NCBI RefSeq assembly: GCF_963675165.1
Contig: NC_087377.1
Location: 1,699,501-1,763,500 of the forward strand
DNA from: Halichondria panicea
Taxonomy: Eukaryota; Porifera; Demospongiae; Suberitida; Halichondriidae
Length of the DNA stretch: 64,000 bases
Reading direction: 5' to 3'
The notes under the pieces: model-generated
What the model saw: the letters and a program-made list of their open reading frames with translations, nothing else
The model's database searches: none
What the model was told of the DNA's origin: nothing
Translations under genes and position numbers: made by a program
Shown here: positions 1-64,000 of the stretch, in pieces
Position numbering within the stretch: position 1 is the stretch's first letter
Layout of the letters: the number at the start of each line of letters is the position of its first letter

Positions 1-252
1 TCTGCCTGAGGGCATCACTGATGCATGTTCATGTCGAAAGATTATTTTAAACGAAGGGCCTGCATGGGGTTATTTTATAGTTGAACATTTTTAGTACTGA
101 GCTTTTCGAATGTGTCAATCCAAAACTTCGTCCGGGGATATAATTTGTTGCATGTGGCCAATGTAATAATAAACTTTGTTGATAACTGAATTTGAAAGAT
201 CTCTTTCTAAGCTCTTAGAAAAAATAAAATTGAATCCACTATATATACCTGT

Positions 253-683
253 AGTAGACTGTCGCTATTCCGGCTCTCTGAAGTACGGCCACCTCGATAT
301 ACCGGCCATTTGGCTTGGCACAGAATGCTAGCTATAATTATGTTTACTGCACAAAACTCACCCTGAAGTACGGCCACTCGCTATTCCGTTTACCAGCCAG
401 TGCTGTCTGTCCCAAACAAGGTTTTCAATGTAATTTTATACGTATATTACGGCCGGATATGACGTTTTGGGTGTGGTTTAGCAAATAAAATTGAATTACA
501 CTTAAATAGAGAACAGAATGATTCATTATCCTACATTATCCTCGAGACAAGAACCGCAAAAGTAGTCATTAGATTCGAGGTATGGTCGTTTTTAAGCCGC
601 GGCTATTTCCTGAGCTACAGCCACCTCGCTATTCCGGCCAAGCTGCATGGTCTAGAGGGTGACCGGATTAACGAGAGTCTACT
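253..683. mobile_element. Inverted-repeat MITE, 431 bp
   Basis: The left end (AGTAGACTGTCGC at 253) is matched in reverse complement by the right end (GAGAGTCTACT ending at 683), with the similarity running about 20 bp inward to a shared CCGG. The interior repeats a motif of the form tacggccacctcgctattccgg near 283, 362 and 607. There is no coding capacity. The target-site duplication is not clear. It lies just upstream of the first visible exon of the ROC-COR gene, so it may be intronic there. Confidence 0.65.
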
Positions 684-822
684 GTACATTATATTCGGCT
701 TCAGTCCAAATTGCCTGTGTATAGTTGTAATGTAAACTCTCAGTGCATGTCTGTACAATATCAATAACATAACGTGTTTGAGTGTATACAGTTTAATAAT
801 TATTGCTCTTTCTTATATGCAG

Positions 823-2215
823 TGATTGGAGAGCAAAAGCGATATCTGAAGAAATTGGATGATCTGATGACTGACAAAGACACTATCTCCATGCAGTACC
901 TCCGCCTCCTTCTTGTCGGGCCACCATTCGTGGGGAAAACAACAACTCTTGGCCGCTTACTGAAAGATATCGAAAACATTAGTTCTGCTGGAGACAAGGC
1001 AAAGCTACGCAGTACGCTACTCACCAATTGCCACCAAGTGGTCGCCTACATGAACAAAGATGCCACAGAATGGGTTTGTTCCAAAGACGTAGAAGAGGAA
1101 GCAAAGATTCTCTTTGGCTACATGTACAGTAGCAAGGTCGATGAAGTTCCGAGTGCCCCAACTGAGAAAAAGACAAAAACTGTCCCTGAAAGCGAAAAGC
1201 ACACAAGCATACCCAAGCCACTCTCTTATGAAAAGCCTCAGTCAAAGCCTCAAGAAGAAACACGCTCTGAAATACAAGAGAATGCTCACCAACAAAACAG
1301 GCTCATACCCATTAAAGCTAGATTACAAAAACTGATAAAGAACGGAAACTACTCTGAAATGGCCAAATGTCTCGGCAACACCTTGCTAAACATCAACGAT
1401 GTTGGAGGACAACCTGCCTTCCTAGAAATGCTACCAGCCCTATGTAATGGTCCGGCCATGTATCTAGTGTTCTTGGATCTAAGCAAGGAACTTGACGAAC
1501 CCTACGATATTCCCTTCAGTCGTGACGACACAGTCATTACTCCATTCAAAGCTGTACACACAGTGGAAGCCACAGTCTCTCAAATCCTCTCAGCAGTTGC
1601 CAGTATCCATCACGTCTCTCGAGAAGATGCCAAGTACAAAACCACCTCCAAATTGAGCGAGAAATTTGAAAAGTTCCAACAAGTTCATCCGGTAGCAGCT
1701 TTGATCGGTACTCACGTGGACAAGCTGGAGAATCCAAAAGAGAAAATCAAGCAGGTCAACGATGCTCTGAAAGCAACCACTCAAAAGTTTGCCGGGATTC
1801 TTGTATCACCTCCGCCAGATTCTGAATCTTCCTTTTTTGCCGTGGACAACTTTGCTGGAACGGAACAGTCTGACATTGCCCCGATTCGTGATTTCCTGAG
1901 CGATGTTTTTGCGTCTCATTTCAAGGATGCATCTCTGCCCATCAAACCGAAATGGCTCCTACTGGGCACACTACTGCGGATGGAGTACTCAATCGTGTCG
2001 ATGGAAGACTGCCTGGAAATCGGGAGATTGTTAGAGATGGATGAAGAAGATACCAAATTCTGTCTTTGGTAAGCTTGTAATTTTTGTACTCCTTCCAATT
2101 AATACATATAATAATGTACGGCAAACATTTCATACAGTAATTACCTCCAATGCATGTACGTACGATTTGTGTGTCCATTATTATTCTGTTATAGTTCTCA
2201 CCTAACCCACCCCCC

Positions 2216-2250
<35 letters not shown>

Positions 2251-4909
2251 ACCTACAGAAGATTGGATCCATACTCCATTACGGGAATGTACCCAATGAT
2301 ATTGATGGCTGGCTAAGCAACCACATGTTTTGTACCCCTGAAGTGATCTTCACTAGCATCAGCCAACTGATCCTTGCTGCTTTACGCATCCTCCATTCTG
2401 AAGGCCACGTCACTGAGTTTGAGCGAGCAGAGTTGGTCAAGATGGGGCAGTTTTCACTGGAGGCCATTATCAAGTACTGTAATGGACCTGATGTTGCAAA
2501 GATGCTCAAGAAAGGAGAGATTATTCCAGCCAAGCATCTCATCATACTGCTGCAATATCTCAACCTTCTTTCTGAAATCGTTCACAAAGATGCCAATGAT
2601 CCGAAGGTCACCCGAATCACCTATCTCATGCCGGCTATTTTGGACTGTGCTTCACAAGACGAGCTAACCAACACACCTCAACCAGACACCAACATCCCAG
2701 AACCACTCCACATCACATTCAGCTTTGGTTACGTACCAACAGGAGTCTTCTGTGGGCTCATCACTCGACTAGTTTCCCAAGGCCCTCATAAAATTCTTGG
2801 ATTGACGTGGGAATTGGTGGAAGATGGTGTCAAACGAAACTGCGTCTCCTTTTATGTTGACTACGTACACAAAGTGACACTGCTCTCTCACGACAGAAGC
2901 TACGAGATACGAGTTGAACGCAATGCAAAACAGATGGATTTATCTCTTCACGATCTTTGCTCTCACACTCTGTCAGCAATCCTGTATTCTCTCAAGATCC
3001 TGTTCCCAAAGTTGAACCTCAGTGTTGCATTTCAATGCTCTTGTCCCAAACACGCAACAAGCAAGAGTCTAAACAACCTTTGCACCCTTGTTCAAGGCCG
3101 ACAGATCCACTTCCTGTGTGGTAGAAGTCCCGTCACCCTCAGTGAAGCACAACAAGTGTGGTTGGGGAAGGTGAGTTATTCTCGTGCATGTAGACTATAG
3201 TTAAGTGTGTTCTAGCTAATGATTAACTGTTGAGCGATTTTGCCTTGAATAGACATAATATTTATGGTAAGACCATCAGATCAGCTATATCAGGTACACA
3301 TAGATTCACTATCGTCTTTACCAACTTTCCTTGTGCTAAGCTCTGTACATGAGTGCATGGCTGGTAACACATAATTTGATCTAGTGAACGCCATTTAACA
3401 GTTTGACGCACATAGCTAGACGATACAGAATCCATGTAGTAAGACACTCCATCCCCTCATGTGCTCCTGGCTATAAGTATATAGCTGATATGATGGTCTC
3501 AGTTCTAGTGTTGTATGTACACGTACGTAGCTTGAAGCTCAGAGTATACACTATACATTGTGCAGATGGGCTAAAATTAATTATTCTGTATTGCATAATT
3601 CTCTGTTATCTAGGTTGCAAGCATTGGTCAGAAGGCAAGCTTGTGTGTGCTCAAGTTTGTTAGAAATCCTGTAAAGCAGTTTTCCTTTGATTGGAGCAAA
3701 GTGGGAGATGATGACACAGCACCTGTTCTCAGCAAACCCAACACTGTGAGCTTCCAGAGTGTGAGAGAGGAGGACTTTGGTCACTACCAGTGTGAGGTGA
3801 AGGATGCAGCTGCTGGGAAAGTGCTCCTCACTCTCTACACAGCTCTCTACAAAGAGGACACAAGTCAGTTATCTAACCTCAAGTAACTACGTACTTTCTT
3901 TAATTTGCTACCATTAATTTTATGATACTAAGCCCTACAACTTCTATACTTACATATGTATAACCAGTGTACACAGTGTTTACTTCCCCTGCCCCATAAT
4001 GACAACAGAACTCTTACAACTGCCCAATTCCCATACCCTTATATAGTGTGAAGCTTTTCATTAGCTATGGTGGGGCCACTTGTGTAAGTGTGTGCATTAC
4101 ATCCGCTACAGTATAGCGGTTAATTTTCGTGGGGTAAATATTCGTTATTTTCGTGGGCAATCCGCGACATTTTCCCCTACGAAAGCATAGGTGTGGTTTA
4201 CCAGAACGCATGCAATGCAGTACATTCAATCAATGTTTTTGATTATTTTCTCAATGAATGGATATCCCACGATAATTACACACTATCTATCTTACTACCA
4301 TTATTAAAAAAAAGTTCTATCAGTTCCATCTGTCATAATCAGATTGCTATATTCGAAAGCTGGAAACTACATGACTACATGTCCGGCATTCCCCATTATT
4401 ATACAAGCACATGTTGTGTTGCGTATAATAATAATTATTTGTGCATTTTCAGATGCTTATTGTACGCAGTTTGTCATAAAACTGGCCATTTTCAATGCAA
4501 TATGTACTAATCTTGTGTGTGTGTAGGATCGTCACAAGAGGAGCCTACTAGCAGAAACCAAACAGTAGAAATTGCACAACAACGGTCGTCCATTGTTCTG
4601 ACTGGAGATGATATTCTAACAATTTGTGAGAAGCTGAGAAGTGCAAGCAAAGATTGGTTCAACTTGGGACTGGCTCTTGGAATGAAGTTTTACGAGTTGG
4701 AAAATATTCGAGATCGAAGCACAGATAATGTGTGCCGCCTAACGATGATAGTAGCCAAGCGTCTTGAAGTCACTGATCCACCCATGACATGGCCTTACAT
4801 ATGTGAATGTCTAAGGAGGCCTACTGTTGAGCGTAACGATGTAGCCGAGGAAATTGAAGACAAGTATGTGAGGACAGCAACTGCAGTTGCTCATAGTGCC
4901 ACCAATTGA
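823..4909 (+). CDS. ROC-COR-Ig-Death protein, copy 1 (5' end outside window)
   Basis: Four exons are visible: 823-2068, 2249-3170, 3614-3863 and 4527-4909, with stop TGA at 4907. Exon 1 starts after the acceptor tatatgcag and carries a ROC-type GTPase: P-loop GPPFVGKT, switch II DVGGQ and a G4-like THVD. Exon 2 is the COR-like region, ending WLGK at the donor gtgagt. Exon 3 is an Ig-like domain (FDW, then EEDFGHYQCEV). Exon 4 is a death domain (DDILTICEKL, WFNLGLALGM, MTWPYICECL). The junction phases agree: Trp is split at intron 1, phase 0 at intron 2, phase 1 at intron 3. Intron 1 holds a CA microsatellite and is absent from copy 2. No ankyrin exon is visible; the phase-1 entry into exon 1 requires upstream exons beyond the left edge. 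The likely role is intracellular GTP-regulated adaptor signalling through the death fold, as known for ROC-COR and death-domain families; partners are unknown. Confidence 0.82.
2215..2248. repeat. CA microsatellite in intron 1 of copy 1
   Basis: A short C run is followed by uninterrupted CA dinucleotides directly abutting the acceptor AG, so the polypyrimidine tract of this intron is itself made of the microsatellite. Confidence 0.9.
4112..4215. mobile_element. Half copy of the GCTATACGG-type MITE
   Basis: Begins agtatagcggttaattttcg followed by tggggtaaatattcg, the same terminus as the full-length copies near 22449 and 50611. The other terminus is not seen. It lies in intron 3 of ROC-COR copy 1. 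Confidence 0.55.
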
Positions 4910-4988
4910 TCATGATAACCTGACAAGGTACGTTTGTACTAATGTATTATTATGATCCATTACTGATATATACTTTTTTTATTGCATA

Positions 4989-5030
4989 GCTTGAAGGGGA
5001 CGAATAAAGTAAAGAAGCATAAAGAAGCGT
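4989..5030 (+). promoter_or_regulatory. 3' UTR exon and poly(A) signal of copy 1
   Basis: After the stop codon a donor (caag/gtacg near 4927) and an acceptor (gcatag ending 4988) suggest a 3' UTR intron. The following exon begins cttgaaggggacg and has AATAAA at 5003-5008. The same block is seen on the minus strand at 28200-28275 behind the copy 3 remnant, which supports its being a conserved gene end. Confidence 0.6.
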
Positions 5031-5173
5031 CCATGCAAGAATTAAGTAAAGAACTGACTGACTCTGTGCTAACAATGTTGTCTATATAGCCATTATTATA
5101 CAGTATGAGTACTGTAACATGTTCAAGCATTGTTCCTTTGTTCCTTGTAAGGGATCAGCATCTTATTCTTATC

Positions 5174-5418
5174 CCTTTCCTTGCCATTCGTGAAATCTGG
5201 AACAGGAGCGTCTTTAGGTCGATCAATTAGTGTGGATCCGGCCTCACCACGCCTCCAAGTCATTCTATTAGTCTAGATCCGGCTAGCAATTCTAGCTGGG
5301 ACTCCCAGTTCTAGCTCCTTTTGTTTAGCGTGTCAGAGACTGGGAGAAGATGATTGGCACTCCCTGGCTCCTTTGGATGTACAGCTGTCCAGATCCCTAG
5401 AACATACCCTCCATTCTG
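5174..5418. repeat. Left arm of 245-bp inverted repeat
   Basis: Reverse complement of 9355-9599 with essentially one mismatch by eye (near 5264). The arms enclose 3.9 kb containing a non-LTR retrotransposon fragment and two foldback elements. No terminal signature or transposase links it to a known transposon class. Confidence 0.9.
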
Positions 5419-6139
5419 ACGAGTTATCAGTGCATAGGGTGCTTACTAGATTCTTGCCAGCCAGTACAGTTCAAGCTACACACAGCACCGCTCAACTATT
5501 CTCTACCCCATTATCTAGCTAAATCTGGTCCAACTAGACAGCAGACACAGCTAGTTAATTCAGTAAAGCCAGGGGTAGCCCTACTTCTACGGTTGTTCAG
5601 TACCCACGGTAACAATTCCTCTGGGCTGGGCTAACTAGTTGAGCCACGCCTCCCAATTCTCAAGGCTAGGTACATGTCTCTGTCTAGCTGCTTCTTCAGC
5701 TTCTTGCTCAGTTTTGTGGCTTAGAGAAAGGCCAGCTACTCAGGGGGAAGAGTCCAGATGAAAGTCTGGCAGCCAGGTGACGTCCAAACGGTCAGTTATT
5801 CTTTCCACCAACTTTTTAATCTAGTCTAGTCCTGCTTGCACTGCTACTACTACTGCTGCCTACTGCTGCTACTCTTCCTAGCTAGTCAAAGGTTTCTTTT
5901 TTTTTTTTTTTTTTACTTGACTGATAAGGCCGTTACCTAGACTACAGTTTGTTTGTCAGGGAGGAGCTCACATACAACTTCATCTAATTCATCATAACGA
6001 TTCCTTACCCATTGTTGTAATTTCTACAACAGATTGCCAAGGAAAGAGCTAAATACAGGAATGGTATAAAACCTTTAGTCAAACTCTTCAGAGCTAGCTA
6101 GCTAGAGCTTGAGAGATGAGAGCTAGCTAGGGCCTGGGG

Positions 6140-7563
6140 CTAGGGGGAACAGACTGCAGTCGTTCCTACAATAAGCAAAATTTTAGAGAAACACGTTAAT
6201 TAAGTCTCTTTGTCAGGAACACCTGTGCGACCAGGCACCTATATCTCCAAGGCAGTGGGGCTTCATGTCATCACGCTCATCTATCTCAGCCCTAATACAG
6301 GTGATAGAAGACTGGAGTAGAGCCCTGGATCAAGGTCAAGAAGTATGCGTAGTTTTCTTTGATATCAAAAAGGCATTCGATACTGTCCCCCATGTCAATC
6401 TTCTGAAACATCTACAGTCACTTAATTTTAACAAATATTTACTAAACTGGGTGCATAGCTACTTACTGGAGAGGAAACAGTTTGTGGGTATTGATGGCGG
6501 TAACTCAGACAGCTTACATGTTCTCTCAGGTGTGCCCCAAGGTTCGGTTTTGGGTCCACTATTGTTCATTACGTACATAAACCAAGTCACAGATGTTATT
6601 TCTCAAGACAGTAAGCTAAATATGTTTGCTGATGACATGGCCTTATACAGAGTTATCACATCTACTAATGACTACGTGAATCTTCAAAAGGACATTTCTA
6701 AAGTCTCAAATTTTTTGAACACTAAATTATTAGAATTTAATCTTGGCAAGTGTAAGTTTATGTCCGTTTCTAAGAAAACATCGCGCTCATTGAAGGCTCC
6801 AACTCTACTTCTAAATGGTTATGTACTGCAGCAGGTTTCTAACTACAAGTATTTAGGAATTACCATATCGGCTGACTTGAGCTGGCACACTCACATCAAT
6901 ACGATTTGTAATAAAACAAGGAAGTTGATAGGTCTCCTACATCGCAGGTTCTCTGAGAATTCTTCTCCAACAACACTGTTAAAGTTGTGTACATCGTTTG
7001 TGAGACCACATCTGGAATACGCATCCTCTGTATGGAACCCATTTCACAAGTGTGAAATAAACAATTTAGAAAAAGTCCAGAGATTTGCTATGAGAGTCTG
7101 TCTGAAGAAATGGAATTTGAAAAGTGAAGAATTACTCACCTTGACCAGGCTTCCTTCTCTGCAGCTGAGGCGCCTTGCTGCGGTGCTTTGCCACCTTTTC
7201 AAAATACTACACAATCTAACTGACTTCCCAAACAACCCAGCAACCAAGAGAAATATGACGTACAGTAGTAGAACTGTTAACTGTTTTACTCTGGTCCCCT
7301 ACCAATGTAGAACATCCTTTTACAAATTCTCATTTTTTCCGCATGCAATCTCAATATGGAATAGGCTGGTTAGCCACAAGGACTTTACTTTAGTAGACTG
7401 TACTAGTATAAGTTCATTTAAGTCTCATCTGTATTCACATCTAGTTGACATGTTGTAACTATTAAAGCGTATGTTATAGGACTCACTTCACCCTAGCTTT
7501 GTAGCTATTTGTGTATCCTTGCAATTAATTGCTAAATCTTTCATAAAAAAAAAAAAAAAAAAA
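6140..7563 (+). mobile_element. 5'-truncated non-LTR retrotransposon with poly(A) tail
   Basis: Contains the C-terminal part of a reverse transcriptase and ends in an A run (7545-7563). Homology begins near 6140 (PTISKILEKHV), so most of the element, including any endonuclease, is missing. A one-base frameshift near 6200 separates that motif from the main reading frame. The tail and motifs fit the jockey/CR1-like group; the exact clade is undetermined. No flanking target-site duplication is obvious. Confidence 0.85.
6202..7458 (+). pseudogene. Reverse transcriptase fragment of a non-LTR element
   Basis: The open frame runs to TAA at 7456, with the first Met at 6265. It shows the RT finger and palm motifs in order: PRQWGFMSSRSS, the catalytic block VVFFDIKKAFDTVPH, GVPQGSVLGPLLF, and the active site as MFADDMALY (FADD rather than the commoner YADD). 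The tail NLEKVQRFAMR and SSFKSHLYSHL are typical of jockey/CR1-like C-termini. It lacks an endonuclease and the RT N-terminus, so it is a dead 5'-truncated copy. It would have acted in target-primed reverse transcription. Confidence 0.88.
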
Positions 7564-8500
7564 GTCGTTGCTAGCCTCTTTGTGGTGAACCATGTATCCT
7601 CTACTATCTATGGCACAAGTAAGATAAAATTAGGTAGTCTATAAAATTATAATTATATAATCTCAGTACAGTACATGCAGTATACACAATAGCTAGCTGG
7701 TACATGGTATGGTATAGATACATGTCTGATGTAGATCTAGTATTTGTAACACTTGTTTGTAAAGACAGACCCTTTGCACCACCTTCACTCTTGTTTCTTC
7801 TTTTCCGCTATACGTCCATTTACTCCATACGTTTCATACTATCTCACTTGTAATTGTTGTTTCACCATTTCCCAGGCCGTACTGTACAAGTAAAAGCAAT
7901 CCTTGAGATCTGCAACGTCTTGGTCTACAAAGAGTCTGTCGTTCACTTCTCATTTCTGGATTCTTTACCCATGTTCCTGTGTATCATTACTGTGTGGCTT
8001 GTGCTATATATTCAAATTTTGAGTGGAGTTCTACTGGGGCTATTGTAGCATTGTCCTTGGGACCGAGGCTATAGGACAAATCGGACTGCTCTGCCTCATA
8101 AATGAAGAAGCGAACACAAATGGCAGAATGTTCCCTCACAATAATATAATGATTGTTTTTTGTGCAATAAAACAATATGTTTGCTGTATTCATTTCAATA
8201 GTCTTACAACATGTTGGGATGCATGAGCACATTAATTTTAATACCCTGTATGGATCTGCACTATAGATCTATAGTATTAATAGAAGATTTAAAGTTTCAT
8301 GTGCTTCTTGGGCATAATCCTTTGGAGCCGCCCCCACATCACAGACAAAAATTAATTATAAGGTCAAAGTTCATGGACATATTCCTGTCTTTAGGCTCTT
8401 AATCTTGTGAAGAGATCAATTTCACAAATGGCTACTGCTAGCTAGCTGTTTTAACAGATATTTTCTGAGTATTGTAGCTAACAAAAAGCTAGCGCTTTAG
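7564..8500. other. No gene recognised
   Basis: AT-rich sequence with only short reading frames lacking splice context or recognisable motifs. It sits inside the large inverted-repeat structure, downstream of the retrotransposon tail. Confidence 0.5.
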
Positions 8501-8831
8501 TAGACTGGCGGCGACAGCCTCTCGCGTGTGTAGCGCGAGAGACTGGCAAACTGCCTATCAGTCACTTGTCTCAGCTGCAACGAGCATTGCAGCCTATCAG
8601 ATAGCTCAACGTCATATTAGCCCTGTTATTCTAACCGCACTTACACTTCAGGGGATTCAGTGCATTCCATAGTAGCTGAATCTCATAGCAAAATTTAACC
8701 ACATTATCTATAATGATATTCATGTTTAGTAGTGTCATACGATCTATTACACTTCCGCTGAGACGAGTGACTGATAGGCAGTTTGCCAGTCGCTCGCGCT
8801 ACGCGCTCGGGCGGCTGTCACCGCCAGTCTA
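8501..8831. mobile_element. Foldback/MULE-like MITE with 9-bp target duplication
   Basis: The termini are TAGACTGGCGG and CCGCCAGTCTA, with inverted similarity continuing about 70 bp inward (CTGGCAAACTGCCTATCAGT on both arms). It is flanked by a perfect 9-bp direct repeat GCGCTTTAG at 8492-8500 and 8832-8840. A 9-bp duplication is the known habit of Mutator-like elements. There is no coding capacity. Confidence 0.88.
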
Positions 8832-8849
8832 GCGCTTTAGTGCAAGGCT

Positions 8850-9175
8850 AACTCATATGTTGAATAGAAAGTTTGTGCGGACAGATGATGCTATGAAAGA
8901 TTCTGAAGAGACTGCAACAGCCTTCAATGTGAGTCAAACTAGCCATAACTCGAGAAAGAAGCTTTAGTTTGCTAATCCACGAATCAAAATCCAAGAGAAC
9001 GTGGCTAGAAGCCTATAGAAGCTGTTAGCTTTCGTCCCATTGCAACCGTTGAGCAGTTACAGCTGAACAGACACACACACACAGACAGACACACAGAATG
9101 TACATACACACACACACAGCTCAGACAGCTTTACCGTATCCCTCGTGCGGCTACGCCTCGAGGCATAATCAATGT
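8850..9175. repeat. Possible dispersed repeat with CA-rich 3' part
   Basis: A non-coding stretch ends in several short ACAC/AGAC runs (9070-9120) and a tail cctcgaggcataatc; a similar gaggcataatc string recurs near 18800. It may be a SINE-like or MITE-derived unit, but I could not define its ends. Confidence 0.3.
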
Positions 9176-9229
9176 CATGGTGTTCAATTATTGGAATTAT
9201 TACTGGTGATTGGACAATTGGTGATGACT

Positions 9230-9276
9230 TAGTTGGGCGGAGTCCAGCGCAGCGTTGGTTGGACTCCGCCCAACTA
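9230..9276. mobile_element. 47-bp foldback element with 9-bp target duplication
   Basis: A near-perfect hairpin starts TAGTTGGGCGGAGTCCA and ends with its complement TGGACTCCGCCCAACTA around a 13-nt loop. A perfect 9-bp repeat GTGATGACT lies on either side (9221-9229 and 9277-9285). It shares TAG..CTA ends and duplication length with the elements at 8501, 27935 and 43247. Confidence 0.8.
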
Positions 9277-9354
9277 GTGATGACTACCCACTACTTGACT
9301 AAGGTGGTACAGGTATAGTCTACAGCGCATAGTTTAAGGATCAAGACATATATG

Positions 9355-9599
9355 CAGAATGGAGGGTATGTTCTAGGGATCTGGACAGCTGTACATCCAA
9401 AGGAGCCAGGGAGTGCCAATCATCTTCTCCCAGTCTCTGACACGCTAAACAAAAGGAGCTAGAACTGGGAGTCCCAGCTAGAATTGCTAGCCGGATCTAG
9501 ACTAATAGAATGACATGGAGGCGTGGTGAGGCCGGATCCACACTAATTGATCGACCTAAAGACGCTCCTGTTCCAGATTTCACGAATGGCAAGGAAAGG
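9355..9599. repeat. Right arm of 245-bp inverted repeat
   Basis: Reverse complement of 5174-5418, about one mismatch by eye. The 82-codon open frame crossing it (9510-9758) has no homologue motif and is treated as chance. Confidence 0.9.
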
Positions 9600-9763
9600 T
9601 ACAAGGCATCTTCAGTGCGGCCTGGGATCGAGCTCGAGGCTAAAAGATTGCCTTCCTCCTACGTTATTGACTTGTTGCAGTTCACCTGTAGTGTGAGCGT
9701 GTGGGTTATAAACCGGGGCTCCGGAGCTGTAGGTGGGTGGCCGGGAAACCGGCGGTAACTAAC

Positions 9764-9936
9764 TTTCCTGTAGTCTTTCATTGTGATAGTCAACAGGTCT
9801 CCTGTAGTCTTTCATTAGATCACAGCCCTCCTGTAGTCTTTCATTAGATCACAGCCCTCCTGTATGTAGTCTTTCATTGTGATTGTCAACAGCAGCCCTT
9901 CCTGTAGTCTTTCATTGTGATAGTCAACAGCAGCCC
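9764..9936. repeat. Tandem repeat of about 31-36 bp, five units
   Basis: Five imperfect copies of tcctgtagtctttcattgtg followed by atagtcaacag or atcacagccc. Related single units recur at 10012-10040 and 10518-10545 followed by gtagcaaac, so the family extends over 0.8 kb. Confidence 0.8.
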
Positions 9937-10907
9937 CCGCTACAGTGGTAGTTTTTTTTTTGTTTTTTTTGCTAGGTAGCAGCCCTACTACCTTTGATTA
10001 GGCAGCAGTCCTACTGTCTTTCATTAGGCCGTAGCAAACACGTTTTTTTCCGAACAATTCATTGCTTTGCTAATAATTATTATTATAGTTCGTTTTGTCA
10101 TAATTATATAATTATAAGAGAGCAACAATCATGTACATGTACGTAGATAATTATTATAACTTTTTATTTCTTGTGCCTCGAGCATTTTGTTGAGACCACC
10201 ACCATCTTTATAGTTCACCTGCATGTGAGAGAAGAGGTAAACAATTATGGGTGGGAGGATGCATGTGGGAAGGTAATGAAGGTATTGTGTGAAAAACCTG
10301 AGTATTAGTATACTTATAAGAAAAGTGAGATTTATGGAGTATATACTAAGAGCCTTGTGGGGAGCAACTGGGGTTAGAAATTGGATAGTTGCAGGAATTA
10401 TATATTATTATTATGACGACATATACTGTGCTATAAAATTGGCCGCTGAATGTTTTCTATACGTACGAATATATATACAGTTTACAGTGTACGGGTATGC
10501 ATTAGGTAACAGCCTCCTACTGTCTTTCATTAGGCAGTAGCAAACGGTTTTTTTTCCAATGACATTGCATGCAGACAATTACAAGCCCCACCCCTGTTTT
10601 AGATCTAGGGGAAAACCTGACTCATAATTATTATCTGGCTGGCCAGCACAACATGTCTAACTTGGGTAAGTACGTGTATACGTGTGTGCATAATTATGTC
10701 AAGCTAGCTATAGATATGTATACCTATGCCATAGCCTACAAGTATAATTATGTCATACATCCCATTCACACACGTACACACACACACACACACGCCCACA
10801 CACACACAGCTCCACTATTGGTAGATACTCCCCGTCTAAGATAAGCGACAGTTACATCGTTGCTTTCAAAGATGAGCTCACAGCTGAACAAGGTTAAAAA
10901 TTAGTAT
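9937..10907. other. No gene recognised; simple repeats
   Basis: AT-rich DNA with T runs near 9951-9970, two stray units of the neighbouring tandem repeat and a CA tract at 10772-10807. Short open frames here have no recognisable motif. Confidence 0.5.
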
Positions 10908-11052
10908 ACCGTAAAACCTCGATTTAAGGCGACACTTTTAAATATTAAATTATGTTTGCAAAAAAAAGTATACAGTTTTAATGTACATGGTACTATAATA
11001 TGGGCGAAATGCCCAAGTGTTTAAAGGGTCACCTTAAATCGAAGTTTTACAA
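10908..11052. mobile_element. Small MITE, about 145 bp
   Basis: The left end GTAAAACCTCGATTTAAGG (about 10910) is mirrored at the right end by ccttaaatcgaagttttac (to about 11051), giving terminal inverted repeats of about 20 bp. TA dinucleotides lie at the left junction. Non-coding. Confidence 0.7.
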
Positions 11053-11380
11053 TGCTAAGACAAGAAAGGCCAACTGTACAATCATGTGATATGAAGTCTA
11101 GGTCCTAAAAATAAAAAGGATGGTGGTATGAGTGGGTGGGGCAATAAACAAAGGAATGTACAAGTGAAATGTATGTAACGTTGTCAATGCAATAAGCGTG
11201 TAATAAAAGTCCTACCATCCCTAGCTATAGCTTTCCATGTAATTTTTTTAATTTCCCAAATGACTACAGTCAATGTGCCCGCCACTGTATAATGGCCAAA
11301 ACATTGCTCCACAAAAAGGTGTCCATAATTATATTGAGGAGTTGGTATAATGTTAATTCATTTTCAATGTACTTATTGCA

Positions 11381-11491
11381 GTTTCCGCGGCAATGGAAGC
11401 TGTCAGAGAGATATTCCGCGCAGCAGGGGGGAAGAATAGTGTCAGCGCAGAGTTCAGCTTTAAAGCCTTCTCTGCTATCATGGATCCTGAG
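11381..11491 (+). CDS. Unrecognised exon-like segment
   Basis: Bounded by a good acceptor (cttattgcag ending 11380) and a donor gtaagc at 11492, and open in one frame. It encodes SAAMEAVREIFRAAGGKN followed by SAEFSFKAFSAIMDPE, a charged helical peptide vaguely like a helix-loop-helix. No neighbouring exon on this strand could be assigned, so it may be a captured or orphan exon, or chance. Confidence 0.35.
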
Positions 11492-11701
11492 TAAGCGTTT
11501 GGGATATTGAACGTTTATTTTCCCACTCCCTCCCTCTTTCTTTGACACAGTCACTCCTCCCCTCACATGCACAGCAAAGAACAGGGTGTCCCTGCATGGT
11601 TGAGTAGCTATAATTAAGCTGATTGAATTTAGAAGTGAGTGCATATACAGAGCTTGATAAGCTAATATAATTTGGGGAAAGTCCTGGCCTGGGCTGTATT
11701 C

Positions 11702-11806
11702 CGTATAGCGGGTGATAATTATGATAAGCTTCATTACGTGCACTGCATTGCATGCGTTCCATTTTTTCGGGGTAACGTTTTTGTCACCCCACGAAAATTA
11801 CATTTA
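11702..11806. mobile_element. Fragment of the GCTATACGG-type MITE
   Basis: Has the terminus cgtatagcgggtgataatta and an internal caccccacgaaaattac characteristic of the family whose complete copies are at 22449 and 50611. It is rearranged or truncated. Confidence 0.5.
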
Positions 11807-11860
11807 TGAATTCTCTCTATTGTGGTCATGTATTGTCACGCAGGTGGTTTGAGTTATTAT

Positions 11861-12206
11861 GCACTTGTCAAAGTAATGCCCCACCTCCCCCCTACCGGGA
11901 TAGGTGAGGATTAGTTGGAGATTAGACTTGAAGTTGCTCCCCTATACGTATAGGGGACTTAGACAGATCACCTGATGCATGCATTGGGTCAAAGGTCAAT
12001 TTAAGATCGTCACATGATGTCAATGTTATCTTCTCACCATGAAGAAATAGCTATAGTGTGATACAGGTCTAATCCCACATAACCCCCATATATATAGGGG
12101 CTACCAGGAGATTAGACCAAATAACATGCCCAAAGGTAGGGGTAGATCATGTGATTGGTCTAACCAACCTATCCGTAGGGGGGGGGGGCATTAGATTGAC
12201 AAGTGC
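11861..12206. mobile_element. 346-bp MITE with 5-bp target duplication
   Basis: Ends GCACTTGTCAAAGTAATGCC and ggcattagattgacaagtgc form terminal inverted repeats of about 20 bp. ATTAT flanks both ends (11856-11860 and 12207-12211). The interior has secondary inverted motifs (taggtgaggattagtt; ggtctaatc). Non-coding. Confidence 0.8.
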
Positions 12207-12230
12207 ATTATGTCTCACACCACATGAGAC

Positions 12231-12268
12231 CCAGTCAACCACTAGCTACAGTGTACACAGTGGGAGCT
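12231..12268. repeat. Dispersed seed of the 45-bp minisatellite unit
   Basis: The string gtcaaccactagctacagtg followed by tacacagtggg is the same sequence that starts the minisatellite at about 29450 and occurs again as a singleton at 26612. Only one unit is present here. Confidence 0.75.
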
Positions 12269-13068
12269 AGGGCTCTACATTACCACTATATATCTTGAGG
12301 TCAATTAGCAGCTCTGCTTGGCTACATTGTTAGGGCATGTACTATTAATAGCACATGGACTGAAGCTATATTATTTATACCTAATATTTGATGTGCTACT
12401 GTTTGTCATGATAGACTTGTGTTGTCTTTGTGCAGATGCAGCCCATAATAATGGAGCATGCAAGAGGAATCTTTAGTATGGTCCTATCTATAGTCTCCTT
12501 CACAGGCCTTGGATTGAAGAGTAGCCTGGGATCGAGGCTAGGTCCTATTAAGACCTCTAACAGAACATGAACAATGTCTCAAGAAAAGCACAAACAATCC
12601 ACTGGACCAAACTATGATCATGAACTAGTTATTAGAGATAAACTTGTTTAATTCCTCACACTATATAGCATAAATTATAGCTAGCTAGCACTTCAATTCT
12701 GTACAACACCATAATGATTATTATCATTTAAATTTCTGATTGTCATTAATTGCTACTGATTTTTTAACGTGTAATTATTACATGAAAAGTGGTAAAGATC
12801 ATTAACTAAGCAAACCATTAAGAGTGATATGCATGCATCATTATACCATGCACTACCTAACCCTTCATTAGGTGCCTTATTCCTTATCTATAATTATGGA
12901 CGCTGATGGGAAAAATTGACTATTCAGTGCCTGTTACCGAGGAAACAATTGATCACCATGGAAACGATATTATGAATAAAACTTTTTTTTCATTATCAAA
13001 ATACAAGATGTAAAACTAGTGAAAATCACATGAAAAGTGGTTAAATGAACAAGAGCGTATAATTTAAA
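12269..13068. other. No gene recognised; 3' flank of ROC-COR copy 2
   Basis: AT-rich intergenic DNA downstream of the copy 2 stop. A short repeated phrase (catgaaaagtggt) occurs near 12781 and 13029. A small foldback motif tagcctgggatcgaggcta lies at 12531. Confidence 0.5.
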
Positions 13069-25152
<12,084 letters not shown>

Positions 25153-25334
25153 CGAAGCTTTGTTCAAACACTCACCCCTTATTTCTCAGTAAACATAACA
25201 AAGCAAAGTGCCGCACCCTCTTTCTGGGGCCTTCCCCTACTAATTAAACTGATCTATTTTTAGATACACAATTATAATTATTTGAGTGGGTGTTGATAAT
25301 GATTCACAGCCACCACACTATAAAAAATAGCACA

Positions 25335-27893
25335 TTAATGGTGGTGACCTAGGTAACTAGTAACTACACAGTTCTCTAGTGAGCAGCTCTTGAAATCCTC
25401 CAGCTCTTTGAGAGGACAGGCATCCAGTTTAGCTCTTATATATACCTACAGTGGGAAAACAAGAGAGTCTCAAGTGGAATATTGTACTCTTGTGTGTGTG
25501 TGTGTGTGTGTGTGTGTGGGAGTAAGTGGGTGGATATAAATATAAGGTGGGTGAATTTGTGTCCACTGTTCGTGTTACTAGCTCAAACAAAATGCTCACT
25601 TAAATATACAGCCAACCTCAAAGTCTCCATTATAGACCTGTGTTAGCAGGCCACCCTCTATAATACAGCCAGGTTAATGGACCTCATAGCATGTGTTTGG
25701 ACCTGTGCTAGCAGACCACCCTCTATAATACAGCCAGGTTAATAGAGTATAGTTCAATGGAGCCTATAGTCACTATAATTATTATTATTATTATTAGAGG
25801 CCGATTGGTCTCTAATGGTCACATATTGACAATGCAGGGAATGAGGTCAGAGGTCAACTAGACTAGTATAATATAGCATTTTGTTTCTTGCTTGTAAGTG
25901 AAAAGTGTTGCAATGTTATTAATAGTAAGGTACTCACAAAGACATTAGTGACATGGTTGGTGGTTCCTGTGATCCTGGACACCACCTCACACACTTGCCA
26001 GATACTGGGGCGCAGCTCAGGGTCAGAGGTCAACAGGTAGCCTACAAGGGAGGGGGAGAATACACGTATCATTAGAGCAATACACTTAAGGATGGCAGAG
26101 TATCATAGCACCTGTAGCTAGTGTGTGTTCTTAAATATAATTACTGAAAAAACAGGTCCAGTTCACAAAGAAAAACCCCACTATTACAATAGTCTTAAAC
26201 TAGGTATACCCACCCGGTGGTGCTGGTTACATTTTATTATAGGATTTGTGTGTGTGAGGGGGTGGAGGCATGTACCTGTCAAGTTGTGCAGGTATTGTGT
26301 GTAGGAAGAGTCTTCAGGAATGCTGTACTGAGCACTGACTATGGCTAGAGGGTTGTCACCAAATGGAGTATCCATGAAGCACAGCTTGAACAGTAGTACG
26401 CCCAGTGCCTGTGTGTGGGCGGGTGTGTGTTGTGTGAGGGTGTGATGATAATTATGGGTATTCAGTGTTCATTGACAGCTTTCAAATGACTACCACTTAA
26501 CATGGTTCAGTAAACGTGATTCAAGGAAATTCTCCACTCATCCCCACATTCCACAGTCTTACACAGACAGACCACATTCACAAAATGCAAACCTTATTAC
26601 AAAAAACATAAGTCAACCACTAGCTACAGTGTACACAGTGGGGACCACACATAAAGAGGAATTTCGCCCCTTTTAGCCTTGTTTCCCAGTAAACATAATC
26701 ATTGCTCAGATCCTCCCCCTTTTCAGAGAGGTGTCACATTCCACCCCTTTCACAGTACACAAAGCAATTTGGTTGAATGTCATTGAAAGGTCATAATTAG
26801 TGAAAGGTCACCTCCAATAGTACTGCCACATGTCCATCCATACATGCATGGATAAATAATTACACCATACTGTAGTTTAAAATACAATGACAAATGAAAC
26901 CTCTCAGCCCATGCCAACTCAGCTAGCATATGGTTGCTCAATATTGACCTCCCTCCACCAAAGGTCTAATACATTGCTACAAGTCATCAACCATCTTTAC
27001 CTGCACTTCCAGAGTTGAGCCAGCCTCCAGCTCATCAGTGTATGCATGGACTAACACACTAGAGCAATATCAGCAATCCCATCAAACTGCAGTCTGAAGG
27101 TGTACTCCATGCAGTGTATAGTTGCCCTCAGCTGTAGAGTGGTCCCAGCTGGCAGTCCATCCACCAATATCACATTGATACTGCCCTTGTCATGAGTACA
27201 CCAGTACAGCCTCTGGACCATAGATGAGAGGAGGGAAGTTAGCTGTATAGGTAAAGTTGACATGCAGTTAGCAATTGCAATAAGTATATACCCAAGTGGA
27301 CTAAGTGGTGGTTTTAGAGGGCAGTACCTTGACCTTGTATAAGCCCTTATACCTGCACATACTCTTTCCTCAGATCAGGACATGAATTCTTGTGTACCAT
27401 TGGGTACATTGCTAAACCTCACATGAACAATCTCCTACAACTGAGATAAGCTAATTGCAAACCACATTAGTTATTATACACGTACTTGTATTATAGCCAG
27501 ACAATAACACACATAATTATACGTATCTTCACAGCCCAACACTGCGTATACACTCTACGTATATGGAACAGATAACGAACATGCAAGCCTCTTATCAAAC
27601 TTTATATTTCTCACAAGTTATGATGCAGGATGATGCTGCCCACCCGGGGTACCTGTGTAGGGCTGAGGAATTGATGGACACAATAAAGACAATAGACTAC
27701 CATCATGCACGCAGGTACACTACCACCCACTACATTAGTATGAGTACGCAATGGGGGACCATACATTACAACAAAGGGAGCTAGAGAGCTAGTCCATAGA
27801 TAAAGTATCTGGGTCCACTCAATAAGACCTGACACTACTCACCCAAGCATTGTCCAGCTCCCTCTGCAGACTAGCCACCATATCCACCAACAT
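25335..27893 (-). CDS. Gene with terminal part of a NAK-family kinase domain
   Basis: Exons: 27893-27843 (MLVDMVASLQRELDNAW), 27242-27001, 26408-26276, 26041-25938 and 25445-25335 (stop). Exons 3 and 4 match the end of a NAK-type C-lobe (AAK1/GAK group): ALGVLLFKLCFMDTPFG, AIVSAQYSIPEDSSYTQYL, LTSDPELRPSIWQVCEV. No P-loop, catalytic loop or DFG was found upstream. Exon 2 (TSLLSSMVQRLYWCTHDKGS) is unrecognised and reaches a stop near 27051 unless a 2-nt TG surplus is ignored, after which its frame rejoins exon 3 in phase. This looks like a decayed or chimeric gene; kinase activity is not possible from what is visible. Confidence 0.55.
26612..26655. repeat. Dispersed seed of the 45-bp minisatellite unit
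   Basis: gtcaaccactagctacagtg and tacacagtggggaccacac form a single unit identical to the start of the array at 29450 and to the singleton at 12231. Confidence 0.75.
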
Positions 27894-27934
27894 TAATCAG
27901 GACTGCAATGCATGATCCTCCATCGTTCGCGCTC

Positions 27935-27984
27935 TAGCCTCGAGACCAGCCGTTTGTTATAAGGAAAGGTTGGTCTCGAGGCTA
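27935..27984. mobile_element. 50-bp foldback element, 9-bp target duplication
   Basis: Ends TAGCCTCGAGACCAGCC and GGTTGGTCTCGAGGCTA. Flanks TTCGCGCTC (27926-27934) and CTCGCGCTC (27985-27993) differ at one base. Same TAG..CTA ends and duplication length as the elements at 8501, 9230 and 43247. Confidence 0.75.
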
Positions 27985-28270
27985 CTCGCGCTCATGCCTG
28001 CCTTCTCTGATCTGAGGCTATGTGGTTAACAAGAAGCTGCAACTGAAGTGATCCCGTACCCAACAAAAATGGTAAAGGGTCACTAAACTAGAAAGCTGAA
28101 ATGAAATTTTGCCAAAAAGTATAAAAATAGAAGGTGATGGTATATATACATGTATACACACACACAGAACACAGAGCATTATAATAGTCAGTACTTATAG
28201 TCAACACAGAGTTAGTTCTTTACTTGACATTCTTGCATGCTTCTTTACTTGACATCTTTATTCGTCCCTT

Positions 28271-28880
28271 TCAAGTAGCTCCAGTATCTGTATGAAAGCA
28301 TGAGCACAGCACAATAAACTAGAGCCTTATAAGCAAAACATTGCAATAAAACACTGTGTGCAATCAAAATAGGGATCAGATTTATGAATAATTCCAGTAA
28401 TAATCTGTTTAAAAACATGAGTGCATGATTTAGGAGCCCTCAGGGCTAGTAGAACCATCAAGTACTTAGAATGCTGTATACTATTATGGCATGGCACAAC
28501 TGCATGACGAGCAAGCTCACAAAGTTAATAAGGTAACTCACGTGTATCCTTGACACAGGCCTTGTGAATGCTGCGAACTGCCTCTCCGTCCTCAATCTCT
28601 GAGGCAATTTCCACTAATCGACCGTAAGTAGCTGTTGAATTCAATGGATTGAATTGGAGAATATTTTTACTCTTCCACTTCTTTAGAGCAGCGAGGAATT
28701 TCCCTGGAATACCAACAAATGTGTGATCGATAGCACCAATCTCAGCATCACTGAGGCCCAGCCTGTGCTTGTATCTGTCATAGCCAGCAATCTCGGTAGA
28801 CAACTGGAGAAGAGCATCATCCCAGCACTCACTACTCAACCGAGGGGCAGTCGCTGTCACTATCGTCTTATGTGGTTGAA
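28271..28880 (-). pseudogene. Copy 3: last exons of a ROC-COR-Death paralogue
   Basis: The exon 28880-28542 encodes a death fold (LLQLSTEIAGYDRYKHRLGL, ALKKWKSKN, ATYGRLVEIASEIEDG), with acceptor ctgtacag and donor gtgagt in the same phases as copy 2. A short last exon (28287-28271) adds HTGAT and a stop. The poly(A) signal is at 28262-28257 and the 3' UTR resembles that of copy 1. No Ig, ROC-COR or ankyrin exon is found upstream before the minisatellite, so the gene is truncated; the lost part may have been removed by rearrangement at the repeat array. The surviving exon is intact. Confidence 0.75.
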
Positions 28881-28899
28881 CTGTACAGATCAAAGTACA

Positions 28900-29440
28900 T
28901 TACATTATTTCAAATGACATGCAACGGCACGTAGTGGCAATACTCTGAAATGTACACCAAATACTTTATCACTGTCACATGAGACCCCATACACAATACA
29001 ACTGTCAAGGCTATAATTGAAGATTGCTTCAATTTAGATTGCTATACTTGTACAATAATGATGTCATGAATAATTATAGTGATCACATTAATTCCCAAGT
29101 TGTTCCCTTAATTAGCTTATTACCAATGCATATGATTTAATTAGATCTCACTTTTCATTGGCTAACTAGAGCTATGTGTACAGAGGACTTCTGCCAACCA
29201 ACCTGAAATCCTCTGTACATGTATATGTAGAGAAGTACATTTGTATCCTCAAGCAAACTATAGTTTGGGCAGAATATTGGCAGTACATGGAATGCTGTGG
29301 TGAACCCATACAAATGTTATTATTGCTTTCACTTCATTTGAAATGCAAACCTTAATTATTAAAGTCACCACTAGCTATTTGCATTGTCCTAATACAAATC
29401 TATTTTGTAGCTCTTTATCAAAATAATTATGTGTTTAAAT
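28900..29440. other. No gene recognised
   Basis: AT-rich spacer between the copy 3 death exon and the minisatellite. An inverted pair around 29183-29222 (cagaggacttc / gaaatcctctgtacatg) forms a small hairpin. Nothing coding was seen. Confidence 0.5.
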
Positions 29441-29449
29441 TAGCAATAA

Positions 29450-31654
29450 GTCAACCACTAGCTACAGTGCACACAGTGGGACCACACTATAGGCTCTGTA
29501 CACTAGCTACAGTGCACACAGTGGGACCACACTATAGGCTCTGTACACTATAGCTACAGTGTACACAGTGGGACCACACTATAGGCTCTGTACACTAGCT
29601 ACAGTGCACACAGTGAGACCACACTATAGGCTCTGTACACTAGTCTACAGTGCACACAGTGGGACCACACTATAGGCTCTGTACACCAGCTACAGTGCAC
29701 ACAGTGGGACCACACTATAGGCTCTGTACACCAGCTACAGTGTACACAGTGGGACCACACTATAGGCTCTGTACACTAGCTACAGTGCACACAGTGGGAC
29801 CACACTATAGGCTCTGTACACTAGCTACAGTGCACACAGTGGGACCACACTATAGGCTCTGTACACTAGCTACAGTGCACACAGTGGGACCACACTATAG
29901 GCTCTGTACACTAGCTACAGTGCATACAGTGGGACCACACTATATAGGCTCTGTACACTAGCTACAGTGCAACCACACTATAGGCTCTGTATGTACTAGC
30001 TACAGTGTACACAGTGGGACCACACTATAGGCTCTATACACCAGCTACAGTGCACACAGTGGGACCATACTATAGGCTCCGTACACCAGCTACAGTGCAC
30101 ACAGTGGGACCACACTATAGGCTCCGTACACTAGCTACAGTGCACACAGTGGGACCACACTATAGGCTCTGTACACTAGCTACAGTACACACAGTGAGAC
30201 CACACTATAAGCTCTGTACACCAGCTACAGTGTACACAGTGGGACCACACTACTATAGGCTCTGTACACTAGCTACAGTGCACACAGTGGGACCACACTA
30301 TAAGCTCTGTACACTAGCTACAGGGTACACAGTGGGACCACACTATAGGCTCTGTACACTAGCTACAGTGCACACAGTGGGACCACACTATAGGCTCTGT
30401 ATGTACTAGCTACAGTGTACACAGTGGGACCACACTATAGGCTCTATACACCAGCTACAGTGCACACAGTGGGACCACACTATAGGCTCACAAGCTACAG
30501 TGGGACCACACTATAGGCTCTGTACACTAGCTACAGTGCACACAGTGGGACCACACTATAGGCTCTATACACCAGCTACAGTGCACACAGTGGGACCACA
30601 CTATAGGCTCTGTACACAAGCTACAGTGGGACCACACTATAGGCTCTGTACACTAGCTACAGTGCACACAGTGGGACCACACTATAGGCTCCGTACACCA
30701 GCTACAGAGCACACAGTGGGACCACACTATAGGCTCTGTACACTAGCTACAGTGTACACAGTGGGACCACACTATAGGCTCTATACACCAGCTACAGTGC
30801 ACACAGTGGGACCACACTATAAGCTCTGTACACTAGCTACAGTGCACACAGTGTGACCACACTATAGGCTCTGTACACCAGCTACAGTGCACACAGTGGG
30901 ACCACACTATAGGCTCTGTACACTAGCTACAGTGCACACAGTGGGACCACACTATAGGCTCTGTACACTAGCTCCAGTGCACACAGTGGGACCACACTAT
31001 AGGCTCTGTACACTAGCTACAGTGCACACAGTGGGACCACACTATAGGCTCTGTATGTACTAGCTACAGTGTACACAGTGGGACCACACTATAGGCTCTA
31101 TACACCAGCTACAGTGCACACAGTGGGACCACACTATAGGCTCTGTACACAAGCTACAGTGGGACCACACTATAGGCTCTGTACACTAGCTACAGTGCAC
31201 ACAGTGGGACCACACTATAGGCTCCGTACACCAGCTACAGTGCACACAGTGGGACCACACTATAGGCTCTGTACACTAGCTACAGTGTACACAGTGGGAC
31301 CACACTATAGGCTCTATACACCAGCTACAGTGCACACAGTGGGACCACACTATAAGCTCTGTACACTAGCTACAGTGCACACAGTGTGACCACACTATAG
31401 GCTCTGTACACCAGCTACAGTGCACACAGTGGGACCACACTATAGGCTCTGTACACTAGCTACAGTGCACACAGTGGGACCATACTATAGGCTCTGTACA
31501 CCAGCTACAGTGCACACAGTGGGACCACACTATAGGCTCTGTACACTAGCTACAGTGCACACAGTGCATGGGACCACACTATAGGCTCTGTACACCAGCT
31601 ACAGTGCACACAGTGGGACCACACTATAGGCTCTGTACACTAGTCTACACACTG
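29450..31654. repeat. Minisatellite, 45-bp unit, about 49 copies
   Basis: Unit ctagctacagtgcacacagt, then gggaccacactataggctct and gtaca. Variants include cca for cta, tgtaca for tgcaca, and shorter units lacking the tgcacaca part. A block ending near 30856 reappears ending near 31389, an offset of 533 bp or about 12 units, giving a higher-order repeat. Because 45 is divisible by three, long frames with a 15-residue period (VHTVGPHYRLCTLAT) are open, but these are a consequence of the repeat, not genes. Confidence 0.97.
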
Positions 31655-31944
31655 CATGTTAATTAGAGTAGCATTTCTGCAAACAAGGTGAAAATGGTTT
31701 TTAGTGGAACAGCTGTCTACCCCTGGGCCCATACACGCAGACATTCTACTTTCAAAGGACTATAGAATATTTGCATATACACTAAATTGGAATTCCATGT
31801 AGTGGGACAAGACAACAGTCTGGCTAGGCTACCGATCAAAATTATCTCCGTAAAAATACAATTATTGGGGTCACAGATGTCACAGCTGAGTGGAGAGTGG
31901 AGTGGGAGGGCTAGCTGGATGAATGTGAGGGATGATGGGATCAT

Positions 31945-32322
31945 TGTGACAGGGCAATGGACCGCTACTAAACTCTAGTTATCAGTCAACAGCTGGAGCT
32001 TTATTTCCTACAATGCATAGCGGGATATTTTTGCGGGTGCAATTTGGCTCCAGAGCCCTCAGCAGAAAGTTACGTGGGTTCTAATATTCGCGGGGTTCAA
32101 TGCCAGGAAACCACACCCACCAATAGCATTGCATGTGAAATACCGGTGCATGGGAGTTTATCCCAGTTTTAAATGCTCTGCGAAAAACAACGAAAATTTC
32201 CCGCTATACGGTACTTGTTATCAATACCCCATTTTTAATAATACATGTGCAATGTATGCTAGCTGTGACAGGGCAATGGACCGCTACTAAACCCCAGTGA
32301 TCAGTCAACAGCTGGAGCTTAA
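31945..32322. repeat. Direct repeat flanking a MITE
   Basis: About 55 bp (gtgacagggcaatggaccgc, tactaaac, agtcaacagctggagctt) occurs at 31947-32001 and again at 32268-32320. Between them lies a GCTATACGG-type MITE (32019-32213). Too long for a target-site duplication, so a separate local duplication. Confidence 0.75.
32019..32213. mobile_element. GCTATACGG-type MITE, diverged
   Basis: Right end gaaaatttcccgctatacgg matches the family terminus; the left end tagcgggatatttttgcggg is more diverged. About 195 bp, like the other full-length members. Confidence 0.65.
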
Positions 32323-33017
32323 TTAATAATAATTATTATAATGAAGTTGATTGTTTCCCAGATGCTTGTTATCAATAATTATCCCGTCTTTGCTATATAC
32401 AAAAGTACAGCTAGCATACATGTACATGTACATGTAGGTCCTAGGTGTGTTTTTTTACGTCAAAATCAGTACAGCTTAATTGCTTTTTTAGTATTTATTT
32501 GTATGCTAGCTGTACGTTTGGATCGACGTCAAATGATATTTCGGTCTCCCTTATTCCATTAAATAATGTGTGAAAAATTGATTAACTATTATAGTGTGGG
32601 AAGTAGGGAGGAGGCACAGTGTACTATAATAATGCTTTTCTAACTCCCTAAAAATTCTATTCACAAATTTTGAGACAGTTTGCTCAATATAATCTCAAAA
32701 GCCCAATGCTATGTCAACAGTTTATAACAAGAGAGCACAGTTAGCATACAAACAGCGTCAAATACAACAAATACAAGTTTTGCTGTTTTGGATGCTTCCA
32801 TTAGAGGGAGTGTTAGCAAACGTGCTGTACAAAGTTCATTCTAATCTTCACTGTCAGCTTTGAATCTGAGGCCTCAATTCACTTATTAGTTCTACTGCAC
32901 GCTATAGCTGTACCTTAATTTGTAATTATTTCCCCCCACACACACACAGCACACCCACACACACACCCACACACACATACACACACCCCACACACACACA
33001 CCCCACACAGCCTGTAC

Positions 33018-34766
33018 CTTTGGGTCAACGTTAATAATCTTTCTGTCTCGTTTATTCTTAAACAGCAGACCTGAGGCATTGTCTGCAATCACCTGTGTGT
33101 GTGTGCGTGTTATATCAAACAAATACAAACAAAGTGTCCGTGTACAATAATCATGTCAACTAATTATGTACGACGAGACCAAAGGGAGCAACTGTATAAT
33201 TGAGTAGTGCTATGGCACCCTACAGACTAGGAGGGCACTCACTAGTGTAGTGTTCCAAACACACGTTATAGGCTATCAAACTTTGCTGTGAAAATAAATT
33301 ATGTTCTGAAAAACCACACACTTTAATTATTATAGCCCCACGCTTTCTTTTATAATTTGTGCTCGTTGATCTAAGTTATAGTTAGAACATGGGCATGAGG
33401 TATCTATGTGTTATAGTGTCCCAAAGCTCGAGGGCTTCTATTTAAACCTATTGGCTACTAGAAATGCACTAGCTTAGCAACAGTCAACCTAGCAACTGCA
33501 TCATTATTCTTTTGAAAACTAATATCTAAAGTTGATATCTCTGTGTCTCTACTAAATCTGTGGTCTCTATTCAAGTCAACCCTGTTCCTCCACCTCAGTT
33601 TGATGGACAAAATTATAGTCCTAGCTCCACCCACAAAACGAAAACATCCAGCTCCTCCCCCAGTTTTGCAGCAAACAAGCCCAGCACACTTCCCAAGAAA
33701 CGAGTGACTCGTACTACTCTCACAAAGCGAAAGGAAGACACCTATAAGCTATAATTTGCAGCAAACAAGCCCAGCAAACGAGCGGCTCCTACTCTTGAAC
33801 AAAGCGAAAGGAACTTTAGGAGAAGAAGCCAAACCTAGAATCTCAGCACTTCCATACATCCAGCTCCTCCCCCATGCAGCCTTGCAGCAAAAAAGCACAG
33901 CACACTGCCCAAAAAACGAGCGTCTCCTACTGCTTTCGAACAAAGCCAAAAAAAGAAACTAGAGCTTCTCTCTTTCATTCTAGTTCTGTTATTATAATTA
34001 CTAGACAAAGCATCTACATGTAGCTACAATAATTTTTACATGTGTATCTTCTTGTAAATCACAATACAATGTACAATGTTGTAGTTTGTAGCCCAGAGCA
34101 ATCTATAGTACTGGTACTATAGCTCATAGTTCCCTGCTAAATACACTCAAATGGAATCTAAGGACACCATAAATATTATTGTAGCACTACCAAACAGCTA
34201 CTAATAAAATAATTAGCTTTTTGAAATTGGACGTTCTCAACACAAGTTATAGCCCTTCAAAGAAAAACTACGAAAACATGACGACATGTAATTAATACAT
34301 ATTTTGGCAACCACCTCTTATATATTATACCCACGTACTTCATATTTCTCACACGTACCTGATAATTAGGAGTGGAGTTGGACGAGGAGAAGTTAGTGTC
34401 CCAGTTATAGAAGCTCAAGTCACTGTGTCTAGGGAGCAGCTTCTTCCGTGACGAGAATATGGGATCAAAATCATCCACCTACAATTATCATGTACATGTA
34501 TAATACCACATAGAAAGTTTTCGTATCAAACGAAAATTAAAACGACGGAATTATTCTACTGCAAGAGATTCAATGCGTCACTATCCTAAGCTGTTGAGCT
34601 GTACTTAAAATACTAAATTGGTAGTTACGAAAATTACCCGCTATACGGCAGTTAGATCATTGGGGTGAGGTATAATTTTATGTTATAAATACATGTTAGG
34701 ATCAACCACCTTTATTATTGGTAGTACCTTGAGTCGATGTGCGTAGTCAATGTATCCTGATATCTC
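33018..34766 (-). CDS. CFAP299: CFAP299-like cilia/flagella protein, three exons
   Basis: Exons 34766-34728 (EISGYIDYAHRLK), 34478-34359 (VDDFDPIFSSRKKLL, LSFYNWDTNFSSSNSTPNYQ) and 33092-33018 (VIADNASGLLFKNKRDRKII, NVDPK). All are in phase 0 with clean splice sites. The order and spacing match the C-terminal half of vertebrate CFAP299 (C4orf22), a protein associated with motile cilia and spermatogenesis. The final exon (expected to follow NVDPK) and the N-terminal exons were not found; the 5' part may lie beyond 34.8 kb or have been displaced. No disabling change was seen in the three exons. Confidence 0.85.
33640..33945. repeat. Degenerate tandem repeat, about 100-bp unit, three copies
   Basis: Units share ttgcagcaaacaagcccagc, aaacgag..., and ctcctact...aacaaagcgaaagg, at about 33664, 33757 and 33880. 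One frame through the first unit is open (SSSSPSFAANKPSTLPKK), but there is no splice or start support, so I do not call it a gene. Confidence 0.65.
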
Positions 34767-34858
34767 CTATACTTATTGATTGAATGGCAGGGAATACTCA
34801 GACCATCGAAAGAATTGCAAGTTGATATAAATAATTATGCTATTATTATATACTTGCG

Positions 34859-34957
34859 ATGAGCTCCTCAATCAGAAAGTTTCAGTTCCGCTTCTTTGTA
34901 GGACACATAGATGACGATACAGCGCTAATTGAAGCGAAGCTATCAAAGGACCGATTG
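34859..34957 (+). CDS. Possible first exon of a Cys-rich family gene
   Basis: ATG at 34859 opens 33 codons (MSSSIRKFQFRFFVGHIDDD, TALIEAKLSKDRL) and ends at a donor gtgagt in phase 0. The next acceptor (aattaaag at 35034) starts the Cys-rich exon in phase 0, so the two can be spliced together. It lies 92 bp from the CFAP299 exon on the other strand, in a divergent arrangement. Confidence 0.45.
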
Positions 34958-35034
34958 GTGAGTAACTTAGCATCCGATGACTTGATAAATTATAAATGTA
35001 ATAATTAGATTTGTTGAATGTACACAAATTAAAG

Positions 35035-35164
35035 ATGTCAACCGCGAGATGCTGTAGATGTAAAACTGGCACCTGTCAGTCGTGTGTGTGCCAGAAGAAA
35101 GGCAGCCCCTGCTCATACTGCCCCCTGCACATACTGCCCCCCAGGGTCTTCGTGCACAAACAAG
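35035..35164 (+). pseudogene. Cys-rich exon, copy with 16-nt duplication
   Basis: Begins MSTARCCRCKTGTCQSCVC, the array signature (CCRC, xC, xxCxC), then PCSYCP. A near-tandem repeat of tgctcatactgccccc shifts the frame before the final SSCTNK, which continues in another frame to the donor gttagt. Outlying member of the array at 46.9-59.8 kb, about 12 kb away. Confidence 0.65.
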
Positions 35165-36329
35165 GTTAGTCCCTATAATTATAGTAGATCTATTCTAGTG
35201 GGTGGGGGGAAGCAGTTAATTGTCTCCACCCTCGACCTCACTTCCGCGATCACTTTAAATCAACTAACGTAAATGTTGATTATCTTTTTAACATTAGTAT
35301 AATTATGTATTAGAAAATGGAAATAGCGAAAAAATAATTGAAATAATTATCAAAAACGGTACCTTTATAATTATTATCACCGTGTTATCTTATTCTATTG
35401 TTTTGGAACTTCTCCAACTTGTACTTATTGTGTTTCATTTTGGCTAGTTGAGTTTACCATTGTTTATTCCATTCCTAAAAGGCATTAACAAAATTGAACA
35501 ATAGTTATGTACTGGGGACCCCATGATGGAAATGCTGTGCTTGCAAGAGATATGAAGGTACGTTGGGGTAGAATGGTAACTGCTTATATAGAAAACGGGA
35601 TTGCCGTTTCTCGTTTCATGCCTTTTTTACGTATTTAACCACCTTTGCAGCAAACCACAATGAAGCCCTGAAAACAATGGGAGAAGAGGAATTCAAGAGG
35701 GGCTCGGCACTGACTAGGTAGCCCTATAGTAAAATACTAGTATAACCTGTTTGGTTGTCTGGTTTGATGTCTGACAACTGCTCTACTGTTTGGTGGCTTC
35801 GCGTTGTGCTGAAGTTGTTTGACTGGTGAGTAGTTTGTTCATAGTGGAAAAGTATGCCATTCCTTGAAGAGAAACATGTGCAACTTTTGAGATCTAGCGG
35901 CCTTGTTGGAAAAGTGCGGCTTTCCACTGATATGTCTCAAGATGACTATAAATTATGGCCGCAGTGTCATCACATCCAAGGGTAGGTGGGTATGCAGAAG
36001 CAAAGGAAACACAACATTTTTTGTAAGACAGAGTCTTGATACCTAAATCAGACGCGGGAGCAGAGATATAGAGCAATCGCCTAAGGTACATAAATACTTC
36101 CTAAGATGAAGACTTACACTGACTGAACTACTTCTATATGCAGACGAGTGCACGAGTTGCACAGATATACAAGGAGTTGCTGTAATTTTCTTACACTTTG
36201 TGGTGTAGTTCAAAAAAGTTCGAAATATATATGGAAAAAGACGAAGTTACAGTAGAAATCTAAAAGTTGAACATTATAAATTATAAATGTCAGGCCATAA
36301 TTATTAGGATGCCAAGTTGTATTACCATC
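35165..36329. other. No gene recognised; two weak exon-like pieces
   Basis: A frame MYWGPHDGNAVLARDMK ends at a donor gtacgt at about 35559, and a later piece after ttgcag (35650) reads NHNEALKTMGEEEFKRGSAL before a stop. They resemble no family I know. The remainder is AT-rich and non-coding. Confidence 0.35.
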
Positions 36330-36423
36330 ACTAGGCACTTGTGAAAAGAAAATTAAAGAAACTGCATGCTATGCAGGTCATCAAGAGATTGTGACTTACT
36401 TGAGGAGGTTCGATGTAGCACTG
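36330..36423 (+). pseudogene. Ankyrin-like exon remnant
   Basis: Reads ETACYAGHQEIVTYLRRFDV before a donor gtaagt at 36424. ACYAGHQEIVTYL is an ankyrin helix pair, but the TPLH start is replaced and no partner exons are visible. Probably a fragment moved here by duplication. Confidence 0.45.
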
Positions 36424-36599
36424 GTAAGTGATGTCGTTATAATTATTTGTATATTAATAATTGGTATTGGTAGACATATAGCGAAAAAATGTTTAGAGAT
36501 AAATTGCAAATTTGCTATACCATAAATGTTATTATTATAATAATAAGATCAGGGAGAGCAAGGGTGATGCTGCCAAACTCGGATATTAATTTTGAAAAG

Positions 36600-37055
36600 G
36601 ATAGCTTCAGTATAGGTTTGCTTAGGCTAGTTAGTACAGCAGTGGATATCATGAGCCACCATTGAACTTGTAAACGTGTGTGTAGGTGAAGAACGTTTCC
36701 CGGGAAAAGGGCGTCTGCTGATACGACCTCGCAGAGAAGTTTCGGCAGATCCTGATTGAACTATGTCACCGTGAGAACATTGAGAACACTTACTTAGTGT
36801 CTATAGCACTTTGTGCCTTCGTATAATATTGTTTGTGTACATAATTGTGAATGTTTGTAAACAATCGCTAATTAGTTGGGGGTGGTCAGTTGCTAGGTAA
36901 CGATGATGATGTCATGGTACCCCCGGGGTCTGGGCTACCTGTAGGAAATAGTTACGAGTGATTTCAATGTATGGTTCATAAGATATGGATTTTTAAAGAA
37001 AAACATGTATTAATTCTGTATTATTTTGTTTTAATTAAAGCCGGGAAAGGGTTAA
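36600..37055. mobile_element. piggyBac-like non-autonomous element, truncated, reverse copy
   Basis: Inverse orientation relative to the copies at 39673 and 60532. The intact end aagccgggaaagggttaa is at 37038-37055; homology stops near 36600, so the other end is missing. It keeps the GEExx..REKGVC-like coding segment. Confidence 0.75.
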
Positions 37056-37371
37056 AAGAGACGCGTTCACAGGGTGGAAGAATTTATGCAGGCAAGTAAC
37101 TCAGAAACTGCAACTTACAGAGCTCTTGTGAAACTAATCCAGATTATAAAAAACAATTATTGTACTATAATTATATACATTCAATCGTATGCTCGAATTT
37201 CGATTGATATACGAACGAGTAAATATGACATTGCTAGTAAAGTGTTCAAACAGTGCCAAGAGAATGGTAACATAAATTAAGACGATCCTTTCCTTAAATT
37301 CCACTTGAGTGATGGCAATCTTCACTGATTCTCTCAACAACCAATCTTCTGATTCAAGTTAATAACAACTC

Positions 37372-37575
37372 CAAAAACTAGTAAATGCAGTTAAAATGAG
37401 AACAGCTTTATTATATATACAACGATAAGCACAAAAATGTTCCAGTTTAAAATGGTTGGCTCCAGCCATGGGTTGTAGTCAGGCACGATTTGAGATATAA
37501 AATGAGGACTGTAAAAGAAATCGTGGCAGTGGGAAGTGGCCTTCAAGAAGGGCTGAAAGCAGTGGGCAGCGGAAC
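37372..37575. repeat. Segmental repeat, copies at 39061 and 58993
   Basis: Runs from ccaaaaactagtaaatgcag through tggttggctccagccatg to gaagggctgaaagcagtggg. The same unit is at 58993-59240, where its last 40 bp are repeated again, and a shorter copy is at 39071-39150. Confidence 0.8.
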
Positions 37576-37623
37576 TCAAGAAGGTGGTTCTTGTGTCAGC
37601 CTATAGGCATGGTGATTGGTTTA

Positions 37624-37911
37624 GTAGTACACGTCTATTATCGTTACGTGCAGACATTGAATATGAGTAAACGAGCTGGAGAGTGCGACTATTAGCGACA
37701 TTCGATTATACGTGTCTAAATAATGCAAACATTCATTTACGTGGTATATTCGTTTTGTGAGATCTTCACCAAAAAGATGGTTGTTGCAGTGCTCCAGTGC
37801 TCAAAGCGCCGCCAACCCAACAGCAAACTATATTTATGCAGGCAACAGGAAGTGTCAGCGTAAGTATATAAGATATAAACATAAACTGTCACGTCTATAG
37901 CCAGGATTGTA
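37624..37911. repeat. Segmental duplication block A
   Basis: Matches 58388-58675 (cacgtctattatcgttacgt ... actgtcacgtctatagc) with scattered differences. It contains an exon-like piece with donor gtaagt after GTGTCAGC. In the second copy block A is followed at once by block B; here 0.8 kb with ARL3-like exons intervenes. Confidence 0.85.
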
Positions 37912-38018
37912 CTACATGTATGTACAAAATAATATACAAATGTACGGCTATAATTTTAGTCTATATAATTATAATTATTATGGTCAAACCTGCTAAACCC
38001 ACATCATTGACACCTCAG

Positions 38019-38704
38019 ATCTACTTGTGGATAGCACTGATTCTGGTAGACTAGAAGAATCACGAGTACAGTTGGATGAGCTTCTGGTGGAGGATAAACT
38101 CACTGGAGTACCCCTACTAGTGTTTGCAAATAAACAAGACCTAGGGATGGCTTTAAAAGCTGATGATGTAAGTGTACTATTCCGTTTATTCTAGCTGAGA
38201 GTAGACCTTATAGTTACATGACTGATGTACCTACAAGAATTGTGTGATCATCATTGCATGTAATTCATTCCCCACAGATCAGCAATGATATGAAGCTAAC
38301 TGAGCTGACTGACAGACGATGGCAGATACAACCATGCTCGGCCAAAACTGAAGAAGGGATTGCGGTGAGTAGGACACTTAGCCCTAGCTATCAGCGAGAA
38401 TATTAGAATATTGTACCATTGAGTCTGGTTTTGGGTACCATAGAGCTGTGCCTATTGGAATTATTATACGTACTAGGTAATTGTACATGCTTTGATGTTT
38501 ACTCACTGTAAAGGGTGGATGGTAAAAAGTGAGTAGTTGCTAATTTAAGTATAATACCAGACTTAGACCAACTGCAGTACTTACAGCATGCATTTGAGAG
38601 CAGTATACGTACATATACAATGTGCCATGAATAACTTTGATCTCAACATGCATGATGGGATAGACTGGGTACTCAAGAGTGTAAAGGCATCGTCTAAAAA
38701 CTAA
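38019..38704 (+). pseudogene. ARL3-like small GTPase fragment
   Basis: Exon 38019-38167 encodes LLVDSTDSGRLEESRVQLDE, LLVEDKLTG and the G4 box as VFANKQDLG; exon 38278-38364 encodes DRRWQIQPCSAKTEEGIA with the G5 box SAK; a final piece 38654-38704 reads DGIDWVLKSVKASSKN and a stop. The order matches the C-terminal half of ARL3/ARF-like proteins. The P-loop and switch exons are not in the window, and the last piece lacks an acceptor directly before it, so this is probably a fragment. Normal ARL3 acts in ciliary cargo release. Confidence 0.72.
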
Positions 38705-38747
38705 TCTGCTTCCAATCATAGGCATACCCACTGAACACTTGACTTAC

Positions 38748-39130
38748 ATGTACATCATAAGTTATGTAACCTCGATAAAAATCCATGAGTTTGAGTTCTC
38801 AACTGTGCTTCAGTGTTTGCCAATATCTACACTAACACGTTACAATGTACAGATCCTGCCTTCTACTAGCCGTACATAATTAAGATGCATGTCTGAATCT
38901 AGTCTCATGACACACAGCAGAAAGGTTGCGAAGAATAGCAAGAATCAAAATCACTTTGTAACTTATGTTTACTGAACTAATACATTGTGTCATTTCTGTA
39001 AGTATACTTTAATTCAGAATAACGGCCGCGATTTGTGGGCTGGGGACTTTAAGAATTCAATAATAATAACTCCAAAAACTAGTAAATGCAGTAAAAATGA
39101 GAACACAGCTTTATTATACGACAAGCACAA
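38748..39130. repeat. Segmental duplication block B
   Basis: Matches 58683-59060: catcataagttatgtaac, tgagtttgagttctcaactg, ttctactagccgtacataat, and on to the tttattata block. Same orientation as block A. Confidence 0.85.
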
Positions 39131-39672
39131 AAGTGTTCCAGTTTCAAATGTATAATAATCAAAACCAGAAATTTTTGCATTTGGTGACAAATGAATTTCA
39201 GCTGCAATCAGTCAGAGATGAGCAGAAGTCAAGATTAAACGTCAGGGTGAGAATTTATAGTAACCATGGCAATATGCCAATTCAAAAGGTGAGGGGCGCC
39301 AAAATTAAAAATAGCACCAATGTTTTTTTTTGCTTGATTTTTAGCCAGGTTGAGCCACAGTATCGCATGAGGTCAATAATACCACACAGCACGATTATCA
39401 AATTAAAAATCACCAATAATATAGATAAGAATTGCCTCTTTGCGAAATATTAGGCTCCCCAAATTTACCTGCTATAATTATGGTAGGCACTGTTTAGGAA
39501 GTTTCTACGTGATTTTGAAGTCTAAAGGGATATAGTTGTAGTATCACGAATGTCTGAATTATTTATTTATTTGCCTTTATACCATGAAAATACTTTTAGA
39601 ACCACCCCCGTTCAGAAAACTTCCAAGCAGCTACTACGAACTCCCCCGGTAAGTTTTAGTTTGTTGGATTGT

Positions 39673-40579
39673 TTAACCCTTTCCCGGCTTTAATTAAAAA
39701 AACAAAATACAGAATAAATACATATTTTTCTTTAAAAATAAATATCTCATGAACAATGCATTGAAATCACTTGCAACTATTTCCTACAGGTAGCCCAGAT
39801 CCTGGGGGTACCATGACATCATCATCGTTACCTAGCAACTGACCACCCCCCACTAATTAACGATTTTTTACACATTTTACAATTATGAACATAAAGAATA
39901 TTGTATGAAGGCATGAAGTAACTAAAAACACTAAGTAAGTGTTCTCAATGTTCTTACGGTGACATGGTTCAATCAGGATCAGCAGAAACTTCTCTGCGAG
40001 GTCGTATCGGCAGACGCTCTTTTCCCGGGAAATGTTTTCTTCACCTACACACAGGTTTACAAGTTCAATGGTGGCTCATGATGTCCACTTGTGTACTAAC
40101 TAGACTAAGCATACCATACTGAAGCTATACAGACTACATATGATACTCCATAGTTACTTACAAGGTCCAGGACTTTGGTTCATGCTCAGGAGCTTCTTCC
40201 TCTGGCTCTTTAGGCTCTATGTTTATAGCTTGACCTCTGAAAAGTAGTTTCCTCTCTTAGTATGATCCCAGTCACTGTCCTCTTACTCAACAAGGCCATA
40301 AGCATAGTTATTCTCACTGTCTAGCTGCCCTAGAACCTCGCTGAGGTTGTACTACGAAGATCTTGTAGCCATTATCAAACGGTCACTTTTCTTTCGACAG
40401 TACTGCACAAAGTGTACCTCGAGGCAAGATATTAAAGATACCACGTGAAAGAGCAGCCCAATGCGCATGTGCTGGTACCTACAGTGTGTGCATAGCTCCA
40501 ACACAGTGCCCACAACGATTTTTTGAAAATTATCACTACCGCTGCCGTCATATGACGGCTAAAGCCGGGAAAGGGTTAA
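39673..40579. mobile_element. piggyBac-like non-autonomous element, 907 bp
   Basis: TTAA at both ends and terminal inverted repeats ccctttcccggctttaat / taaagccgggaaaggg. A close copy lies at 60532-61430, a reversed truncated copy at 36600-37055 and a 90-bp fragment at 59844. TTAA targets and CCCT-type ends are the known habit of piggyBac elements. No complete transposase is present. Confidence 0.85.
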
Positions 40580-42639
40580 AGGGGTCATGAGGGAAGTCGA
40601 CCACAGCACTTGTCCTCCTACTGTTGCCATAAGAATGAACTGGACAATTGCTAATTAACCACACAATAGCATTGGCTTTATTGGATCTAGCATTTCCTCC
40701 ATTGTTGTCCTTACAACATGGGGTTACGTTAACACACCAATGTCACTCAGTATCCTATCTGATTTAAGACATGCAATAGTGCAAGGCGTAGCAATTTTAG
40801 ACAAGTATAGGAGGGCTCAGAGGTTGGCAAGGTGCAACTCTTATTAATGTAGGCTACCACCACGTGTGGAAATCTTTCAAAAACCGATCATCTTCAACTA
40901 TAGCTCTGGTCTTCAACGTTTTCCATTTTGATGGAAAGATTATATACTAACATGCAGGAGGGGGATTCCAGCTCTCGAACCCCCTATAGGCATTATACAG
41001 AGGATACTTTACTATCTGCAAATTCTTAATTTCAAAAGCTATATAAATGGCATCAGGCTTTCATTCTGAGAATCCATATGAAAAATGCTCCCTAAAGGGG
41101 GACCCTCTCCAAACTTCCTTTATATTCAATTTACCTTCTCCCAAACAATAAAACAGATAGAACCCTGACAGTCATACACTTTGCCCATAACACTTGTTCT
41201 GAGTGTGTACCCCATCAAAATCAATCATATAATTACATTGAAACATCAAGAGCGTTTCTTCTCTATGGAATATTCTAACAATGATGAACAAACTTAGATA
41301 CCTTGCAGTGGGACATTACTTTGCATGCACTAATGGACAGTGAATGGGCAAAGTGTAATATCTGTATTTATTTCACCTGATACGTACAGAGCTTAGTCGA
41401 AGGAAGAGAGACAGTCACACTACTTTCATTTCTGTCACGATCTTGATAGCATAGAAACGGGAAACGAACTTGCAAGCAACAGACCATTATTATTTCATCA
41501 GTCTGCAGATGTGCATGAATATTCAAAGTGATAAGTGTTCAATGCTGTCACAAAGCACTACACATGCAGACACTAATTATGCACACTGTACTCTCTCCAC
41601 AAAACCACAAGTGACTGTGCTAAACCACAAACATAAGACAATACCTACTTCTCACAACTGAGGGTTGTCTCAGAGTCCAGGGGAGTGCCCAGGTGGTGAC
41701 CAACAGACAATAACAACAAGACATGCAGGTGTTATCCAAAACTTCATTGAACTCCCATCATACTGTAGAGACTCTTGTTTACAAATTTCAATGGCATTGG
41801 AGTGACTACCCCTTGGGAAACAACCTAGCTCCAGTACACTCTTGCAGAGTTAAGACCTGCATGGGAGAAAAAAGAATATAATTAATTATATATTGTCACT
41901 TGTATTACAACAATTATGCTTCATGCATGAAATTATGCTAAATAACTGTAGCTACAATCATAAGACTATAATTTTATACGGAATAATATTCCTCACTTGT
42001 CTAACGTGTGCTTGCTTCCAACACTGCACCGTTCAGTCCATAAAAATTATAATGATATAGAGCTTGTATTGCACCTCCACATACGCATGCAGTAGTCAGT
42101 CTCGCTGTGTTGTCACTAAGAGTTGAAATGTGAAAGACATCTGCAAAACAACAGTGATCGTTAGCATGCAGTTTTATAGAACATACTGAATAATGTTCCT
42201 TCACTTGTATTTGACTCACTTGTTTATTTGAGTGCTTCTGTTAGTAATCTAGTGCTGTGTATCTGCTGGCACATTCAGCAGTCGGTCACATCAATCTCGC
42301 TGGTTTGTGTTGTCAATTAAGAGTTGAGACATCTGCAAAACAGCAATAATTGTTAATAGGTTGCAGACTGAAATGTTGCAGAATGCAGAATGTCGAACAG
42401 CAACAACTCACGCTTGCTAGTTACATACATAAAATAATTATTAGCACAAAAGTTACTATGATTATACCCACTATAGGTACACAACAATCCACTTACCAGT
42501 CGCTTAGGCTGGAAGGACAAGCCACCATGTTGGAGTTTCTCCACAGAGTTGAATTTCAACCACGAGGTTTAGTCACAATCAATCGCATGTGCAGAAATAG
42601 TGAGCCCCACCCCCTTCTTCTGTTTTGAGACATCGGCTA
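40580..42639. other. No gene recognised; part of segmental duplication
   Basis: 41400-41660 is homologous to 63360-63780 (gatcttgatagcatagaaac; ccacaaacataagacaatac). An inverted pair acactttgccca / tgggcaaagtgt at 41173 and 41344 marks a small MITE also present at 62823-62899. A repeated phrase (gtctcgctg, acatctgcaaaacagca) occurs at 42100 and 42290. Confidence 0.55.
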
Positions 42640-43235
42640 CAGACCTTTGCAGAGTTCTTGCAACTCGATGTCTAAAGCGGAAGTTACTGGCACGTGATAT
42701 TCTTGTACATTAAAGCCACACAACATCACGTGAGCCCAACATTGCTGAGTAAGACAAGTTTTTTACATTGAGTTCTCAAGATGTATCACTAAAATAATTA
42801 CTTGTTACTAGTTATTCAGAGAAGTATGAAATAGGAGTGTAGCTTCCCAGTATTATATAAAGTGGCTTGCCCCAGCCTGCCCGCTCATTTTGTGTTGCTG
42901 CAAGCTGTTGAGAGTCTAGTCATAGACAGTTAAATCTCTCTTAGGCTTGGAGCTAAGCCTTAGCTCCAGCTGTTCTGCGACACAGGCTGTGTGACTAATA
43001 GTAACTCACAAAACGATTGAAATACTCATGATAGCTTCAGCTAGCTAGCTGTGCAAAGGCATTCAAAGCCTTCTCCTATATAGGTCAAATTTTTCCCAGT
43101 TTAACAAAGTTAAATAGGCTCTATTGGAGAAAAATTGGTTAGGAATGAGCCAGAATTCAATCTTGTTACGTAATGGTTCACGTGACAGGCACTTCCGCTC
43201 TAGACATCAAGTTGCAAGAACTCTGCAAAGGTCTG
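42640..43235. mobile_element. Inverted-repeat element, about 600 bp
   Basis: The left arm cagacctttgcagagttctt (continuing about 58 bp) is mirrored at 43178-43235. Arm identity is high but not perfect. No target duplication was found. It ends only a few bases before the 43247 foldback element and the PRIM2 exon. Confidence 0.75.
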
Positions 43236-43246
43236 TAGTTTCAGGC

Positions 43247-43340
43247 TAGCCTCGGTCCCAGGCCGATTTTTCTTTAATAGAAAGAAGTTGTAGGCGACCT
43301 AGCGTTCAATTGGAGACGGATCGGCCTGGGGTCGAGGCTA
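43247..43340. mobile_element. 94-bp foldback element inserted at a splice acceptor
   Basis: Ends TAGCCTCGGTCCCAGGCCGA and tcggcctggggtcgaggcta. A perfect 9-bp duplication GTTTCAGGC lies at 43238-43246 and 43341-43349. The duplicated sequence contains the acceptor TTTCAG of the next exon, so the insertion doubled the splice site and left one copy adjacent to the exon. Confidence 0.85.
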
Positions 43341-43347
43341 GTTTCAG

Positions 43348-44684
43348 GCTATGAGATTTAGAGAATTGTTAGGGTTTTCCGAGCGAGCAGAGTTCTTTAA
43401 CAGCTACAAAGATGACTTCAACTTTGATGTTGTCAGCAGGGAAGACAGTGAGGTGAGTCTATAACTATTAATTTTTAGGCAAATATAAATAAATGCTCAA
43501 ATTCTTTGTCCAGCTGAAGGATGAAGAACTGAATTTCTATCGAGATAGTCCTGACAGCTTCTACATTGTACCATTTGCTGACGCCCTGGACTTGGTTCAG
43601 AGCAGACAAGTGGTCATCAAGAGTGTAAGCTTCCATTCTGCAAGCACTGTGTGTCTGTGTGTAACCTACCGTTCCCTCAGGGCGCTGTGTACATACCCGT
43701 CAACAATGAGGAAATGATTGCTCGTTTGGTGTGCAACAAGTTCAGACAGAAGCTTTCTGAGGAACTAGTGGTAAGTAAAACACACCCCTCTCTGTACCCA
43801 TCATCTACTTCATTTCTTCTTCCCCTGCAGAAGACCCGCAACCACCTACCAGTGGTGGATGATGATGATAAGAGGATTGCCCCCATGCTCAAGACCATCA
43901 AACATTGCTACCTTGGTGAGGCACTTCGGTCGTCTACAGTACGGACTGTTCCTCAAGAGCATTGGACTCACACTGGACCAAGCTATGGCCTTCTGGAGAG
44001 CAGAGTTTGTCAAGAAAATGGAACCAGAGAAGGTGTACACTATTATAGGCACATGTTGTACATTTGATTTGGTGTTGATTTCCCACAGTTTGAGAAGCAG
44101 TATGCATACAATGTGAGACACAGCTATGGTACAGAGGGCAAGAGGGCCAACTACACTCCCTATACAGTTGCCTCAAAATCATTCTCTCCAACAATCCAGG
44201 CCAAGGAGACCATCACGGTGAGCTCACCTACAATACTCTTGTACTCTCTCATACTTGTCTGTATATAATTATAGGGTGTCCTTTTCGTCACTGGGATGAT
44301 AGTCACATTCGACAGATACTCACCACTCATGGAGTTTCACATAAAGGAGTCACTAACATCACCGCCTATCTGAAGGATGACCACTACCAACTAGCCTGTC
44401 AGAAATACTATGAGATCACTCATGCTGTGAGTTAATAAATCCTTCTGCTGTTTTTATTTGTTTATAATACTGGTTTGTCATTTCAGATTGAAGCTGCCCC
44501 TTTCAGTTTGGAGCACCCCTCTCAGTATTTCCGGGAGAGCCGAATGCAGCGTGGGGACACTGGTGGTAAACAAGAGACAAGACTGCCAACTGTAAAGACT
44601 GAAGTGAAAGCAGAGGATGATTTTTGTGGAGATATATCAATTCAAGACATGCAGAACTTTGAAGAAGAAATGGACCAATTCTAG
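43348..44684 (+). pseudogene. PRIM2: DNA primase large subunit, incomplete locus
   Basis: Exons: 43348-43452, 43514-43624, 43681-43770, 43831-43915, about 43919-44032, 44089-44217, 44275-44426, 44487-44684 (stop). Recognisable motifs: [78 protein letters not shown]2 is the Fe-S subunit of primase-Pol alpha. Three defects: the N-terminal 150-odd residues are not found; about 50 residues with the first Fe-S cysteine are missing, since the donor at 43916 runs directly into the next exon; and two extra bases at 44164-44168 put the second cysteine (CLKIILSN) out of frame. Cysteines of GCPFRH and ACQKYY remain. Either a pseudogene or an assembly deletion. Confidence 0.8.
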
Positions 44685-44944
44685 CTATATTCTACCACCA
44701 GTTATATCCTACCACCTGTATGTATACCACATGCTCTCTAGTAGTAAACACTCTTTGATCCGCTGTGTATACGTTTTTGTGTTGCGTGTGCCACTTGCAC
44801 TTGTCATTAGCGAAAGATCAGTTCTCTGAGTCACTATACTATAATGACAAGCAGAGCAGATCCTATAATTATATAATCTACTGAGCCAATTCAGTCAGTG
44901 ATAACGTTTAAAAAAAAAAAAGCGGTCTGGCCAGAAACTGCTTA

Positions 44945-45122
44945 GGGGGTAAAGTACTACTTTTTAGGGTAGCATAAGTACTACTTTTTAAGGTAGCATA
45001 AGTACTGCTTTTGAGGGCAGCATAAGCACTACTTTTTAAGGTAGCATAAGTGCTGCTTTTGAGGGCAGCATAAGTACTACTTTTAAGGTAGCATAAGTAC
45101 TGCTTTCGAGGGCAGCATAAAG
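44945..45122. repeat. Tandem repeat, about 25-bp unit, seven copies
   Basis: Alternating units taagtactactttttaaggtagca and taagtactgcttttgagggcagca. The minus-strand open frame (LKSSTYAA period) is a by-product. Confidence 0.9.
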
Positions 45123-45586
45123 TACACCACACCGAGCAGTGCATACTGTGAGTTACAGAACTCCCGATAAAGTAGCGCTCTGATGGCAGATGCCAGTTTC
45201 CCGACACCCAACCACCAGCTCCGGAGCCCCATGAATAACCCAAGCGCTACTTTGGGTCACCGGAAGTGGTTTGTATAAAGTGGGCAGTGAATCTGATTCT
45301 GTGTCTCATAAATTAGCCGCCCTTTCTAAGTCTCCTAGCTGATTATTCACCAGAAGCTAATTAATTATGGGTAATTAATTGTTATAATTATACTTGACCT
45401 AGCCTAATTATATTATCCCTTCACGACTCACGAGTGGACATCTTGCAACACCATGGCAACCAGATAGAAAATAGAGGGAGAAAGATGAAAAACGTAGTCA
45501 TCACCAGAACATAAAGTAAAAGTGCTCACATTAACTGTTATTTGTTTGCATTCTATGTTAGATAGTCGTATAATGGCTAAATGCAG

Positions 45587-46512
45587 CTAGTGATAGCCAA
45601 TCAATTCAGGGTTCGTCCTTCTCTTGTGGGTGTGGTCTGTCAATCCAATCACCAATGGGCAACGGTCGCTCCCAAACACCTCCTTACGAATCACCACATC
45701 AGTTACATGAAGGAGGAGCCGCTCAGACACCACGAAATAATCCAGCCTCCTGAAGAAAAAGAAATGTGATCATATTAACAGTAATGTACTTAATGGCCAC
45801 TCTTAACCATCTACGATATAAAAAGCCCACCTCCTACATACCTTTATCGGACAGCAAAAAATAATTATTTTGGAAATTGTCCGGGTATAATTGGAACAGA
45901 TTTTTATAGAGCATGTGAAGTGTCCGGAATAATTAGAACAAGCAAGCAGCTGCATGCGAGCTAGCTAAGTTTAATAGAATGCTGTGCGATTGAATAGTTG
46001 CACTAGCTATCTAAAACTAGCTATCTAACTGCAGCACTCTAAGTCTTACTTGCCGTCTGTGAATGTAACTCAACTTTTCAAAGTATTGTCCGGATTTTTA
46101 GAACAAATGTAATATTAAAGCACTGGAGTGTCCGTTGTATTAAAACAACGAAAATTGCCCAAAAGAGAGTCCGGGGTAATTAGAAGTGTCCTATAAATTA
46201 GAAGATATACGGTAATTATAATGGACAAACCCAAATGTTTTGTGTTATAAAATGGTTCCGCTGTAACTATACAGCTTTGCTCACACACACACTGAAATTG
46301 AAATTACACTCTATTTCTAGAGTAATGCGGGAGCACTCACCAGCCAGTGTTCTTGGCTCTGGCGTTGAACTGGTAAGTGTACGCTCCAGCGAGGTCGGGA
46401 TACAGGTGACGGAAGGTGTCCACGAAACTCTCCTCCAGTAGCTCTGTGAAGTCCTGTCTCTCCTCGGGCGTGAAACCAGCTGTCTTTGTGTTTGTCTTGG
46501 GGTTCTTCAAAT
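45587..46512 (-). CDS. APEX1: AP endonuclease 1, last two exons, catalytic His replaced
   Basis: Exons 46512-46341 ([47 protein letters not shown]) and 45749-45587 ([33 protein letters not shown]). Trp is split across the intron, and RLDYF keeps the Asp of the active site. The invariant terminal motif GSDHCP is GSDRCP here (CGT at about 45668-45670), i.e. the catalytic His (human His309) is Arg. The C-terminus runs 15-20 residues past the usual end. Upstream exons (LQETK, GDLN) were not found; the region beyond 46.5 kb is occupied by the Cys-RRM array. Base-excision repair nuclease if functional, but likely inactive or a pseudogene. Confidence 0.85.
45838..46214. mobile_element. TATACGGTA-type MITE, left end deleted
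   Basis: Homologous along its length to 62901-63299 (tatcggacag, attgtccgggtataattgga, tgtccggaataattagaaca, gaagatatacggta). The left terminus lacks about 13 bp of the inverted repeat. Confidence 0.85.
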
Positions 46513-46894
46513 CTACGAGTAGATACATACAAAATATACATGCATGCATGTACACAAAGTCAACGCAAACTCTGAAGGTATACCTATATCTCTTATGCAG
46601 TGCCAGTGTGCGTACCTCCTAGCATACAGTGCCAGTGTGCGTATGTACTGACACTAAAGTTCAGAGACAGAGCAAGCTAGGACTACGTACGTACAGGGTA
46701 TAGAGGAAAGACACAACAAACTCTATGGTTACATATAGTATAATACTGGAGTGTTTTAAAAAAGGTGGCTTTAATTACTCGTTAGGGCCTGTGTGCCGGG
46801 TTAATCACAATCTATATATACATGTATATGCAACGGAGAAGTATAGCACAAGTTAATCGACTGAACTACTACTATACCCTTAATAATGACTCAC

Positions 46895-46971
46895 GCTTTC
46901 CCCGAAACAAGGGAGGATTAGGAGGGCCTCCTTAACCTCTCCTATATAGTCACGCCTGGATAAAGGCCGCC
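46895..46971 (-). pseudogene. RRM first-half exon, decayed copy
   Basis: After the acceptor ccctcacag the segment keeps an ILGGLYPG-like RNP2 strand and GEVKEALL in shifting frames, and ends with a tttcgggg...gtgagt that corresponds to the FGGTS donor of its relatives. Clearly homologous to 49930-49839 but not translatable. Confidence 0.5.
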
Positions 46972-47261
46972 CAAAATTAATGCATTTTTTGGGATCTGTG
47001 AGGGAGTGATAGGAACCAGTTATAAAACTCAAGTTGAGATATATACTCAGCTCATAATTATTGTTATAGTTAATGTATAATTATATGCACAATTCCCCAA
47101 ATTAATGGAGCCTCGGTTGTCAATTCCTTCGATCCTATTGACCTGACCACAAAACACTTGCAACACACATTGCATGACTAACAAACATTAATTTGAATGT
47201 AACTAACATAATACGGAACACTACATGCATTCACATTAATATATATACATGGCCCTCACGG

Positions 47262-47345
47262 TTTCTGCTGATGGACCAGATGAACCTGCAGGGATGTTTG
47301 TGGCTGCTCAGGAGGTGGGGTAGAGAACAAAGGCGTCTGTAAAGG
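47262..47345 (-). pseudogene. Pro-rich exon of the Cys-RRM family
   Basis: Encodes TPLQTPLFSTPPPEQPQTSL then VHLVHQQKP, ending at agaaacc/gtgagg. The same ending and donor occur in Pro-rich segments at 50110-50165 (-) and 52310-52407 (+), identifying a recurrent linker exon. Confidence 0.45.
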
Positions 47346-48107
47346 AGTGGATGACAGTGCTTGACACAAGTGTATTACAAGAAGTGTGCTTGTGCATGCA
47401 ATCGTGGATATAATAATGGATGTGTATAAAATATTATATAGATTTAGCAATTGGTTAGAATCACTCTTTTTGCGTTATTAGAATCGTTGTTGGCTATTGG
47501 GTCAAAGGTAGCTACTGGCAAATGTGCATGGTCTAATGTCAGTGAGTGGGTGTTCACAATTGAACCAGCTGGTTGGAGGGGATCTACTTGCCATCATGGT
47601 GATCATGCACCTTCTTGTGAGAGGTTCTATATATTGTGCTCAGTACAGTGCATGCAACACAATGTAGACAGCATTTGAGTGATTTGGCTAAAATCAATTC
47701 ACACACATACGTACACACAAAGACTCTAATTAGAAATACAATTAACCAACACAAGTACATACAGTCACTACTCTTTTTTTTTTGATTTCAACCTGCAGAC
47801 AAAGTGCATGCATGGTGCCAGCACATCACACTCGAAAAACAGGAACAAATTTAAAACTTACACTTTGTCCTTTGATCAATAATTATATATTTTTTTCTAA
47901 GGCCATTTTGCTGAGAGTTCATTAAAAAATGTAATGAAGGCAAACCCGATACAGAAAGTATAATGGTTTACTTATACAATAATTATTGTGAGTGGATGGT
48001 ACTAACCCCTCCCTTCCCTTCGCCCATGGGATGTCCACCGACTGCACAACTGAGAAGTAAAGCACATGTTAATTTGTCGAACCACCATGCACTTAAAAAT
48101 GACTCAC

Positions 48108-48200
48108 GCTGGTTCCTCCAAAACAATAGAGGGCAATTCTTATGTCCCCCTTCGTGGTACGGGGAGGGAGGCCTCCCAAGTAAATTTCTCTGGATGCCGT
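48108..48200 (-). pseudogene. RRM first-half exon, acceptor lost
   Basis: Open: TASREIYLGGLPPRTTKGDI and RIALYCFGGTS, then donor gtgagt. IYLGGLP is the RNP2 strand. Relative to the 49930 copy, the acceptor CAG is CGG, so the exon body is intact but probably cannot be spliced in. Confidence 0.65.
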
Positions 48201-48708
48201 CCGTAAGGGGGTGGAGGAACCGGTTATATACATGTATATTCAGCTCATTATTAAATATTATCCTCCAAAATAGTAACATGCATATAATTATATATATATA
48301 TATACGATTCCTCGAGCATGGATATCCTTGTGAATGCGTATATATATATAGTGGTTAGCTCTCTATAGATTTCTGTGTTAGAGTAGTATAGTGTCGTTGT
48401 TGGCTTTGTTCATGCGAGACAGTGACTGAAGAGTTATACACAACTCCAATGCATCTAGTCGACCTATTGATAGGCGTGCTTTTTCCATTTAAAAAACTCG
48501 AGCCCCCCCCCCCTATTGTGAAATTGCTTCATACACCACTGATACAGATATAGATATAGAACACGTACACATGCATGTCGATACAACATAAAACAAATCG
48601 TTTGCGCGGCTTGAATTTATACAAATAATAGGCAATCTTGTACTATATATAATTCGGGAATTCGAGCATAACTGCATATAATACATGTATGCACGCATGG
48701 TCACTCAC

Positions 48709-48756
48709 TGAACATTTCCTCTTAGGTGGAGGGGGAACTAGCTGACTAGCGGGTAC
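48709..48756 (-). CDS. Short Pro-rich exon-like segment
   Basis: Acceptor cctccacag and donor gtgagt bound a 48-nt open segment VPASQLVPPPPKRKCS. It lies between RRM-half exons of the array and may be an additional linker exon. Low complexity, so moderate support only. Confidence 0.35.
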
Positions 48757-49530
48757 CTGTGGAGGGAGTGCAGGGGTCAATGACATGAACTCAGTTAAAT
48801 GCTACATCCTGTGTAACGAATGGCACACTAAATAATCGTTTTATACGGTTGGAGGTGGGGCTGGTGAGTTAGGGAGTGGGGTATAATGGATGGACCAGCA
48901 CTGACACTCATAGTGTCGTTGTTGGCTACATGTTGTCATTAAGGCATAATTGTTCGGGACACTCACGCAACGCTTCAACCGTAGGGTCAGGCCCCTAGCT
49001 AGGGCTAGTGGGTTCGGGAGTAGTGCGGCACACTGGGTGGAAGAACTAGCCTGTGAGGGAATTGGAGGAATCACATAAACTAAATCAAGTACATGCTTCC
49101 GTACTATTGTACTACAAACACCTAGTGATAGCTGGTTCAGTCTTGTATACGATGTGAGTGCATAAAAACAGCTGCTATAATTATATACTAAACAGGGCTT
49201 CACCTATATAGCCTTACGCAGCTCAGTATAATCATACAGAATGATATAGGTCTGCATACATGAAGTAGTATAGTGGTAGCTTAATCCTGTACACTTGTAT
49301 TGTTTTTATTATTTAATCTGAGCAGTATTCTCAGGAGGCAAACATTTACGAAACGAAACCAATGCACACGAGAAAAAATAATAGACCATGAGTAATTTTA
49401 TAGACCACTATAGACCATGCACCAGAGAACAAGTGTATAATTTTGATTTATGACAACCCTAGTGGGACCAGCACTGCATGCACACACACAACACTGAGTA
49501 TTAACTATAATAACATGGAGGGAGACTAAC

Positions 49531-49596
49531 CTGGTTTGAGCATCTTGTGCTGCAACAATTTGTACATAGTCCTTTTTTACATCTGCAGCATACCAT
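49531..49596 (-). CDS. Short Cys-rich exon
   Basis: ATG then VCCRCKKGLCTNCCSTRCSNQ, 22 codons, ending in phase 0 at the donor gttagt shared by the family. The second half of the usual motif is shortened. The 5' flank (gtggactcgactatcttcaa, ctcacatcagc) is nearly repeated on + at 52550-52616 before another Cys exon, so it is probably a promoter or 5' UTR conserved by duplication. Confidence 0.6.
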
Positions 49597-49838
49597 GCTG
49601 ATGTGAGGTGTACGTATATATCAGTTTTCTGATGTGAGGTGAGGCAGTTGAAGATAGTCGAGTCCACTCCGTTTTAGTTGCTGATTGTTCAGCACCAGCA
49701 CTGCCCGCTCTTTTATAGCGATTATGAGCGGAAGTGTGCCCCCTTCCTTTTCTCCCTCCTGGTAAGACCAGACTCTGTACAAGAGAGAAGTATAGCATAA
49801 GTTAAGTTGTCGAACCACCACCCTTAATAATGACTCAC

Positions 49839-49930
49839 GCTGGTGCCGCCAAAACAACGGAGGGCTCCCTGATAACCCCTTTGGTGGTACGCGCAGGGAG
49901 GCCTCCCAAATAAATTTCTCTGGATGCCGT
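49839..49930 (-). pseudogene. RRM first-half exon
   Basis: Acceptor ccctcacag and donor gtgagt are intact. It encodes TASREIYLGGLPARTTKGVI (RNP2), then a single-base loss turns the helix REALRCFGGTS into REPSVVLAAPA. Sister of the exons at 48200 and 59341. Confidence 0.6.
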
Positions 49931-50610
49931 CTGTGAGGGGGTGAAGGAACCAGTTATACAGTAGTAATAATTATGCATATATACACACAATTCGCCAAAT
50001 TAACGGAGCCTCGGCTGTCAATTCCTTCGGCCCTATTGATCTGATATGCACAATGCACATTGGCTATCAAGTATTTGACATAATACGGAACACTACATGC
50101 ATTCTATACATGGCCTCACGGTTTTTGGGGTGGCTGACGAAGAGGCTGCACCTGGTGGGGTTGGAATCAAAGGTGTCAACTCTATCTGAAATCCATCAAT
50201 CTGAAGACAGTTAGCTCTGCAGGCCTCCTAAATAAATGGATGTCGTCTGTAAGGGAGGAATCAGTGACACAGACTTAAGTGTATTTACAAGAAGTGTGCT
50301 TGTGCATGAATTACAATCGGCATGGATACAATTGTGAATGCGCATAAATTATAGATCTAAATTGATTAGTTCTCTCTATAGATTTCTGTGTTAGAGTAGT
50401 AGTGTCGTTGTTGGCAGTTATACACAACTTCAATGCATCTTGTCGACCTATATATCTTCACAAATACAAACTAACGGAGCCCCCATATTTCTAGGCTATA
50501 GAGATGACTTATCAACCTGCACTATGTAGGTTGATAGACGTACTAAAAAACTCGAGCACTCGACAAGCACTGCACACACACACACACACAACACCGAGTG
50601 AATTAACTAC

Positions 50611-50800
50611 CGTATAGCGGGTAAGTTTCGTGGGGTAAAAAATTCGTTCAACTCCAAAAACGGTGAGTAAATATTTCGTTTAGTCTCGTTGCCTGCACTG
50701 CATTCCGGTAAGCCACGCCTACGTTAAACTTTTGTGGAGGTCAGCCTGCCAACGAAAATAATGAATATTTACCCCACGAACATTACCCGCTATACGGTAT
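50611..50800. mobile_element. GCTATACGG-type MITE, full length
   Basis: Starts taccgtatagcgggtaagtt and ends attacccgctatacggta, with TA at both borders. The interior matches the 22449 copy. It sits right behind the donor of the Cys exon 50937-50823, in that exon's intron. Confidence 0.9.
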
Positions 50801-50822
50801 AACAACATGGATAGAGACTAAC

Positions 50823-50937
50823 CTTATTTGTGCACCTGTAGCTCTGATGCAGTTGCTGCCGGTTCTACCTGCCTGGGCACACACACACAGCTGTTGCACG
50901 ACCCAGTCGTGTACTTGCAGCTGCATTTAGATGCCAT
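50823..50937 (-). pseudogene. Cys-rich exon, minus strand
   Basis: ATG then ASKCSCKYTTGSCNSCVCAQ, AGRTGSNCIRATG and a frame slip before the family ending gcacaaataag/gttagt. It has the CxC, GSCNSCVC core but lost several canonical residues (CCRC is CSC, PC is TG). Confidence 0.6.
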
Positions 50938-51308
50938 GGGCCTGGTGTGTTGCGGCAGAGCTAGACGACGTTGAGGAGGTGAGATTTGGGGGGAAATCGA
51001 TGTGGCAGATGCTGAGAGCTGGGATGGATATATATGGAGATGGCAGACTTAATTATTTTTGCAAATGCACCAGAAAACAATAAAATCCAGTATTATGTTA
51101 GTTGCATTCAAATGTTTGTTAGCCATGCAATGTGTGTTGCAAGCGTTTTGTGGTCAGGTCAATATATATATAGGGCTGAAGGAATTGACAGCCGAGGCTC
51201 CATTAATTTTGGGAATCGTGTGTATACTATAATTATAGGCTAATAATTATGAGCTGAATATATATCATTGACTCAACTATATAGAGTTCATGTCACTAGT
51301 TCCTCTAT

Positions 51309-51493
51309 ACTCCCTCACAGATTCAATCAAAGAAGGTGCACCTATAGCTGGCCTACATGTAGGTTCAACCGAAGGGGATATCAGCCAGGCCCTCCGCAGG
51401 TTTCGCCTTCGCTACTTTTAAAGCTCAAAAATCGGCCCAAGAGGCAATAAAAAGAAGTTTTGTTGCCATTAATGGGAAAATGTTGCAATTCAG
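51309..51493 (+). pseudogene. RRM copy, halves fused and broken
   Basis: The first half survives as GSTEGDISQALRR with the RNP2 strand interrupted by stops. The second half reads GFAFATFKAQKSAQEAIKRS then FVAINGKMLQFRK and a stop: RNP1, helix 2 and the last strand. No intron separates them, unlike in the other copies. Confidence 0.6.
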
Positions 51494-52089
51494 AAAATAA
51501 AAAAGTAACTGATATTAATGTTCGTCTGTGCATGTTGTCTATAATACTATAATTATAATTATTATGATGCCAAGCTAAATCACTCAAAATGCATGCATGT
51601 TGTATGCAATATAATTATATATTACAGAACCTTTTACAAGAAAACAATCACCCGCTATGTGGCAGATAGTGGTTGATACTTGAGGGTGCTGACATTCACA
51701 CTATAATTGGTACTATAATAATATACTGATCCAAGTTTCCATTCTCAACTGCTGATCCAATTTATCTTTGTTCTTCACTGAATCTATTGCTCATTGTTAC
51801 TGATGGCTGGTCGAGGTATTCTGCCACGCCACTATGTCTGCCTAGGAAGCAGTTTAAAATAGCTTAATTATGAATGTACAATATCGGCAATGCTAACGCT
51901 GATGGCATGTAATAATTATTTCAATGTACTTGATGTGTTATTTCTGGATATCAAGATCAGAATTCCAACATGGCAAAGACATCTCTTTGTTCCATGTAAG
52001 TATTTATTAAATTAAATAGATGTTAAAACGACTGGTGATCGATATCCACTGACAAAGCTGTACAAAAAAAATTATTATTAAAGGCAAAA

Positions 52090-52407
52090 ATGTCAAGAGG
52101 AGAAGAGGAACGGAGGACTACAACTATCACTAATTCCCCGTTGCCACTTTATGCAATGAAAGGGCCCGAGATGGCTATTAAGAAAAACACACTGCAAAGG
52201 GCAATGCTCGGGAGGACACTGTACCACTTAACCCCTGAGCATATGCGAACGCCTCTGCAGAAGGCAACAAGGAGAAGACTGGACCACTCTCAGTCGAAGA
52301 TGCTCACCAATCTTCCTCGACCAACCCAGCCACAGTCTCCACCCCAGCCACAGCTAACCCAGCAGCGAACCTATAGCCACAGTCTCCCCCCCCCCCGGAA
52401 ACCGTGA
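52090..52407 (+). CDS. Pro/Gln-rich exon of the Cys-RRM family
   Basis: Open from ATG at 52090 (MSRGEEERRTTTITNSPLPL) to LPRPTQPQSPPQPQLTQQRT and PPPRKP, and ends at a gtgagg donor-like site at ggaaacc/gtgagg. Pro-rich spacer between the Cys module and the RRM in the inferred unit. The sequence after it (gacagccgaggctccattaa) is the conserved intron of the family. Confidence 0.45.
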   Translation: MSRGEEERRTTTITNSPLPLYAMKGPEMAIKKNTLQRAMLGRTLYHLTPEHMRTPLQKATRRRLDHSQSKMLTNLPRPTQPQSPPQPQLTQQRTYSHSLPPPRKP

Positions 52408-52616
52408 GGGCCATGATGTAGGGTTGAATTGACAGCCGAGGCTCCATTAATTTTGGGAATCGTGTGTATACTACTATAATTATAGGCTAATAATTATGAG
52501 CTGCATATAATTATATCATTGACTCAACTATATAGAGCAACTAAAACCGAGTGGACTCGACTAGACTATCTTCAACTGCCTCACATCAAAACTGCAACTA
52601 TACACCTCACATCAGC

Positions 52617-52740
52617 ATGTCGTGCTGCAGATGCAAAATAGGAATATGTAGCGGGTGTGTGTGTGCCCAGGGGGGCACACCCACTCAAGAGGCAATAAAA
52701 AATTTTTCGTTGCAAAAAAAGGAAGTTAATGTGCATGCAT
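52617..52740 (+). pseudogene. Cys-rich exon fused to RRM second half
   Basis: MSCCRCKIGICSGCVCAQGG runs straight into TPTQEAIKNFSLQKKEV, the helix-2 region of the RRM. The second half of the Cys motif, the Pro-rich exon and the first RRM half are deleted. Confidence 0.6.
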
Positions 52741-52902
52741 GCATGTTCCTGTTATGTGATGTGCTGGCACCACATGCATACACTTCACATCATGTGCTGG
52801 CATCACATGCATACACTTCATCCACAGGTTGAAATTCAAGAAGTAACAGTACTGTTATTATGATGCCAAGCCAAATCACTCAAAATGCTTGTGCTGTCTC
52901 CA

Positions 52903-52978
52903 GGGTTCACCTTCGCCACTAAGAATCGGCCAATGAGGCAGTGAAGAAAAAATTTGTTTCAGTTAAAGGAAAAAATGT
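52903..52978 (+). pseudogene. RRM second-half exon, frameshifted
   Basis: After the acceptor tctccag reads GFTFAT, then by a shift ANEAVKKKFVSVKGKNV before gtaagt. RNP1-like start and helix 2 are recognisable. Confidence 0.55.
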
Positions 52979-53036
52979 AAGTTAATGTGCATGTCACTGC
53001 ATCATCTCAGCTCGCATGGTATCTATAAATAGCTAT

Positions 53037-53280
53037 TAAATGCTGTAGATGTAGCACAGGAGCATGCCACAGATGTGTGTGTCCATGCATGGCAGACCTT
53101 GCAGCAATTGTATCCCTGGAACAAGCTCGAGGTGCACCAACAAGGTTATAGTCTCTATATATATATATATATATATTCATGTTGTTATAGTTATGGCAGC
53201 ATCCAAACAATCTATTTACGAGGCCTCCCTACTGACAACAAAGAATTGAGACTCTCAGCTCCACTGCTCTGGTTCGACTA
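53037..53280 (+). pseudogene. Cys-rich exon and RRM first half, close together
   Basis: 53041-53144: CCRCSTGACHRCVC, a frame slip, then GRPCSNCIPGTSSRCTNK at the family border. 53185-53280: TIYLRGLPTDNKELRLSA (RNP2), ending with FGSTSVT-like sequence. The intron between them is reduced to about 40 bp and includes an AT microsatellite (53157-53174). Confidence 0.6.
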
Positions 53281-53288
53281 GCGTGACC

Positions 53289-53458
53289 ATGTCGGCATGC
53301 TGCTGCAGATGCACAAAAGGATCTTGCCAAAGTTGTGTGTGTGCCCAGTTCCGTGACCATGTCGGCATCATGCTGCAGATGCACGAAAGGATCCTGTCAG
53401 AGTTGTGTGTGTGCCCAGGCCGTGTACAAAATGCTTCAGCACCAGCTGTACTAACCAG
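53289..53458 (+). pseudogene. Cys-rich exon, tandemly doubled
   Basis: MSACCCRCTKGSCQSCVCAQ is followed by a second copy of the same 70-bp stretch in another frame (SASCCRCTKGSCQSCVCAQ), then PCTKCFSTSCTNQ before the donor gttagt. A fresh internal duplication of the Cys module. Confidence 0.65.
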
Positions 53459-53854
53459 GTTAGTCTCTATGATATCAAACAAAATTTGGTTTTAATCAAA
53501 GGTGCATGTTCCTGTTATGTGATGTGCTGGCACCATGCATGCACTTTGTCCACACGTGGAAATTAAAAAAAAGAGTAGTGACTGTATGTACTTGTGTTGG
53601 TTAATTGTATTTCTGTGCGAGGACAAAACAATGGTACCTGCAGTTGTGAAGCCACAATGAGGATCCAGAGGTTTTGTACAGTATAATTATGCCTCGGTGA
53701 TCTCCAAATTAATGATAAATAATTAAGCTAGTGTTTTAAATTTTAGGACAACAATGCTAAAAAGCAGTACAAGTACGGTGGCCAAAATAGCATCAAACGG
53801 AGGCCCTACATGAAGATGTCTATTATAAGAAAACCTCTCTGGTCTCTTGCGGCT

Positions 53855-54110
53855 ATTCACAAAGTTATGCCAGTGGGTATACTATGTACTATGTGCTCAT
53901 CATTCTCAGGCATGCACCGAGAAGAAGTGTTTTGGGAGGTCTACCTCATGGGTGCACAGAAAAATAAAGAGAGAAGAGTGTTTGTCTCTGGTCTCCCCCC
54001 ACATACGTCGAGGGACTCTGTGGCGGAGGCCCTGAAGATGTCTAATAATAACAAAGTTATGCCAGTGGGTATAATTATGTGCTCATCATTCACAGGCATG
54101 AATGCACTAA
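53855..54110 (+). pseudogene. RRM first-half segment in a local duplication
   Basis: Reads EEVFWEVYLMG and then RRVFVSGLPPHTSRDSVAEA with RNP2 VFVSGLP and helix 1. The phrase caaagttatgccagtgggta with following gtgctcatcattc occurs at 53857 and 54053, so the piece lies between two copies of a 60-bp direct repeat. Confidence 0.5.
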
Positions 54111-54564
54111 CTGGTGTTCTCTGTTCTCTGACCCCCCACTCCCTCACAGACAACTGGCACAGCTCCAGGAACACCTCCGACAGCACCTGCAGTCGTCACT
54201 GTTAATGTTGTCCTCTCTGGTATAGAAAGGAAGGAAGAGGGTTCCGGTTCGCCTTTGCAACTTTTTTTTTAGTAAAAAAGCGGCCGAAATGGCAATAAAG
54301 ACCGCATGTTTTCATGAGGCTTGCCACAGATTTGATGCGTATTATGAATCGATTTTCCAAGCCAAAATGCTCTAGCGTTATAATTATAAATTAAAAAAGG
54401 TTGTAAAAATGATGTTATAATTGCAGTCCAACAAATATCGGCTTGTAGAAATCATATGCTCTAGACGGACTAAAGCGGACGTCATGAGAACGGTATATGC
54501 TTTGTGCTCTGCCTTGGTACATGTTCACTGCATGTGTATATAGAATTTCTCGTTAGGTCACAGG

Positions 54565-54870
54565 TGTGTGTGTGCCTTGGGAGGTGGAACCTGTAGCAAT
54601 TGCCTCCCTGAAACGGGATCCATGTGCACCAACAAGGCTAGTCTCTATCCAAGCTCATCCCTCAGCACCGGCCATATCCATGCATGGCATCTAGATCTGC
54701 TAGTTGCTGCAGATGCAAAACTGGGTCCTGCAGCAGCGGGTGTGTGTGAAGTGATCATCCAGCCCAGGGGTTTGCCTTTGTTGCGTTTGTGAATAAAGCA
54801 GCAGCAGAGAAGGCTATTGAAGCGAAAAATATTATAATTAAAGGGAAAAGAGTAATAGTTGTGTGAATGT
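54565..54870 (+). pseudogene. Cys-rich exon pieces plus RRM second half
   Basis: 54565-54636: CVCALGGGTCSNCLPETGSM then CTNK, with the donor gttagt changed to gctagt. 54690-54866: SASCCRCKTGSCSSGCV, a stop, then GFAFVAFVNKAAAEKAIEAK and NIIIKGKRVIVV with a stop: RNP1, helix 2 and strand 4. Confidence 0.6.
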
Positions 54871-55126
54871 TTATAATGGCACCACATGCACACTTTGTCC
54901 ACAGGTGGTAATCCAGAAGTAACAGTATACTATGATATACCAAGCCAAATCACTCTAAGTTATTGAATTATGTATATACATTACTGAAGTATCAACCACT
55001 ATCTGCATGAACACGAACACGAACACAAGCATTTTATGTGGTCCCTCCATTTGGTAGGGAAAGCCATGAACATTTTCAAAAGACGATGGTATAGAAATAT
55101 ATATATATACTATTATAATTACTCTC

Positions 55127-55340
55127 GCAACCGAGAAGAAGTGTTTTTGGACGGCTTGCCCCTTGGATGCACCATTAACACTGTGAAGGTGGCCCTCCAA
55201 TGCTGTGAAACAATCCATGTAAGTTATAATCCCATCGCCTGGGTTCGGGTTTGCTACCATAAAAACAGTCGCAGAAGCTGAGAAGGCTATAGAAGCCAAA
55301 AGTATTATAATAAAAGAAAAAAGAGAAATAGTTGTGTGAA
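55127..55340 (+). pseudogene. RRM copy, both halves
   Basis: REEVFLDGLPLGCTINTVKV, ALQCCETIH before gtaagt, and only about 25 bp later in another frame GFGFATIKTVAEAEKAIEAK, SIIIKEKREIVV, stop. The intron is too short to be spliced, so this copy is broken although both halves are readable. Confidence 0.6.
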
Positions 55341-55429
55341 TGCATGTTATATGATGTGTTGGAACCATGCACATACTTTGTCCACATGCATTGACTCGAC
55401 TGAGTGTTGATGTTACTGGTTCCTTTACT

Positions 55430-56110
55430 CACAAAAAAGTGCATTTGGGCTGCAGGGACAATCAAAGATGACATCAGTGCTTTGGCCCCACTAGCGTGAG
55501 TCATTATAAGCTAGGGTATAAATTTAAAAAATGATGTAAGTTTAATGTGCATGTTCCTGTTTTGTGCTGGCACACACTTTGTCACAGGTGAAACTCCAGA
55601 AAAGAGTAGTATGTTATATAGAAACAGAGCATAATATTATATTCATATATCCATGGGTTCGGGTTTGCAACCCTAAAAACAGCTGCAGAAGCTGAGAAGG
55701 CTATAGCGGCCAAAGCTGTTGTAATCAAAGAAAAAAGAGTAAGTTTTAATAGTTGGCACCACATTCGCCACATTCGCAAAAGTGTCAGCTGACAATGACG
55801 TATACAGGGGAAAAATAATTTAAAAAATGATGTAAATTAATGTGCATGTTCCTGGCACACACTTTGTCACAGGTGAAACTCCAGAAAAGAGTAGTATGTT
55901 ATATAGAAACAGAGCATAATAATTATTATATGCATATATGTATATAGATTGTGCTCATCCCAGCCCAGGGGTAATTCGCCTTTGCCACCCTAAAAAGCAA
56001 AGCCACGGCTGAGAAGGCTATTGAAGCCAAAACTATTTTAATTAGTTTGGATTCGTTACTTTCAAACAAAAGCAGCAGCAGAGAAGGCTATTGAGGCTAA
56101 AAGCATTATA
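55430..56110 (+). pseudogene. Three further RRM fragments
   Basis: 55440-55500: a first half (KKVHLG..., CFGPTSV) with stops. 55648-55745: GFGFATLKTAAEAEKAIAAK, AVVIKEKRV. 55983-56105: FAFATLKSKATAEKAIEAKT followed by a repeated helix-2 segment. A 60-bp stretch (gaaactccagaaaagagtag) recurs at 55590 and 55873, showing local duplication. Confidence 0.55.
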
Positions 56111-56269
56111 ATTAAAGAAAAATAGTTAAGTTTTAATATAGTTGTGTGATGTGCTGGCATGTACGCACTTTGTTCACAGATTGAAATCAGAGTAACAACT
56201 TCACGTGTAGTATTATTATTAGTTAATTAATCATTATAAAAAGGGCCACATCTTCTCTAGTGCTCTCTC

Positions 56270-56336
56270 CGGCATGGCATCAGTAAACTGCTGCAGGTGC
56301 ACGACTGGGAGCTGCAGCGGATGTGTGCCTAACAAA
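56270..56336 (+). CDS. Very short Cys-rich frame
   Basis: ATG then ASVNCCRCTTGSCSGCVPNK and a stop: the first half of the Cys motif only. Could be a truncated member; no splice donor follows. Confidence 0.4.
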
Positions 56337-56433
56337 TGAGTTGTGTATAACTGCCAACAACGACACAATCTGAAAACAGCACCGGCCTCTAGATCTATCC
56401 TCTATCAGCTAGCTTCTAGATGGTTTCCAATTA

Positions 56434-56544
56434 ACAAAGTTTTGCAGATGCATAACTGGCACATGCCTCAACTGTGTATGTGCCCGGGGAGGTAGGCCAT
56501 GCAACAATTTCCTTCCTGGAGCCCGTGGCAATTGCACCAATAAG
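56434..56544 (+). CDS. Cys-rich exon, best-preserved motif
   Basis: Open throughout: KFCRCITGTCLNCVCARGGR, PCNNFLPGARGNCTNK, then donor gttagt. It gives the full spacing C-x-C-x5-C-x2-C-x-C-x5-C ... C, with one Cys replaced by Phe (NNF for xxC). Preceded by the family acceptor ttaacaaag. Predicted small metal-binding module; function unknown. Confidence 0.6.
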
Positions 56545-56599
56545 GTTAGTCTATCCATAATGTGATAGTTATAGCTGCATTTAAAAATAATACAAATGT

Positions 56600-56700
56600 A
56601 CATAGGAGGCCTCCCTATTAGTACCACAACAGGGATATCAGGAATGTTTTGCACCCACCAGTGCGAGTCAAAAATCTGGCAAAAAAGCAACAAATAAAAA
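56600..56700 (+). pseudogene. RRM first-half fragment
   Basis: IGGLPISTTTGISGMFC, then THQCES, matching RNP2 and the FGxTSV end of the family in degraded form. No clean donor. Confidence 0.45.
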
Positions 56701-58387
56701 AAATATGTTTACAATGACGGAAGTTATGATGTGCTGACCGTGCACACTTGTCCACAGGTACGTGGAAATTAAAGTATAAGAATCAATTATGTATTATCCA
56801 GACAGTCTCGATCCCAGAAGTGTCGTCGATATCCTCTAATCAAGAAACGACTAGTCGATGAAATAATCAAAGATGACGTGAGTTCGGGTTGATTCATTTA
56901 TGCAATCCTCAGTAATCCTATTCAGGACTTCAAGCAGCAGCTACGGTTGAAAATGGGTGATAACTTCCCAAGCTGTTTACAACGTGCTGTTGTCGCACCT
57001 TCCTTGTCTATTGAAACAAGAACAAGGCATTTGGATAAAGAAAAATGTTACCTACGTTGCCCTGTGAGTTTGAGAATACAACCGATAATTAGGAGAGTGG
57101 GTTATTGCTTACAATAAAATAATAGCATAATTTATGATGTTTGGATGATGTAATAAAGAACTCTGAAAACCGCTGTATGGTTAGACGGAAGTATGGTGGG
57201 CGTCATGCAGTCAGACTTGCGTAACGATGACGCATATAGTACCTCCGTCATCCTGGGTCATGAGGTTAAAGGTTATCCTCCTGGGCGGCAGATTATTTAT
57301 GCTCAAAGGTGATGGATACACTCTTAAAGAAAATGTAAATACATCATCATCAATCAAGAGAAATCAGTGGCTAACTGATTTCGCAAAATCTGGCCTGCTA
57401 TTAACTTTATAATATCTGGTTGAGGATGTCTTTACAATATCTGGTTGATGATGTCTCCCTCAAACGATCAGCTATGGCCCTTGCTCGCATTTTCATTGTA
57501 TATGATGCACAATGTGACATATCACACACATGCACAGAGTATGTCACTAGTGAGGTCTCAATAAGTTTCAATATTTTCTAGTTAATTAGCTATTAGCCAA
57601 CACGGACGTTTAACAGAAATGTAAGAAATTGAAATCTGATTCCCTTAATATGACATCATTTTGTGGGGCGGATTATATGTCAATGTGGTTTCGATACACA
57701 TAAATTGCATATGTAGCTTTTCAAAAAATAAATGCTCAATTTGAAATTTGACAAGAGAGTTTCAATGTCAATGATTATAAATTATCAAGTTATTACAATT
57801 ATTGTAGAAGAATTTTTGTTTCATTGTACAGATAAACGACAACCACAACAAACATACAGCAACAACAATCAAGACCAACACCAAACCTTAACTTTGCATC
57901 TGGACCACCAATAAAACCAATAAATCACTTGAACTTTGTATTCTCGACAGTTATTATCCCTCAAAGGATACGCACATTACTATATAGTTCATCATTATCT
58001 CTGATAAATTAATTGACAACTAATCGCAAGTCTGTTCTTTATTGAAGCTCACTCTCTCTCTCTCTCTCTCTCTCAGTTCTCTGATTCGCAAGGTTTCAAT
58101 TATTTGCAAGTTATTTCTCAGAGCCAGAGTGAACAGAAGAATGAATGGATGATGGAGTGCGTGTATAAGTTAGTGACAGTACAAATTGTCACTGACATTC
58201 CTTTTTTACTGTTCATCGTAATTATTCAGATATTCTATGATCCAAGTTCTCAACTGAGCGAAGTTCAACTCCATGTGGCAAAAACATTTGAACCGGAAAG
58301 GGTTTTATTAAACATAATTATTGTGACACACAACGAAGAAAATGTGGAACCCATAAGTCTGCTCTTGTTAACTATGGCACTTATATG
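56701..58387. other. No gene recognised
   Basis: Contains a tail fragment of the array (cacaggtacgtggaaattaa at 56753), a TC microsatellite (58048-58075) and AT-rich DNA. A 108-codon frame at 58104-58430 has no recognisable domain and no splice support. Confidence 0.45.
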
Positions 58388-59240
58388 TACACGTCTATTA
58401 TCGTTACGTGCAGACATTGGATATGAGTAAACGAGCTGGAGAGTGCGACTATTAGCGACATTCGATGATACGTGTCTAAATTATATAATGCAAACATTCA
58501 TTTACGTGGTATATTCGTTTTGTGCAGATCTTCACAAAAAGATGGTTGTTGCGGTGCTCGCTCAAAGCGCCGCCAACCAAACGCGAAACTGTACTGCCTC
58601 CAGTGTTACATGCAGGCGACAGGAAGTGTCAGCGTAAGTATAACATATAAATAAACATAAACTGTCACGTCTATAGCGCAGCACATCATAAGTTATGTAA
58701 TCTCGACAAAAATCCATGAGTTTGAGTTCTCAACTGCGCTTCAGTGTTTGCCAATATCTATACACTAACACGTTACAATGTACAGATCCTGCCTTCTACT
58801 AGCCGTACATAATTAAGATGCATGTCTGAATCTAGTCTCATGACACACAGCAGAAAGGTTGCGAAGAATAGCAAGAATCAAAATCACTTTGTAACTTATG
58901 TTTACTGAACTAGTATCGTGTCATTTCTGTAAGTATACTTTAATTCAGAATACCGCAATTTGTGGGCTGGGGGCTTTAAAAATTCAATAATAATAACTCC
59001 AAAAACTAGTAAATGCAGTAAAAATGAGAACACAGCTTTATTATACAACGATAAGCACAAAATTGTTCCAGTTTCAAATGGTTGGCTCCAGCCATGACTT
59101 GTAGTCGGATACTTAGATTCTAACACGCTTTGAGGTATAAAATGGAGGACTGTAAACAAAATCGTGGCAGTGGGCAGTGACCTTAAAGAAGGGCTGAAAG
59201 CAGTGGGCAGCGGCCTTTAAGAAGGGCTGAAAGCAGTGGG
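58388..59240. repeat. Segmental duplication, blocks A and B joined
   Basis: 58388-58675 equals block A (37624-37911) and 58683-59060 equals block B (38748-39130); 58993-59240 also matches 37372-37575. Lacks the 0.8 kb with ARL3-like exons that separates A and B in the first copy. Confidence 0.85.
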
Positions 59241-59340
59241 CATGCATTTGGGTAATAAACGAGCTGAATATGCATGTCATAATTATATAATTACTCAACT
59301 TATCATGAGTTCAGGTCACTCATTCCTCTATCCCTCACAG

Positions 59341-59778
59341 ACACTATCAAAACAATTATGCAAGGTGTATTTGGGCGGCCTCCCTGCTGCGGTGAGCAAA
59401 GGAGACATCAGGGAGGCCCTCCATTGTTTTGGAGCCACCAGCGTGATTCATTATTAAGGGTGGTGGTTCGACCAATTAACTTGACTGTGCTATACTTTTC
59501 TGTTGTACAGTGTGTGGAAATACCAGGACGACAAGGAGTGACAAGGGGTTAGTACTATGCATCCACTCATATAAAATTGCAATGCATTGCTTGTTGTCTC
59601 CAGGATATGCCTTCGTCACATTTGGTTTGCAAACGTCAGCTGAAAAGGCAATAAAAGCCAAACAAATTGTTATTAACGGGAAAAAATTAATGTAAGTTTT
59701 TACTGTTTTCATGAATGTTGTGTTGATGTGCTGGCACCATGCATGCACTTTGTCAACAGGTTGAAATCAAGAAAGTAG
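59341..59778 (+). CDS. RRM exons of the Cys-RRM family, best copy
   Basis: 59341-about 59447: CKVYLGGLPAAVSKGDIREA, LHCFGATS (RNP2 and helix 1), with the family donor changed to gtgatt so that the frame reads on to a stop at 59455. 59604-59691: GYAFVTFGLQTSAEKAIKAK, QIVINGKKL (RNP1 GYAFVTF, helix 2, last strand), donor gtaagt. 59760-59778: completes Met and adds LKSRK, stop. Strand 2 of the RRM is not visible, so an intermediate exon may be missing. No Cys exon is found directly upstream. Predicted RNA-binding module. Confidence 0.62.
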
Positions 59779-59843
59779 CATAGAATCAATGTGTATATAA
59801 TTATTAGTCTGTGTAGTCTGTATATTATTCTGTGTATGAATTA

Positions 59844-59935
59844 ACCCTTTCCCCGTTTTAATTAAAACAACAAAATACAGAATTAATGCACATTATTTTA
59901 TCTTTAAAAATCCATATCTCATGAACCATACTGGC
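59844..59935. mobile_element. Fragment of the piggyBac-like element
   Basis: ttaaccctttccccgtttta, caaaatacagaattaatgc and catatctcatgaacca match the first 90 bp of the 39673 copy; the rest is lost. Confidence 0.75.
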
Positions 59936-60334
59936 CAGACCGCTTTTTATTACATGTGTTAATTGTCGGAGGGGAGGGTGAACTGCAGGATGTAGTGACA
60001 CCATATAAATTACAATTACAGTGTCTAGTAAGAGTTGAGCTAAAGATTAACTATTGTTTCAATAGTTGTATGTTGACAATTATTGTTGATTTTTTTTATT
60101 GTACAGACATACGACCACCACCACAGCAACCATAGAACAACGATCAGCAACACAGAGAAGAACATTAATTAATTAAACCTGGACCCAACACTCCAAATCA
60201 CTTGTATACATTGTGTTATTTTATATGCCTCGATGCGCATGCGCAAGACCATGTATTTTATATTTTACAGTAAAAGTTACGTTACTTGTTTGTGTGGTGA
60301 ATTGTGCAAAATGAGTCAAAATTAAATTACCGTA

Positions 60335-60428
60335 ACGCATACTAATAAAATGTATACTCGCGAAAATCACCATTTCCCATTCAGTTAAACGAATCTCACG
60401 AAAATTTACCCACTATAACTATACGGTA
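60335..60428. mobile_element. Part of a GCTATACGG-type MITE
   Basis: aaacgaatctcacgaaaatt and tacccactataactatacgg match the right half of the copy at 62289-62487. The left half is absent. Confidence 0.6.
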
Positions 60429-60531
60429 GTAAGACTTTTGCTCAGAAGTAGAGATACACACACCTGTTCACATTTCTTAAGCTCAGATGGCACCAATGCA
60501 AAACTGTGAAAATACTTTCAATTAACCCTTT

Positions 60532-61430
60532 CCCGACTTTAATTAAAAAAACAAAATACAGAATAAATACATATTTTTCTTTAAAAATAAATATCTCATG
60601 AACAATGCATTGAAATCACTTGCAACTATTTCCTACAGGTAGCCCAGATCCTGGGGGTACCATGACATCATCATCGTTACCTAGCAACTGACCACCCCCC
60701 ACTAATTAACGATTTTTTACACATTTTACAATTATGAACATAAAGAATATTGTATGAAGGCATGAAGTAACTAAAAACACTAAGTAAGTGTTCTCAATGT
60801 TCTCACGGTGACATGGTTCAATCAGGATCAGCAGAAACTTCTCTGCGAGGTCGTATCGGCAGACGCTCTTTTCCCGGGAAATGTTTTCTTCACCTATACA
60901 CACAGGTTTACAAGTTCAATGGTGGCTCATGATGTCCACTTGTGTACTAACTAGACTAAGCATACCATACTGAAGCTATCCAGACTACATATGATACTCC
61001 ATAGTTACTTACAAGGTCCAGGACTTTGGTTCATGCTCAGGAGCTTCTTCCTCTGGCTCTTCAGGCTCTATGTTTATAGCTTGACCTCTGAAAAGTAGCT
61101 TCCTCTCTTGGTATGATCCCAGTCACTGTCCTCTTACTCAACAAGGCCATAAGCATCGTTATTCTCACTGTCTAGCTGCCCTAGAACCTCGCTGAGGTTG
61201 TACTACAAAGATCTTGTAGCCATTATCAAACGGTCACTTTTCTTTTGACAGTACTGCACAAAGCGTACCTCAAGGCAAGATATTAAAGATACCATGTGAA
61301 AGAGCAGCCCAATGTGCATGTGCTGGTACCTACAGTGTGTGCATAGCTCCAACACAGTGCCCACAACGATTTTTTGAAAATTATCACTACCGCTGCCGTC
61401 ATATGACGGCTAAAGCCGGGAAAGGGTTAA
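60532..61430. mobile_element. piggyBac-like non-autonomous element, 899 bp
   Basis: Flanked by TTAA (60532-60535 and 61427-61430) with ends ccctttcccgactttaat and aaagccgggaaaggg. The host sequence on both sides (aaaatactttcaa; gtacaaccagaagtctcgag) is found joined at 62560-62605, where the element is absent, giving an almost-empty site. Minus-strand coding-like stretches: GEENISREKSVCRYDLAEKF and KLLFRGQAINIEPEEPEEEA ending at a gtaagt donor. Confidence 0.9.
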
Positions 61431-61620
61431 GTACAACCAGAAGTCTCGAGGTCAGCTGCGCGTTTACTTCCTCAAGAGAAGGCCACACACGAATTGAAGC
61501 TAGTACAAGAGCACTGACTTACACTTGTACCTCTGCTTCAGAGCAAAATGAGGCAAAAATAAAATTGCTTCTCCTCCAAACACTTCAAGCTTTTTAAACT
61601 AGTCCGCCAATTCTTAATTT
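61431..61620. repeat. Local repeat, copies at 62583 and 63857
   Basis: agtctcgaggtcagctgcgc, ctgacttacacttgtacctc, aaaattgcttctcctccaaa: three direct copies in 2.5 kb, each preceded by cttaagctcagatggcacca and gaaaatactttcaa. Not coding. Confidence 0.9.
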
Positions 61621-62288
61621 CATAAGCTAAATGAAAACATTCTCCCTTAGGTATTACAATAGAGATATAATAATACAGTCCTACACTTTGCCCACTTTAT
61701 GTGAGCGATAGACAAGCAGATGCACCTTTGTAGTACACAAATTAGATTACTGTGCTAATTAGGTTACTTAATGTGCCAGTGAAGCATTAAATGCATATGA
61801 TCAAGAAAAGCTGCAGTAAAGATCGATGTCAAGGTAAGGCATAATATTACAGACAATTTCAAGTTGGTTGTCCAGTTGAAGTGCAGTGTTGAATTGCACT
61901 GTAGTTAATTAGCCCAATTAGGCTGACATTTGAGGTGGAGGATTATATGGAGGCATTACTTCAATCAAGAAGTGGCAGAACATGTCTGCATGTGTGAAAA
62001 TAGTTAAACGCATAACTATGCTGTATAATTATACTGGGAACGTTTCTCCAACAAATCAAATTGCTTTGGGCATAATCCTAGCTTGGCCTAGGCTCTCCTT
62101 TTTCTGTTCTTTAGTTCTAAATACGTGACGAATTGGAGGAACAAAGAAAGAAAGAAGGAAGAGACAAAGAAAAAGGAGATTCCTTTTTCTTTGTCTCTTC
62201 CTTCTTTCTTTCTTTGCAATTGCCGCGCCAATTTTTGTAACTTATTTATCAATAAAAACAACGTTGTCATGTATATATACTATGCATA
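61621..62288. other. No gene recognised; hairpin
   Basis: A long A/G-rich hairpin lies at 62143-62215: gaaagaaagaaggaagagac with its complement gtctcttccttctttctttc around a short loop. It lacks a target duplication or coding capacity. Confidence 0.6.
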
Positions 62289-62487
62289 TCGTATAGCGGG
62301 TGATGTGGGGTAAAATATTTGTTATTATCGTGGGGAAGCTGCATGGCCTACATGAAATTTCCGCCACGAAAACGTAGGTGTGCTTACTGTAACGCATACT
62401 AACAAAATGTATACTCGCGAAAATCACCATTCCCATCCAGTTAAACGAATCTCACGAAAATTTACCCACTATAATTATACGGTAGTA
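62289..62487. mobile_element. GCTATACGG-type MITE, subtype 2
   Basis: Starts cgtatagcgggtgatgtggg and ends aaatttacccactataatta then tacggta. The interior (gtaacgcatactaacaaaat) is shared with 60335-60428 but not with 50611, so there are two subfamilies. Confidence 0.75.
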
Positions 62488-62822
62488 AGACTTTTGCTCA
62501 GAAGCAGAGACACACACACCTGTTCACATTTCTTAAGCTCAGATGGCACCAATGCAAAACTGTGAAAATACTTTCAATGTAAGTACAACCAGAAGTCTCG
62601 AGGTGAGCTGCGCGTTTACCTCCTCAAGAGAAGGCCACACACGGATTGAAGCTAGTACAAGAGCACTGACTTACACTTGTACCTCTGCTTCAGAGCAAAA
62701 TGAGCAAAAATAAAATTGCTTCTCCTCCAAACACTTCAAGCTTTTTAAACTAGTCCGCCAATTCTTAGCTAAATGAAAACATTCTCCCTTAGGTATTACA
62801 ATACAGATATAATAATACAGTC

Positions 62823-62899
62823 CTACACTTTGCCCACTTTATGTGTTACCTCATTGAAATCAATTAGCATATTTATAAATTAGGTATGGGCAAAGTGTA
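62823..62899. mobile_element. 77-bp MITE
   Basis: tacactttgccca at the left and tgggcaaagtgta at the right are perfect 13-bp inverted repeats. A related pair is at 41173-41358. Confidence 0.65.
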
Positions 62900-62900
62900 G

Positions 62901-63299
62901 TACCGTATATCTTCTAATTTATCGGACAGAAAAAAATAATTATTTTGGAAATTGTCCGGGTATAATTGGAACAGATTTTTATAGAGCATGCGAAGTGTCC
63001 GGAATAATTAGAACAAGCAAGCAGCTGCATGCGAGCTAGCTAGGTTTAATAGAACAAGGTACGACTGAATAGTTGCACTAACTTCTAAAACTAGCTACTC
63101 AAAGCTATCTAACTGCAGCACTCCAAGTCTTACTTGCCGTCTATGAATGGTAACTCAACTTTTCAAGGTATTGTCCGGATATTTAGAACAAATGTAATAT
63201 TAAAGTACTGGAGTGTCCGTTGTATTAGAACAACAAAAATTGCCCAAAAGAGTGTCCGGGGTAATTAGAAGTGTCCGATAAATTAGAAGATATACGGTA
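62901..63299. mobile_element. TATACGGTA-type MITE, 399 bp, intact ends
   Basis: Perfect 27-bp terminal inverted repeats starting taccgtatatcttctaattt; the right end is the exact complement. The terminal TA may be the target. It abuts the 77-bp MITE. No coding capacity. Confidence 0.92.
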
Positions 63300-63359
63300 T
63301 CTGTTTTAATTTGTTTCACCTTATAATTATCACGGCGCTCGGACAATAGAAGATACCAG

Positions 63360-63780
63360 ACTTGAGTTTCATTCTGATTTCTGTCACAGATCTTGATCCT
63401 TTGATATCGTAGAAACGGGACTTGCACGCATGCAGCAGTAATTCAGTCTGCAGGTGTGTTATGCAATGCATGTGTAGTCAGTGGGAATCGAAGTGATAAG
63501 AACACATGCATGTTCAATGCTGTTAACAAGGCCATTGTGCAACAGAGAATTTCCTAACAGCAAAACCACAATAGATAATGTTTTCCTAAGCCTAAACTTG
63601 AACCAAGCAAGAGTACTCTTGTGTATAAATAAAACAGCCCCTATAAAGGCCACCTCTGTACAATGGCCAAAACATGTATACATTTCCCACTGTGCACAAA
63701 ACCCACAAGTGTGTGACTGAGGCAAAACAGTTGGTAAACCACAGACATAAGACACTACCTACTTCTTGCTTACTCAGATA
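63360..63780. repeat. Segmental duplication block C
   Basis: Homologous to 41400-41660: tctgtcacagatcttgat, cgtagaaacggga, cagtctgcaggtgtg, aaaccacagacataagacac. Same orientation and order as blocks A and B, extending the duplication to the window's right edge. Confidence 0.75.
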
Positions 63781-64000
63781 ACAAGATTGAATTGCAAGCC
63801 TCTGTACTTAATTCTTAAGCTCAGATGGCACCAATGCAAAACTGTGAAAATACTTTCAATACAAGAGTCTCGAGGTCAGCTGCGCGTTTACCCCCTCGAG
63901 AGAAGGCCGTACAAGAGCACTGACTTATACTTGTACCTCTGCTTCAGAGCAAAATGAGCAAAATTAAAATTGCTTCTCCTCCAAACACTTCAATTTTAAA

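Follow-up and report, generated by a model that had tools for sequence, protein, structure and literature searches.

A clustered Cys-RRM gene family in the sponge Halichondria panicea, with exons more diverged than introns among several of its copies

The window, a stretch of 64,000 nucleotides from contig C1 (C1:1699501-1763500), was found to hold mostly broken fragments, on both strands, of a multi-exon gene family in which a Cys domain, a Pro-rich linker, and an RRM follow one another, an architecture unrecognised by Pfam domain search beyond the RRM. The family also recurs along C1 (about 1.24-2.25 Mb) and forms a cluster at C16:386-448 kb; in that cluster, two loci beyond the window have GT-AG introns and reading frames open through all exons. 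Judged from their sequences, the members are small (about 150-185 aa), probably nuclear RNA-binding proteins, the location being suggested by a basic patch. In this animal gene cluster, divergence between three lineages is greater in exons, even at synonymous sites, than in introns. No description of this family appeared among the papers listed in searches of the open-licence PMC literature.

Architecture and extent of the family

The two intact genes are located at C16:418385-420280 (+; seven exons, 153 aa) and C16:436847-434088 (-; eight exons, 183 aa), each with six to seven introns of the spliceosomal type. In both, a 9-Cys N-terminal exon comes first and an RRM split over three exons comes later; the Pro-rich exons between them encode a linker that bears a basic patch (KRKR or KRRC), and a short basic tail closes the proteins. 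The order inferred in the preliminary description (Cys exon, Pro-rich exon, two RRM halves, and tail) is therefore open throughout at both loci, with the additions of a third RRM exon (34-37 nt, beta-2) between the two halves and of a second Pro-rich exon; the segment ending in gtgagg is an additional exon of the 436 kb gene. As the Cys exon is joined to RRM exons at these two intact loci of the genome, the absence of any joined locus, which had been named as grounds for abandoning the unit, did not occur. When a window Cys exon was used as the query, 44 of the 53 Cys matches fell into two clusters and were not dispersed. The window copies on C1 closely resemble a portion of the C16 cluster and are segmental duplicates in a degraded state.

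Pfam RRM_1 matched the two intact spliced proteins with E-values of 7.8e-9 and 2.2e-10 and scores of 35.7 and 40.7 bits, against a curated cut-off of 20.7 bits that the RRM at 59.3 kb in the window, once spliced, also exceeded; the spliced RRM unit at C16:402637 scored 13.7 bits, below the cut-off. RNP2, beta-2, and RNP1 occur in order in the intact proteins, as IYLGGLP, SVDIPG, and GFAFARF in one and HVGGLP, CVVIPA, and GFAFATF in the other, and Pfam returned RRM models only for both, with no RT match. The RRM_1 match is shared with single-RRM hnRNP A/B-like proteins (PF00076), and the nearest solved chains in a PDB search, run with a query whose tail was wrong and nine residues too long, were hnRNP A2/B1 and A1. 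Unlike those proteins, the family carries, fused to the RRM, an N-terminal 9-Cys domain that Pfam does not recognise; its RRM is cut by two introns, and it forms large degraded clusters.

Family members in the window

The presence of the family in the window was confirmed by profile search, which returned 10 Cys, four RRM-first-half, and eight RRM-second-half matches at E<0.01, with 0 matches for each of the three profiles in 20 dinucleotide shuffles of the window; because the training set of the profiles drew on family members, pieces from the window among them, the shuffles cover chance and not independence. At E<0.05, the region from 46.9 to 59.8 kb contains 12 Cys fragments that make up nine segments (frame-split pieces being counted once and fragments merged by hand), in agreement with the at least seven proposed beforehand, and the suggested dozen or so RRM halves took the form of four first and nine second halves at the same threshold. 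The two-stranded arrangement and the donors gttagt, gtgagt, gtgagg, and gtaagt at their proposed places were likewise borne out. No Rfam family reached its gathering score in the window when structured RNA was sought.

The minus-strand unit, 49596-47768, begins with a Cys exon at 49531..49596 that has an ATG start and an in-frame internal loss (66 versus 102 nt in C1 duplicates), followed by a Pro-containing exon 2 at 48967..49050 with acceptor AG and donor GTGAGT and a Pro-rich, basic exon 3 (PPPPKRK) at 48709..48756. Its RRM is spread over exon 4 (beta1-alpha1, IYLGGLP; 48108..48200), exon 5 (beta2; 48007..48041), and exon 6 (beta3-alpha2-beta4; 47862..47946), before a tail exon at 47768..47792. 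Exons 4 and 6 have lost their AG acceptors, exon 5 carries one extra base relative to the intact gene, and exon 6 contains an internal stop. On the same strand, a Pro-rich segment with a gtgagg end at 47260..47340 (upper end approximate, by eye) shares its donor context with the additional exon found in the 436 kb gene, and a second copy is represented by a Cys segment at 50843..50919 and an RRM first half at 49839..49924, both frame-broken.

The plus-strand pieces start with an RRM second half (GFAFATFKAQKSAQEAIK) at 51399..51482 and a Pro-rich segment with a gtgagg end at 52300..52404 (start approximate, by eye). Cys segments follow at 52617..52691 (ATG start, truncated), 53041..53144 (one frame break, CTNK end), 53301..53458 (two in tandem, truncated), 54559..54636 (second part, CSNCLPETGSMCTNK), and 56289..56330 (truncated), interspersed with an RRM second half (GFAFVAFVNKAAAEKAIEAK) at 54768..54851, a first half at 55138..55203, and four second halves in a row at 55241..56122. 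The longest window Cys exon, at 56440..56544 (FCRCITGTCLNCVCARGGRPCNNFLPGARGNCTNK, then gttagt), lies after an upstream stop and lacks an in-frame start. The RRM unit at 59341..59781 (exons 59341-59442, 59511-59547, 59604-59691, and 59760-59781) is open in all four exons, yet its exon-4 donor is gtgatt. The outlier first exon suspected near 35 kb is present as a Cys exon at 35041-35166 (+) but is frame-broken; eight similar copies are found on C1, counting the window's own.

The Cys domain and a retroelement reading frame

The Cys domain of 11 family and retroelement members matched 0 Pfam families at E<=10, and a PDB search gave no match at E<=10. We take the Tesmin/TSO1-like CXC domain (TCR, PF03638) to resemble it in the spacing C-x-C-x4-C-x(2-4)-C-x-C-x6-C-x2-C and in the final C-x-N; none of the same 11 members gave a profile match to PF03638 in that Pfam search. 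Homology was instead detected between the Cys domain and the N-terminus of an RT ORF in the same genome (hhalign probability 98.4, E 6e-15), which, like the family, reads M-x-CC-[RK]-C...C-x2-C-x-C...C-x2-C...C-x-N and then runs into a Pro-rich stretch. The RT ORF is one long uninterrupted frame, dispersed over 12 contigs (19 matches at E<=1.3e-5), whereas the intact family genes consist of seven to eight exons and give no RT match, and the family is clustered. The RT identification rests on a 1088-aa frame (L084) with RVT_1 at E 5.7e-13; Pfam gave no RT in the pieces L033, L036, and L037, with the RT matches of the L033 and L080 pieces being sub-threshold only. No RRM match was obtained from the RT ORF pieces scanned, and a PDB search with one piece yielded low-complexity matches to ribosomal protein L21 alone. 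The domain may represent a case of one common to host genes and a retroelement.

Divergence of exons and introns

Across three lineages of one subfamily, 11 pairs compared over exons 1 and 3-7 and introns 1 and 3-6 gave exon divergences of 0.125-0.151 and intron divergences of 0.023-0.035, with introns at 0.066-0.068 in the two pairs that involve copy c2024; the sums omit exon 2 and intron 2, which are not homologous in C1. Two copies are not included in these ranges, namely c1364, which has no exon 1 (exon/intron sums of 0.118/0.032 versus the 418 kb and 0.125/0.034 versus the 396 kb copy), and c1505, in which exon 1 and intron 1 are not homologous (0.254/0.154 and 0.259/0.148, respectively). 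Synonymous sites are also raised, the C16 pair having a dS of 0.40 against an intron divergence of 0.023. In the five pairs for which dN and dS were calculated, over exons 1, 3, and 4, dS was 0.19-0.40, dN 0.11-0.15, and dN/dS 0.36-0.65, with introns at 0.023-0.068 (Fisher p 4.7e-14 to 6.4e-4, synonymous versus intron). The 418 kb gene is the only intact one among the three lineages: the C1 copies are dead, and the 396 kb copy has a frameshifted exon 6 and an exon 7 without AG.

In a second subfamily, C16:406226 differs from six C1 copies by 0.14-0.17 in exon 1 and by 0.00-0.01 in the first 100 intron bases, and the 404.0/406.2 kb pair has an intron divergence of 0.13 that arises from a 60-odd-base indel. 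Among five degraded C1 copies, exon divergence exceeded intron divergence in only 5 of 10 pairs. Mobile introns were considered and rejected because introns 1 and 3 give long matches at family loci only. Intron 3 does contain short stretches that belong to dispersed repeats, and intron 1 has weak partial matches on C7 and C12.

Possible origins of the pattern

The reading that we favour, with moderate confidence and on sequence comparison, is that the copies are paralogues for nuclear RNA-binding proteins, with recombination homogenising their introns and the differences between their exons being retained. The RRM would bind RNA, and the Cys domain would fold on metal and provide a second contact, to nucleic acid or to protein, with paralogues differing in their bound partners; gene conversion or unequal exchange would homogenise introns within the C16 cluster, with selection retaining the exon differences. 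A similar excess of exon over intron divergence in gibbon L/M opsins is attributed in PMC3213168 to intron gene conversion and exon selection. The likeness is one of process between unrelated proteins, and conversion tracts were tested in the opsins, whereas conversion is here a proposal from the divergence values. Exon switching (ASSET) in viperid three-finger toxin genes, as reported in PMC2474615, likewise gives paralogues with alike introns and differing exon segments, again a likeness of process only, the present proteins being nuclear-RNA-binding-like and their synonymous sites having been measured. Several points speak against this reading. The 418 kb gene alone is intact among the three lineages, and intron divergence is almost even across introns 1, 3, 4, 5, and 6, which fits one duplication better than repeated conversion. 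Exon 5 is identical between the 418 and 396 kb copies, as are the flanking introns 4 and 5; divergent exons lie no more than 66 and 58 nt away, so that conversion could have acted only through very short tracts. Should the exon diversity be kept by selection, the family would point to RNA-binding proteins taking part in a conflict or recognition process not yet known.

Constraint on the introns, whereby RRM proteins regulate their own splicing via conserved intron elements as exons evolve fast, appears unlikely. It would accommodate, as the favoured reading does, the comparison of the two intact genes, in which introns 4-6 differ at 24/188 positions and exons 1, 4, and 6 at 91/276, with synonymous sites near saturation (pS 0.60), as well as the excess of exon 4 over intron 4 divergence in 214 of 253 pairs from 23 sequences at all depths, these pairs being non-independent, inclusive of dead copies, and scored with free end gaps. 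However, introns 1 and 3, about 500 nt in length and 96-98% alike within the subfamily, show only patchy similarity to the 436 kb gene and are therefore not retained over longer times, and intron constraint would not lift exon dS to 0.40.

An improbable extension is that the host family combined the Cys domain of the retroelement ORF, or of its donor, with an RRM, its exons being kept diverse one by one and its introns homogenised, to yield restriction factors that are RNA-guided or act as decoys, directed at that retroelement or at some other parasite that changes fast; it would constitute an RNA-binding counterpart to venom- or MHC-style exon diversification.

The replacement of exons via spliced RNA, in which reverse-transcribed messages of other paralogues convert the exons of a locus and spare its introns, is quite improbable, albeit in keeping with divergence that shifts at or near exon borders and with the RT ORF bearing the same Cys domain in the genome. 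Against it, exon 5 was not replaced, divergence enters the last ~80 bases of intron 3 (6/76 versus 12/422 in its remainder), and a search of the genome turned up nothing closer that could have donated the 418 kb exons. An RNA-templated origin of exon diversity would be new.

Exon-specific hypermutation or plain positive selection is very improbable: exon distances are indeed even, at about 13%, in all three lineage pairs, but the exon and intron substitution spectra appear alike by inspection with no single dominant change, and the dN/dS of 0.36-0.65 in five pairs means that positive selection alone does not account for the raised dS. Least probable of all is the view, raised in the preliminary description as a possible refutation and borne out only in part, that the pieces are transposable-element ORFs, for although the Cys domain is shared with the N-terminus of the dispersed, RVT_1-bearing ORF, the family is spliced through six to seven introns per gene, its intact proteins match RRM models only, and most of its Cys matches fall into two clusters.

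Genomic distribution of the family

The window corresponds to G000:C1:1699501-1763500. The compact cysteine signature and the two RRM halves that the preliminary description had reported in it are real, with 10 Cys, 4 RRM-first-half and 8 RRM-second-half profile matches (E<0.01) and none in 20 dinucleotide shuffles, a control that addresses chance and not independence, the profiles having been built from family members that include the window's own pieces. Using the window's best Cys exon as the query against the genome (131 Mb, 39 contigs), at least 53 matches were obtained at E<=10, comprising 29 on contig C1 (1.24-2.25 Mb), 15 on C16 (388-448 kb) and 9 elsewhere. The two RRM-half queries returned at least 45 and at least 24 matches, respectively, and the counts for all of these queries are lower bounds. 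A 121-base Cys stretch was found eight times at >=96% identity, seven times on C1, with the window's occurrence among them, and once on C16. An outlier Cys exon (window 35041-35166) is present at eight places on C1, the window's own included, with open frames of 50-54 aa; the RRM profiles gave no match near the window's copy of it.

Gene structure

Four loci were modelled, namely two on C16, the minus-strand unit of the window, and the window RRM unit at 59341-59781, which sets the number of intact genes at two or more. The gene at C16:418385-420280 (+), termed here the 418 kb gene, consists of seven exons separated by GT-AG introns, which together keep an uninterrupted reading frame of 153 aa. 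Its exons, read on the plus strand, are a Cys exon starting from the ATG, two Pro-rich exons (the second carrying PPPPKRKRS at its end), an RRM spread over three exons and a short tail. The gene at C16:436847-434088 (-), the 436 kb gene, likewise has GT-AG introns and an uninterrupted reading frame, and its eight exons, encoding 183 aa, include one additional Val/Pro exon ending at gtgagg. Pfam RRM_1 scored above the cut-off in both C16 genes. The minus-strand unit of the window has the same seven exons as the 418 kb gene but is dead, and the RRM unit at 59341-59781 is open.

A Cys domain in common with a retroelement

The Cys domain is defined by nine cysteines in the arrangement C-C-x-C-x4-C-x2-C-x-C-x6-C-x2-C-x(4-8)-C-x-N. 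Searches with 11 members matched no Pfam family at E<=10, and comparison with solved structures similarly gave no match at E<=10. The window Cys exon query also matched long open frames elsewhere in the genome, in which the same Cys domain stands at the start and is followed by a Pro/Gln-rich stretch and then a reverse transcriptase. One such frame is that of 1088 aa at C1:17033244, where the genome stretch L084, lying in the same frame, matches RVT_1 with an E-value of 5.7e-13. Direct comparison of the family and retroelement Cys profiles by hhalign returned a probability of 98.4 (E 6e-15). A reverse transcriptase frame that carries the Cys domain at its N-terminus and measures about 1055-1088 aa was noted at L084 and G000:C1:17033244 and at C6:181398, and the Cys domain of this frame has 19 matches at E<=1.3e-5, spread over 12 contigs.

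Divergence of exons and introns

Alignment of the copies of the 418 kb gene separates them into three lineages, represented by the 418 kb gene itself, the frameshifted 396 kb copy on C16 and the C1 duplicates. Across 11 lineage pairs, for which the five C1 copies with a homologous exon 1 were used, the exon difference was 0.125-0.151 and the intron difference in the same pairs was 0.023-0.035, or 0.066-0.068 when c2024 was involved, a C1 copy in which intron 3 is more divergent than in the others. Synonymous sites are included in this exon excess, as seen between the 418 kb and 396 kb copies (dS 0.40, dN 0.145, intron 0.023). The divergence steps at or near the exon borders, with the exception of exon 5, where no differences were found in 34 bases. 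Among themselves, the five dead C1 copies have exon differences (0.013-0.040) and intron differences (0.012-0.058) that are alike, the exons being the more divergent in five of ten pairs.

A second subfamily displays the same excess when the copy at C16:406226 is compared with six C1 copies, the Cys exon differing by 0.14-0.17 and the first 100 intron bases by 0.00-0.01. In a tandem C16 pair of this subfamily, the difference in the Cys exon is 0.16, with little divergence, as judged by eye, over the remainder of the unit. An intron difference below 0.06 together with an exon difference above 0.10 was recorded in 17 of 861 pairs in the Cys exon comparison, and the reverse (exon below 0.09, intron above 0.25) in none of the 861, the pairs not being independent in either count.

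Origin of the exon excess

The lineages of the exons appear to predate the introns. The simplest fit to the divergence pattern is that the introns would have been homogenised while the exon differences were retained. Opsins provide a precedent for homogenised introns with kept exons (PMC3213168) and snake toxins provide one in the form of exon switching (PMC2474615). Three points nevertheless weigh against intron homogenisation: the divergence is nearly even across the introns, short tracts would be required, and only one of the three lineages, the 418 kb gene, is still intact. Possible alternatives to homogenisation are constraint acting on the introns and replacement of exons templated by RNA. 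Positive selection alone does not account for the exon divergence, given the raised dS together with dN/dS of 0.36-0.65.

Predicted function

The RRM and the basic patches suggest that the family encodes a putative nuclear RNA-binding protein, in which the Cys domain may bind metal and contact nucleic acid or protein. A putative role in conflict would be consistent with the exon diversity and with the Cys domain common to the reverse transcriptase frame.

Other features near the family loci

Within intron 3 (L056:1014-1515, L056 being a stretch of the genome), bases ~163-243 and ~288-328 consist of short dispersed repeats that recur on many contigs. An open stretch on the minus strand of the window (46320-46510) directly adjoins the array, and we take it to resemble the C-terminal region of an AP endonuclease. 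By eye, a long, near-perfect inverted repeat rich in AAAG/GAAAG lies at 62140-62225, and the segments 46060-46240 and 62900-63300 resemble each other in their tccgg...ttagaa units, an apparent dispersed repeat. Adjoining the RRM copy at C1:1986.8 kb, the genome stretch L066:1965-3084 contains open frames of 106, 177 and 95 aa, which are presumably transposase-like, judging from their appearance.
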